Of a stretch of 44,758 nucleotides of DNA, positions 1 to 44,758 are shown in pieces (position 1 is the first letter of the stretch; every line of letters starts with the position of its first letter). The DNA lies in the NCBI GenBank assembly GCA_018062505.1, contig JAGOSA010000004.1, positions 1 to 44,758 of the forward strand. Direction: 5' to 3'. The translations under genes were made by a program, and so were the position numbers. Under the pieces are notes generated by a model. The model worked only from the letters and a program-made list of their open reading frames with translations. It did no database searches and had not been told where the DNA came from. Origin of the DNA: Minisyncoccota bacterium (GTDB taxonomy: Bacteria; Patescibacteriota; Minisyncoccia; Phycocordibacterales; UBA9973).

Positions 1-154
1 CAATAGCTGCGATATCCTTCATTTTGACAGTTTGACCTGACATCTGGAGGACATGCAAAATAGCCGCAGTAAGAGTAGTCTTACCGTGGTCAACGTGACC
101 GATAGTTCCCACGTTTACATGGGGCTTCGAGCGATTAAATGCTTCTGTTGCCAT
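1..154 (-). CDS. tuf: Elongation factor Tu, N-terminal part (runs off the window)
   Basis: Only the first 51 codons are in the window; the rest lies to the left. The translation starts [20 protein letters not shown] and carries the P-loop GHVDHGKTT at about residues 19-27, the signature of EF-Tu, the GTPase that brings aminoacyl-tRNA to the ribosome. The ATG at 152-154 is the natural family start. It belongs to the same minus-strand str set as fusA, rpsG and rpsL, but here it is separated from fusA by about 8 kb. No Shine-Dalgarno sequence precedes it; a possible promoter and a small leader hairpin lie just upstream. Confidence 0.97.
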
Positions 155-202
155 ACGTTTGTATAGTGGTTCCGATACCCAGTGGGTACAGAACATATAT
201 TA

Positions 203-231
203 ATTATAAAAAATACGACTTAATTTATAAG
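203..231 (-). promoter_or_regulatory. Possible tuf promoter
   Basis: On the minus strand a perfect -10 TATAAT (203-208) is preceded, 17 bases away, by a poor -35 CTTATA. The predicted leader is about 40 bases and contains a small inverted repeat (ATACCC/GGGTAC, about 174-188). The -10 is clear; the -35 is weak. Confidence 0.4.
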
Positions 232-417
232 GGTTTTCTCCCTGATTGCCAGTTGGCAACCTGATTGCTTACCCGAGAGTCCATTACAGCTCGAGATTGC
301 AAACAAAAAACCGCGTTTGCGATTAAGCTCATACTATCAGAAAGAGCAAGCTTGTCAAATAAAGGGTTATTTAGTGTGTTTTGTGAGTTAGAGCAATATC
401 TGGAAAATACCAATTAG

Positions 418-447
418 GAAAAAAGATAGCCCCCTTTAAGGGGGCTT
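418..447 (-). terminator. Rho-independent terminator
   Basis: Stem AGCCCCCTT/AAGGGGGCT (428-446) followed on the minus strand by ATCTTTTTT. It ends the secreted-protein gene at 471-1247. Confidence 0.85.
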
Positions 448-470
448 ATCAATTAGTTAACTAGGAGCTT

Positions 471-1247
471 CTAAAGCTTCTGGGGTAAAGGATTTTGTTC
501 AGATTCTATTTTGTACATCTCTTCCATTACTAAGGCAAGATTTTCCAATATATCGTCGTCATCAACAGAGAAATATGAGGAAAAGTAGGTTTTTATGACA
601 TTATGCTTTGCATCTGGTCTTAGGTTTGCCTGTGAGACCAGAGAATTCATAAAATCCTGAAATTCCTTAGATTTATAAACCGCAAATATTGTTTCATTAT
701 ATATCTGACTTCTTGTTGATTTAACAATAGAATCTATCTCGCTTGGATCATAGCCACGGAGATAAGCTAAGCTTTCGAGCGTACTCGAGACGGTGATCAG
801 AGATGAGAAGAACCAGCCGAGAGAATCAACATAGGGACTCAAAACAAGAGTGCTGTTAAAGTAGTGGTTAAGAGACACAACGGTGATCGATTCTCCAGGA
901 AGCATGGCAAATACATGGATAGAGTCTGGTTTTGAACCAAACATCCCAGAAAGTGCACAGGATGCTGTAAATTCTGGGGCATCTTTAATAAACTTCCATT
1001 CTGCAACCATCAACTTATACGTCCAGTTGACGCTTTCGTTTTCAGTGAGGTCCAAGAGCCTTTTCAAATCTTGTCTCCACTGCTCTGCTACTTTATAGCG
1101 ACTCGATTTTATCTTTCTGTTAGAAAGACTATCGTCAGAGAAATGGAAACCTGCAGACTCAAACTCAAATCTAGGCTGCTGGGCAGAGACTGATGATTTC
1201 AAGCAAATTGAGCAGAAAATCATCAAAAGTAATATTGGTTTTTTCAT
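471..1247 (-). CDS. Secreted protein of unknown function
   Basis: 258 residues. The ATG at 1245-1247 gives a clean Sec signal peptide (MKKPILLLMIFCSICLKSS, cleavage probably after VSA), so I prefer it to the upstream TTG, which would add 21 residues without a signal shape. The mature part is soluble, mixed alpha/beta in feel, with no motif I recognise; it has a lone pair of cysteines in the first half and an acidic DDDD stretch near residue 235. It has its own terminator and lies between tuf and the giant secreted gene. It is probably exported across the cytoplasmic membrane; function unknown. Confidence 0.75.
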   Translation of the reverse strand: MKKPILLLMIFCSICLKSSVSAQQPRFEFESAGFHFSDDSLSNRKIKSSRYKVAEQWRQDLKRLLDLTENESVNWTYKLMVAEWKFIKDAPEFTASCALSGMFGSKPDSIHVFAMLPGESITVVSLNHYFNSTLVLSPYVDSLGWFFSSLITVSSTLESLAYLRGYDPSEIDSIVKSTRSQIYNETIFAVYKSKEFQDFMNSLVSQANLRPDAKHNVIKTYFSSYFSVDDDDILENLALVMEEMYKIESEQNPLPQKL

Positions 1248-1308
1248 GTGCTGTATGGTTTTGGTTTTTAAACATACTACTTCATTTTTAAAAAATGTCA
1301 ATACTAGC

Positions 1309-1331
1309 AAAAACCGACCCCTTGGGGCCGG
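1309..1331 (-). terminator. Rho-independent terminator of the giant secreted gene
   Basis: Minus-strand stem CCGGCCCC-AA-GGGGTCGG (1314-1331, one G-T pair) followed by TTTTTG. Confidence 0.8.
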
Positions 1332-1368
1332 ATTTTGCTTTTGCGTCTATTCCCTGAAATAGGGGTTA

Positions 1369-4300
1369 TTACTGAAGAATAAGGCTTGATTGGTCTGTCG
1401 AAAGGAAGCCGACTGAGCTGAGGAGGTGGAAAACAGTCATTGTCTGAACGTTTGCCGGCACAGTTATTGGCGACTCGTAGCTTGCCCATGCTGTAGAGGC
1501 AGGAGCTGGGGCAAGTTCTTGGTAGTCGTAAGCCCCGCTTGTAAGCTTGTACTCAACAATGACTGGAGTTTCTACGTCTGACTGGTACTTGTCGCTAAAG
1601 ATGTATGTCGATCCAGGCGTTACAGCGATCGGATCGAATGCCCATTTAGCATCACCATCAGTAAATGCTGTGATTTCAACTTTTGCTGCCTTAACGCCGT
1701 CAGTTCCAGCAATCGGATATGTGAAGATGCGAGTATTTGTTCCCCAGAAATCCTTGAACCAATTTGTCGGAATAGTTGTTCCTGTTTCAAACGAAGGATT
1801 GAGGATGAGGTTGTCCCCTGCTGGTGGTGGCGGTGGTGGTGGAGTTGTTGTGCCATCTGACAAAGTGTAATTGTCGACAGTGAGTGTTCCGACTGCATAA
1901 ATAATATGGAATACAGTCGCTGAGACAGTTCCTGCTGGCGCAGTGAATGTTGCATTTCCTTGCGCCCAGTTTGCGGCAACAGGGAGCGTTGCTATCGTGT
2001 CATAGCTTGCAGCACCGCTCGCATTTGTATATCGAACAACGAGTTGTGTTTGAACTGTCGCTTTGTAGTAATTGCTGAATGTGTACTCTGTTCCTGCAGT
2101 TACAGCAACATCATTGAAGAACCACTTCGCGTCGCCGCTTGTGTATGCAGTTGTATTTACTGTTGCAGCTTTTGCTCCGTCTTGTCCGGCAACAGGATAC
2201 GTAAATGTTGTTGTATTAGTTCCCCACTTGTTGCTCAACCAATTTGCTGGATTTGATCCATTCGCAGTTTCGAGTGAAGGGTTTGCAACAAGGTTTGTGC
2301 CAGTTGGCGGAGGAGTTGTCGTATTGTCGACAGTCACATTGATAATCTGGCGGCTATTGTTGCCGACAGCATCGCGAGCTGTGACCTTGAGGGCATGTGG
2401 GCCATTTGAAAGTGTTGTTGTGTCGAGTTGCTGCGTGTAAGGGATTGGCATTTCTGCACCAAGCGGCGTACCGTCGACTGCGTAGAAAATCCAAGCTTGT
2501 CCCGAGTTATCTGTAACGTTTGAAGTAAGAGTGACTGTCCCTGAAATTGTTGCGCCATCGAGCGGAGCAGTGAAAGCTGCAACTGGAGGAATGATTTCAT
2601 TTGGAGTTCCAGTTCCACTTTGGTACAGCTTTGCGTTGTCTATTTCCATGGTCGCAACTGTACTGATTTCATGCATGAGAGTGACACTAACCACGTTTAC
2701 AGGACCAACAAATGTTGCTGTAACAAATGTCCAGTTTGCCGCTGCTGGAATTTCTTTTTTCAATCCGAAGTAGTGTTCGCTGCCATCAGCAAATGTGTAG
2801 CGTCCGATGATATCAGAGATTGTACTGCCTTTGTAGTAGCCTTCGTATGTGTACTGGATTCCTTGAGAAATCGGCACTTCATTGAACTGCCATCGAGCAT
2901 TGCCGTCAGCACCTGATGGATAGTTAGTGATTGCGATACCAGCTGCTTTGCCGCCATCAACGCCAACTGTTGGATACGTGAATGTCGTCGTGATGCCGCC
3001 GACTGAAGTCGGTGTCCAGCTTGCAGGATTTGCGCCGTTCGCTGTTTCCATAAAACCGTTTGCGATCAAGTTTGGCTGTGGTGGTGGCGTTGTTGTGCCG
3101 TCAGTCAAAGAGTAATTGTCGACAGCAAGATTTCCATTTGCTTTGATGACATGGAGAACAGTCATTTTCGCCGCGCCCGCTGGAGGCGTAATTGTTTTTG
3201 TATTTTGTGCCCATGTTGCAGAAACTGGAACATTACCGAGGCTGACATATGAAACTGCGCCTGCCGCTGTTGTGTAGCGAACGACGAGTTCAGTAATGAC
3301 ACTTGATTGGTAGTAGTTTGAGAAAGTATACGCAGTGCCTGGAGTAACATTTACATCGTTGAAGAACCACTTCGCGTCGCCGCTTGTGCGTCCTGTCATT
3401 GTGATCGATGCGCCCTTTGTGCCATCTTGCGCTGCAGCTGGATACGTAAATGTTGTAGTTGATGTTCCCCACTTATTTTTCTGCCAATCTTGAGGAAGGG
3501 TGCCTGTTCCTGCAGTTTCAACTGAAGGATTTGCAATCAAGTTTGTAACAACTGGAGGCGGTGGAGTTGTCGTGCCATCAGTCAAAGAAAAAGTATCGAC
3601 TGTAAGTGTTCCATTCTGATCAATCAAATGGAAAATCGCAAGCGTGCGAACATCAGCTGGAGTGTGATAGACAACATTTGTTTGTGCCCATGGAGTCGAA
3701 GCTGGCATCACTGCAAGTTCTGTATATGTTGTTATGTCGTTGATATCAGTTGATGCAGCAACAATACGTGTTGGAACATTCGACTGGTATCGATCGGTGA
3801 AAGTGTAGTCTTTATTTGGATCAGCATGTACTGGATCGAAACCCCACTTCGCGTCGCCGCTTGCGTGCGCGGCAACAGTTACTTTTGCTGCGCGAGAATT
3901 TGCGCCGTCATAGCCAGCGACTGGATACGTAAATGTTGTTGTGCTTGTTCCCCACTTGTAGCTATTCCAAGTAAACGGAATCGCTGGATTTGCAGGATCT
4001 GCAGTTTCGAATGAAGGATTTTGAATAAGGTTACTACCAGGAGCTGCACCGTTACTCAAATAAATGTTAACGCTAGTTTTTGCAATTGCGCCACCAGCAT
4101 CAGTTGCAGTGAGTTCCATTTCTGTGTAGACAGCTGGATCGCCGTGATCAGGAGCCGTAAATTGGAATGTTGTTCCTGTGTGCGTTTCAAGAACGTGCGT
4201 GTGCGTATTGTGGTGAAGAATTGCGCGCCACGACAAAGCAGAAGCTGGAAGTGTTCCAGAGTCAGGATCAGTTGCGCTACCAGTGACCGTCAAAACTTGG

Positions 4301-5892
4301 CCTGGGAAATAGAGGTCGCCGCTTTCAGGAGAAGTGATTGTCGGAACAGGAGCTCTGTTGCCGGCAAATATCGTAATGCTTTTTATATTGATGCCGCCGA
4401 GACCATCACTTACACTAAGCGTCGCTGTGTATGTTCCAGCAGTTGTATAAACGTGCGATGGATTAGCTGCAGTGCTTGTCGCAGTGTTGTCGCCGAAATT
4501 CCAAAGGTATGTAATAGGATTGCCGTCTGGGTCGCCTGATCCTGTTGAAGAAAACTGAACGTTGAGCGGAAGAGACCCAGAAGTTGGTGTTGCTGCAATC
4601 TGCGCAACAGGCTGTCTGTTGCCAAGCGTATAAATGAAGCGTCGGAGTTCTCCTGTGTAAATAGAAATAAAGTAAATGTATCCGTCTGGACCAACAGCAT
4701 AATCAACTGGACCATTGGCGCCATCAGTATCAGTCATGACATCTGTCGCACCAGTGAAAACATCATTCGCACCCATGTCGAGTGTCTTCATCCAGTTGAG
4801 AGCGAAGTCGCCGAAGAAAAATTTATTGTTGTATGAAGCTGGATAGACATTTCCTGTAGGGAAAACGCCAGCAGTAACTGAACCGCCAGCAGTTTGACTG
4901 TGGACGTATGTGTAGACAGGATTGACGTAGTTTGCCGCTGTACAACCATAGCTTGTCGCATTGTTTCCTTCTCGGCATGGCCAACCGTAGTTGCTGCCAG
5001 CTGTTGCGATATTTATTTCTTCCCAAGTATCCCAGCCGACATCGCCAACATAGATTGCTCCTGTTGTTGGTCGGAAGTTAAAGCGGAAAGCATTACGGAA
5101 GCCATATGCAAAAACTTTTGAGCGATTTGCATTTGGATTGCCATTGTAAAAAGGGTTATCAGCTGGAGCTGTTCCGTCAGTATTGATGCGGAGCAATTTG
5201 CCGTTGAGGCTGTCTAGGTTCTGTGAGCGAAGTGCACGCGGATCAGCAATATCGAAAGCTGCACCATCGCCGAGTGTTGCATAGAGCTTGCCGTCTGGAC
5301 CAAAGTGTAAGCCACCAGAGCTGTGTGAAGAAGAGTCAGATGCCACACAGTCAGTTCCAAGCGGATAGTTTTCGCAAGACGGAGTTGCTGCACTGCCGCC
5401 CACCGAACCGACAAGGACAAGCTTTGTTCCTTCATTTGCAGTGTCGCCGTTTACTGTAAGTCGCACGATGCGCGCTGTTTTTGCTGCAGTGAAATTTGCA
5501 CCTGGAGTATTTTCGTAAGTGTATGAGAGGTAGATGTACTTGTTCGTAGCAAAGTTAGGGTCAACTGCTATACCGATCAAACCACGGTCAGCATACGTGT
5601 TGATGTCAGTGAGCTGAACGAGAGGAGCTGTGAGGAGTACACCATTTTTAATGACGCGAACTGCACCCGATTTTTCTGCCACAAAAATGCGGCCATCTTG
5701 AGTGAACGCCATCGATGTCGGATAGTTGAGCCCGCCAACGATTGTTTCCGTGTCAAAACCTGCCGGCAAAGCTGCCTGTGCAGTGAGTGGCATCAGGGCG
5801 ACATCGCCCAAAATAAAGACAGCAATCAATATACTTGTTGCTACTCGGCTTGCTATTTTGCTTAAAATGCTCGAAAAAGACCCTTTTTTCAT
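1369..5892 (-). CDS. Giant secreted sugar-dehydrogenase-like protein with PKD and five lectin-like repeats
   Basis: 1507 residues. An N-terminal signal/anchor (about 18-40, ending TAQA-A) is followed by a beta-propeller of the glucose/sorbosone dehydrogenase (PQQ-type) family, about 45-420, with family landmarks such as GLRRIN-like GKLLRINTDG, AYGFRNAFRF and NYGWPCREG. Then a PKD domain (about 425-512), an adjoining beta domain seen in this family (about 515-615, HHNTHTH), and five copies of a roughly 150-residue beta module starting near 619, 781, 940, 1198 and 1357, each opening N-L-I-x-N-P-S-x-E-T and joined by T-rich poly-proline linkers (TPPPP). An Ig-like domain (about 1098-1195) splits copies 3 and 4. 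The repeats look like carbohydrate-binding modules. The enzyme domain is probably catalytic outside the cell, but PQQ binding was not checked residue by residue. No transmembrane segment or cell-wall anchor is visible at the C-terminus. Confidence 0.85.
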   Translation of the reverse strand: MKKGSFSSILSKIASRVATSILIAVFILGDVALMPLTAQAALPAGFDTETIVGGLNYPTSMAFTQDGRIFVAEKSGAVRVIKNGVLLTAPLVQLTDINTYADRGLIGIAVDPNFATNKYIYLSYTYENTPGANFTAAKTARIVRLTVNGDTANEGTKLVLVGSVGGSAATPSCENYPLGTDCVASDSSSHSSGGLHFGPDGKLYATLGDGAAFDIADPRALRSQNLDSLNGKLLRINTDGTAPADNPFYNGNPNANRSKVFAYGFRNAFRFNFRPTTGAIYVGDVGWDTWEEINIATAGSNYGWPCREGNNATSYGCTAANYVNPVYTYVHSQTAGGSVTAGVFPTGNVYPASYNNKFFFGDFALNWMKTLDMGANDVFTGATDVMTDTDGANGPVDYAVGPDGYIYFISIYTGELRRFIYTLGNRQPVAQIAATPTSGSLPLNVQFSSTGSGDPDGNPITYLWNFGDNTATSTAANPSHVYTTAGTYTATLSVSDGLGGINIKSITIFAGNRAPVPTITSPESGDLYFPGQVLTVTGSATDPDSGTLPASALSWRAILHHNTHTHVLETHTGTTFQFTAPDHGDPAVYTEMELTATDAGGAIAKTSVNIYLSNGAAPGSNLIQNPSFETADPANPAIPFTWNSYKWGTSTTTFTYPVAGYDGANSRAAKVTVAAHASGDAKWGFDPVHADPNKDYTFTDRYQSNVPTRIVAASTDINDITTYTELAVMPASTPWAQTNVVYHTPADVRTLAIFHLIDQNGTLTVDTFSLTDGTTTPPPPVVTNLIANPSVETAGTGTLPQDWQKNKWGTSTTTFTYPAAAQDGTKGASITMTGRTSGDAKWFFNDVNVTPGTAYTFSNYYQSSVITELVVRYTTAAGAVSYVSLGNVPVSATWAQNTKTITPPAGAAKMTVLHVIKANGNLAVDNYSLTDGTTTPPPQPNLIANGFMETANGANPASWTPTSVGGITTTFTYPTVGVDGGKAAGIAITNYPSGADGNARWQFNEVPISQGIQYTYEGYYKGSTISDIIGRYTFADGSEHYFGLKKEIPAAANWTFVTATFVGPVNVVSVTLMHEISTVATMEIDNAKLYQSGTGTPNEIIPPVAAFTAPLDGATISGTVTLTSNVTDNSGQAWIFYAVDGTPLGAEMPIPYTQQLDTTTLSNGPHALKVTARDAVGNNSRQIINVTVDNTTTPPPTGTNLVANPSLETANGSNPANWLSNKWGTNTTTFTYPVAGQDGAKAATVNTTAYTSGDAKWFFNDVAVTAGTEYTFSNYYKATVQTQLVVRYTNASGAASYDTIATLPVAANWAQGNATFTAPAGTVSATVFHIIYAVGTLTVDNYTLSDGTTTPPPPPPPAGDNLILNPSFETGTTIPTNWFKDFWGTNTRIFTYPIAGTDGVKAAKVEITAFTDGDAKWAFDPIAVTPGSTYIFSDKYQSDVETPVIVEYKLTSGAYDYQELAPAPASTAWASYESPITVPANVQTMTVFHLLSSVGFLSTDQSSLILQ

Positions 5893-5947
5893 GTGGTTTA
5901 TGGTAATTACTTATAAAATAGAATAAACTCCCCCTCTGTCTTGCAAC

Positions 5948-5976
5948 ATGCTACCGGCCAAAGAGCAATGTGTCAA
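5948..5976 (-). promoter_or_regulatory. Promoter of the giant secreted gene
   Basis: Minus strand: consensus -35 TTGACA (5971-5976), 17-base spacer, -10 TAGCAT (5948-5953), leaving a leader of roughly 50 bases. Confidence 0.65.
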
Positions 5977-6016
5977 GTTTTTGCCACCATGACAATTATA
6001 TACATTACTAAAAAGA

Positions 6017-6040
6017 AAACTGGCCTATATTAGGCCAGTT
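6017..6040 (-). terminator. Terminator overlapping the end of the SDR gene
   Basis: Stem AACTGGCCTA/TAGGCCAGTT with minus-strand TTTTCTTTTT after it. The last codons (…GTGLI) and the stop codon at 6025-6027 form part of the hairpin. Confidence 0.85.
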
Positions 6041-6744
6041 CCTGCGAGCAATATTGCGCCAGCTTCTTTTGGTTTCATTACTGTATTCCAATCTATTTCA
6101 ACACCGACAGTCTCGAGAGTAAATTCTCTTTGAGCCATAAGAGTATCAATAAGTGGTGCTTCATAGAGAAATATGTTCTTATAGAGACCACTTTCAATCA
6201 TTGATGTTGTTTCATCGCTTACTTCCTTCATGGAAAGCACGTAACCTTCTTCCTTAAACCCAGTAGTAAGATTGAGGCGAAGCGGATCGTCCTCTTTGAA
6301 TTGTGCAGCCTGAGAGCTAACAACGCCCATCATAATATTTGCCAGATGGTCGCCGTAGATTTCTCCTAACGCTTTCCAAATTGTTAGCTTGGTTTTGACG
6401 TTAGCATGATAGAGATCAGCTTTTACTTGTTCTGCACTCTTCATTTCCGCGCCTTTTCGCTTGTCATTATCCCAGCCAAATGCGCCAGCTGTCAGAATAA
6501 TAGAATTGAACATAATGTTTTTGTCGCGGAAATTCCGGAACATGGCATTTACCACATCCTGATCGCCAAGGTCAGAAACCTGAAGCACTTCAACATCTAC
6601 CAGTCCTGCAAAGAGGATTTTTGTTTCTTCGTACTTTCGGACAGGAGCAATGATTTTCCATTCTCCGGTTTTCGAAAGCTCACGAATGACAGCTTCGCCG
6701 ATTCCGCCGTTGCCGCCCGTTACTAAAGCAATTTTCTTTTCCAT
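6025..6744 (-). CDS. Short-chain dehydrogenase/reductase (SDR) family protein
   Basis: 239 residues, the usual size of a classical SDR. The N-terminus is a Rossmann nucleotide-binding site with TGGNGGIGEA at about 9-18; the ILTAGAFG segment near 82-89 corresponds to the family NNAG motif. The catalytic Tyr-x3-Lys is not intact: the matching segment reads GYVLSMK, with the Lys one residue later than usual, and the partner Ser may be in VVSSQAA. It therefore may be a divergent reductase or a non-catalytic nucleotide-binding relative. Substrate unknown. It stands alone, with a terminator built into its 3' end. Confidence 0.8.
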   Translation of the reverse strand: MEKKIALVTGGNGGIGEAVIRELSKTGEWKIIAPVRKYEETKILFAGLVDVEVLQVSDLGDQDVVNAMFRNFRDKNIMFNSIILTAGAFGWDNDKRKGAEMKSAEQVKADLYHANVKTKLTIWKALGEIYGDHLANIMMGVVSSQAAQFKEDDPLRLNLTTGFKEEGYVLSMKEVSDETTSMIESGLYKNIFLYEAPLIDTLMAQREFTLETVGVEIDWNTVMKPKEAGAILLAGTGLI

Positions 6745-6793
6745 AGAATGTTATTTTACCCTAAGCTACCACGAAGGCACTAATAAACAAAAC

Positions 6794-6817
6794 AAAATCC
6801 CTCGCAAAAGGGACTTT
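6794..6817 (-). terminator. Rho-independent terminator
   Basis: Minus-strand stem AAAGTCCCT/AGGGATTTT followed by GTTTTG; ends the 6845-7321 gene. Confidence 0.7.
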
Positions 6818-6844
6818 GTAAACTACGTGCTTTGGCAAAAATGG

Positions 6845-7321
6845 CTAGATTCGATCCCATTCACCGTTGACGCAACCGCCAGTGACAGTCATCGTAAAGC
6901 CAGTTCGAGGATTTGTTATTGTCATATTGTTCGATTCAGTATTGCAGCAGTTTACTGTTGAATTAAACCCAGGTGCCATGCCGCAATTGATTGGCTCGAG
7001 CATTGGCGAGATCGTCGTGCCGTCGATAGTCGTTCTTGGAAAACGCATTGTAAATCTTTTTGTATCCTTTGTTATAGTCTTCAGGTCAACGCTCGCAGTA
7101 ATCTTGCTCGGATCAAAACGGTATACGTTTGTAGCGCCGACTTTCGCGAGAGCGTTGGTTGCACTATCAAATGTCTGATTAATAGCCACATTGCCTGCAT
7201 TTGACGAAAGCGATACTGCTGCGCCCTGCTCTGCGCTTTTCATTGAACCCTTGAGCACGTATCCAGCGACAAAACCGACGACAAGCATGAGAATAATGGT
7301 GATTACTATGTTCTTTTTCAT
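6845..7321 (-). CDS. Membrane-anchored protein, pilin-like layout (paralogue of the 7896-8366 product)
   Basis: 158 residues. The ATG at 7319-7321 starts MKKN and one transmembrane helix (about 4-24); the upstream TTG is rejected because it would bury that helix. The outer domain (about 25-158) is small and beta-rich with four cysteines near the end (NC, NCC, GGC). It shares with the 7896-8366 protein an EQGAA motif just after the helix and a central DGTT-x-SP-x-LE-x-NC block, so the two are paralogues. The short hydrophobic N-terminus plus a small outer domain resembles minor pilins, but no G-E prepilin cleavage site is visible. Probably faces outward. Confidence 0.75.
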   Translation of the reverse strand: MKKNIVITIILMLVVGFVAGYVLKGSMKSAEQGAAVSLSSNAGNVAINQTFDSATNALAKVGATNVYRFDPSKITASVDLKTITKDTKRFTMRFPRTTIDGTTISPMLEPINCGMAPGFNSTVNCCNTESNNMTITNPRTGFTMTVTGGCVNGEWDRI

Positions 7322-7360
7322 ATGATTAAATATACAATTTTTTAATAATACAGACAAAAA

Positions 7361-7741
7361 CTAGAATCCAACTTGTACGCAAGTTGATGACTCTGTGATA
7401 ATCCATGGTTGATTTATCTCAGTGCTATAGAGAGTGCCTGTACTTTCGCCATTATTTCGGCAGTAGTACATGTAGCTATTTGGCATGACTCCTGCTTGAT
7501 TAAAGGCACTTGTCATTGCTTCGCGCATAGCAGTATTTGTTTTTTCATCAGACCAAACTTGAGTAGATTTACCTGCCTTGAGATTATCTGCTATTGCTGC
7601 GTCAGTTGTTTTGTATGTAACTGCAGCGGCCTCGAGGCCTGAATCATATTTCGATTCGATCATGCTGATAGCAAGCCCTACCAAAACGATAAAGATAATA
7701 ATGAGTATCGGAAGCTTTCTGCGATTGTTTGTTGGTGCCAT
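7361..7741 (-). CDS. Membrane-anchored small protein
   Basis: 126 residues: short basic N-terminus (NNRRK), one transmembrane helix (about 10-28), then an outer domain of about 95 residues with two cysteines (YYC and TCVQVGF). It lies 39 bases upstream of the 6845-7321 gene on the same strand and is probably co-transcribed with it. It has the same layout as its two neighbours, but I could not find their DGTT-x-SP block in it. Function unknown; the trio may form one surface complex. Confidence 0.7.
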   Translation of the reverse strand: MAPTNNRRKLPILIIIFIVLVGLAISMIESKYDSGLEAAAVTYKTTDAAIADNLKAGKSTQVWSDEKTNTAMREAMTSAFNQAGVMPNSYMYYCRNNGESTGTLYSTEINQPWIITESSTCVQVGF

Positions 7742-7851
7742 AAATATCTACGATAAATTGATATACCTTATTCTATGACGAAACTGGATATTATCAGCCA
7801 ACTCCCTGTGTAAAAACAATTTGCTTTGATAATAAAAAATGCCAAAACAAA

Positions 7852-7876
7852 AACCGTCTAGAGTTGGACGGTTTTT
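7852..7876 (-). terminator. Rho-independent terminator
   Basis: Stem AACCGTC/GACGGTT with T-runs on both sides; downstream of the 7896-8366 gene on the minus strand. Confidence 0.75.
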
Positions 7877-7895
7877 TGCTTAATAACACCAATTT

Positions 7896-8366
7896 TTATG
7901 CGAGTGGATCGCCATATGTACATGTCCCAGTTCCACCATTACCCGATGCATACGTATAGCTTGAGCCGACTGTTTGAGTTGCGCCAGTATGGATATAACT
8001 AAAATGGAATGTCATGCCATCGGCACGGAATGTGCAGTTAACTATTTGATTCTCTAGTGGAGAGGTTGTTGTTCCATCGTTTATCCTTACTTCTGAAAGA
8101 GCCTTTGTGGCAATCGAGGTCCCTGCTTTTGTTTTTTCTGAAAGCAAGCTCAACTGAAATTTTGCTGCTCCGAGATATGCTGCATCATAAATTTCTTGGC
8201 TTGGAATCTTGCTAGGGTTATCCTTGATAATAACTTGTGATTTTATGAGCGCTGTACCAATGGCGGCACCCTGCTCAGATCCTAATTTCCTATTTTGAAA
8301 AAACAAAATACCAATGATTACCAATAGAACAATTATTACTACAGCTGCAAGGGACTTCTTTTTCAT
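7896..8366 (-). CDS. Membrane-anchored protein, paralogue of the 6845-7321 product
   Basis: 156 residues: MKKK start, one transmembrane helix (about 6-25), then an outer domain. The motif SEQGAA follows the helix and the block DGTTTSPLENQIVNC sits at about 97-111, matching the 6845-7321 protein in order and spacing. The C-terminus is rich in Gly, Ser, Thr and Tyr (SSYTYASGNGGTGTC). One cysteine pair could form a disulfide. It has its own terminator, so it may be expressed separately from the other two. Function unknown. Confidence 0.75.
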   Translation of the reverse strand: MKKKSLAAVVIIVLLVIIGILFFQNRKLGSEQGAAIGTALIKSQVIIKDNPSKIPSQEIYDAAYLGAAKFQLSLLSEKTKAGTSIATKALSEVRINDGTTTSPLENQIVNCTFRADGMTFHFSYIHTGATQTVGSSYTYASGNGGTGTCTYGDPLA

Positions 8367-8440
8367 GAATGAATTCTTGATTAATTATATAAGGTAAATA
8401 TAGCAAAATGCTTGCTAATAACCATATTCTATTTGTTAAT

Positions 8441-8474
8441 AACAAAACCGCCATCTTTCGATGGCGGTTTTGTT
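8441..8474 (-). terminator. fusA terminator
   Basis: Perfect 15-bp stem AACAAAACCGCCATC with a 4-base loop, ending in a T-rich arm; directly after the fusA stop. Confidence 0.9.
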
Positions 8475-8496
8475 AAAAATCCTATTCTAACTAGTT

Positions 8497-10641
8497 TTAC
8501 TTGCGAGCTGCAATGATTTCGTCAGCAACGTTCTTCGGCACGATATCGTAGCGGAGGAATTCCATGTTGAATCCTGCGCGACCTTCTGTCATAGAGCGAA
8601 GAGAAGTCATGTATCCGAACATTTCAGAAAGCGGAACGACAGCTTTGACGACTTGGTTCATGCCGCGAGCTTCCATACCTTCGATGAGTCCGCGCTTTGC
8701 AGAGAGTGAGCCAGTGACATCACCCATGAACTTGTCTGGAGTGACAACTTCAACTTTCATCATCGGTTCGAGAATAACAGGCTTCGCGAGCTTACAGCCG
8801 TCTTGGATTGCCATTGAAGCGGCGATCTTGAAGGCCATTTCGTTCGAGTCGACATCGTGGTACGAACCGTCCCAAAGTTCAACAGAAACGTTGACCATTT
8901 TGAAGCCAGCGAGCACGCCGCGGTCGAGACCTTCGCGGAAACCTTTTTCGATCGGCGCAATGTATTCCTGAGGAATAGCACCGCCCTTAATTGTGTTGAT
9001 GAATTCGAAGCCTTCTGAGCGCTTTGTGTTGCGTGGCAAATCTTCAGCGTCAACAGTCATATCCATTGGCTTGATCTTGATTTTAACGTGACCGTAGTTA
9101 CCGCGTCCGCCAGTCTGCTTGATGTACTTACCTTCTACCTGTGCGTCGCCAGTAATAGTTTCTCGGTAAGCAACCTGTGGCTTGCCAGTGTTTGCTTCAA
9201 CAGAGAATTCGCGCTTCATACGATCAACAATAATGTCGAGGTGAAGTTCACCCATGCCGGCAATAATTGTTTCGTTTGTTTCAGCATCAGTCGAAACGCG
9301 GAATGTCGGATCTTCGTCAGCGAGACGAGAAAGCGCAATACCCATTTTTTCTTGGTCAGCTTTTGTCTTTGGTTCGATGCGCATCGAGATAACTGGTTCT
9401 GGGAAGACGATACGTTCGAGAAGCACTGGATGATTTTCATCACAAAGTGTGTCTGAAGTCTTTGTATCTTTGAGGCCAACTGCCGCTGCGATTTCGCCAG
9501 CGAACACTTTCTTCACTTCTTCGCGATCGTTAGCGTGCATGCGGACGATACGGCCGATGCGCTCTTTGTTGCGAGTACGAGGATTGTAAATGTAAGAACC
9601 AGCTGTGAGCGTACCTGAGTAAACGCGGAAGAAGATCAACTGTCCAACGAATGGGTCAGTTGCAACCTTGAACGCGAGCGCTGAGAAAGGAGCAGTGTCA
9701 GTTGCAGGAAGTTCAACTTCAGCATCTGTGTCTGGATTGATTCCGACGAGCGCTGGAATGTCTGTTGGAGCTGGGAGGTAGTCGATAACAGCGTCGAGAA
9801 CGAGCTGCACGCCTTTGTTCTTGAGAGCAGAACCAGCGAAAACTGGGAAGATTTCGTTGGCGATAACTGCTTTGCGGAGAAGTTTCTTGAGAGTAGCGAG
9901 ATCTGGCTCGTTGCCATCGAGGTAAGAAGACATGACAGCTTCATCGTGCTGAACAATAGCTTCGAGAAGTTCTGCGCGATACTTTTCTACATCAGCAACC
10001 ATATCAGCTGGGATGTCTGCGCTTTCGATTATCTTGTCGCCCATTTCTCCTTGGAAGTAGTAAGCCTTCTTAGTGAGAAGATCAACGACACCTTCGTGCT
10101 TTTCTTCGAGACCGATTGGAAGCTGCATGCGGATTGCGCGCTTTGAGAGGCGGTCGAGAATCGTTTTGTATGAGTGTTCAAATGAAGCACCAGTTCGGTC
10201 GAGCTTGTTCACGAAACAGATACGTGGAACATGCGCTTCGTCAGCGTAGCGCCAGTTAGTTTCTGACTGTGGTTCAACGCCGGCAACGCCGTCGAAGACG
10301 ACAACAGCACCGTCAAGCACGCGGAGAGAGCGCTTAACTTCTACAGTAAAGTCGATGTGACCAGGAGTGTCGATGATATTGAAGCGATGCTTTTTGTTCT
10401 TATCTTCCTTTGCGTATGTTGGTGTCCAGAAACAAGTAACAGCAGCAGACGTAATTGTGATGCCGCGCTCCTTTTCCTGTTCCATCCAGTCGGTTGTCGC
10501 TTCACCGTTGTGAACTTCACCGATCTTGTGAGACATACCTGTGTAGTACAAGACACGCTCAGATGTAGTTGTTTTGCCCGCGTCGATGTGGGCGATGATA
10601 CCGAAATTTCTTACTTTCTCCAGTGGATAATCTCTTTCCAT
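8497..10641 (-). CDS. fusA: Elongation factor G
   Basis: 714 residues, slightly longer than the usual 690-700. It starts [20 protein letters not shown] with the P-loop AHIDAGKTT at 17-25, then [18 protein letters not shown] and NKLDR, the G1-G4 set of EF-G; domains II-V follow through [13 protein letters not shown] and the [18 protein letters not shown] near the C-terminus. EF-G drives translocation on the ribosome. It lies downstream of rpsL-rpsG as in the classical str order but is separated from rpsG by an unrelated gene and has its own promoter, so it is probably a separate transcription unit. Confidence 0.98.
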
Positions 10642-10709
10642 AAATGATGATAATTAAGCAAATGCTTCAATAATAATGATAAAAACGATAATAAAAAAAG
10701 CGTCGCCGC

Positions 10710-10748
10710 TAGTAGGCCTACTATACGGCATTTGGGACTGTTGTGCAA
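10710..10748 (-). promoter_or_regulatory. fusA promoter with a palindrome at the start site
   Basis: Minus strand: -35 TTGCAC (10743-10748), 17-base spacer, -10 TATAGT (10720-10725). A perfect 14-base palindrome, TAGTAGGCCTACTA (10710-10723), overlaps the -10 and the expected start site. It is followed by a small hairpin AGCG-GCGA-CGCT and seven Ts (about 10694-10712). Confidence 0.7.
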
Positions 10749-10771
10749 ATGTCGAATTTTAAGAATATATG

Positions 10772-10802
10772 AGAAAAGGCACCCGTTGAGAGTGCCTTTT
10801 TC
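10772..10802 (-). terminator. Rho-independent terminator
   Basis: Stem AAAAGGCAC/GTGCCTTTT with T-runs; ends the 10834-11337 gene just before the fusA promoter. Confidence 0.85.
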
Positions 10803-10833
10803 TAGGTTTTTGATTGAATAATACTTTAAATGA

Positions 10834-11337
10834 TCAGTAGCTTGGGGCTGTCGCAATAGCATGGTTAATAATTTGCTTCTTGCACTTTTCGAGTTCCTCA
10901 TAGATTTCTCTAGCCTGAGCGTCATCGACTTGGTCTATTCTTGAATGTCGAAGCAGGAGGACAAGGTAGCTTTCCTTAATTGTCTGAAGTGCATCAGTAG
11001 CATAATTGTCTTTTCTAACAGTGCTTCTGAGGTAAACTGTACCGTGCTTTGTCTCGTGGGAATGAATCGCAGCGACAAAATTCTTAAGTGTTTTGTCGAA
11101 AGATCTTCCTTTGACTACTCCTACTAATACCTTTTCCTTGCGCCGATATATATCAAGCCCAAATGGAATTAGATAATCAAAATTTTTCGGCTCTATTTTA
11201 AAGCCATTTAAGCTGAAATGGCAGTAAAAGAATAGTTTTCTATCGAACAAGCTAGTCAGAATGTGGTACTCCACATCATTGAGCCCTTCGATTGCGTACT
11301 TTGGAATTTCTCCCATATAAGTGATTAACTGTTTCAT
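10834..11337 (-). CDS. Hypothetical protein inserted between rpsG and fusA
   Basis: 167 residues, soluble, no signal peptide. I do not recognise it. The middle is basic (RRKEK, KGRSFDKTLKNF), and the last third looks helical and charged (DDAQAREIYEELEKCKKQ). One His pair (IHSHETKHG) around residues 91-99 is the only cluster that could bind metal. It has its own promoter and terminator, and its codons are more AT-rich than those of fusA and rpsG, so it looks like a later insertion into the str order rather than a translation gene. Confidence 0.7.
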   Translation of the reverse strand: MKQLITYMGEIPKYAIEGLNDVEYHILTSLFDRKLFFYCHFSLNGFKIEPKNFDYLIPFGLDIYRRKEKVLVGVVKGRSFDKTLKNFVAAIHSHETKHGTVYLRSTVRKDNYATDALQTIKESYLVLLLRHSRIDQVDDAQAREIYEELEKCKKQIINHAIATAPSY

Positions 11338-11361
11338 TATTTTATTTTTAGGTGGTTCGGG

Positions 11362-11392
11362 ATTATAGTACGTTATTTTTTAATATTGTCAA
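11362..11392 (-). promoter_or_regulatory. Promoter of the 10834-11337 gene
   Basis: Minus strand: perfect -35 TTGACA (11387-11392) and -10 TATAAT (11362-11367) with a long 19-base spacer; leader about 18 bases, which supports the ATG at 11337. Confidence 0.65.
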
Positions 11393-11427
11393 TAATACTA
11401 AAAAGATTAAACATACTTATGCAGCCA

Positions 11428-11459
11428 AACAAAAACTCTCCTTTTGGAGAGTTTTTGTT
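11428..11459 (-). terminator. rpsG terminator
   Basis: 14-bp stem AACAAAAACTCTCC around TTTT; ends the rpsL-rpsG unit. Confidence 0.9.
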
Positions 11460-11475
11460 TTTAAAATTGAGTGTA

Positions 11476-11943
11476 TTACCAAGCAAAGTGAGCGAAAGCT
11501 TTGTTCGATTCCGCCATCTTGTGCGTATCGTCGCGCTTCTTGATTGCAGCACCTTCGTTCTTAGAAGCATTGATGAGTTCGTCAGCGAGCTTTTCACCCA
11601 TTGGGCGGCCCTTCCCAGAGCGAGCTGCGTTGATGATCCATCGCATAGCGAGTGCGCGCTTGCGCTCTTCGCGGACTTCGCGAGGAACCTGATAGTTCGC
11701 GCCACCGATTCGGCGAGAGCGGACTTCCATAGCTGGTCCTGCGTTGCGGATAGCTGTATCGAAGACTTCGATTGGATCAAGCTTTGTCTTTTCCTTGATG
11801 ATGTCGAGAGCTGAGTAGACAACCTTGCGAGCAGTTTCCTTTTTGCCATCCCACATGATGCAGTTGATGAACTTTCCAAGACGGGCATTCTGGAAGACAA
11901 TGTCCGGCTGTGCGATATTTCGGTTTTTTACTTTGCGTCGCAT
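11476..11943 (-). CDS. rpsG: 30S ribosomal protein S7
   Basis: 155 residues, the usual length. It starts MRRKVKNRNIAQPD and contains the S7 signatures LGKFINCIMWDGKK, AIRNAGPAMEVRSRRIGGA, YQVPREVREERK and ALAMRWIINAAR. S7 nucleates assembly of the 30S head and contacts the E-site tRNA. It lies 57 bases after rpsL and they are almost certainly one transcript ending at the strong hairpin at 11428-11459. Confidence 0.98.
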   Translation of the reverse strand: MRRKVKNRNIAQPDIVFQNARLGKFINCIMWDGKKETARKVVYSALDIIKEKTKLDPIEVFDTAIRNAGPAMEVRSRRIGGANYQVPREVREERKRALAMRWIINAARSGKGRPMGEKLADELINASKNEGAAIKKRDDTHKMAESNKAFAHFAW

Positions 11944-12000
11944 ATGGTTGTAATGGGTTTAATAATTATTTTAGAAAAAAGTAATAGATATTTCAGATGA

Positions 12001-12423
12001 CTATGCCTTTGGAGCCTTAGGTCGCTTTGCACCGTAGAGTGAGCGTGACTGGCGTCGCTTGTCGACACCTGTAGCGTCCAAGAGGCCGCGTACGATGTGG
12101 TAACGGACACCGATGAGGTCTTTGACGCGACCGCCGCGGAGAACGACAACTGAGTGTTCCTGAAGGTTGTGGCCTTCACCTGGAATGTATGCAGTAACTT
12201 CGAGGCCGTTAGTGAGGCGAACACGGGCAATCTTTCGGAGAGCTGAGTTAGGCTTCTTTGGAGTAACTGTTGTTACTTTTGTGCAGACACCGCGCTTGAA
12301 AGGAGATGGGTAAAAAACAGGCTTGTTCTTGATAGAGTTGAAGCCGCGCATAAGAGCAACAGACCGCGTTTTGCGCAGCTGCTTTTTTCTTCCTTTTCGT
12401 ACTAGTTGACTGATTCGAGCCAT
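12001..12423 (-). CDS. rpsL: 30S ribosomal protein S12 with an internal insertion
   Basis: 140 residues versus about 124 in E. coli. The conserved parts are clear: [11 protein letters not shown] at the start, [20 protein letters not shown] (the decoding-site loop), [20 protein letters not shown] and VRYHIVRG. The extra length is mostly an insertion of roughly 15 residues ([18 protein letters not shown]) at about 25-42, between the N-terminal tail and the KRGVC strand. S12 controls decoding accuracy. The gene opens the rpsL-rpsG transcript; a promoter and a leader hairpin are visible upstream. Confidence 0.98.
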
Positions 12424-12435
12424 GTAAATTTAAAA

Positions 12436-12488
12436 TAGTCCGTAGGGACTAGCGAGAATAATCTACTACGCCCTAGATAAAAATGCAA
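12436..12488 (-). promoter_or_regulatory. rpsL promoter and leader hairpin
   Basis: Minus strand: -35 TTGCAT (12483-12488), 17-base spacer, -10 TAGATT (12460-12465). The leader begins almost at once with the hairpin TAGTCC-CTAC-GGACTA (12436-12451) and TTTT, a weak attenuator-like shape. Confidence 0.7.
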
Positions 12489-12501
12489 GCGCTTATCTAG
12501 G
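12472..12501. repeat. Inverted repeat around the rpsL -35 box
   Basis: Arms CCTAGATAA (12472-12480) and TTATCTAGG (12493-12501). The -35 of rpsL lies in the loop and the stop codon of the upstream protease gene lies in one arm. It could terminate the protease gene, or be an operator. Confidence 0.6.
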
Positions 12502-13123
12502 CCGCAAGCCCAGTTAAGAGAGAAAATGCCCAAAAAACGAGGGGAAGCAAGTACTTCCAGCCGAAAATCACAAAGATAATGACAAAAAACAGGGAGTAGC
12601 GCTCAAGCCATGATTCATACTTGAAAAAGCGTGCCGGCAAGAGGCTAAAGAGAATGCGGGAGCCGTCTAGTGGAGGAACTGGAATGAGGTTAAATATAGC
12701 CAAAAGCACATTGACGAGGACAATAGAGGCCGATATTGTCATGAGTGATTCAAACATCGCTTTTGAGAGAAATGTCATATCCGGCAAGAAGCGGATCAGT
12801 ACTGAGAAAACAATAGCAATGATGATATTCATGACGACGCCTGCTGCAGCCACCAAAATAGTGCCTCTTCGGCGGTTGCGGAAATTGTTTGGGTTGTATG
12901 GAACTGGCTTTGCCCAGCCAAACATAAAGCCTGCATGAGTAAGGGCCAAAATGAGAGGGAGAGCAATCGTACCTACTGGGTCGATATGTTTGAGTGGATT
13001 GAGAGAAAGGCGACCGGCAACCTTTGCAGTCGGGTCCCCTTCTTTGTAGGCCATGAATCCATGAGCCACCTCGTGGACCATGACCGACAATATGAGAATG
13101 AGGACATAAAAGACTGTATCCAT
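12497..13123 (-). CDS. Site-2 protease family (M50) membrane metalloprotease
   Basis: 208 residues from the ATG at 13121-13123; a TTG three codons earlier is less likely because a -10 (TATAAC) sits just upstream. It has the zinc motif HEVAH at about 17-21 inside the first transmembrane helix, and NLIPVPPLDG near 150, the second metal-ligand motif, in a later helix. Four to five hydrophobic helices are visible. Members cut substrates within the membrane. No PDZ domain is present, as in the short FpeB/YwhC-like group. Divergent from rpmB. Confidence 0.9.
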   Translation of the reverse strand: MDTVFYVLILILSVMVHEVAHGFMAYKEGDPTAKVAGRLSLNPLKHIDPVGTIALPLILALTHAGFMFGWAKPVPYNPNNFRNRRRGTILVAAAGVVMNIIIAIVFSVLIRFLPDMTFLSKAMFESLMTISASIVLVNVLLAIFNLIPVPPLDGSRILFSLLPARFFKYESWLERYSLFFVIIFVIFGWKYLLPLVFWAFSLLTGLAA

Positions 13124-13165
13124 GGGTTGCAATGTTATAAGTCGTATGATACCATGCGTAACGCA

Positions 13166-13411
13166 ATGGCTAAAGTCTGTGCAATAACAAAAAAGAGCTC
13201 ACTTGTTGCGAACGGTTACTCGAACAGTGTTCGTGCTACCAAGTTCAACCCTACGGGCAAGCGCCGCAAGTATGCAAACCTCCAGAAAAAGAGGATTTTT
13301 GTGCCTGAGCTCAATAAGACTTTCATCCTCACGATCTCTACTGACGCAATCAAGACAATCAACAAGCGCGGCGCCTACGTTACCCTCAAAAAGGCTGGCA
13401 TAATCAAGTAG
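13166..13411 (+). CDS. rpmB: 50S ribosomal protein L28
   Basis: 81 residues from ATG 13166 (MAKVCAITKK); an in-frame ATG four codons earlier would only add MRNA and lies nearer the -10 TATGAT at 13145-13150. The order KVCAITKK…ATKFNPTGKRRKYANLQKKR…KGA/RGAYVTLKKAG matches bL28. Only one Cys of the zinc pair seen in some homologues is present. It is monocistronic, with a strong terminator. Confidence 0.93.
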   Translation: MAKVCAITKKSSLVANGYSNSVRATKFNPTGKRRKYANLQKKRIFVPELNKTFILTISTDAIKTINKRGAYVTLKKAGIIK

Positions 13412-13438
13412 CCATAAAATATAATCTCTCCGAGACAC

Positions 13439-13462
13439 GAAAAAGCCCTGCTGGGCTTTTTC
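13439..13462 (+). terminator. Bidirectional terminator between rpmB and the MBL gene
   Basis: 10-bp stem GAAAAAGCCC/GGGCTTTTTC with a TGCT loop; serves rpmB and possibly the convergent gene. Confidence 0.88.
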
Positions 13463-13509
13463 TCATTCCGGCGCCGACGCGCCTCCATGGGCCTCGCATC
13501 ATATATAGA

Positions 13510-14376
13510 TTACTTTTCAGTACTACGGGACATGGTGACGCCATCAGTCATAAACGTGATCGTTCCGGACTCGCAAGTCGACAGCTTCAAAATCCTGAGC
13601 GACATTACCCTTTCAATTACTTCCTTGTGAGGATGGCCGTACGAGTTGTCGCAGCCGGCAGAAATAATTGCCGTGATGGGACGCACAGCTTTCAGGAATG
13701 CTTCGCTCGAAGATGTCCGAGATCCATGGTGACCTAGCTTGATAACATTTGCAGAAATATCAGCTTTGGTTTTCAGGATTTCATTTTCCGTCGGAACGCC
13801 TGCATCTCCGGTCAGCATAAATGTTTGTTCGCCGTATGTAAGCATGCCAACAATGGATGCATCGTTCGTATCTTCTCCTTCGTAAAGCGACCTTGGCGCG
13901 AGCACCGTAAAGACAATTCCCCGCTCTTGGTCGAGGATAATTTTCATGCCGGTTCTGGCAATAATGTGTGGTACTTTGTAGGCGGAAACGTCAGACAAAA
14001 GAGTCGCATATAGCTTAGAACCAGAGGAAATCCCAGGCTCAATAAATTGCCCAATCCTATAGTTTTCGATGAGCATTGGCAGTCCGCCGATGTGGTCCGC
14101 ATCAGGATGAGTTTCCAAAATAATATCGATCGCTTTATCGCCCGGCGACATGGCACTCTTCATTTTTTTGGAAAGCGTGCCGCTCGTCTTGCCGCCATCG
14201 ATCAGCATGTCATTGCCGTTCGGCGCCTTGATGTAGATCGCATCGCCTTGGCCAATATCGAGGAAAGAAACCTGCAGCTGGCTGGATGAATGGTTGGCAA
14301 TTTTAGACGAATAGAAAGTCGCCAAGTAAAGCGCAATGGCAACCATCCCCATTAGTATTTTCGTTTTCTGGCGCAC
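13510..14376 (-). CDS. ComEC-type metallo-beta-lactamase domain protein
   Basis: 288 residues from GTG 14376. One N-terminal membrane helix (about 8-24) is followed by a metallo-beta-lactamase fold: FLDIGQGDA (about 38-46), MLIDGG, then THPDADHIGG with the metal motif HPDADH at about 90-95, LTGDAG, and KLGHHGSRTSSS. This matches the C-terminal hydrolase domain of ComEC, but without the ComEC channel. The domain may act on DNA outside the membrane, or on another phosphodiester. Start: an extended -10 (TGTATACT) lies 7 bases before this GTG, giving a leaderless mRNA; ATG 14352 is the alternative, and a TTG at 14421 lies upstream of the promoter. Confidence 0.85.
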   Translation of the reverse strand: MRQKTKILMGMVAIALYLATFYSSKIANHSSSQLQVSFLDIGQGDAIYIKAPNGNDMLIDGGKTSGTLSKKMKSAMSPGDKAIDIILETHPDADHIGGLPMLIENYRIGQFIEPGISSGSKLYATLLSDVSAYKVPHIIARTGMKIILDQERGIVFTVLAPRSLYEGEDTNDASIVGMLTYGEQTFMLTGDAGVPTENEILKTKADISANVIKLGHHGSRTSSSEAFLKAVRPITAIISAGCDNSYGHPHKEVIERVMSLRILKLSTCESGTITFMTDGVTMSRSTEK

Positions 14377-14425
14377 AGCAAACAGTATACAGAATTGAGA
14401 TGAAGTAGATATAAAATGCAAAATA

Positions 14426-14455
14426 AAAACTCCGGCAAATTAATGCTGGAGTTTT
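14426..14455 (-). terminator. Rho-independent terminator
   Basis: Minus-strand stem AAAACTCC/GGAGTTTT with an inner GC/GC pair, then TTATTTT; ends the 55-residue gene. Confidence 0.7.
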
Positions 14456-14504
14456 GTGGGTCACCCTTACGGGAGTGGGGTCAAACTATCTTGGTGATAA
14501 TTAA

Positions 14505-14672
14505 TTAAGACTGTTTTAAGTATTGATTAATTAGTCCTAAAGTAACAGGTAGAACTACAATTGCAAAAATTAATATGATTGCCCATGTTGTTCCTTTGCT
14601 ATTTTTAGCAGTTTTGCTCGGTTGAGCTGAGCCGTAATTTCTTTCGTTTGAGTATGTTTCGTTTGAATACAT
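14505..14672 (-). CDS. Small single-helix membrane protein
   Basis: 55 residues (MYSNETYSNERNYGSAQPSK then a basic stretch, a helix at about 29-48, and the tail NQYLKQS). The polar Asn/Ser/Tyr-rich front end, the KNSKGTTW border and one hydrophobic helix make a typical small membrane protein. It is supported by a perfect consensus promoter at the right distance and its own terminator. It follows pgk but is transcribed separately. Function unknown. Confidence 0.65.
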   Translation of the reverse strand: MYSNETYSNERNYGSAQPSKTAKNSKGTTWAIILIFAIVVLPVTLGLINQYLKQS

Positions 14673-14705
14673 TTTTATTTATTTTTGGGGGTTTGAATTA
14701 TTACT

Positions 14706-14739
14706 ATTATAGCAGGTACTAGTGATTCTGTCAAGTACC
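14706..14739 (-). promoter_or_regulatory. Consensus promoter with inverted repeat, 55-residue gene
   Basis: Minus strand: TTGACA (14729-14734), 17-base spacer, TATAAT (14706-14711) with TG one base before it. An inverted repeat GGTACT (14715-14720) / AGTACC (14734-14739) encloses the spacer and touches the -35, a plausible operator. Confidence 0.85.
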
Positions 14740-14775
14740 TTCCTAGCTATAAAGTGTCTACCAAGGAGACGAGCG

Positions 14776-14801
14776 AAAAACCCTTATATTACAAGGTTTT
14801 A
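14776..14801 (-). terminator. pgk terminator
   Basis: Minus-strand stem AAAACCTT/AAGGGTTTT (one bulge) and a T-run before the C-rich flank. Confidence 0.6.
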
Positions 14802-14839
14802 ACGATATTAGTGATTTTTAGCTGTTTTTTGCTTAAAAA

Positions 14840-15991
14840 CTAGGATTCCAAGGCCGAAATGCCGGGTAAAGTCCCCTTTTCGAGAAAATCGAGAGTCGCT
14901 CCCCCGCCGGTTGAGATGAAATGGAGCTTGTCCTGCAAGCCTAGTTTGGAAACGAGCGACACTGTATCCCCGCCGCCTACGGTTGTTTTGGTGGTTTGGT
15001 TGAGAGTAGCAAGCTTGGCGAGCAAGGCTTCAGTCGCGCTGGCAAATCCATCTTCGTATTTCCCCATCGGGCCATTCCAGAGTACGGTCTTTGCGCCAAG
15101 AAGCGCGGCTTCAATTGCGGCAACCGACTTTACGCCAATGTCGACGATCGTATCGTCTTTGCCGACTTCGTTGATGCCGATTGTGGCGGTAGTCGATCCG
15201 GCTGCATCGGCCTCGCGGCTGACGACGACGTCTGTCGGTATGATCATGTTTTCGGATTCAAATATAGAAATATCCACCTTCTCGGCTTCGTCGTGCAGCG
15301 ACTTCCCTATTTCCATTCCTTTGGCAAAAAGAATTTGGTTGAGCAGTGCGCCGCCAATGACTGTCATGTCGGCTTTCTGCGAAAGTTTCTGGATGAGCGG
15401 AAGCTTGGTCGAAAGTTTTGCGCCGCCGAACATTGCGATAAACGGCCTTTCCGGATTGTCGATCATGACGGAAAGATGCTCGATCTCTTCCAAAAGCTGC
15501 ATGCCAGCATACGAGGGCAACATTTTCGGAACACCGACAACGCTCGCATGTTCGCGATGCGAAACAGAAAATGCATCATTGACGTAAATCTCGCCGAGGC
15601 TTGCAAGCCACGCCGCGAACTCTTTGTCATTTTCTTTTTCTCCGGCAAATGCGCGGATGTTCGGCAAAAGGAGGACATTGCCGTTCTGGATCTGCGAAGC
15701 AACTTTTTCGATCGTGCCTTTGTCGGCGGAGCGGACGTAGGCAAGCGGCACTTTATTTTCTTCGAGCACTTTGACTACAGGACTCAGGTCTGCGCTTCCG
15801 TCGTCGCCAAGATGCGTCATCAGAATAACTTTCGCGCCGCGCGATGTCAGAAACTGAATTGTCGGCAAAGCTCGCACGATGCGGAACGTATCTCTCGCAT
15901 TACCGTCTTTGATTGGCACATTCAAGTCACTCCGCAAAATGATGCGCTTGCCTTCGATGTGTTCGATTGTTGATACACTCTTGAGATTCAT
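14840..15991 (-). CDS. pgk: Phosphoglycerate kinase
   Basis: 383 residues, close to the usual 390. Family landmarks: IILRSDLNVPIKDG near the N-terminus, MTHLGDDGS (usually HLGRP), YVNDAFSVSHREHAS, FGGAKLSTKLP, VLWNGPMGKYE and TTVGGGDTVSLV (usually GGGDT-x-A). It catalyses ATP formation from 1,3-bisphosphoglycerate in glycolysis. It lies 34 bases after tpiA on the same strand, so the two are surely co-transcribed. Confidence 0.97.
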   Translation of the reverse strand: MNLKSVSTIEHIEGKRIILRSDLNVPIKDGNARDTFRIVRALPTIQFLTSRGAKVILMTHLGDDGSADLSPVVKVLEENKVPLAYVRSADKGTIEKVASQIQNGNVLLLPNIRAFAGEKENDKEFAAWLASLGEIYVNDAFSVSHREHASVVGVPKMLPSYAGMQLLEEIEHLSVMIDNPERPFIAMFGGAKLSTKLPLIQKLSQKADMTVIGGALLNQILFAKGMEIGKSLHDEAEKVDISIFESENMIIPTDVVVSREADAAGSTTATIGINEVGKDDTIVDIGVKSVAAIEAALLGAKTVLWNGPMGKYEDGFASATEALLAKLATLNQTTKTTVGGGDTVSLVSKLGLQDKLHFISTGGGATLDFLEKGTLPGISALES

Positions 15992-16025
15992 GGATAAAGA
16001 AATATAAAATCTACTTAGAAATAAT

Positions 16026-16799
16026 TTAGAATGAATTAATTATTGAGACAAATGATTTTGCATCCAAGCTTGCGCGCCCAACGAGAACACCATGCATGCC
16101 GGCAACGCCGACGAACTCTTTTACATTCTTGTTCGTCACAGATCCGCCATAGAGAATGGCGACTGACTTCATGGCTTTTTCGTCGAGCATGTCTGATATA
16201 ACTTTCTGGATGTAGATGCGCATTTCGCGCGCGTCTTCAGGCGTTGCGGCCGCTTTTGCGCCAACAGCCCAAACCGGTTCGTATGCAATGATCGTATTTG
16301 CTGCATCCTTTTTCGAAAGTCCTTCGAGCACCATGAGCTGTTCGCGGACATCGGCATGAGAATGGTCTGTATCTGTTCTGTCATGCTCGCCAACGCAAAG
16401 GATCGGACGAATGCCGGCTGCGTGCGCGGCTTTCAACTTCATCAAGACAACATCATTGCTCTCGCCGAGAGCTCGGCGTTCTGAGTGTCCGACGATTGCA
16501 TACTTAACGCCAAGTGATGCGAGCGCTTTTGGAGAAACTTCCCCAGTATATGGGCCAACCATCATCGGAGAAAGGTCTTGCGCGCCAAGAATGTACTTCC
16601 CTTTTTTGATTCCGGCGCCAACAGTCTGGAGAAATGGAAATGGCGGACAGACTATTGCGGAGATTGTTGTTTTTGCTGCAGTTTTTCCGACTGTAACTTT
16701 TCCGATTGAAACTTTTCCGATTGCGGCAGAAAGTTTCGCTGCTTCCTTGAGCGTTTCTGGGTACTCTTTCCAGTTGCCGATGATGTATATGTTGTTCAT
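16026..16799 (-). CDS. tpiA: Triosephosphate isomerase
   Basis: 257 residues. The N-terminal catalytic Lys is in GNWKEYPETL (usually GNWKMN), the catalytic His in IVGHSERRALGE and the catalytic Glu in AYEPVWAVGA; the phosphate-binding ILYGGSV is near the end. It interconverts dihydroxyacetone phosphate and glyceraldehyde 3-phosphate. A low-complexity repeat KVTVGKTAAKTT near 28-45 looks like a small local expansion of the helix before strand 2. Upstream of pgk and downstream of a small membrane-protein gene. Confidence 0.97.
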   Translation of the reverse strand: MNNIYIIGNWKEYPETLKEAAKLSAAIGKVSIGKVTVGKTAAKTTISAIVCPPFPFLQTVGAGIKKGKYILGAQDLSPMMVGPYTGEVSPKALASLGVKYAIVGHSERRALGESNDVVLMKLKAAHAAGIRPILCVGEHDRTDTDHSHADVREQLMVLEGLSKKDAANTIIAYEPVWAVGAKAAATPEDAREMRIYIQKVISDMLDEKAMKSVAILYGGSVTNKNVKEFVGVAGMHGVLVGRASLDAKSFVSIINSF

Positions 16800-16852
16800 G
16801 AAGAATGTATGAGTTAAAGATTAAGTAAGAATAAAGAAATAATAAAATGAAA

Positions 16853-17245
16853 CTAAAAGACTATGAAACCAAAACTGCGAACCTTCTCTACTGCTTCATC
16901 TTTCGTCAGTCCAAGATTTGCATCTTTTGTTTCGCCTTTTGGAAGTTCGTAGTAGAAAGCAATATCATCGTGAATCATGTCGACGATGATGAAGCGATTT
17001 TCTCCTGTAACTTCGTCGGCAACTGTGTTGAGGAGGAGACACGTATTCATGTCTTGATTGAAAATGTATCGATTGTTGGCGTCTGCTCCGAAATAGCCAG
17101 GAGCTTTTTCTTTATAGATATCGTTGCAGACCGCAGTAGCTTTGAGCGAATGCATCGAGTAGTGAGGTATGTACCATGAGAAAAAACTGACAAGCGCAAT
17201 GACAACGAGAGTGATCATGCCTGCTGCAAATTTTGTATCTTTCAT
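16853..17245 (-). CDS. Small membrane-anchored protein upstream of tpiA
   Basis: 130 residues: one N-terminal membrane helix (about 6-27), then an outer domain with two cysteines (VCNDIY, TCLLLN) and an acidic C-terminal half (VDMIHDDIAFYYELPKGE). No recognisable family. A -10 TACAAT (17253-17258) sits 7 bases before the ATG, so the transcript is probably leaderless and continues into tpiA-pgk. The terminator of the preceding gene lies just upstream. Confidence 0.7.
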   Translation of the reverse strand: MKDTKFAAGMITLVVIALVSFFSWYIPHYSMHSLKATAVCNDIYKEKAPGYFGADANNRYIFNQDMNTCLLLNTVADEVTGENRFIIVDMIHDDIAFYYELPKGETKDANLGLTKDEAVEKVRSFGFIVF

Positions 17246-17266
17246 AGAAACAATTGTATCACAGCA

Positions 17267-17300
17267 TTAAAAAACACTCCCTTGCGGGAGTGTTTTTTAA
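17267..17300 (-). terminator. Strong terminator of the 593-residue gene
   Basis: 15-bp stem TTAAAAAACACTCCC around TTGC. Its minus-strand T-run runs straight into the promoter of the next gene. Confidence 0.9.
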
Positions 17301-17324
17301 TGTAGGCCTATTTAGAAGGAGTGA

Positions 17325-19106
17325 TTACCATTCGAAGCGTACGACACCAGAGTTTCCAGGGTTGCCCATGTTATTGCTGCCTGGTGTGCCGCCAGTGCGA
17401 ACAGTTACGTTGAACTGATAGCCTGGAGAAACGGTCTTTGTGGTGTTGATTGTTGCACCAGCACCACCGCTCTGAGAACCAGATCCGCCATTACCATATG
17501 GAGAAAGTCCAAGCGATGATGAGGCGTACGATATGCCGCTGATACCCGCTCGCAATTCGCCAGCATTGTTGAGGTTAGTTGGGAACTGGTTGCCGTCCGT
17601 ACCGTCAACATTATCTATGCCGGGTCGGCAGACAATAGTACCTTGAGTACAAGCCGTTGCACCGCTTCCGCCTTCTACTGTGAAGTCGAGGTTCGTGCCG
17701 TTTGTGTAGTCAATGACTGTATTAGATCCATTTCCGCCATTAGCGATCATTCTCATGCTTCTGCCGTCCCACTGGTATGCTGTTGCACCGCTACCGCCAG
17801 AACCTGCTGCTTTGATTCCAAGTGTAGTTACCTTGTTTGGAACAGTGAATGTGCCATTACCAGTAAATGTTCTGTAGCCAGTAACATCAACAGATGCAGT
17901 TGCAGTAAGAGTCTGGGAAGCAGCTGTCGTACAGCTAATGAGGAAGAATGTTGTTCCGAATTCATTGACGTTGGCGCTTTGGCTACCGCCGCCAGCTGCA
18001 ACAGAACCACTCCAGCCCGTAGGCTCGACGACACCGCCTGTTGATCCATAGCGTGAATCAGCTGTACATGTACCGCCTGTCATTCCCTGAGTTGACCAAG
18101 AGACTGTAATTGCCTGAGAACCAAAAGTTGTTTGTTCTGCAGTTGCAATAGAAGGGTTTGAAACAGAAAGAGTAACCATTGGAGAGCCTGTTGGTGCACC
18201 GGCACAAAGGATAAGCTTACCCTCAGTATCTGCGCAGACATGGCTAAGAGTAGTATTGCGAAGGCCTTCAGCGGTAACATCTCTGACTCGAATATCTGCA
18301 CTGTGGCCTAAGCCAACTGTGCTCCAGAAATGCAAGAAATCTTTGTTTATGACAATTGAGTTGTGATCAGCACCTGGGCCAGCCGTCATGACAATGTTAT
18401 CTGTTGCTGAACCTGTAAGATTTAAAAGAAGCTGTCCATTGACGCCGACGTTTGTGCCGTCATTGACCAAAGTACTGCTTGCAGAGAGAACATTGTTCGC
18501 AGAGTAGCGAAGCGTTTGTGAAGTGTTTCCGTTTGGAAGGACTGAGCCGCCAGCGCCCCATGTAGTTGTACATGCGCCGTTTGTGCCAGAGAAGCAGAAA
18601 CGATCAGCAATGACTGAACCGGCATTACCTGGTGCAGAAAGAGTCAATGTTGGAGGAGTAGTCAAAGCAGCCCTTCCAACATAACTATTTGATGGAGTCC
18701 AAAAACCCTTGAGGCCAGTGACAATACCGCCAGCAATAACGCCGTACTGTCCGACACTTGTTGGACTGATTGGTGCACCAGTTGGAGTAGAACCAACAGC
18801 GACGCGGTCGTTTACCTGTAGATAACCAGAACCGTTTGTTACAGTTCCTGATCCAATGCGAACAGAACCAAAAATACTTGCATTCGTAGCGCCTGGTGTT
18901 GCAGAGCCTGGACCAATGAGCAAGCTACTGATGCCGATGCCGCCTTGCTTGAACTGATCGTTCATGCTGACGTTAATTGGAAGAGGAGCGTTGTTTACTG
19001 CAGGTGTTTGTGTTGGTCCTTGGAAAGGAGCCGCCAAAACGGTGACTGCACCAAATACGAGTGCGAGTACTGCGGCCTTCATTGATTTTGATAATAGGTT
19101 TTTCAT
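17325..19106 (-). CDS. Secreted surface protein, Gly-rich
   Basis: 593 residues with a Sec signal peptide (cleavage near VLA-APF, about 26). The first half is Gly/Thr/Ser-rich with short strands (LLIGPG, SVRIGSG, LQVNDRVAVGS) like repeated phage-fibre or adhesin stalks. Around 330-410 is an Ig-like unit with ITVSWSTQ-x-MTGGTC and FFLISC, the same layout as units in the neighbouring 796-residue protein. The C-terminal 180 residues are a glycine-rich domain ending VVRFEW, as in phage tail and bacterial fibre proteins. Likely an extracellular fibre or adhesin. Confidence 0.75.
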   Translation of the reverse strand: MKNLLSKSMKAAVLALVFGAVTVLAAPFQGPTQTPAVNNAPLPINVSMNDQFKQGGIGISSLLIGPGSATPGATNASIFGSVRIGSGTVTNGSGYLQVNDRVAVGSTPTGAPISPTSVGQYGVIAGGIVTGLKGFWTPSNSYVGRAALTTPPTLTLSAPGNAGSVIADRFCFSGTNGACTTTWGAGGSVLPNGNTSQTLRYSANNVLSASSTLVNDGTNVGVNGQLLLNLTGSATDNIVMTAGPGADHNSIVINKDFLHFWSTVGLGHSADIRVRDVTAEGLRNTTLSHVCADTEGKLILCAGAPTGSPMVTLSVSNPSIATAEQTTFGSQAITVSWSTQGMTGGTCTADSRYGSTGGVVEPTGWSGSVAAGGGSQSANVNEFGTTFFLISCTTAASQTLTATASVDVTGYRTFTGNGTFTVPNKVTTLGIKAAGSGGSGATAYQWDGRSMRMIANGGNGSNTVIDYTNGTNLDFTVEGGSGATACTQGTIVCRPGIDNVDGTDGNQFPTNLNNAGELRAGISGISYASSSLGLSPYGNGGSGSQSGGAGATINTTKTVSPGYQFNVTVRTGGTPGSNNMGNPGNSGVVRFEW

Positions 19107-19177
19107 AAACTCTTTTGTAAAATTGCTGATAATTTTTTACTAATAATAATGTTTGACTTCTTTTTTTGACTTCTTCA

Positions 19178-19186
19178 AGTATAGCA
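19178..19186 (-). promoter_or_regulatory. Extended -10 promoter of the 593-residue gene
   Basis: Minus strand TGCTATACT. Between it and the start codon lies a direct repeat TTTGACTTC (plus strand 19153 and 19166, 13 bases apart), which could be a binding site in the leader. Confidence 0.5.
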
Positions 19187-19212
19187 AGCGTAGGGAATCA
19201 TATTGTGGATAA

Positions 19213-21603
19213 TTAATTTTCGAAGAACTTGAAGAACCAGCTTCGGCGCGGTGATTGCTCACAATCAGGATCAATCGTTACTGTGTGAATGGTTGCGGGA
19301 GGATACGATACGCCATTGCCGTCTGTGTAAAGAAGTCTGAAAATTGTCTGAGTTGGATTTGTAACGTAGAACCAGCCTGCTGCACCCTGTTCTCTGTTTG
19401 GTGTACCCCATGATGATGGGCCAGTTACAGTTCTTGTTCCATCCCAATCCATTTGTCCGCCATCGTTTGAAAGTGTTACGTTTCCGTTACTTGTGCTTCC
19501 ACCAGTAACTCTCCATGTAAGGTCGAAGCCGATGCCTGCATTTTTAACACAGGTTGTTCCTTCGATAGTAACGACCGGAGTGAGTATATTCGGCGCCATA
19601 GAAATTGCAGTTGCCGATGCCCATATGTCTGAGCCGTCCGATGAACGCTTACATGTGACAGTATATGTAGTAACTACAGTATCTGCGCGGTCGAGGTTGA
19701 GGCCTGTTGCATTGCCTGTTGGGTTAACAACTGCGCCTGCTGGCCAGTAACTTGCGCCGACTGAAGAATTGCGGCATGAACCTGGCATGAGTCCACCAGT
19801 TGATGTCCACTGGAGATCAACGTTTTCAGTTTGCGGCACAACAACACTTGAACTGTATGAGCCTACACCAGCAAGTGAAATACCTAGATTGAGGTTTGCA
19901 GTATCAGGCGGAACATTTCTTACAACAGTCACAGTATTTGAGCGAATACCAGTTGAGCCAGTTGTATCACACATGATTTGATAAATTGTTGGTGAGGTTG
20001 GCACAAGCACTCCCAATTCATTTTGTCGGTATGTAGGCGCGGCTATACCTGGCTTAATTTGGTTTGTTTCCCAGTTAGTAGGTTCTGGAGTTGTATTTGG
20101 TACAGCGAGACAGTTTGACCATGCAGTTGAATTGTTTGATGACCACTGAAGTTCAACTGTTTCGTTCGCATCAACCTGTACGCTTGTTGTAAATGCGTCA
20201 GATGAACCAGATACTCGGCCGAGCAATGTTGGAGCGCCAGTTGGATCAGCTTTCACTGTAGCTTTAACGACGTTTGACCATTTAGTTACGCCACCAATTG
20301 TACAGCTCATATAATAGTTTGTTGCTGCAGGAGCTACTTGGACACCAGATTCAATAGTATTTGAAACTGGAGCTTTGGTTGTGCCACCGAGAGACGGTAG
20401 TCTCCAGTTAAACACGCCGAGGTCTGAGTAGCCCTTACAATTTGAAATCGGTGAGGCACTCTTCCAGCTAATAGAGACAGTTTCTCCTAGGTTTACCATG
20501 ACAGGAGTTGTACCAAGCGGAGCAGTTCCGGCATCAGCTTTTATAGAAAGGATGAGTTCGCCTGATGGCTCAATCACATCGATGCGAGTTCGAGGACATG
20601 TGTTTGCTGTAGTTGTTGGTGTTGATGTATTACAACCGACCATTGGGCTGTTTGCTGGATCGCCAGCGTGATTGCCTGCGCGGTCTTTACAGTCGAGATA
20701 GTAGACAGTCGAAGGGGCGAAAGCAAAGACATTATTTTTTGTTCGCAAAGTCGAAATCGGCAAGTTTGCAGAACTAATTGCTCCGTTGTTCCAGTTTGTT
20801 ACTTGGCCTTGGTCAGTGAATGCAGTACATGATGACATCTGGTGCATTGGATCTGCATCAGCATTTACCCAATAGTAGTCTATGTTTGTATCGCCACCTG
20901 CTTGTATGAGAAATGGATTTGCGGCAATCTTTACTATTGGCACATAGGCAACTGGATTCTTCGATGCGTACACACCTTTAAATGAGATGTAGCCGATGAC
21001 TTCAGATCCTGATTGACCTTCAACAGTTCCGCCCCAAGCAAATCCATTAAAGTTGCCAGTCACGTTGTCGTAGGTAACGCCATACGCTGGATTGCCGTCG
21101 CTTCCGTCACCAGACATTGCAACCCAGCCATTCCATGCACCATTTGAAGTTGTTATTGTATTTCCGCCAGTACAATTGTCCGGCATTGTTGATTGGTTGA
21201 AGCTTGAGCAAAATCGAGCCCAGCCTACAGTTGGTCGTACACCTGCAGTTGTAACCCCAAGCACGCGAGCGTTACCTAGGCGATTAGCAGTGTATGTTGG
21301 GGTTGTTCCAGATGGATCAAATTTCATCCAGCCCATATTTGTTGACCAAGCATATCCTGACATTGCACCAGTAGCTGGATCGAGAGTCACCCCGTAGTCG
21401 ACAGTACTGCAGCTATTTGGAATAGCATTGCCGTCTGTAAGTGCCGAGTTATCGCAGCTCATACTAATCCAGCCAGCTGAATCACTCCACGCGAAACCTG
21501 TAACGTTGCCGGCAGCTGAAGCATTGCCAGCAAAAGCGAAAGCGGCAAATGCAAAAATGAACACCGAGGCAGCTATTAAAGTTAAAGAGCGGAGCATTTT
21601 CAT
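19213..21603 (-). CDS. Secreted surface protein with G-x-AW repeats and Ig-like units
   Basis: 796 residues from ATG 21601-21603 (a TTG five codons earlier overlaps the upstream gene). Signal peptide to about 32 (NASA-AG). The N-terminal 200 residues hold four loose repeats with aromatic pairs (GFAWSDSAGWISM, GYAWSTNMGWMKF, GWVAMSG, GFAWGG), a repeat type often seen in Parcubacteria surface proteins. Five Ig-like units follow (about 225-790), each with a V-x-W start and a Y-x-C/V-x-C core, giving many likely disulfides. The end RRSWFFKFFEN is basic and aromatic. Probably a surface adhesin or stalk. Confidence 0.8.
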   Translation of the reverse strand: MKMLRSLTLIAASVFIFAFAAFAFAGNASAAGNVTGFAWSDSAGWISMSCDNSALTDGNAIPNSCSTVDYGVTLDPATGAMSGYAWSTNMGWMKFDPSGTTPTYTANRLGNARVLGVTTAGVRPTVGWARFCSSFNQSTMPDNCTGGNTITTSNGAWNGWVAMSGDGSDGNPAYGVTYDNVTGNFNGFAWGGTVEGQSGSEVIGYISFKGVYASKNPVAYVPIVKIAANPFLIQAGGDTNIDYYWVNADADPMHQMSSCTAFTDQGQVTNWNNGAISSANLPISTLRTKNNVFAFAPSTVYYLDCKDRAGNHAGDPANSPMVGCNTSTPTTTANTCPRTRIDVIEPSGELILSIKADAGTAPLGTTPVMVNLGETVSISWKSASPISNCKGYSDLGVFNWRLPSLGGTTKAPVSNTIESGVQVAPAATNYYMSCTIGGVTKWSNVVKATVKADPTGAPTLLGRVSGSSDAFTTSVQVDANETVELQWSSNNSTAWSNCLAVPNTTPEPTNWETNQIKPGIAAPTYRQNELGVLVPTSPTIYQIMCDTTGSTGIRSNTVTVVRNVPPDTANLNLGISLAGVGSYSSSVVVPQTENVDLQWTSTGGLMPGSCRNSSVGASYWPAGAVVNPTGNATGLNLDRADTVVTTYTVTCKRSSDGSDIWASATAISMAPNILTPVVTIEGTTCVKNAGIGFDLTWRVTGGSTSNGNVTLSNDGGQMDWDGTRTVTGPSSWGTPNREQGAAGWFYVTNPTQTIFRLLYTDGNGVSYPPATIHTVTIDPDCEQSPRRSWFFKFFEN

Positions 21604-21607
21604 AGTA

Positions 21608-21910
21608 TTAATTATCAAATTGCTTTACTAGGCTAGATGTCTCTTCTTTGGTAAATGATTTAGGAGCAGCCTCGGCGTAAACTTTCATAAGAGACTCACG
21701 CTCAGTTTTTGAAAGTGTCTGTGGAGTAAAGTCCTTGAACTGAGAAGCGAGAGCCTCTCTTTCTGCATCTGAAATCTCAGGGACAACAGGACCACCGTTC
21801 TTTTGAGTAAGCGCATAAGCAGCAAAGATAACTACAGCAATAATTGCGAGCAAGACAAAAAATCCTGATCGTTTCGATTTCTTTTGTTGCTGTGTAGTAT
21901 CAAGTGCCAT
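21608..21910 (-). CDS. Small single-helix membrane protein
   Basis: 100 residues: a basic cytoplasmic front end (QQQKKSKRSG), one helix (about 16-34), then an acidic, charged outer part with two similar stretches (LASQFKDFTPQTLSKTERES and the KSFTKEETSSLVKQF tail) that read as one repeated helix-turn-helix. Its stop is 5 bases from the next gene's ATG, so the two are translationally close and co-transcribed with the surface-protein gene. It may anchor or help export it; function unproven. Confidence 0.75.
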   Translation of the reverse strand: MALDTTQQQKKSKRSGFFVLLAIIAVVIFAAYALTQKNGGPVVPEISDAEREALASQFKDFTPQTLSKTERESLMKVYAEAAPKSFTKEETSSLVKQFDN

Positions 21911-21954
21911 AATGTGATTACTACTATCGTACTACCAAATGTATATACACCGCA

Positions 21955-22004
21955 ATAAAGGACATGTGGATTACTCAAGATATTTAAAAAATAATGTCCT
22001 TTAT
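21955..22004. repeat. 11-bp inverted repeat upstream of the surface-protein operon
   Basis: Arms ATAAAGGACAT (21955-21965) and ATGTCCTTTAT (21994-22004), 28 bases apart. It lies just outside the likely promoter of the 21608-21910 gene and could be an operator. Confidence 0.6.
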
Positions 22005-22012
22005 AAAAGACA

Positions 22013-22038
22013 AAAGCTCCTCTTGATAGAGGAGCTTT
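22013..22038 (-). terminator. Rho-independent terminator
   Basis: Stem AAAGCTCCTCT/AGAGGAGCTTT, TGTC-T-TTT after; ends the 22073-22519 gene. Confidence 0.8.
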
Positions 22039-22072
22039 GCTACAAAATGACTTTTATTTACTTAAGGACTAT

Positions 22073-22519
22073 TTAAAAACTATTTGGCAACTCAATGAGA
22101 ATTGTGTCGCCGCGCTTTAGCGTATTTACGCAATCATGAGAACTGTCCAGTGGATCGTTAACTTCATAGCAGTAATTGCGATACTTATGGCAAACATTCA
22201 GTACAGATTCATGGGGTCTTTGTTCTCCATGGCGATCCATAAATGCAAATATTGCATATATTATAGAGCCGGGACTAAGCTCGCCTTTGTCCTTGAGGAC
22301 TTTTGTTCGAGCAACAATCCTGTCTATTTTGCTGTCAATTTCGCCTTTATTCCTAGTGTTATCAGTAATCCAGCTCAAAATGAGTTTTATGCGTTTCTCG
22401 TTAAGCTTGTTGAAATCAGCATAAAATTCACTTTTTTTATCTTTTCTCAGTTTTTTAAGTACATTTCCTAGGTCCGCGAAAGACGTCGTCTTTACGGCCG
22501 TTGCTACCCCTTGTTTCAT
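22073..22519 (-). CDS. Hypothetical protein divergent from nusA
   Basis: 148 residues from ATG 22517-22519; the promoter lies between this ATG and an earlier in-frame ATG, which excludes the earlier one. No signal peptide. The first half is basic and helical (KKLRKDKKSEFYADFNKLNEKR), the second half mixed with several Cys/His (CHKYRNYC, SSHDC) and ends in a beta-like TILIELP. I recognise no family; the Cys/His set could bind a metal. Confidence 0.65.
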   Translation of the reverse strand: MKQGVATAVKTTSFADLGNVLKKLRKDKKSEFYADFNKLNEKRIKLILSWITDNTRNKGEIDSKIDRIVARTKVLKDKGELSPGSIIYAIFAFMDRHGEQRPHESVLNVCHKYRNYCYEVNDPLDSSHDCVNTLKRGDTILIELPNSF

Positions 22520-22538
22520 AACGTTTCGTTTTTTTGTC

Positions 22539-22567
22539 ACTATATAATGACATACATATATAGTCAA
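22539..22567 (-). promoter_or_regulatory. Promoter of the 22073-22519 gene
   Basis: Minus strand: -35 TTGACT (22562-22567), 17-base spacer, -10 TATAGT (22539-22544). Confidence 0.75.
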
Positions 22568-22585
22568 TAGATATTCGCGGCTCGT

Positions 22586-22652
22586 TTGACTTTGCATACA
22601 CTATTTATATATAATAGCCCCATAAGTCTCGGCCGAAAGCCGGGTCTTTTTA
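22586..22652 (+). promoter_or_regulatory. nusA promoter and leader hairpin
   Basis: -35 TTGACT (22586-22591), 18-base spacer, -10 TATAAT (22610-22615). The leader starts with the hairpin CTCGGC-CGAAA-GCCGGG (22628-22644) followed by TCTTTTT, an attenuator-like element some 30 bases before the ATG. Confidence 0.75.
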
Positions 22653-22677
22653 CAAATTAAATAACAATAATAAATAT

Positions 22678-23973
22678 ATGTTAGATATGAAAGTATTGAA
22701 ATCGGCCCTCGAACAGCTCGAAGAAGAGCGCCGAATCCCGAAGGAAAAGATCATTGAGGCCATTGAGCAGGCCCTTGCAGCAGCTTACAAGAAGGATTTC
22801 GGTAAGCGCTGGCAGATTGTTCGAGCTCATTTTGACCTCGAAACTGGCGAAACTACATTTTCACAAGTAAAAATCGTCGTTGACGACTCTTTGGTCTGGA
22901 TGCCAGATAGCGAAGAATCAGAAACTCCAGCTGGCGAAGAGCGCGAACGCTTCAACTCAGAAAAGCACATTCTCCTTGCTGACGCCCGAATGATCAAGGC
23001 AAATAGCGAAGTAAACGACGAAATCGTATTCCCCCTTGAAGCTAAAGAGGATTTCGGCCGAATCGCAGCGCAAACTGCAAAGCAAGTCATCATGCAGCGC
23101 ATCCGCGAAGCTGAAAGAAGCTCACTTGTCGACGAATACGGCGACAAAGAAGGCGAAATCATCTCTGGAATCATCCAAAAGATCGAATCTGGCACAGTTA
23201 TTGTCGACTTCAACCGAGCAATCGGTATTTTGCCTCCAACTGAGCAGATCGCAGGCGAAAGCTTCCGCCGAGGCGAGCGTATCCGCGCATACCTCTATGC
23301 TGTCGATGAAGGCGCTCGAGGTGTTTCACTTAAGCTTTCTCGCACTCATCCTATGTTCCTCAAGAAACTCTTCGAACTTGAAGTGCCTGAAATCGCAAAT
23401 GGCGTTGTAGAAGTTAAGTCAATTGCGCGCGAACCAGGCTCACGCTCAAAGATGGCAGTGTTTTCAACTGATGATCACGTTGATCCTGTTGGTTCATGTG
23501 TCGGCGGCCGTGGCGTACGTGTAACGACTGTTACCAACGAACTTGGCGGCGAGAAGGTTGACATCATCGAATGGAGCGAAGATCCATCGACATATGTTTC
23601 AAACTCTCTTTCGCCAGCGAAAGTAATCAATATCGAAGTAAACGAAGCAGAGCACAAAGCTTTTGTCGAAGTTGCTGACGACCAGCTCTCTCTCGCAATC
23701 GGCAAAGGCGGACAGAACGTTCGCCTCGCTGCAAAGCTCACTGGCTGGAGAATCGACATCAAAGGAATCACTGCTGAATCCGTTACATCAAGCGACGGTG
23801 AAACAGTTGATGAAGATGCGGGTTTCACTTCTCTCAAAGATCTCAAGAGCGCATACAACGAAGGCGTTGATATGGGCGGCGAAGAAGTAGAAGAAGGAAT
23901 TGTTGATGACGGAACTGAAGTTGCAGCGGCAGAAACTGTTGACACAGAAGCAACAGAAAAGAACGAAGCATAA
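22678..23973 (+). CDS. nusA: Transcription termination/antitermination factor NusA
   Basis: 431 residues. N-terminal RNA-polymerase-binding domain (about 1-130), S1 domain (from about 158, GEIISGIIQKIE), KH1 with GSCVGGRGVR at about 271 and KH2 with AIGKGGQNVRLAA at about 339. A C-terminal acidic tail (from about 372, ending AAETVDTEATEKNEA) replaces the AR2 repeats of proteobacterial NusA. NusA controls pausing, termination and antitermination, apt in a genome with this many hairpin terminators. First gene of the nusA-ppa-tig run. Confidence 0.97.
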   Translation: MLDMKVLKSALEQLEEERRIPKEKIIEAIEQALAAAYKKDFGKRWQIVRAHFDLETGETTFSQVKIVVDDSLVWMPDSEESETPAGEERERFNSEKHILLADARMIKANSEVNDEIVFPLEAKEDFGRIAAQTAKQVIMQRIREAERSSLVDEYGDKEGEIISGIIQKIESGTVIVDFNRAIGILPPTEQIAGESFRRGERIRAYLYAVDEGARGVSLKLSRTHPMFLKKLFELEVPEIANGVVEVKSIAREPGSRSKMAVFSTDDHVDPVGSCVGGRGVRVTTVTNELGGEKVDIIEWSEDPSTYVSNSLSPAKVINIEVNEAEHKAFVEVADDQLSLAIGKGGQNVRLAAKLTGWRIDIKGITAESVTSSDGETVDEDAGFTSLKDLKSAYNEGVDMGGEEVEEGIVDDGTEVAAAETVDTEATEKNEA

Positions 23974-23996
23974 TTACAAGTAAATATAAATATTCT

Positions 23997-24581
23997 ATGG
24001 CAAATATAAATCACGAACCATCGAAGTACATGCTTAACTTGATTCACGTTCTTCCTGCATATGAAAAGAAAGACGATGCAATCATCAACAGCATCATTGA
24101 AGTTTCAAAAGGCTCAATCAACAAATACGAAATCATTACTGAAGCTGGCGTTCTCAAGCTCGATCGCGTTGGTTACTCATCGATGTCATATCCATTTACC
24201 TACGGAGCAATTCCGCAGACATGGGATCTCGATGGCGATCCACTCGATGTTGAAATAATCGGCGTCACAGAATGGCTCGTTCCAGGATCTGTCGTTGAAG
24301 CTCGTGTCATCGGCGTCATGAAATTCAATGACGGCGGCGAAACGGACGACAAGATCATTGCTGTGCTTTCGGGCGACAAGCGAATGGATCATATCACTGA
24401 CTACACACAGCTCGGCGAACACTTCATCAAAGAAACTACTTACTACTGGGAACACTACAAAGATTTGAAGAAACCAGGCACATGCAAAGTTGAAGGATTC
24501 TTTGGAGTCGAAGAGGCGAAAAAAATTATCGACGAATGCACAGAACGCTACCAGAAAGATTACGCTCCGAAAGTAAAGTAA
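23997..24581 (+). CDS. ppa: Inorganic pyrophosphatase
   Basis: 194 residues, family I. Metal and phosphate-binding motifs are seen: INKYEI (about 40-45), YPFTYGAIPQTWDLDGDPLD (about 64-83, the signature DGDPLDV) and GGETDDKIIAV (usually GENDDKI). It hydrolyses pyrophosphate and pulls biosynthesis forward. Starts 23 bases after nusA with no obvious terminator between, so it belongs to the same transcript. Confidence 0.96.
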   Translation: MANINHEPSKYMLNLIHVLPAYEKKDDAIINSIIEVSKGSINKYEIITEAGVLKLDRVGYSSMSYPFTYGAIPQTWDLDGDPLDVEIIGVTEWLVPGSVVEARVIGVMKFNDGGETDDKIIAVLSGDKRMDHITDYTQLGEHFIKETTYYWEHYKDLKKPGTCKVEGFFGVEEAKKIIDECTERYQKDYAPKVK

Positions 24582-24601
24582 TCGTAATACCAAAAAATTA
24601 C

Positions 24602-25654
24602 ATGCTCAAGAAAACAAACAAACTAGATAAATCAATTCTCGAAATGCTTTTCGAAGTACCTGCAGAAGTATGGATCGTTCGAGAAACTGAAGCGATCGAA
24701 TTCCTCGGCCAAGATGTCGAACTCGATGGCTTCCGCAAAGGAAAAGCACCACTCGAAGTTCTCAAGAAGAGCCTTCCAGAAATTATGATTTTGGAAAAAA
24801 CTGCCGAGCTCGTCATTGCTGATCTCTACCCAAAAACTGTAGGCGAAGAAAAAATCGCAGTCATCGGTCGCCCTGAAGTTTCAATCACTAAGCTTGCGCG
24901 CGGCAATGCGCTCGAGTTTACGGTAAAGGCTGCAGTCGTTCCGGAAGTAAAACTTCCTGACTACGTCAAAATCGCAAAGGAAGAAATGAAAGCTGAAAGT
25001 GAAGAAGTCACTGATGAAGACTTTGAAAAAGCACTCCTTGATATCCGACGCATGCGCGCTCACCAGAAAATGCACGAAGATAATGTGCCGCATGAAGCGC
25101 ACGACCACAATGCAATCGACGAGAAAGATCTTCCTGAACTCACCGACGAATTTGTGCAATCAATCGGCGCATTCAAAACTGTCGATGAATTCAAGGCGAA
25201 GCTTCGTGACAACTTGAAGGCAGAAAAATTGATCGAAAACAAAAACAAGAATCGCTCAAAGCTTGTCGAGCGTATTTCTAAAGAAACGACAACTGACGTT
25301 CCTGATGTTCTCGTTCAGTCTGAACTCGACAAGATGGTTATGCAGCTCCGCGAAACAATCGAGCGCGCTGGCATGTCGTTCGATGACTACTCAAAGCACA
25401 TCGGCAAGACAGAAGAAGATGTCAGAAAAGATTTTCTTCCGGATGCTGAGAAGCGTGCAGTCATGGAACTCGCTCTCTACGAAATCGGCAAGAAAGAAAA
25501 GCTCACGCCGACCGAAGAAGCGATCAATGCCGAAGTCGACAAGCTCATTGCTCAGTACCCAGGTGCTGACCGCAACCGCGCAATCGCTTACGTTGAGCAA
25601 GTTATGACAAACGAAGCCGTATTCGAATTTCTCGAAAACAGCGCAGCGAAATAA
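24602..25654 (+). CDS. tig: Trigger factor without the PPIase domain
   Basis: 350 residues from ATG 24602 (an earlier in-frame start lies inside ppa). The ribosome-docking signature GFRKGKAP is at 43-50 in an N-terminal domain (about 1-120). The usual FKBP-type PPIase domain is missing: after VTDEDFEKALLDIRRMRAH the chain passes through a short His-rich linker to KDLPELTDEFVQSIGAF, which is the start of the C-terminal chaperone arms. Trigger factors of about 430 residues have the FKBP domain there. It is still a plausible ribosome-bound chaperone. Ends the nusA-ppa-tig run with a strong terminator. Confidence 0.9.
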   Translation: MLKKTNKLDKSILEMLFEVPAEVWIVRETEAIEFLGQDVELDGFRKGKAPLEVLKKSLPEIMILEKTAELVIADLYPKTVGEEKIAVIGRPEVSITKLARGNALEFTVKAAVVPEVKLPDYVKIAKEEMKAESEEVTDEDFEKALLDIRRMRAHQKMHEDNVPHEAHDHNAIDEKDLPELTDEFVQSIGAFKTVDEFKAKLRDNLKAEKLIENKNKNRSKLVERISKETTTDVPDVLVQSELDKMVMQLRETIERAGMSFDDYSKHIGKTEEDVRKDFLPDAEKRAVMELALYEIGKKEKLTPTEEAINAEVDKLIAQYPGADRNRAIAYVEQVMTNEAVFEFLENSAAK

Positions 25655-25665
25655 ATTGCATAAAA

Positions 25666-25698
25666 AAAAAGAGCTCATCACATTGATGAGCTCTTTTT
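25666..25698. terminator. Bidirectional terminator between tig and the lipoprotein gene
   Basis: 15-bp stem AAAAAGAGCTCATCA with a 3-base loop (CAT); T-rich on both strands. Confidence 0.9.
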
Positions 25699-25725
25699 GC
25701 AATCTGTTGATTGCAATGCGTTGCG

Positions 25726-26634
25726 TTACTGCTTTTTGCGAGGCTGACTTTGATTGTTGTTCTTAACAAAATTGCTATTCTGCTGAACAACTTTTTGTTG
25801 AGGAGCAACTTTCGTTTCGCTTCGTGGCTGGCCTTGAGCAATTTGTCTTGGCTGGATTTTTTGATTAACAACTTTCTGATTTGGATTGTTCTGTTGAACA
25901 ATTCTTTGATCAGTGTTATTTCTCATTTTGCCATTACTCATGCTGCTGTTGTTCATGTTGCCATTTTTCTGGTAACCATTGTTTTGGTAGCCAGTGTTCT
26001 GGTTTGGATTAACGGCGGGATTGCCATTTCTCTGTCCAACATGTCCACGTGGTCCGTAGATTCCATTTTGATCTGGAACAACTTCACCGGTAACATTTCC
26101 GTACTGATCGTACGTGTACACTGGCTGACTGTTTGAGTACAGGTAATTATTTTCCTGCGACACAATGTAGTTAGCTTCAGCTAGCTGGCGACTTCCGTCC
26201 ATACCACCTGCAGTTCCGTAAGGATTTGCTGTTTGGTAGAAGCCTGAAGTATTGGCTGGCTGTGTGTACTGATTACCTTGAGGGTAAGTCTGTGGAGGAT
26301 AGCACTGAGACTGGCTTCCAACAGAAACTCCCATTGAAACGTAAATGATTGCACCATTTGAACCATAGTAGAAAGTATTTCCTCTTTGATCTTGATAGTA
26401 CTGCGGAGCACTTTGCTGATACTGTTGAGAGTATTGCGCATCGTACTGCGTTTCCGGCATTGGCTGTCCTTGATTGTACACATCGTCACCAGCATATTCT
26501 GTTGCTGGCTGTGTTCCTACAGGAGTCGCTTTTTGCGGATAAGCCTGAGACAAAGGTTGTGGTTTGTTTGATGCACAGCCTGTTGCTGTAGCTAGGCCAA
26601 TGATGGCGAGGAAGTAAATAGTTACTTTTTTCAT
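25726..26634 (-). CDS. Putative lipoprotein, Gln/Asn-rich
   Basis: 302 residues. A short signal (MKKVTIYFLAIIGLATATGC) ends at a probable lipobox Cys (residue 20), though Thr at -2 and Ala at -3 are not ideal. The mature chain is very rich in Gln, Asn, Tyr, Ser and Pro with little predicted fold; a DxxGN-like stretch (DQRGNTFYYGSNGAII, VYTYDQYGNVTGEV) resembles beta-strand pieces. The C-terminal 90 residues are Asn/Gln-rich and end with a basic tail PRKKQ. Likely a surface coat or adhesion protein, function unknown. Confidence 0.75.
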   Translation of the reverse strand: MKKVTIYFLAIIGLATATGCASNKPQPLSQAYPQKATPVGTQPATEYAGDDVYNQGQPMPETQYDAQYSQQYQQSAPQYYQDQRGNTFYYGSNGAIIYVSMGVSVGSQSQCYPPQTYPQGNQYTQPANTSGFYQTANPYGTAGGMDGSRQLAEANYIVSQENNYLYSNSQPVYTYDQYGNVTGEVVPDQNGIYGPRGHVGQRNGNPAVNPNQNTGYQNNGYQKNGNMNNSSMSNGKMRNNTDQRIVQQNNPNQKVVNQKIQPRQIAQGQPRSETKVAPQQKVVQQNSNFVKNNNQSQPRKKQ

Positions 26635-26679
26635 TTGCTTTTATTTAATATTGTTAGAGGTCTAATTTATGTTACTTGT

Positions 26680-26708
26680 ATTATAGCAAAATAAAACACA
26701 TCTGTCAA
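26680..26708 (-). promoter_or_regulatory. Perfect consensus promoter of the lipoprotein gene
   Basis: Minus strand: TTGACA (26703-26708), 17-base spacer, TATAAT (26680-26685) with TG one base upstream (TGCTATAAT). The -35 lies in the hairpin of the upstream terminator. Confidence 0.92.
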
Positions 26709-26724
26709 TAGGCAGATGTGTTTT
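26693..26724 (-). terminator. Terminator overlapping the lipoprotein promoter
   Basis: 12-bp stem AAAACACATCTG/CAGATGTGTTTT with the loop CCTATTGA (minus strand). It ends the Tyr/Gly-repeat gene and shares its loop with the next -35. Confidence 0.9.
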
Positions 26725-26759
26725 AAATCCCTTATTTTGTAAGGCTTTTTTCGGACTAA

Positions 26760-27263
26760 TTACCAGTAGTAGGCGTATGGATAGCCTCCATTTCCATAGT
26801 ATGTGCCTGTAAAGACGTAGTTTCCGTAGCTGCCGCTCATGCCACCATTGCCGTTGTAGCCAGAATAGCCTGAGTTATAGCCACTATTGTAGCCGCTATT
26901 GTATCCACTGTAGCCAGAATTGTACCCTGTGCTTCCGCCATAGTAACCGCTGTAACCGCCAGTATTTGAATAACCGTAGTTATATTGGTTGTAGCCAGCA
27001 GTTGTTGGGTAGTAGTAGCTGCTTGTAGTTGGATAATAGTACGAGCTAGATGTGTAGCAAGTACAGTTGTACGTGCTGTAAGAGTATGTTGGACGTGGAT
27101 TGTAGCAGCCTGTATAACATGGCGACTGGTACGAAGAGTAGCAGTAGCTTCCGCAAGTTTGGCTAGCTTGAGCGTTGGCAGATGGGGCTGTCGCAAAAGA
27201 AAATGCGAAAACTGCCGCAAGACCCACAGCAATCGTAAGGATTTTTTTGATCATAAGTCTCAT
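26760..27263 (-). CDS. Secreted Tyr/Gly-repeat protein
   Basis: About 167 residues from ATG 27261-27263 (MRLMIKK); ATG 27252-27254 (MIKK) is the alternative, and a TTG further upstream is less likely. Signal peptide ends SANA-QA. The mature N-terminus is Cys/Tyr-rich (CGSYCYSSYQSPCYTGC, CTC), followed by poly-Tyr blocks (SSYYYPTT twice) and then tandem GYNS/GYSG units (about residues 105-140). Such Tyr/Gly repeats recall silk, cuticle or holdfast-like proteins and could be cross-linked or amyloid-like. No recognised domain. Confidence 0.75.
   Translation of the reverse strand: MRLMIKKILTIAVGLAAVFAFSFATAPSANAQASQTCGSYCYSSYQSPCYTGCYNPRPTYSYSTYNCTCYTSSSYYYPTTSSYYYPTTAGYNQYNYGYSNTGGYSGYYGGSTGYNSGYSGYNSGYNSGYNSGYSGYNGNGGMSGSYGNYVFTGTYYGNGGYPYAYYW
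26850..26990 (-). repeat. Coding tandem repeats (Gly-Tyr-Asn-Ser units)
   Basis: Imperfect 9- and 12-base repeats coding for SGYN and SGYSGYN units in the secreted protein at 26760-27263. They are prone to slippage and so may vary in length between strains. Confidence 0.75.
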
Positions 27264-27314
27264 TTTGATAGGAATAAATTGTAAGGGCAAGGGCTATACC
27301 GACCATGTATGCTC

Positions 27315-27323
27315 TGCTATACT
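27315..27323 (+). promoter_or_regulatory. Extended -10 promoter for clpP
   Basis: TGCTATACT about 100 bases before the clpP ATG, without a clear -35. A TATATA at 27414-27419 just before the ATG is a second candidate that would give a leaderless mRNA. Confidence 0.45.
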
Positions 27324-27424
27324 TATTTTGCTCTTTCTGGCCATTCTGCCAAGTTTACAAGTGGCCAAAAATAAGGCTTAATTTATTGCCCATTATTCAA
27401 ATTACCAGTAATTTATATACATTT

Positions 27425-28015
27425 ATGTCTATCCTCATCCCTACAGTTATCGAAAAATCGAGCCTCGGCGAGCGCGCTTACGATATTTACTCTCGTTTGC
27501 TCCGCGATCGCATCATTTTCCTTGCCGGTCCGATCGACGACCATACAGCAAATATCGTTATTGCCCAGCTTCTTTTCCTCGAAAATGAAGACCCGAAAAA
27601 GGATATCAAGCTTTACTTGAATACTCCGGGTGGATCTGTCACGGCAGGTCTCGCTATTTACGACACAATGCAGCACATCAAGCCTGACGTTTCAACTATC
27701 TGTATCGGTATGGCCGCATCTATGGGTTCGTTCTTGCTCGCTGGCGGCGCCAAGGGAAAGCGCTTTGCTCTCCCTAACTCTGAAGTTATGATCCATCAGC
27801 CGCATGGTGGCGCAGAAGGACAAGCGACAGATATCGAAATCACTGCTCGCCAAATCCTCAAGCTTCGAGCTCGCCTCAACGAAATCATGGCGAAAAACAC
27901 TGGACAGAAAGTTGCTCAGATCGAAAAAGACGTCGAACGCGACTACTTTATGGCTGCCGACGAAGCAAAGAAGTACGGAATCATCGATGAAGTGCTCAAA
28001 GAGAAGAAGAAGTAA
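27425..28015 (+). CDS. clpP: ATP-dependent Clp protease proteolytic subunit
   Basis: 196 residues from ATG 27425 ([20 protein letters not shown]), the usual size and start. Catalytic triad: Ser99 in GMAASMGSF, His124 in MIHQPHGG, Asp173 in ERDYF. It forms the two-ring protease chamber that works with ClpX or ClpC. The handle [13 protein letters not shown] is present. Followed by its own terminator, so clpP and rny are separate units in the same direction. Confidence 0.97.
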
Positions 28016-28030
28016 GTCAAATATTGATTT

Positions 28031-28060
28031 CAAAATACTGCCCTTAAGGCGGTATTTTGT
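28031..28060 (+). terminator. clpP terminator
   Basis: Stem CAAAATACTGCC/GGCGGTATTTTG (one T-G pair) followed by TTTTG. Confidence 0.8.
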
Positions 28061-28141
28061 TTTGAGACTTCCTTGCCGCCCTTCTTTCAGTGTGGTATTT
28101 TTAGTTTGGTAATTTAAAGTAATTTGTCCCAGAATTCCCCT

Positions 28142-28225
28142 ATGGCCGGCGTCAACCCTCAACAATTTGATACTCTACTCGTCCCGCAAGCGCGCGACGG
28201 GGCTTTGGTGCGTTCAGGACTATAA
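28142..28225 (+). CDS. Possible 27-residue peptide just upstream of rny
   Basis: ATG to TAA: MAGVNPQQFDTLLVPQARDG plus seven residues. It ends 6 bases before the rny start, so it could be a leader peptide that couples translation. It is richer in GC than its flanks, and has no stop for 27 codons. There is no ribosome-binding site and no homologue I know, so chance is possible. Confidence 0.3.
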   Translation: MAGVNPQQFDTLLVPQARDGALVRSGL

Positions 28226-28231
28226 AAATAT

Positions 28232-29752
28232 ATGAACATAGCAGTATACATACTCGCCGCGGTTGTCGTGGGAGTTGCAGTCGGCTACTATCTTCGCCTT
28301 ATCATTTCGCTCGGCAAAAAAGGATCTGTTGATCTCGAGATCAAGCAGCTGCTCCTCTCGGCAAAGGAAGAAGCCACACGAGTTGTTGATGAAGCCAAGA
28401 AAAAAGCTGAAGACAAAGAAGAAGAAATGCGCGCCCGCGAAATCGAAAAAAGCGGCGAGCAGAGAAAGACTGAAGATCGTTTGATTAAGAAAGAATCATT
28501 GCTTGATGCCCGCCAAGTCGAAATAGATAAAGAATCTGAAAGCATCAAAGATAAAGTCGAAGAAATAAAGAAAATTAAAGAGAAGGCCGAAAATATGCTT
28601 GCCGAAGAAATGTCTAAGCTTTCGGCAATTGCTCGCCTCTCAGTCGAAGAAGCTAAAGGCGAACTCATGAAGAAAATCGAAGAGCAGGCTTCTGAAGATT
28701 TCTTGATCCGTATGCAGAAGCTCGAAGCTGACAGCGAAGACAAGCTTGAGCGCCGCGCAAAAGATATTTTGGCGACAGTCATCCAGCGCTACTCAGGTTC
28801 TGTTGCGGCTGAACTCATGACGACTTCAGTCAACATTCCGTCTGAAGATATCAAAGGAAAGATCATCGGTAAGGAAGGCCGCAATATTCGCGCTTTTGAA
28901 AAAGCTGCTGGTGTTGAGCTCATCGTCGACGATACACCCGGAACGATTGTCATCTCTGCACACGATCCAGTTCGCAGACAAGTTGCTCGCGTTGCGCTTG
29001 AGAACTTGATCATGGACGGACGCATTCAGCCAGCCAAGATTGAAGAGACTGTTGAGAAAGCTCAGGCTGACATCAACAAGATCATCAAAGAAAAAGGCGA
29101 GCAAGCAGTTTACGAATGCGGTATCTTCAACTTTGATCCGCGCCTCGTAGCTATCATCGGTCGCCTCTACTTCCGAACAAGCTACGGACAAAATGTATTG
29201 CAACACTCTGTTGAAATGACACATGTTGCCGGAATGCTCGCTGAAGAACTTGGCGCAGATGTGCAGATCGCAAAAGCTGGCGCACTTGTCCACGACATCG
29301 GTAAAGCGCTCGACCATGAAGTTCAAGGTACTCATATCGAAATTGGTATTCGCATCTTGCAGAAGTTCGGTGCTGATCCGCGTGTTATCGATGCGATGAA
29401 GTCTCACCACGATGATTATCCTCATGCTTCGATCGAAGCTGTCATCGTTCAGACTGCCGACATGATTTCTGGCGGACGACCTGGTGCACGACGTGATACA
29501 GTCGAAAACTATTTGAAGCGCCTCCAAGATTTGGAAGCTGTTGCAAAAAGTTTCCCTGGCATCGAGAAGTCATACGCACTTTCTGCCGGTCGCGAAATCC
29601 GCGTCTTTGTCTCCCCTTCCGAAATCAACGATCTCCAAGCAAAAGATCTCGCTCGCGACATAGCGAAAAAGATCGAGGCTGACCTCAAGTATCCGGGTGA
29701 AATCCGCGTGGTGCTTGTCAGAGAAAATAGGATTGTGGAGTATGCGAGATAA
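28232..29752 (+). CDS. rny: Ribonuclease Y
   Basis: 506 residues, the usual 510-520. One N-terminal membrane helix (about 3-26), a long charged coiled coil (about 30-190), a KH domain with GKIIGKEGRNIR at about 208-220 and an HD domain with VLQHSVEM (about 325) and HDIGKALDHE (His354-Asp355). RNase Y is a membrane-bound endonuclease that starts mRNA decay. Starts 6 bases after a small reading frame. Its presence makes 5' leader hairpins elsewhere in the window relevant, since RNase Y cuts single-stranded AU-rich RNA. Confidence 0.97.
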   Translation: MNIAVYILAAVVVGVAVGYYLRLIISLGKKGSVDLEIKQLLLSAKEEATRVVDEAKKKAEDKEEEMRAREIEKSGEQRKTEDRLIKKESLLDARQVEIDKESESIKDKVEEIKKIKEKAENMLAEEMSKLSAIARLSVEEAKGELMKKIEEQASEDFLIRMQKLEADSEDKLERRAKDILATVIQRYSGSVAAELMTTSVNIPSEDIKGKIIGKEGRNIRAFEKAAGVELIVDDTPGTIVISAHDPVRRQVARVALENLIMDGRIQPAKIEETVEKAQADINKIIKEKGEQAVYECGIFNFDPRLVAIIGRLYFRTSYGQNVLQHSVEMTHVAGMLAEELGADVQIAKAGALVHDIGKALDHEVQGTHIEIGIRILQKFGADPRVIDAMKSHHDDYPHASIEAVIVQTADMISGGRPGARRDTVENYLKRLQDLEAVAKSFPGIEKSYALSAGREIRVFVSPSEINDLQAKDLARDIAKKIEADLKYPGEIRVVLVRENRIVEYAR

Positions 29753-29781
29753 AAACTTTCGCTGAAAAAATAATACAAAAG

Positions 29782-29809
29782 AAAAATCCCCGAATACACG
29801 GGGATTTTT
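29782..29809. terminator. Bidirectional terminator between rny and the ureohydrolase gene
   Basis: Stem AAAAATCCCC/GGGGATTTTT, T-rich on both strands. Confidence 0.88.
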
Positions 29810-29833
29810 TGAATTTGATTTTCTTTTTAATTG

Positions 29834-30910
29834 TCACTCTTTAAGAATTCCTTGCGACACCATCATGCAATAGTACATGTGATAAAAAAGTTCAGCTGCG
29901 CTATTGCGATCATTCTGCGTAGTCGGCACCATTTCATTGAGATCAAAACCAATTATTCTTTTATCCATTGATACAAGAGTGGTAATGAGCTTTTTCGCTT
30001 GCCACATCGAGAGCCCACCTGCAACTGGTGTTCCAGTACTCGGGCAGAGTGACACTTCAAGACCGTCATGATCAAAACTAATGTAAACATCGTCAGTAGG
30101 AATTGAATCAACTATGTCAAAACACCATCTTGCCCAATTCTTGTCTTGGAGATCCATCTGATTGCGCATGACTGAATCGTAAAAAACAGAGATACGATCT
30201 TTGTTTTCTTTAACGTACTGACGCTCGTCTGCCCCAGTGCTTCTGATTCCAACTGAAGTAAGATGCTTTACTTGCGGAATTTCTGTAAGAATATTGCGCA
30301 TTATGCTCGCATGCGACCACTTAACACCTTCATATGCAAGACGAAGATCAAGATGTGCATCAACTGTCAGAATGCTGAATTTCTTATGGAATTTCGAATG
30401 TGCTTTCACTGAACCAAATATTGAACCGTGACAGCCACCAATGACAGCAACTAAACGATTGAGCTTGAGGGACTCTGTAACATTGCGCTCCAAGATAAAG
30501 TTTACCTTTTCGCAGATTTCATCGAGCAGCCTTACATTATATTCAACTACATGATCTAGGTTCGAATTAATCATCTCATCGAAAATCTCTCTTCCTTTTT
30601 TGTGAAGATCATGCAATTCAGGATCTGATTCATTTGCCCACATGCCTGGGATCCAAGCATCATCTCGATACTGTTCGCTCGTAAGCTCAATTGATTTTGA
30701 TCCTTTAGCTAAACCAGCAGGCCCATCTTCTGCGCCTGTAGTACCCGAAACTGTTATCGCTGTCGGCATCTCATGTACATGGAGAATTGCATTCTCAAAT
30801 GTGTGAGGCAAACCATACAAGTTATTCCCTAACGCTTGTCCATTGAGATCAAAGGCGGCAAACGTTTCTCTATTTTCTAAATAGAGTTTCTGGAGTCTTT
30901 CGTTTTTCAT
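29834..30910 (-). CDS. Ureohydrolase (arginase/agmatinase family)
   Basis: 358 residues, a little longer than usual. Metal-site motifs appear in order: GGCHGS (about 157; usual GGDHS, with the first Asp changed to Cys), DAHLDLR (about 183; usual DAHxDxR), SFDHDGLE (about 277; usual SxDxDxxDP) and DLNEMVP (about 320; usual DxxExxP). So most ligands of the two-manganese site remain. Family members split urea or a formimino group from arginine, agmatine, guanidino acids or similar compounds. Substrate cannot be told from the sequence. It lies after a deoxyhypusine-synthase-like gene, which suggests agmatine or polyamine chemistry. Confidence 0.85.
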   Translation of the reverse strand: MKNERLQKLYLENRETFAAFDLNGQALGNNLYGLPHTFENAILHVHEMPTAITVSGTTGAEDGPAGLAKGSKSIELTSEQYRDDAWIPGMWANESDPELHDLHKKGREIFDEMINSNLDHVVEYNVRLLDEICEKVNFILERNVTESLKLNRLVAVIGGCHGSIFGSVKAHSKFHKKFSILTVDAHLDLRLAYEGVKWSHASIMRNILTEIPQVKHLTSVGIRSTGADERQYVKENKDRISVFYDSVMRNQMDLQDKNWARWCFDIVDSIPTDDVYISFDHDGLEVSLCPSTGTPVAGGLSMWQAKKLITTLVSMDKRIIGFDLNEMVPTTQNDRNSAAELFYHMYYCMMVSQGILKE

Positions 30911-30972
30911 ATATTATTTTTTTAATTTGGTTTTCCGCTATACTCGCATATATAGTTGGTCAGGTCAAATAA

Positions 30973-31002
30973 AAAAACCTCCGAATACTTTCGGAGGTTT
31001 TT
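30973..31002 (-). terminator. Terminator of the deoxyhypusine-synthase-like gene
   Basis: 13-bp stem AAAAACCTCCGAA/TTCGGAGGTTTTT; its T-run leads directly into TTGACC, a possible -35 of the ureohydrolase gene. Confidence 0.9.
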
Positions 31003-31023
31003 AGACCACATGACACTAAAAGG

Positions 31024-32136
31024 TTATTTTCTGAGAACGACTGCTGCAATGAGAGGAGCGATGTTTGTATAGTCGCCGAAAATCTGCATACCAAAGGCAT
31101 TGGTCGTAAACTTACCCCAAGTAATTTTTTCTTTGTAGCCAGCACCAGAATAGGAACCAAAACTCATTGGCGAGGAGTGGATTTCAATAAATCCAGCCCA
31201 CGAACGAATTAACTCTTCCTGCTGTTCATTTGTAAAATTAGCAAGAAAGTCTTTCTTCAGATGCGGAACAACGCAAATAGGAAAATCTGCCGCAATACCT
31301 CCTCCATACTGAAGAAATGCAAGGCCTTTTTCTTTGGTATTGTCCATATACCATTCGGCAAGTACATTCAAGTATTTGAACGAATGAAGCACAACATTGG
31401 GATTAATTGGATTTTCTTCTGCATGTTTTGACAGAAATGGGTGATTGCCTTTATAGCTGTAGAAAGCAAAAATATTTCCCATTGTTGAATCTTCAATGCC
31501 TCCAACGACTATGTGCACTTTGTTTTTGTAGGCTTCCAACAGCCAGCAATCTTCCGGATTTGCTGTCGGATCAAACGTTAGGACATTATCTTCAAATAGT
31601 TTGAAGAAATATTCATGCCACAGCAGATAATTACCAGTTCTTTCTGCTTCTCTCCAATATTTTTCAAGATGAGGCAGAACCAGCCGAACCGATTCATCTT
31701 CAGGAAGAAATGTGTCAGTAATTCTTCGAAGGCCGGCATTGTCGAGCTCTTTTTCTTCTTCGCGCGAAAGTTCCATATAGTCAGGAATGTACGCGTAGTG
31801 CGAATTGGCAATTAGTCTGTAAAGACTTTCCTCGAGGTTTGCACCTGTCACAGATATTGCTGCAACTTTTCCTGATCTAATCAGTTCAGAAATATGTGTA
31901 CCTTGCTGGAATGACGAGCCAGCGCCAGACATTGTCAGGAATATTTTTCCTCCATTGTCGCAATGGTCTCGAAGCCAAAGCGCCGAATCAACTGTCTTGC
32001 CTCCATTGCAGTGACGCATATGTTGGACGAGATAGTTTGTAACTGGTGTTGATGAATCTGGAGCGTAGTCTCTTTCTCCGATTTTAATTTTGCTCTGCAG
32101 TCCAGGGCTGAGTAATTTCAGTTTTTCTTGTAGCAT
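31024..32136 (-). CDS. Deoxyhypusine-synthase-like enzyme
   Basis: 370 residues from ATG 32134-32136 (MLQEKLKLLSPG); earlier in-frame ATGs lie inside the promoter. It matches the deoxyhypusine synthase fold end to end: TMSGAGSSFQ and SVTGANLEESLYRL (NAD-binding region), HIVVGGIEDSTMG, and ITWGKF near the end with Lys342 in the position of the active-site Lys of the human enzyme. The family transfers an aminobutyl group from spermidine; in eukaryotes and archaea to eIF5A, in some bacteria to small amines (homospermidine synthase arose from it). Bacteria lack eIF5A, so a small-molecule polyamine role is likely. Confidence 0.88.
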   Translation of the reverse strand: MLQEKLKLLSPGLQSKIKIGERDYAPDSSTPVTNYLVQHMRHCNGGKTVDSALWLRDHCDNGGKIFLTMSGAGSSFQQGTHISELIRSGKVAAISVTGANLEESLYRLIANSHYAYIPDYMELSREEEKELDNAGLRRITDTFLPEDESVRLVLPHLEKYWREAERTGNYLLWHEYFFKLFEDNVLTFDPTANPEDCWLLEAYKNKVHIVVGGIEDSTMGNIFAFYSYKGNHPFLSKHAEENPINPNVVLHSFKYLNVLAEWYMDNTKEKGLAFLQYGGGIAADFPICVVPHLKKDFLANFTNEQQEELIRSWAGFIEIHSSPMSFGSYSGAGYKEKITWGKFTTNAFGMQIFGDYTNIAPLIAAVVLRK

Positions 32137-32195
32137 GGTTGCGTTTTTTGAGGTTTTTTGGAAAGGACTTCGTTGTCCGTTTGCGACCATATTCG

Positions 32196-32220
32196 CATAA
32201 TTAGCTAGCATAGTCAAAAA
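32196..32220 (-). promoter_or_regulatory. Promoter of the deoxyhypusine-synthase-like gene
   Basis: Minus strand: -35 TTGACT (32215-32220) directly after the T-run of the preceding terminator; the -10 is weak, near GAATAT (17-base spacing, 32192-32197). Confidence 0.5.
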
Positions 32221-32224
32221 AAAC

Positions 32225-32249
32225 AAATCCCGACAAAGCCGGGATTTTT
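32225..32249 (-). terminator. Terminator fused to the next promoter
   Basis: Stem AAATCCCG/CGGGATTT and a T-run that ends in the -35 TTGACT of the deoxyhypusine-synthase-like gene. Confidence 0.85.
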
Positions 32250-32272
32250 TGTGTTATGTTATAACTCTAATT

Positions 32273-32809
32273 TTACATTATCCGATGTGTTGAAGGATGA
32301 CCAAATATAATATCAAGTCGTGCTTGAATGCTTCCGACACCAAACTCATCGTTGAGTGATGTTGAAGACCACCAAACAGGATTTTTACTATCGCTCGTAT
32401 CGAGGAAGCGAACATGAGAAATGTTACTGTCAGCAATAATCGGATGCTGAGGCTTAACTGGATGATTCCAGTCAAAGTACTCTTTGCAAACTGATTCGTC
32501 GGTAATCATAATTCTGATTTTTTTCTTTGTTCGAGCTCTGTCAGCAAAAGCTTCACTTAAGAATTCAGGTACTTTTCCTCCGTCGTCAGCACCAAGAATA
32601 ATTGTTATCGGAACCCTTCTTTTCATAAATATTTTGAAGGCACCCAAATACTCACCATGGAAAATTGGGTCATTCCAATTTTTGACCAGCATAACTAATC
32701 GATGCTTTGCGCCATATACTGTTTCTTCAAACGTAAGGCGACAATCTCCATTTACTTTAATGACACCTTTTGGCTGATGTGCGACCTGCACTTTTACGAT
32801 TGGTTCCAT
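32273..32809 (-). CDS. Hypothetical protein, PLD-like fold suspected
   Basis: 178 residues from ATG 32807-32809. No signal peptide. An alternation of strands and helices (RLVMLVKNW, YLGAFKIFMKRRVPITIILGA, KIRIMITDES, HPIIADSNISHVRFLD, VWWSSTSLND) recalls half of a phospholipase-D-like domain, but the catalytic HxK motif is absent. So it could be a non-catalytic relative or an unrelated alpha/beta protein. It lies upstream of the deoxyhypusine-synthase-like gene on the same strand, each with its own terminator. Low certainty of fold. Confidence 0.55.
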   Translation of the reverse strand: MEPIVKVQVAHQPKGVIKVNGDCRLTFEETVYGAKHRLVMLVKNWNDPIFHGEYLGAFKIFMKRRVPITIILGADDGGKVPEFLSEAFADRARTKKKIRIMITDESVCKEYFDWNHPVKPQHPIIADSNISHVRFLDTSDSKNPVWWSSTSLNDEFGVGSIQARLDIIFGHPSTHRIM

Positions 32810-32872
32810 AATATTAAGATTTAAGTAATGATTTAATCCAATCGTACTCCTGTCTAGAAAAATGTCTAGCAA

Positions 32873-32898
32873 AAATCCCCACAATTATGTGGGGATTT
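32873..32898 (-). terminator. Terminator of the SIMPL gene
   Basis: Stem AAATCCCCAC/GTGGGGATTT with minus-strand TTGCT after. Confidence 0.8.
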
Positions 32899-32934
32899 CT
32901 TGCTTATATGTTTTTACTGAGCATCGCGCGTAAT

Positions 32935-33687
32935 CTAGCGAAGTTCAAAGTTTGCTCGAACAGTAATCATGACATCTTTTTCAATAGTAGAAGTGTCATA
33001 TGAACCATAATCTTCAACGTCTACTGAGTCTGGGCGAAGAAGCTGAACAACACCGGACGATGCATTTGCGAGCTTTCGGACGCTTGCGCCAGTTGCTTCA
33101 GCAATAGCATCAGCTCGGTTTTTGGCGTCAGTGATCGCTTTGCTCATGAGAGAAACGCGGATAGTCGAGAGCTTTTCGCTTGAGTAGAGGTACTGAGCTT
33201 GGCTTGCCTCAAACGCAACTCCCCTTTTGACGATTTCAGCAGCATTATCAGCAATCTTTTTGATCTTTGGAAGATCCTTTGATGTTACAGTGATATTTTG
33301 GCGAAGGACAATGCGCTCAGAACCTTGAATTCTGTTGCCACGCTCGTCGTAGTCGTATTCTGTGAAGCTAGAGGATGGATCGATCGCAATTTCCTCGTCC
33401 GTTGCGCCTTGCGACTTGAGGTACGTTGTAACCTTACCCATATCGACTGCAAGGTCAGTGTAGCCAGAAGCTGTACTTGCGCGAGTTGTCTGCCTAGACC
33501 ATGACCCTGAAAACTTTCCGATATCAGAGCTGACGCGCTCTTTAGCAGATCCGGTTACCGAAATAGTGTTTTCGCTGCCGCGGAGCTGGCGAACAGATGT
33601 GCCCAAAACGAGCAAACCAACGATAAAAGCCAGACCGAGAACAATACCTGCTGCGACATATGGGCGATCAAAGAATGTGTTTTTCAT
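32935..33687 (-). CDS. SIMPL-domain (DUF541) membrane protein
   Basis: 250 residues: one N-terminal helix (about 10-31), then a SIMPL domain with the family strands ISVTGSAKERVSSDIGKF (about 42-59), QNITVTSKDLPKIKKI and AITDAKNRADAIAEATGAS (about 180-200). The domain is common in bacterial envelope proteins; its role is not settled. Probably faces outward. Has its own terminator. Confidence 0.88.
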   Translation of the reverse strand: MKNTFFDRPYVAAGIVLGLAFIVGLLVLGTSVRQLRGSENTISVTGSAKERVSSDIGKFSGSWSRQTTRASTASGYTDLAVDMGKVTTYLKSQGATDEEIAIDPSSSFTEYDYDERGNRIQGSERIVLRQNITVTSKDLPKIKKIADNAAEIVKRGVAFEASQAQYLYSSEKLSTIRVSLMSKAITDAKNRADAIAEATGASVRKLANASSGVVQLLRPDSVDVEDYGSYDTSTIEKDVMITVRANFELR

Positions 33688-33744
33688 ATAGTTTGCGCAA
33701 AATACGCTGAAATTAACAAATGAGTTAATAATTAGTAAATAAAA

Positions 33745-33771
33745 ACTGCCTTCAGTATATCTGAAGGCAGT
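33745..33771 (-). terminator. Rho-independent terminator
   Basis: 11-bp stem ACTGCCTTCAG/CTGAAGGCAGT with minus-strand TTTTTATTT. Confidence 0.88.
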
Positions 33772-33807
33772 AGTTGTGCAAAGGTTTTTGCGAAAGCTTG
33801 TTCTTTA

Positions 33808-34275
33808 TTAAAATGCGTACTTCTTCGGCAAAAGCCTAAGTTTGAAGTAACCTTGAATGAGAATGACGATCGAAAATAAGAACATTCCGATAATCACAAG
33901 CTGAACCATAATTTCCGCAACCGGATAGTTCGAGAATTGAGATCCCGTAATAAGCTTATTCCAAGCTTGAAAGCTCATGGCGCCAATCAAAAGCGAAAAA
34001 AATAAATACTTATACTTATTTTCACTTTCTTTTGAAACTAGCCAGCCGCCGCTTGAAATCATGAGTAAAGAAACCCAGATCGAAGCAAAGATTGGATTTC
34101 CTTGGCCGACAGCGTAAAATATGCCGACTACAGTTAAAAGAAATACAATTGCTGGAATGAGAATCTTGTCCGTAAAGGCGATAAGTACATTCCCAACATT
34201 TTTAACGAGTGCAATGATAAATTTAGTAAGGTAAATCAGTGCTAATCCAACGTAATAGAGAATTAATTTTTTCAT
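33808..34275 (-). CDS. Integral membrane protein
   Basis: 155 residues from ATG 34273-34275. Four hydrophobic helices (about 6-30, 36-55, 62-80 and 121-142) with few charges between them and a basic end (KLRLLPKKYAF). No family I recognise. The short connecting segments suggest a small pore, sensor or scaffold. Divergent from hup. Confidence 0.7.
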   Translation of the reverse strand: MKKLILYYVGLALIYLTKFIIALVKNVGNVLIAFTDKILIPAIVFLLTVVGIFYAVGQGNPIFASIWVSLLMISSGGWLVSKESENKYKYLFFSLLIGAMSFQAWNKLITGSQFSNYPVAEIMVQLVIIGMFLFSIVILIQGYFKLRLLPKKYAF

Positions 34276-34366
34276 AGAGCTTTGTTTTTGAAGTTTGTGG
34301 TTTTTTCGTTTTAAATAATAGCACAATTATCAATAAAGTCAATTATTTTTGAAGCCTTATGAAAGG

Positions 34367-34394
34367 TTGCCCAAAAAAACCCTTGCGGTATAAT
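34367..34394 (+). promoter_or_regulatory. Promoter of the HU gene
   Basis: -35 TTGCCC (34367-34372), 16-base spacer, -10 TATAAT (34389-34394). The leader is about 115 bases and ends in a long hairpin. Confidence 0.7.
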
Positions 34395-34466
34395 ACTTTC
34401 TGAGAGGCCATGACGTTTTGTCCTATCCAAAGCATTGTGGTCGAGTCGAAATTTAGCAATAAACTT

Positions 34467-34509
34467 CCGACCAAGCGCGCTGTGTTTACACATGCTCGCG
34501 CGGTGTCGG
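34467..34509 (+). other. Structured leader directly before the HU start codon
   Basis: Nested arms CCGAC/GTCGG (34467/34505), GCGCG/CGCGC (34475/34497) and TGTG/CACA (34481/34489) around a TTTA loop. It would present a bulged hairpin 7 bases before the ATG, which could block or tune translation. Confidence 0.55.
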
Positions 34510-34516
34510 ACAGAGT

Positions 34517-34789
34517 ATGAACAAACAAGACATGATCGAGTGGGTTCACGGCAAGATCGGCGGTACTAAAGTACAGGCTGAAGAAGTTGTGAACGGCCTT
34601 CTTGATGCTATCGTCGGTACCCTTAAGAAGGGCGAAGAAGTATCAATCGCTGGCCTCGGGATTTTCTCTGTAAAACCTCGAGCCGCGCGAATGGCCCGCA
34701 ATCCAAAGACTGGAGAGCAGGTTAGTGTTCCAGCTACAAAGGTTCCTAAGTTCAGAGCAGCAAAAGCTTTGAAAGACGCAGTAAAATAA
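34517..34789 (+). CDS. hup: HU-family DNA-binding protein
   Basis: 90 residues, the usual length. It starts MNKQDMIEWV and carries GLGIFSVKPRAARMARNPKT, the HU/IHF signature with the DNA-binding arm RNPKTGEQVSVPATKVPKFRA at about 61-81. HU coats and bends the chromosome. It is the only convincing nucleoid-protein gene here. It has its own promoter, structured leader and terminator. Confidence 0.96.
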   Translation: MNKQDMIEWVHGKIGGTKVQAEEVVNGLLDAIVGTLKKGEEVSIAGLGIFSVKPRAARMARNPKTGEQVSVPATKVPKFRAAKALKDAVK

Positions 34790-34798
34790 GGACTTTAT

Positions 34799-34830
34799 AG
34801 AAAAAACCTCACAATTGTGAGGTTTTTTCT
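34799..34830 (+). terminator. hup terminator
   Basis: 14-bp stem AGAAAAAACCTCAC around AATT. Confidence 0.92.
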
Positions 34831-34867
34831 TTTGCTGGATATGAAATGTCCGCGCTCTTCTGTGTAG

Positions 34868-34938
34868 TCGGGGCGCCGGGAATCGAACCCGGCCCTTATG
34901 TTCCCAAAACATATATACTACCGATATACTACGCCCCG
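34868..34938 (-). tRNA. tRNA-Pro (anticodon TGG)
   Basis: 71 bases. Acceptor pair CGGGGCG/CGCCCCG, D-arm with GG, anticodon stem ATGT/ACAT with loop TTTGGGA (anticodon TGG) and T-arm GGTTCGATTCC. The C1-G72 pair is typical of tRNA-Pro. CCA is not encoded after the discriminator A. A promoter (TTTACA-16-TAGTAT, 34975-35002 on the minus strand) lies upstream. Confidence 0.95.
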
Positions 34939-35022
34939 AAATGTCTCTTAAATGTCCGTCAAAATTGCCTCCCTATACTAGCATATATACGGAATATGTA
35001 AAAAATACGCCGACAAGTAAAA

Positions 35023-35044
35023 ACCAGCCTCCGGAGAGACTGGT
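35023..35044 (-). terminator. Rho-independent terminator
   Basis: Minus-strand stem ACCAGTCTC/GAGGCTGGT followed by TTTTTACTT; ends the 35066-35674 gene. Confidence 0.75.
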
Positions 35045-35065
35045 CTTAAAAACCCATTAAGAAAA

Positions 35066-35674
35066 TTAATCGTTCGTACTTAAAGTAACTTGAGATCTAA
35101 AGATCTGCATGTTCGGCACCCTGTACAGGTATTTAATTTCCTCCTCATCTTCAATACTACAGATAGAGCAAGTCTTCGAGTGAACTAGCTGAAATACTTT
35201 TAGCGCAAATGCCTTTTCGTCATTTTCCGATAAAAATACAGCAGGGTTCTGTTTTTTTGCTCTAGCAAGAAGGTCATGAAGCCGCGCCTTTGATCCAAAC
35301 TGTCCACATAAAAGGCGGGCGCAGTTTTCGAAACATAGATTCATCGAATAAATCTGTGCGCTGTAGACAGCAGTAGCGTCAATCTTTTGCATTGCAAGAA
35401 AAATTCTCTCCCAATCGCTCTCTCTTAATACAGGAAGCATGTTGAACTCCTTTTTTGCTGGTAGATCCATTTTTCCTTCTACAAACAGTGGTTCTTCAAT
35501 TACCCGCACTTGCCTCTTGAAAAGCAAATGTTCAATATTGCTTTCCAGACTGATGCCAATTCCCATTGCTTTAGTTGTAAGCATTGGATGCTTAATATCC
35601 TTAATAAGGGATAAAATTACTTCTTTGAGATGTTCCTTCGCCTTCGTGAAATCATCTGCGTGTTCGTTAGCCAT
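35066..35674 (-). CDS. Hypothetical protein
   Basis: 202 residues, soluble, no signal peptide. A helical N-terminal half (AKEHLKEVILSLIKDI), and in the middle a helix with FENCARLLCGQFG. Near the end KTCSICSIEDEEEI has a CxxC, the only possible metal site. No recognised family. It has its own promoter and terminator. Codon composition is slightly more AT-rich than neighbouring housekeeping genes. Confidence 0.65.
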   Translation of the reverse strand: MANEHADDFTKAKEHLKEVILSLIKDIKHPMLTTKAMGIGISLESNIEHLLFKRQVRVIEEPLFVEGKMDLPAKKEFNMLPVLRESDWERIFLAMQKIDATAVYSAQIYSMNLCFENCARLLCGQFGSKARLHDLLARAKKQNPAVFLSENDEKAFALKVFQLVHSKTCSICSIEDEEEIKYLYRVPNMQIFRSQVTLSTND

Positions 35675-35725
35675 AATACTTTCGATTTAATTGGTTATTT
35701 AATTGTGAATTTGTGATTTTTCTTA

Positions 35726-35753
35726 ATACTACAACTATAGAAACAAGTGTCAA
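35726..35753 (-). promoter_or_regulatory. Promoter of the 35066-35674 gene
   Basis: Minus strand: TTGACA (35748-35753), 16-base spacer, TAGTAT (35726-35731). Confidence 0.6.
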
Positions 35754-35770
35754 TCACGAATTATTCTTAA

Positions 35771-36667
35771 TTATGGCTGCAAGGCTTCTGACTCTGAGCC
35801 ATTGAGGAGGATTTTTACGCTCTGAATCGTAGAAAATTGCTTGAGTGTCTGCTCAATTTGCGCTCGAGCCTCCCCTACTAGACATGATCCTGCTGAAGGA
35901 AGAACGCTGAAGTCAGCTTTAGCGACGCCATTTGTGACAGAAAGGCTTTTGAGCTCATTACCAGATCCACGATCAAAAGCTGAGGTGTAGCCGAGCGCTG
36001 CCTCTGCTTCTGTTGTTCCTTGGAGCAACGTGCGTAGAGCAAGCGTAGCAATTGAAGTAGTTTTCGGAACTTTTCTTTCAACTACATATACCTTAGAGCA
36101 ATCTATTGAGTTGGGATTCTTAATTGTATTTCCAAAATAAAGCTTGATTGTCTGTGTTTCTTGCGCTGCAAACTTTACATTAACTTTAAATTCCCGATGA
36201 AAGCCCTCATTATCAGATGGATTATCATTTTCAAAAAGAATATAGCCTTCTGTTGCGCCATTTGTTATGAAAGGGGGAATTTGGCCTTTAAAATCAACAA
36301 AGTTTGTCGTCATCCACTCCCCTTGCGCTGTAATATAAGTCCCTTGTAGGAGCGTCCCGTTTTTAGAATAAATCTTGACTGGTGCGCTTGCTTCAAAAAA
36401 CCAACCGCCAACTGCCTTGCCGGCTACAGAAAAACCGGACGAAGCATTTACCGTATCCCCTTCCTTAGGACTAGTAACAGTAATCATCTTGCTTGCCTCA
36501 GGTGGATTTGTGCTTGGTGTTTCTGGAGTTTGACCATTGTTTGTCGTGTCAGGAATTGTTACATCAGGGTTTTTTGTAGGATTATTTGCAAATGCAAAGT
36601 AAAAAATGCCTGCAATGAGGAGAATAATGACAATTACCCAAACGGTTGTTGTTCTTTGTGATTTCAT
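35771..36667 (-). CDS. Membrane-anchored Gmad2/GerMN-domain protein
   Basis: 298 residues. One N-terminal helix (about 8-26), a Pro/Thr/Asn-rich linker (about 29-58), then a Gmad2 Ig-like domain (about 61-165, ITVTSPKEGDTVNASSGFSV and PVKIYSKNG). It is followed by a GerMN domain (about 172-295) with TIKLYFGN, TLLQGTTEAEA, VTNGVAKADFS and QIEQTLKQFSTIQSVKILLN. Both names come from spore-germination proteins but the pair is widespread in non-sporulating bacteria including Patescibacteria. Probably on the outer face of the membrane. Confidence 0.85.
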   Translation of the reverse strand: MKSQRTTTVWVIVIILLIAGIFYFAFANNPTKNPDVTIPDTTNNGQTPETPSTNPPEASKMITVTSPKEGDTVNASSGFSVAGKAVGGWFFEASAPVKIYSKNGTLLQGTYITAQGEWMTTNFVDFKGQIPPFITNGATEGYILFENDNPSDNEGFHREFKVNVKFAAQETQTIKLYFGNTIKNPNSIDCSKVYVVERKVPKTTSIATLALRTLLQGTTEAEAALGYTSAFDRGSGNELKSLSVTNGVAKADFSVLPSAGSCLVGEARAQIEQTLKQFSTIQSVKILLNGSESEALQP

Positions 36668-36712
36668 ATCTTTATTATATAGCTTATTAGGATTAAAGAT
36701 TAATATTAAGCA

Positions 36713-37096
36713 TTAATATATACACTCTAGATGACGGACGTAAGCCCTTTTCATGACCTTGTCATACTCAATTGCTATAACATCAATCTGCCAAGGTATA
36801 CGATCGCCCAGCATTTTCATATCTGCATAAACCAGACATGCCCGAGCCAGTCTCTGCATTTTCTTGTGGTGCATGTTGTCTTCAGGCCTAAATAAAGACA
36901 TTTTACCCTTAAAATTAAGGGTTTTAACCTCAAAAAACCGAATCTCCTCTCCCCTGTTGGCAATAATGTCGATTTCGCCACATTTGAGTGTGAAATTGCG
37001 CTCCAATATAGTAAAACCCTTATTCTGTAAGTATTTACAAGCGATATTTTCCCCTATTTGTCCGACTTTTTGACTTGGCGATGTGAATTCCTTCAT
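36713..37096 (-). CDS. YraN/UPF0102 family nuclease-like protein
   Basis: 127 residues. The N-terminal QKVGQIGENIACKYLQNKGF and the central KCGEIDIIANRGEEIRFFEV-K match UPF0102, which has the PD-(D/E)xK nuclease-like fold; E, D and E-x-K of the active site (about 37-55) are present. Family members are linked by context to RNase H and DNA processing. It borders the AT-rich gap at 37.1-37.5 kb and is transcribed away from it. Confidence 0.9.
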   Translation of the reverse strand: MKEFTSPSQKVGQIGENIACKYLQNKGFTILERNFTLKCGEIDIIANRGEEIRFFEVKTLNFKGKMSLFRPEDNMHHKKMQRLARACLVYADMKMLGDRIPWQIDVIAIEYDKVMKRAYVRHLECIY

Positions 37097-37110
37097 ACCT
37101 TAATTCTAAT

Positions 37111-37126
37111 GATTTCACATGAAATG
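37111..37126. repeat. parS-like palindrome A
   Basis: GATTTCACATGAAATG. Core TTTCACATGAAA is one base from the parS core TTTCACGTGAAA; 11 of 16 bases match the full consensus. Confidence 0.5.
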
Positions 37127-37157
37127 CCGGTAAATTTAAAATAAAGGAAATATCAAT

Positions 37158-37173
37158 CGTTTCACATGAAACA
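37158..37173. repeat. parS-like palindrome B
   Basis: CGTTTCACATGAAACA, 14 of 16 matches to the ParB site TGTTTCACGTGAAACA; the best match in the gap. Confidence 0.6.
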
Positions 37174-37359
37174 TAAGATATGATAACTGTCCTAATTAGT
37201 CATTTCTATATAAAATAAGGCTATAATCAGGAAATACTTATTTTAAAATATATTATTATGTCTTTTATCAACAATACACACATAGTTATCCACAGTTTTG
37301 GCATAAATATGTAGAAATTATGACTTATTTTGCTTGAGATTCAATACTATTTGTATATA

Positions 37360-37390
37360 TGTTCATAACTATATATGTCTTTTATGAACA
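37360..37390. repeat. Inverted repeat in the AT-rich gap
   Basis: Arms TGTTCATAA (37360-37368) and TTATGAACA (37382-37390) with a 13-base AT-rich spacer. Confidence 0.7.
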
Positions 37391-37521
37391 CTATTCAAAA
37401 TATATCGCTCAATTGAGAGCAAAAGACGTATATAACTCGCGATGCATATATAAATAGACATGCGTACACTTATATGGGTTTTAAGGGCGTGCTTATTGCG
37501 ATCCTATTAGAAACTTTTTTG

Positions 37522-37592
37522 TGCGGGTAGGGAGAATCGAACTCCCGTCTCATCCTTGGCAAGGACGTGTTCTACCACTAAACCATACCCGC
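37522..37592 (-). tRNA. tRNA-Gly (anticodon GCC)
   Basis: 71 bases. Acceptor GCGGGTA/TACCCGC, D-arm GGTTTAGTGGTAGAAC, anticodon stem TCC/GGA with loop TTGCCAA and T-arm GGGAGTTCGATTCTCCC. CCA is not encoded. A good promoter (TTGCAT-17-TATAAT, 37607-37635) lies 15 bases upstream on the minus strand. Confidence 0.96.
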
Positions 37593-37606
37593 ATTTAACG
37601 GAGATT

Positions 37607-37635
37607 ATTATACTCATTTTAAAGCTAAAATGCAA
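37607..37635 (-). promoter_or_regulatory. tRNA-Gly promoter
   Basis: Minus strand: TTGCAT (37630-37635), 17-base spacer, TATAAT (37607-37612). Confidence 0.8.
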
Positions 37636-37664
37636 TAAATATTATTGATTTCATTGATTATATG

Positions 37665-37693
37665 TTGAAACAATGGTATTTTAAGCATATTAA
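37665..37693 (+). promoter_or_regulatory. Promoter of tRNA-Arg and the CCA enzyme
   Basis: TTGAAA (37665-37670), 17-base spacer, TATTAA (37688-37693). The start site is expected about 4 bases before the tRNA. Confidence 0.65.
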
Positions 37694-37703
37694 TAAATAG
37701 CAC

Positions 37704-37775
37704 GCACCCATGGTGAAATGGATATCACTACAGTCTTCGGAACTGTCATTGGGGGTTCGAATCCCTCTGGGTGCA
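37704..37775 (+). tRNA. tRNA-Arg (anticodon TCG)
   Basis: 72 bases. Acceptor GCACCCA/TGGGTGC, anticodon stem ACAGT/ACTGT with loop CTTCGGA (anticodon TCG) and T-arm GGGGGTTCGAATCCCTC. CCA is not encoded; the next bases are CAAAA. The CCA enzyme starts 14 bases downstream on the same strand. Confidence 0.95.
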
Positions 37776-37781
37776 CAAAAT

Positions 37782-37797
37782 TGTTTCATATGAAACT
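37782..37797. repeat. parS-like palindrome C, over the CCA-enzyme start codon
   Basis: TGTTTCATATGAAACT, 13 of 16 matches to the parS consensus; the ATG inside it is the start codon. Confidence 0.5.
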
Positions 37798-39307
37798 AAA
37801 CGAAGCCGGTGAAATAAACAAAATCAATAGGGAAGACATCCCAGATTACGTTACACATGTAACAGAAACCCTACAAAATAAGGGTTTTGAAGCATATATT
37901 GTCGGTGGCTGCGTCCGAGATCTTATACTTGGCCGCACACCAAAGGACTGGGATGTAACAACAAATGCCAGTCCAGAGGAAATTCAGTCTCTGTTTGAGA
38001 AAACTATGTACGAAAACCGCTTTGGTACTGTGACTGTTTTTCTGCCAAAAGAAAATGATCAGCCTGCTGAACAATACGACCAGATAGAAGTAACAACCTA
38101 CAGGAAGGAGGCAGGGTACTCGGATAATCGCCACCCAGATAAGATTGAATTCTCAAAAACGATTGAGGAAGATCTTGAACGTAGAGATTTTACTATCAAT
38201 GCAATGGCGTATGATATTTCTCAAGGACATTTAAAAGACATATACGGCGGTTTAAAGGACATTGAAGACAAAGTAGTACGAACTGTCGGCAATGCAGACG
38301 AACGCTTCTCTGAAGACGCCCTGCGCGTTCTGAGGGCAATTAGATTTGCATGCGAGCTCGGATTTGCTGTTTCATATGAAACATTGGAATCTATTTCACG
38401 GCATTCAGATAATCTTGCTGCCATTTCACATGAAAGGATTCGTGATGAGTTCATCAAAATTGTAATGTCTAATGATCCAATGGGTGGAATGAGTATGCTT
38501 ATGAAGCTAGGTCTAAATAAGCATGTAGTTCCAGAATTAGAGGAAGGTGTTGGCTGTGAACAGAAAGGGGAACACATCTTCGATGTTTTTGAGCACATAT
38601 TGCATGCACTTGGACATGCCGCTGAGAAGAATTGGCCATTAGATATAAGGCTTTCTGCGCTATTTCACGATATCGGCAAGCCTAGAACTCGTCGGTGGGA
38701 TGGCACTAAAGCTGGTGGCAAAGGGAAGTATACGTTCTATGGCCATGAAGTAATCGGAGCAAGAATGGTTAAGAAAATCATGGATAGACTCCGTTTCCCG
38801 AGAGAATTGAGCGATAAAGTATATACAATGGTCAGATACCATATGTTTTTCTCTGACACCGAGGCTATTACGCTTTCGGCTGTTCGACGTACCATAGTGA
38901 ATGTAGGTAGAGAGAATATCTGGGATCTCATGAAAGTACGCGAATGCGACAGAGTAGGCATGAAAAAGAAAGAAGCTCCATATAGACTGCGAAAATATCA
39001 TGCAATGATTGAGGAAGCGCTTAGAGCTCCAACTTCTGTTTCAATGCTTAAGATAGACGGCAAATTCCTAATGGGGGAGTTACACATGAAACCAGGCCCA
39101 CGAATGGGCTGGATTCTTCATGCATTACTTGAAGAATGTCTTGAAGATGATTCAAAAAATACTGTTGAGCATCTTTCGGCAAGAGTAATTGAGCTCGATA
39201 AGTTGTCTGATAAGGAACTAAAAGACATGGGTGAGGCAGGGAAGCAGGCAAAAGAAGAAAAAGAGGAAGAGGAACTTGGTGAAATACGAAAAAAACACGG
39301 CGTATAG
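37790..39307 (+). CDS. cca: tRNA nucleotidyltransferase (CCA-adding enzyme) with HD domain
   Basis: 505 residues from ATG 37790; in-frame codons upstream lie in the tRNA. The class II nucleotidyltransferase head has EAYIVGGCVRDLILGRTPKD with the catalytic DWDV (about 55-58) and RRDFTINAMAYD and DPEDALRVLRAIRF-type motifs (SEDALRVLRAIRFA). An HD domain follows with ALFHDIGKPRTRR (about 293-305) and a charged C-terminal tail rich in Glu and Lys. It adds CCA to tRNA 3' ends; the three tRNA genes in this window all lack encoded CCA. It could also include a poly(A) polymerase activity. Confidence 0.94.
   Translation: MKLNEAGEINKINREDIPDYVTHVTETLQNKGFEAYIVGGCVRDLILGRTPKDWDVTTNASPEEIQSLFEKTMYENRFGTVTVFLPKENDQPAEQYDQIEVTTYRKEAGYSDNRHPDKIEFSKTIEEDLERRDFTINAMAYDISQGHLKDIYGGLKDIEDKVVRTVGNADERFSEDALRVLRAIRFACELGFAVSYETLESISRHSDNLAAISHERIRDEFIKIVMSNDPMGGMSMLMKLGLNKHVVPELEEGVGCEQKGEHIFDVFEHILHALGHAAEKNWPLDIRLSALFHDIGKPRTRRWDGTKAGGKGKYTFYGHEVIGARMVKKIMDRLRFPRELSDKVYTMVRYHMFFSDTEAITLSAVRRTIVNVGRENIWDLMKVRECDRVGMKKKEAPYRLRKYHAMIEEALRAPTSVSMLKIDGKFLMGELHMKPGPRMGWILHALLEECLEDDSKNTVEHLSARVIELDKLSDKELKDMGEAGKQAKEEKEEEELGEIRKKHGV
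38368..38383. repeat. parS-like palindrome D, inside cca
   Basis: TGTTTCATATGAAACA, a perfect palindrome, 14 of 16 matches to the parS consensus. Confidence 0.55.
38422..38437. repeat. parS-like palindrome E, inside cca
   Basis: CATTTCACATGAAAGG, core TTTCACATGAAA; 11 of 16 matches. Confidence 0.45.
39078..39093. repeat. parS-like site F, inside cca
   Basis: AGTTACACATGAAACC, 12 of 16 matches but an imperfect palindrome. Confidence 0.35.
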
Positions 39308-39327
39308 CAGCAACTTAATATTAAAGC

Positions 39328-39858
39328 TTAATGCTTAAGGAATTTCTCAAGTTTAGGCGAAATGACAGCCACACAATATGGCTGGTTTGGATTTTTAGCA
39401 TAGTAATCCTGATGATACTCTTCTGCTTCATAAAAATGTTCGAGTGGAGCTATTTGCGTAACTATAGGATCTTTCCAATTTAGCTGAGTTTCGCTGCGGA
39501 CTTTCTCGGCAAGCAGCTTTTGATTTTCGTCTTTATAAAAAATTGCAGAGCGGTATTGAGTACCGACATCCCCGCCTTGCTGATTGAGCGTTGTCGGATC
39601 ATGTATTTCAAAAAATATTCTCAATAAAACCTCGAGAGAAACAACCTGAGGGTCAAAATCAAGCTTAACTACTTCCGCATGTCCTGTTGTTCCCGTGCAG
39701 ACGCTTTCGTATGTCGGAGCTGTTTTTATACTGTTTGTGTTTGCATTTTCGCCGCCTGTGTAGCCGCTCGTTATTTTAGTTATACCTTCCACGCGCTTGT
39801 AGAGTGCATCGAGACACCAAAAACATCCACCACCAAGAATAATAGAATCTATTTTCAT
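39328..39858 (-). CDS. msrA: Peptide methionine-S-sulfoxide reductase
   Basis: 176 residues from ATG 39856-39858. The catalytic motif GGGCFWC (Cys12) is at the N-terminus, followed by GYTGG, GHAEVVKLDFDP, FEIHDPTTLNQQGGDVGTQY and YHQDYYAKNP, the complete MsrA pattern. It repairs oxidised methionine with thioredoxin. Convergent with cca; the two genes end within about 20 bases of each other. Confidence 0.96.
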   Translation of the reverse strand: MKIDSIILGGGCFWCLDALYKRVEGITKITSGYTGGENANTNSIKTAPTYESVCTGTTGHAEVVKLDFDPQVVSLEVLLRIFFEIHDPTTLNQQGGDVGTQYRSAIFYKDENQKLLAEKVRSETQLNWKDPIVTQIAPLEHFYEAEEYHQDYYAKNPNQPYCVAVISPKLEKFLKH

Positions 39859-39888
39859 ATATTCAATCCTACACCTGAGGCGCAAAAA

Positions 39889-39914
39889 ATCCCAGCTGTT
39901 CAATCAACTGGGAT
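39889..39914 (-). terminator. Terminator of xth
   Basis: Minus-strand stem ATCCCAGTTG/CAGCTGGGAT (one mismatch) and TTTTTT; about 90 bases after the xth stop. Confidence 0.65.
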
Positions 39915-40006
39915 CTAAAATTTGCCTAATGCACGGGTACCAAACCATACAGATGGGAAGGCAATAGTGTTTGTCTCGAAAACCAGCAATAAAAATCAAA
40001 TATAAC

Positions 40007-40819
40007 TTATTCAGAACTATACTCCTGCTCCAGATCAAAATCAACATCAATAGAAAGGGGACAGTGATCGCTGCCGTAGACATCAGAGTGTATTGAAGTT
40101 TTTGTTATGTATGGAATGACATCTTCGGTCGTAAAAAAGTAGTCGATGCGCCAGCCGACATTGCGAGCACGAGCTCCAGTCTTCTGATCCCAGTATGTGT
40201 AAGCAGCCGCAGTGTCTGGAAAAAAGTGGCGATAGACATCAACCCAGCCATCGCCAACAAGCTTGTCCATCCAAGCGCGCTCGATTGGCAAGAAGCCAGT
40301 ATTTTTTTCATTTTCTTTTGGGCGAGCTAGATCAATTTCATTGTGCGCAGTATTTACGTCGCCAGTGAAAATGACATGATACTTTTTCTTGAGCTTATTT
40401 ACGAAATCGAGAAACGCTGCGTAGAAAGCAAGTTTGTAGGCCAAACGAACTGGACCGCCGCCGCCATTTGGAAAGTAGCAGTTAATGACGGCAAAATCGC
40501 CAGCAGGGGAATCGAAGTAAGCAATAATCGTGCGGCCTTCATCATCGAATTCTGGATGGCCAAAACCATCTTCAACTTTGTGGGGCTTTTCTTTTGAATA
40601 AATTGCGACACCCGAGTAGCCTTTTTTGACTTTGCTCCAAGAGTAAGATGCATGCCAGTCTTTTGTCATTTCCAAAAATTCTGGCGGCAACTGAGACGGT
40701 TCAGACTTTGTTTCTTGCAAGCAAATAATGTCGGGCTTAACAGCTTCGACAAAAGGCTCCCACATGCCGTTCTTTATTGTGCCGCGGAGGCCGTTTGTAT
40801 TCCATGAGACGATTCGCAT
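40007..40819 (-). CDS. xth: Exodeoxyribonuclease III
   Basis: 270 residues from ATG 40817-40819; earlier in-frame codons overlap the promoter. The N-terminal MRIVSWNTNGLRG and ICLQETKSEPSQLP (Asn7, catalytic Glu34), GDVNTAHNEIDLARP and DYFFTTEDV…YGSDHCPLSIDV match the AP-endonuclease/ExoIII family. It repairs abasic sites. A promoter (TTGTCC-17-TACAGT, 40826-40854) places the transcript start at the ATG itself, so the mRNA is probably leaderless. Confidence 0.95.
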   Translation of the reverse strand: MRIVSWNTNGLRGTIKNGMWEPFVEAVKPDIICLQETKSEPSQLPPEFLEMTKDWHASYSWSKVKKGYSGVAIYSKEKPHKVEDGFGHPEFDDEGRTIIAYFDSPAGDFAVINCYFPNGGGGPVRLAYKLAFYAAFLDFVNKLKKKYHVIFTGDVNTAHNEIDLARPKENEKNTGFLPIERAWMDKLVGDGWVDVYRHFFPDTAAAYTYWDQKTGARARNVGWRIDYFFTTEDVIPYITKTSIHSDVYGSDHCPLSIDVDFDLEQEYSSE

Positions 40820-40825
40820 ACGACA

Positions 40826-40854
40826 ACTGTAACCCACAATAATCAACAGGACAA
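40826..40854 (-). promoter_or_regulatory. xth promoter, leaderless
   Basis: Minus strand: TTGTCC (40849-40854), 17-base spacer, TACAGT (40826-40831); 6 bases to the ATG. Confidence 0.6.
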
Positions 40855-40887
40855 TGTTTACAAAATGCATGCATGCGCTATTATCAG

Positions 40888-41091
40888 ATGGAACAAATAG
40901 CACTGCCGCTATTTGAAAAACCAAATATCATGGTAAAACAGATTCGCAACAGAGGCCCCGCAAACAGCGGTGGCGGCACAACAATGATGACGAACAATGA
41001 TGTTCAAAATTTTCAAGGTAGCAAAAAAGATCAGGGCGGAGGAGTAGCCGGCAAAGTACCGGTCCCAAAGAATGGAGGTAACCACAGCTAA
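40888..41091 (+). CDS. Small Gly/Asn-rich protein
   Basis: 67 residues from ATG 40888 (MEQIALPLFEKPN…). A promoter candidate (TTTACA-16-TATTAT, 40857-40884) sits so close that ATG 40930 (53 residues, MVKQIRNRGP) may be the true start. The chain is rich in Gly, Asn and Lys (NSGGGTTMMTNNDVQNFQGS, DQGGGVAGKVP), probably disordered. It has a strong terminator and lies between divergent xth and the recombinase gene. No family. Confidence 0.55.
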   Translation: MEQIALPLFEKPNIMVKQIRNRGPANSGGGTTMMTNNDVQNFQGSKKDQGGGVAGKVPVPKNGGNHS

Positions 41092-41139
41092 ACACAAATA
41101 GAAAAGGCTTAGCCGTAATCGCCCCGGCAAAAAAAAATT

Positions 41140-41161
41140 AAGGGACTCACTTGAGTCCCTT
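41140..41161. terminator. Bidirectional terminator
   Basis: 9-bp stem AAGGGACTC/GAGTCCCTT with ACTT loop; T-run on the plus strand and an A-run on the other side that serves the convergent recombinase gene. Confidence 0.88.
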
Positions 41162-41199
41162 TTTTCTTTTTCAATTTTTAACTCACAATCAAATGATAT

Positions 41200-42192
41200 C
41201 TAATTCTTTTTGCTGTGGAATTTTTTATGAATATCACGCAGCGCCTTGTCGGTAATGTGCGTATATATTTGAGTTGTTGCAATGTTTGCGTGGCCTAGCA
41301 TCATTTGCACAGAACGAATGTCAGCGCCGTTCGACAAGAGGTCAGTAGCGAACGAGTGGCGCAAAACATGCGGAGTAACTTTTTTCGAAATGCCAGCCTT
41401 CATCGCAATTTCGCGGACGATGCGCTCAATCGAGCGGGGAGTGAGGCGACGTGAATCTTTGCGTCCTTCAATTTTCTTGGCGCGATTGCGCGAGAGCTCA
41501 ACAAACATCGCTTCGTCCATATCTTTTCTTTTCGCCAAATAGTTTCGGATTGCACCCTTTGCATCATCAGACAAAAAGACAACGCGGACTTTTTCGCCCT
41601 TTCCGCGAATCGAGAATTCATCGCGAGACAAATCAAGATCGCGATTGAGCGAGCTAAGTTCGGAGAGGCGAAGGCCAGTCGAGAAAAAGAGCTGCAGCAT
41701 TGCATGGTCGCGGAGAGAGCGCTCGACTGCGAGCTGCTTTACATTTTCGCTATCGGATTTCGATGGAGCAACCTTGAGCGACGCTTCAATCATGCGGAAA
41801 AGTTCATTGACGGTAATGAGGTCAAGGCTGCGCTCTTTAACTTTTGCGAGTTCAATGCGATCTGCAGGCAATGCCTCAATGCCGCGTCGCATCAGGAATT
41901 TGAGAAAAACTCGGAGCGCGATCAAGTGGTAGTTCTGGCTATTTTTTTTCATCGTGCCGGACGATTGGCCTTTGACCTTGATGCCAGGGGCACGGTTGAG
42001 ATTGAGCCGAAAAGTACGGATAGATTCTTCATCAATATCGCCGACAGTCTTTATTTTCTGCTCCTTGAAAAAACGCGAAAGGTAGCGATCGTAGTTAACG
42101 ACAGTTTTGAGCGAATTGCCTTTCTCGATCTCGATGTATTCAAGAAATTGGCGCTTCATTTTTTCTATATCTGTATCGCTGCCGGAGGACAT
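41200..42192 (-). CDS. Xer-type tyrosine recombinase
   Basis: 330 residues. An N-terminal SAM-like domain (about 12-115) with NYDRYLSRF, then the catalytic domain (about 135-325) with Arg in TGLRLSEL, Lys in RGKGEKVR, HVLRHSFATDLL (H-x-x-R), LGHANIATTQIYTH with the nucleophile Tyr. All six catalytic residues seem present. Such enzymes resolve chromosome dimers (XerC/XerD) or move elements; no att site or element boundaries were seen, so the dimer-resolution role is the default. The -10 TGATATACT ends 6 bases before the ATG (leaderless). Confidence 0.93.
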   Translation of the reverse strand: MSSGSDTDIEKMKRQFLEYIEIEKGNSLKTVVNYDRYLSRFFKEQKIKTVGDIDEESIRTFRLNLNRAPGIKVKGQSSGTMKKNSQNYHLIALRVFLKFLMRRGIEALPADRIELAKVKERSLDLITVNELFRMIEASLKVAPSKSDSENVKQLAVERSLRDHAMLQLFFSTGLRLSELSSLNRDLDLSRDEFSIRGKGEKVRVVFLSDDAKGAIRNYLAKRKDMDEAMFVELSRNRAKKIEGRKDSRRLTPRSIERIVREIAMKAGISKKVTPHVLRHSFATDLLSNGADIRSVQMMLGHANIATTQIYTHITDKALRDIHKKFHSKKN

Positions 42193-42198
42193 GGAGAA

Positions 42199-42236
42199 AG
42201 TATATCATTTGACCCAAAGGCTATAAATGGTATGCT
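42199..42236. promoter_or_regulatory. Divergent promoters of the recombinase gene and the 42256 gene
   Basis: Minus strand: extended -10 TGATATACT (42199-42207) for the recombinase. Plus strand: TTGACC (42209-42214), 16-base spacer, TATGCT (42231-42236) for the membrane-protein gene. Confidence 0.6.
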
Positions 42237-42255
42237 CGAAGAAACAGCTGTAAAA

Positions 42256-42615
42256 ATGAAAAAACAAATCCGTCCCGGGTTTCATATTATTTTAGTTGAA
42301 CACATTATTATGTCTATTTTTGCAATTGCAGCGATTTTCTCTCTCCTTGCCATTTTGGGATTAAAAAACACTGCTGACATGCGACAATACGACGACCAGT
42401 ATTCGAACAATTTTGTTATAGGCTTAAGCATCATCATTTACCTCTCTCTGTACTATTTTTACTTTATGTGGAAAGTACATCGTCCGGTAGACATTAATGC
42501 GCAATACTATAGCGAATCTGAAGAAGCTGGTTACGATCATGTGCGACCAACTATTAGAGATGAAAATTACGACTCCATTGTCTTAGGTCCAAATCGACTC
42601 AAGTCGAAAACCTAA
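42256..42615 (+). CDS. Small membrane protein with two helices
   Basis: 119 residues from ATG 42256 (MKKQIRPGFHII); the upstream in-frame ATG 42232 lies inside the promoter. Two hydrophobic helices (about 13-37 and 52-72), then a charged C-terminal tail of about 50 residues (VHRPVDINAQYYSESEEAG…). No family recognised. It is divergent from the recombinase gene and ends with a terminator. Confidence 0.65.
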   Translation: MKKQIRPGFHIILVEHIIMSIFAIAAIFSLLAILGLKNTADMRQYDDQYSNNFVIGLSIIIYLSLYYFYFMWKVHRPVDINAQYYSESEEAGYDHVRPTIRDENYDSIVLGPNRLKSKT

Positions 42616-42621
42616 ACTCCC

Positions 42622-42655
42622 AAGCTCCTCATATATCCTTATATATGAGGAGCTT
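42622..42655 (+). terminator. Rho-independent terminator
   Basis: 15-bp stem AAGCTCCTCATATAT around CCTT; T-run is short (TTAC). Confidence 0.75.
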
Positions 42656-42728
42656 TTACGTTGTCAGGCAGCCGAAATTTGCCAATTTGGCCTAAAAATG
42701 TCGTTTAGTGGGCAGACCGAGGGAGGGC

Positions 42729-42757
42729 TTGCATTTTTTTTGTTCATGTGCTATGAT
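42729..42757 (+). promoter_or_regulatory. rpsO promoter
   Basis: TTGCAT (42729-42734), 17-base spacer, TATGAT (42752-42757). Only 9 bases separate it from the ATG, so the mRNA has almost no leader. Confidence 0.7.
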
Positions 42758-42766
42758 ATGCGAGCT

Positions 42767-43030
42767 ATGTTGAAGAAAACAAAGAAAGCCAACGCAATCA
42801 AAAAAGTACAGCTGCACGACAAGGACAACGGTTCTTCGCCTGCTCAGATCGCTATTTTGACTGAACGTATTGAAAGCCTTGCATCTCACTTGAAGAAGCA
42901 CAAGCAGGATAACCATTCCCGCCGTGGTCTCATCAAGATGGTCGCAGACCGACGCTCCCACATGAAGTTTTTGGAGCGAAACAACAAGTCTGCCTTCGCT
43001 AAAGTTACAAAGGCCCTCGAACTTAAATAA
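42767..43030 (+). CDS. rpsO: 30S ribosomal protein S15
   Basis: 87 residues from ATG 42767 (MLKKTKKANAIKKVQLHDKD); earlier ATGs fall in the promoter. GSSPAQIAILTERIESLASHLK and HSRRGLIKMVADRRSHMKFL match bS15. It binds the central domain of 16S rRNA. The near-absent leader leaves no room for the pseudoknot autoregulation known in E. coli rpsO. Confidence 0.96.
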   Translation: MLKKTKKANAIKKVQLHDKDNGSSPAQIAILTERIESLASHLKKHKQDNHSRRGLIKMVADRRSHMKFLERNNKSAFAKVTKALELK

Positions 43031-43032
43031 TC

Positions 43033-43061
43033 AACAAAGCTCGCCTCTGGCGGGTTTTGTT
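43033..43061 (+). terminator. rpsO terminator
   Basis: Stem AACAAA-GCTCGCC/GGCGGGT-TTTGTT (imperfect). Confidence 0.65.
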
Positions 43062-43065
43062 TTAG

Positions 43066-43074
43066 TGATATACT
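43066..43074 (+). promoter_or_regulatory. Extended -10 promoter of the NYN-protein gene
   Basis: TGATATACT; the expected start (about 43081) coincides with a tRNA-like stretch. Confidence 0.5.
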
Positions 43075-43078
43075 CGTT

Positions 43079-43106
43079 GTGGCCAAATGGCCAGACGGAT
43101 AAGCGT
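43079..43106 (+). other. tRNA-5'-half-like sequence in the NYN-gene leader
   Basis: The stretch contains GGCCAAATGGCC and GACGGATAAGCG, resembling the start and D-arm of a tRNA, at the expected transcript start. There is no anticodon or matching acceptor arm, so at best it is a decayed or partial tRNA; GGCC-AAAT-GGCC alone would form a small hairpin. Confidence 0.3.
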
Positions 43107-43153
43107 TTTTACATAGCAGGTCGATATTTTACATACAAATAATTTTTTACATA
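43107..43153 (+). repeat. Three direct repeats TTTTACATA before the NYN-protein gene
   Basis: Copies at 43107-43115, 43127-43135 and 43145-43153, spaced 20 and 18 bases (about two helical turns), ending 5 bases before the ATG. Confidence 0.65.
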
Positions 43154-43158
43154 CTCTT

Positions 43159-43671
43159 ATGTCAATCATCAAACACAAAGAACAGCGCGTTGCCGTTTTT
43201 ATAGATACGCAAAATATCTACCACAGCGCACGCAACCTCTACAACCGCAAAGTCAATTTCGGCTCTGTAGTCAAAGATGCTGTTGCCGGACGAAAGCTCG
43301 TTCGCGCAATCGCATATGTCATTACCTCGGAAGCGGGGGATGAGAAAGCTTTTTTTGAAGCCCTCGAAAAAATGGGCATTGAAACTCGCACGAAAGACCT
43401 TCAGGTCTTCGCGGGAGGAGCAAAGAAAGGAGACTGGGATGTCGGTCTTGCAATCGACGCAGTGCGAACAGCGCCGCGCATCGATGCAGCGATCATTCTC
43501 TCAGGCGACGGCGACTTCGTCCCGCTCGTCGAATATCTCCAAAAGCACTCAGGGATCCAAGTTGAAGTTGCAGCATTCGGAAAGTCTTCTTCGCAGAAGC
43601 TCAAGGAAGCAGCAGACGATTTCGTGGACCTTTCGCAAAATGCGAGAAAATACCTCATCGGTATGCGATAA
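43159..43671 (+). CDS. NYN-domain (LabA/DUF88) protein, putative nuclease
   Basis: 170 residues. The PIN-like NYN pattern is present: VAVFIDTQNIYHSAR (about 11-25, first Asp), GGAKKGDWDVGLAIDAVR (about 86-103, Asp) and ILSGDGDFVPLVEYLQ (about 112-127). These acidic residues could bind a metal for RNA cleavage. Family members are linked to RNA decay or circadian output in other bacteria. The tail (SSSQKLKEAADDFVDL) is typical. An unusual repeat-bearing leader lies upstream. Confidence 0.92.
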   Translation: MSIIKHKEQRVAVFIDTQNIYHSARNLYNRKVNFGSVVKDAVAGRKLVRAIAYVITSEAGDEKAFFEALEKMGIETRTKDLQVFAGGAKKGDWDVGLAIDAVRTAPRIDAAIILSGDGDFVPLVEYLQKHSGIQVEVAAFGKSSSQKLKEAADDFVDLSQNARKYLIGMR

Positions 43672-43686
43672 ATCACGCAGTAAAAG

Positions 43687-43708
43687 AGCCGCCTTTAATA
43701 GGGCGGCT
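43687..43708 (+). terminator. NYN-gene terminator
   Basis: Stem AGCCGCC/GGCGGCT followed by TTTTTT; weak in the reverse direction. Confidence 0.8.
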
Positions 43709-43752
43709 TTTTTATTTGTTTTTAAAATGAACTTGCTACTAAATTTAATTTC

Positions 43753-44532
43753 TTAAAATCTGTAATCGAACAGCTTTACGACTTTGATCGGTACATTTTT
43801 AGGAAATACATGCGGTGCAACATTGCCGATAAGCTTAGCGAATCGCTCGCTTCGGGCCTTGCTCTTGTCGATCATCAGCTTCAGCCAAAGCAACGTTGGA
43901 GCAATACTGAGGCTCGTTTGCGCTTTGCGGTAGCCGCCATCAACACCTTTGATTTGCTCATGCTTTTCTTCTAGCAAAATGAAGTAGCCAGTCGGCATCG
44001 ATTCAAGCAATGCTTTCGTTGATGAAAAATTGTAATGCTTGTTAGCCGGAACAAAACCAAATGTTGTCGTGACTTTATACTTCTTGCCGCGACGTTCGAC
44101 ATCCTGCAACTCTGCGTATTCAATGGTGTTGTACTTGCCGGGCTGCATGTGCCAAGTGTGCGTTTTTGTTAGGTCACTGATGAGCAGGTTGAGCTGTCCG
44201 CGATCGAACTTTTCCGCAAGAGGTTTCTTCGGCAAAAAACTAAGATTTGATTCGTGCTGAAAGTAGAATTCGACGGTGCGATTCTTTTTCTTTTTCCTGG
44301 TCTCATGCCAGAGTTCAAATCTGAAGCCGCGCCGCGATTGCTTGAACATTTCTTTGAAGACATTAATGAAGAGTTTGTCCGGATCTGTAGGCTTGAGCAA
44401 TGCACTGATGGTTTTGCCTGTGCCACGCTTTTTTGAGTCGCGACGGTTTCGGTTTTTCGACATTCGCACGAAATCCGGATTGTTCAGCTTTTTGAGATTG
44501 CTTTCAATTCGAGTGGGGGAGGGATATCTCAT
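43753..44532 (-). CDS. Hypothetical basic protein
   Basis: 259 residues, no signal peptide, very basic N-terminus (SKNRNRRDSKKRGTGK). The middle (KLFINVFKEMFKQSRRGFRFELWHETRKK, VEFYFQHESNL) vaguely recalls the N-terminal domain of conjugation-type ATPase partners in Patescibacteria, but this is too weak to name. The second half has strands (KYKVTTTFGF, GYFILLEEK) and a helix LLWLKLMIDKSKARSERFAKLIG. No family assigned. It may bind nucleic acid, given the charge. Confidence 0.6.
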   Translation of the reverse strand: MRYPSPTRIESNLKKLNNPDFVRMSKNRNRRDSKKRGTGKTISALLKPTDPDKLFINVFKEMFKQSRRGFRFELWHETRKKKKNRTVEFYFQHESNLSFLPKKPLAEKFDRGQLNLLISDLTKTHTWHMQPGKYNTIEYAELQDVERRGKKYKVTTTFGFVPANKHYNFSSTKALLESMPTGYFILLEEKHEQIKGVDGGYRKAQTSLSIAPTLLWLKLMIDKSKARSERFAKLIGNVAPHVFPKNVPIKVVKLFDYRF

Positions 44533-44758
44533 AATTATGGAGTTTTAATTGTTTACATTTTTTATTACTGTACCATGATTTGTTGAATATGTAAAATGCA
44601 TCGTAAAAAGTATTAATGAAAAAGAATGACTGATATACTCAATCTATTAGAATTAATTGCTAGCCTGCAGACGCATAGAATTGTCGCTAAATATAGCAGA
44701 GCAATTTTAGGGTCTGGAGACTAGTCAAAAGAAATGCAAAGCAAAGAGTACGAAATAG
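44533..44758. other. Right-end intergenic stretch
   Basis: No gene seen. It contains the extended -10 TGATATACT on the plus strand (44631-44639), which may drive a gene beyond the window. Confidence 0.4.

Follow-up and report, generated by a model that had tools for sequence, protein, structure and literature searches.

A candidate homospermidine module of a SpeY-like synthase and an agmatinase-like ureohydrolase in a Minisyncoccota genome

A deoxyhypusine synthase (DHS)-like gene and the adjoining ureohydrolase gene of a Minisyncoccota bacterium (products P0001 and P0002) probably constitute a two-enzyme module for making homospermidine from agmatine via putrescine. Both lie on the 44,758-nucleotide stretch analysed here (the window), which is the whole of contig C6 from a 671 kb, 79.5% complete assembly (genome G000) (Table 1). 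In the proposed route, P0002 would hydrolyse agmatine to putrescine and urea, whilst P0001, as a NAD-dependent enzyme of SpeY type, would dehydrogenate putrescine, tether the resulting four-carbon unit to Lys342 as an imine and pass it to a second putrescine, with reduction then giving sym-homospermidine. The agmatine would either be taken up or be the product of a SpeD-derived pyruvoyl decarboxylase encoded on contig C40. The initial annotation had proposed a small polyamine route in which agmatine becomes a putrescine-like amine and an aminobutyl group is then transferred, which fits the sequences, although such a route is not surprising, being of the known SpeB plus SpeY kind. Indeed, this pathway type is already described, both as SpeB with SpeY and as a SpeD-derived arginine decarboxylase (ADC) with SpeB and SpeY; the sequences extend it by a CPR clade in which both enzymes have diverged, scoring below the curated cut-offs and swapping partners. 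Among open-access papers, we found none on homospermidine synthesis in the Nomurabacteria-type group beyond the SpeD study (PMC10407285).

Table 1. Features of the window and of related loci referred to in the text.
Feature	Position	Strand	Description
DHS-like gene (P0001)	31024..32136	-	370 aa; SpeY-like homospermidine synthase candidate (Pfam, fold, alignment)
P0001 motifs	protein positions		Lys342 in ITWGK; GGGIAADFP at 278-286; EDSTMGNI at 215-222
Ureohydrolase gene (P0002)	29834..30910	-	358 aa; arginase/agmatinase family, 'long' clade
Upstream gene (P0003)	32273..32809	-	No family match
Intrinsic-terminator-like hairpin	30973..31002	-	Between DHS-like and ureohydrolase genes
Intrinsic-terminator-like hairpin	29782..29809	-	3' of ureohydrolase gene
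Intrinsic-terminator-like hairpin	32225..32247	-	3' of P0003; sets P0003 apart from DHS-like gene
Element ATGCGAATATGG	32187..32198	-	5' of DHS-like gene; also present at ureohydrolase gene; may be a -10 region (post hoc)
Element ATGCGAGTATAG	30938..30949	-	5' of ureohydrolase gene
DapDC/ornithine-lysine-decarboxylase-like gene	L112:5117-6796	+	
DapDC/ornithine-lysine-decarboxylase-like gene	L110:2158-3720	+	
DapDC/ornithine-lysine-decarboxylase-like gene	L115:1861-3573	-	
CPR spermidine cluster (G060)	L184:1552-9199		ADC, CASDH-like, nspC-like decarboxylase, terminal long ureohydrolase
CPR spermidine cluster (G062)	L185:1386-10898		ADC, CASDH-like, nspC-like decarboxylase, terminal long ureohydrolase

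The reading of P0001 as a DHS-like enzyme with an active-site lysine was borne out. P0001 matched the Pfam DS family (PF01916; E 1.2e-25, 90.8 bits, cut-off 27), and the best solved-structure matches of its AlphaFold model (pLDDT 88.5, 35-row alignment) were deoxyhypusine synthases (Z 24-24.5 over ~300 residues; Foldseek 1e-11). Its catalytic Lys342 aligned with Lys329 of human DHS and was invariant across 35 homologues, and Glu336, Trp340, Asp216 and Glu103 were also kept. P0001 therefore resembles the eukaryotic and archaeal enzymes in fold (Z about 24), catalytic Lys and pocket Glu and Trp, with Asp216 and Asp355 at the positions of human Asp238 and Asp342. It differs from them in being bacterial and in four residues: human His288 and Asn292 are replaced by Asp284 and Cys288 (mapped by motif), and human Asp243 and Asp316 by Asn221 and Tyr329 (mapped by HMMER alignment). 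In DHS, His288 is described as invariant and as the residue that donates and accepts the proton (PMC7226451), whereas P0001 and all 35 aligned homologues carry Asp there. Because P0001 has neither this His nor the Asp and Asn that bind spermidine, it seems unlikely to modify a protein by spermidine-dependent DHS chemistry, and canonical DHS chemistry is not expected of it. A deoxyhypusine-like modification of a bacterial protein, for instance EF-P, finished by the ureohydrolase, would draw on the same two families as a model proposed for Haloferax, in which DHS puts agmatine on aIF5A and an agmatinase-like enzyme completes the modification (PMC5178350). We nonetheless consider it highly improbable, given the Asp at the His288 position, the identity of the partner genes as polyamine enzymes, and neighbourhoods in which no eIF5A or aIF5A gene was noticed; with His288 and Asn292 both replaced, a protein-modifying DHS was set aside as the main reading.

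In a phylogenetic analysis of 70 homologues, one main group was a 'long' clade of 21 members (100% SH-aLRT) that includes P0001, and the other consisted of CPR short SpeY and Bacteroidota proteins. Subclade A of the long clade, on a long stem, comprises P0001, its counterparts from G002, G005, G015, G038 and G056, and public MAGs; subclade B comprises mostly Peregrinibacteria and Doudnabacteria, one Nomurabacteria, and G011. A GGGIxxDFPICVVP motif and an EDST(M/L/F)GN-like motif are common to the long clade, CPR short SpeY and Bacteroidota proteins. On this basis, P0001 is a member of a CPR-rich long clade of putative SpeY-like homospermidine synthases. P0001 was compared with SpeY indirectly, through the NF001980 model (homospermidine biosynthesis protein) and the CPR and Bacteroidota proteins. 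P0001 reached 48.3 bits against NF001980, where the curated cut-off is 450, and is therefore named SpeY-like rather than assigned to that equivalog; the model itself is evidently narrow, because the CPR short SpeY types also miss the cut-off (104 to 125 bits), including one (L039) that adjoins ADC and SpeB. Compared with the SpeY of Anabaena and of SpeDA-SpeB-SpeY clusters (PMC10407285, PMC9992855), P0001 is alike in DHS fold, catalytic Lys, co-encoded agmatinase, a genome in which no spermidine synthase was found and a possible SpeD-derived decarboxylase, but differs in belonging to the ~370 aa long clade with its N-terminal extension (~40% identity to Bacteroidota/CPR short SpeY) and in gene order, the DHS-like gene preceding the ureohydrolase gene and each having its own terminator. 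Separately, a different DHS homologue (GGGVPKNF) was observed in G093 (L017, 1357-2607), a same-order genome also carrying a pyruvoyl arginine decarboxylase.

P0002 matched PF00491 (E 4e-40), in agreement with the arginase-family assignment made initially, although the description of 'most metal ligands' undercounted them: all six (H161, D184, H186, D188, D280 and D282) are present and, like the catalytic His200 and Glu326, invariant across 11 homologues. The best of the ureohydrolase models was the agmatinase TIGR01230, at 120.5 bits (cut-off 174.3, not reached), and P0002 is therefore named agmatinase-like. Arginases carry an SGNxHG loop; the D188-H200 loop of P0002 is without it and has agmatinase/guanidinobutyrase spacing, which, together with the family scores (75 bits for the arginase model), disfavours an arginase. 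A guanidine hydrolase was also considered for this long protein, but the 'probable agmatinase 2' chains 7esr/7oi1, which we take to be of the Sll1077-like guanidine hydrolase type, were matched far more weakly (2.7e-5) than agmatinases (6.9e-16). Like SpeB, P0002 has the metal ligands, the catalytic His and the agmatinase-type loop, and its clade replaces SpeB in the clusters of relatives; it differs in being about 50 aa longer and in belonging to a separate 10-member 'long' ureohydrolase clade (99% SH-aLRT). Counting against the homospermidine module are the distance of both proteins from their equivalog cut-offs and the state of P0002, which has the longest branch in its clade (1.42) and unusual residues (GGCHG, SFDHDGLEV).

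The pairing of the two families is not accidental. Across 119 related genomes, PF01916 occurred in 36 and PF00491 in 38, with both in 31 and only five and seven singletons, respectively (Fisher p = 9e-17, a value made too small by ignoring kinship), and in 19 of the 31 co-occurring genomes the two were at most 3 kb apart (counted from tables). For the long DHS-like type, the ureohydrolase was a direct neighbour in G002, G005 and G015, such that adjacency is conserved in sister genomes. The pair of G002 and G015 has the same setting as P0001/P0002, between the gene for an HU-like protein and the RNase Y/ClpP genes, whilst the G005 contig holds only the HU side of it. The ureohydrolase gene lies upstream in G002 and G015 and downstream beside P0001, and the same locus in the same-genus genome G001 is without both genes; this order swap and clean absence suggest that the pair was gained and lost as a unit.

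Partner genes of the long DHS-like type provide further clues to its substrate. Within subclade B, its neighbours include a canonical agmatinase (L113, L116), accompanied in L113 by an arginine decarboxylase, and agmatine deiminase with N-carbamoylputrescine amidase (AguA and AguB; L112, L114, L117). AguA/AguB yield free putrescine, which therefore argues for a putrescine-using synthase in subclade B, although this clue comes from the sister subclade and not from subclade A. Genes related to DapDC and ornithine-lysine decarboxylases, encoding 520-570 aa, adjoin the long DHS-like gene in Peregrinibacteria. In G038 and G056 (subclade A), the long enzyme is the only DHS-family protein, and an ordinary ADC and agmatinase are encoded elsewhere; the long type thus appears to fill the SpeY slot, and in this sample it never shares a genome with short SpeY. 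Free putrescine as the synthase substrate is the simplest common denominator of these partners, and homospermidine, which SpeY makes from putrescine (PMC10407285, PMC9992855), is hence the product that fits best.

The settings of the long ureohydrolase can be read in two ways. In G023 and G054 it takes the agmatinase place of an ADC-SpeY-ureohydrolase cluster; G060 and G062 have it as the last gene of an operon that also encodes carboxy(nor)spermidine dehydrogenase and decarboxylase (CASDH/CASDC), in clusters that also carry ADC and aspartokinase- and aspartate-semialdehyde dehydrogenase-like genes. The latter two clusters were recorded as a seemingly complete spermidine set via carboxyspermidine or carboxyaminopropylagmatine. 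All four settings fit conversion of agmatine to putrescine, and equally a late ureohydrolase acting on an N-substituted agmatine, such as the substrates known from caldomycin (PMC10981699) and aminopropylagmatine (PMC11999265) pathways. In G020, SpeY adjoins a long ureohydrolase (L187:3414-5466(-)), whilst an ordinary ADC and agmatinase occupy another contig (L186), so that agmatine hydrolysis appears to be duplicated; this second agmatinase leans slightly towards the late reading. Our confidence in the homospermidine module goes no higher than probable because these settings accommodate the late route too, with G020 inclining that way.

Such a late route is proven for Thermus thermophilus, where the DHS homologue CdmS works with the ureohydrolase TtSpeBap (PMC10981699). 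Transposed to the present pair, P0001 would join two agmatines to give 1,9-bis(guanidino)-5-azanonane and P0002 would strip both guanidino groups, leaving homospermidine, the end product we infer for the pair on either route. Besides the proven chemistry and G020, this reading draws on the position of the long ureohydrolase, in those neighbourhoods that were seen, beside condensing enzymes (SpeY-like or CASDH/CASDC) and on the ability of CASDH-type enzymes to use agmatine (PMC11999265). The synthase itself argues otherwise and makes the reading improbable, since the CdmS family model gave P0001 its lowest score of all NCBIfam matches (39.8 bits). CdmS, which takes agmatine only, is reported to resemble human DHS at the substrate site except for Phe204 and Leu286 (PMC10981699), whereas P0001 has Asn221 and Tyr329 at the human Asp243 and Asp316 positions; with Asp284 and Cys288, these make up the set seen in the Bacteroidota/CPR SpeY that adjoin an ordinary agmatinase, and the AguA/AguB partners in subclade B produce free putrescine. 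Co-evolution of the long DHS-like enzyme and long ureohydrolase of the P0001 subclade itself towards a late-guanidine route, with condensation of agmatine or some other guanidino amine first and deprotection by the ureohydrolase afterwards, is unlikely. Were it true, a caldomycin-type pathway would have arisen independently a second time, in ultra-small bacteria, and might end in a different polyamine.

For the homospermidine module, a source of agmatine also has to be considered. The initial annotation had suggested looking for an arginine decarboxylase elsewhere, and searches of G000 returned no classical type, neither PLP-dependent (PF02784, PF01276) nor PvlArgDC (PF01862), which counts against the module in this 79.5%-complete genome; what they did return was an orphan SpeD homologue on contig C40 (L071:7824-8300(+)) in which the Ser, His and Cys needed for self-processing are present. 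No spermidine synthase SpeE (PF01564) was found in the assembly. In other organisms, SpeD homologues without SpeE have been shown to act as arginine or ornithine decarboxylases, and SpeB-SpeY homospermidine clusters with a SpeD-derived arginine decarboxylase are known (PMC10407285). SpeD of the same clade directly precedes SpeY and a canonical agmatinase in G066. None of the searched decarboxylase families was found in G002, G005 or G015, so agmatine uptake or missing contigs have to be allowed for. Conceivably, P0002 could instead act as an arginase, with ornithine decarboxylated to putrescine by the C40 SpeD and P0001 again making homospermidine. That protein is the only candidate amine-forming decarboxylase of the genome, ornithine decarboxylases derived from SpeD are known in CPR (PMC10407285), and in G008, with no ureohydrolase present, SpeY is directly preceded by the same SpeD type. 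However, the agmatinase-leaning scores and loop of P0002 and the G066 arrangement speak against this route, as does the central region of the SpeD protein, in which no conserved Gln, one of the diagnostics of SpeD-derived ornithine decarboxylases, was seen (position approximate), and we regard the route as quite unlikely. More broadly, orphan SpeD-family proteins of CPR genomes without spermidine synthase (L071:7824-8300(+), L190:2391-2879(+) and L043) share the motif DPGGWSGFxVIxESHIxxHTFPKRxFVSADxYTC and are probably arginine or ornithine decarboxylases.

The retention of a dedicated polyamine module by a CPR bacterium without most biosynthesis suggests that the benefit of homospermidine, or of a close analogue, outweighs its cost. 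The varied partners around one synthase (ADC, SpeD-type enzyme, agmatinase, long ureohydrolase and AguA/AguB) offer a clean natural test of its substrate. There is also a gain for annotation, as bacterial genes of this kind are easily mislabelled 'deoxyhypusine synthase'.

The layout of the locus agreed in part with what had been described. Each enzyme gene was said to have its own terminator, and terminator-like hairpins do stand 3' of both, and of P0003 as well, with six such sites observed against 2.4 expected. The likeness of the two promoters is weakly supported: one 12-mer-like element, ATGCGARTATRG, is common to both starts, but its pattern was derived post hoc and promoter-like sites showed no excess over shuffled sequence. 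The upstream gene P0003, noted initially as a third, unknown gene, does not belong to the module. Its product had no match in Pfam, NCBIfam or PHROGs and gave an uninformative structure prediction (pLDDT 37), and its only relative among 60 genomes, which marks it as lineage-specific, was in G001, a genome without the pair, whilst G002 has the pair without P0003. Elsewhere in the window, 26760-27290(-) encodes a protein that may be exported, Cys-rich at its start and ending in a tail of Tyr/Gly/Ser repeats, and a protein with a similar start is encoded at the same place in G002 (L037:4303-4764).
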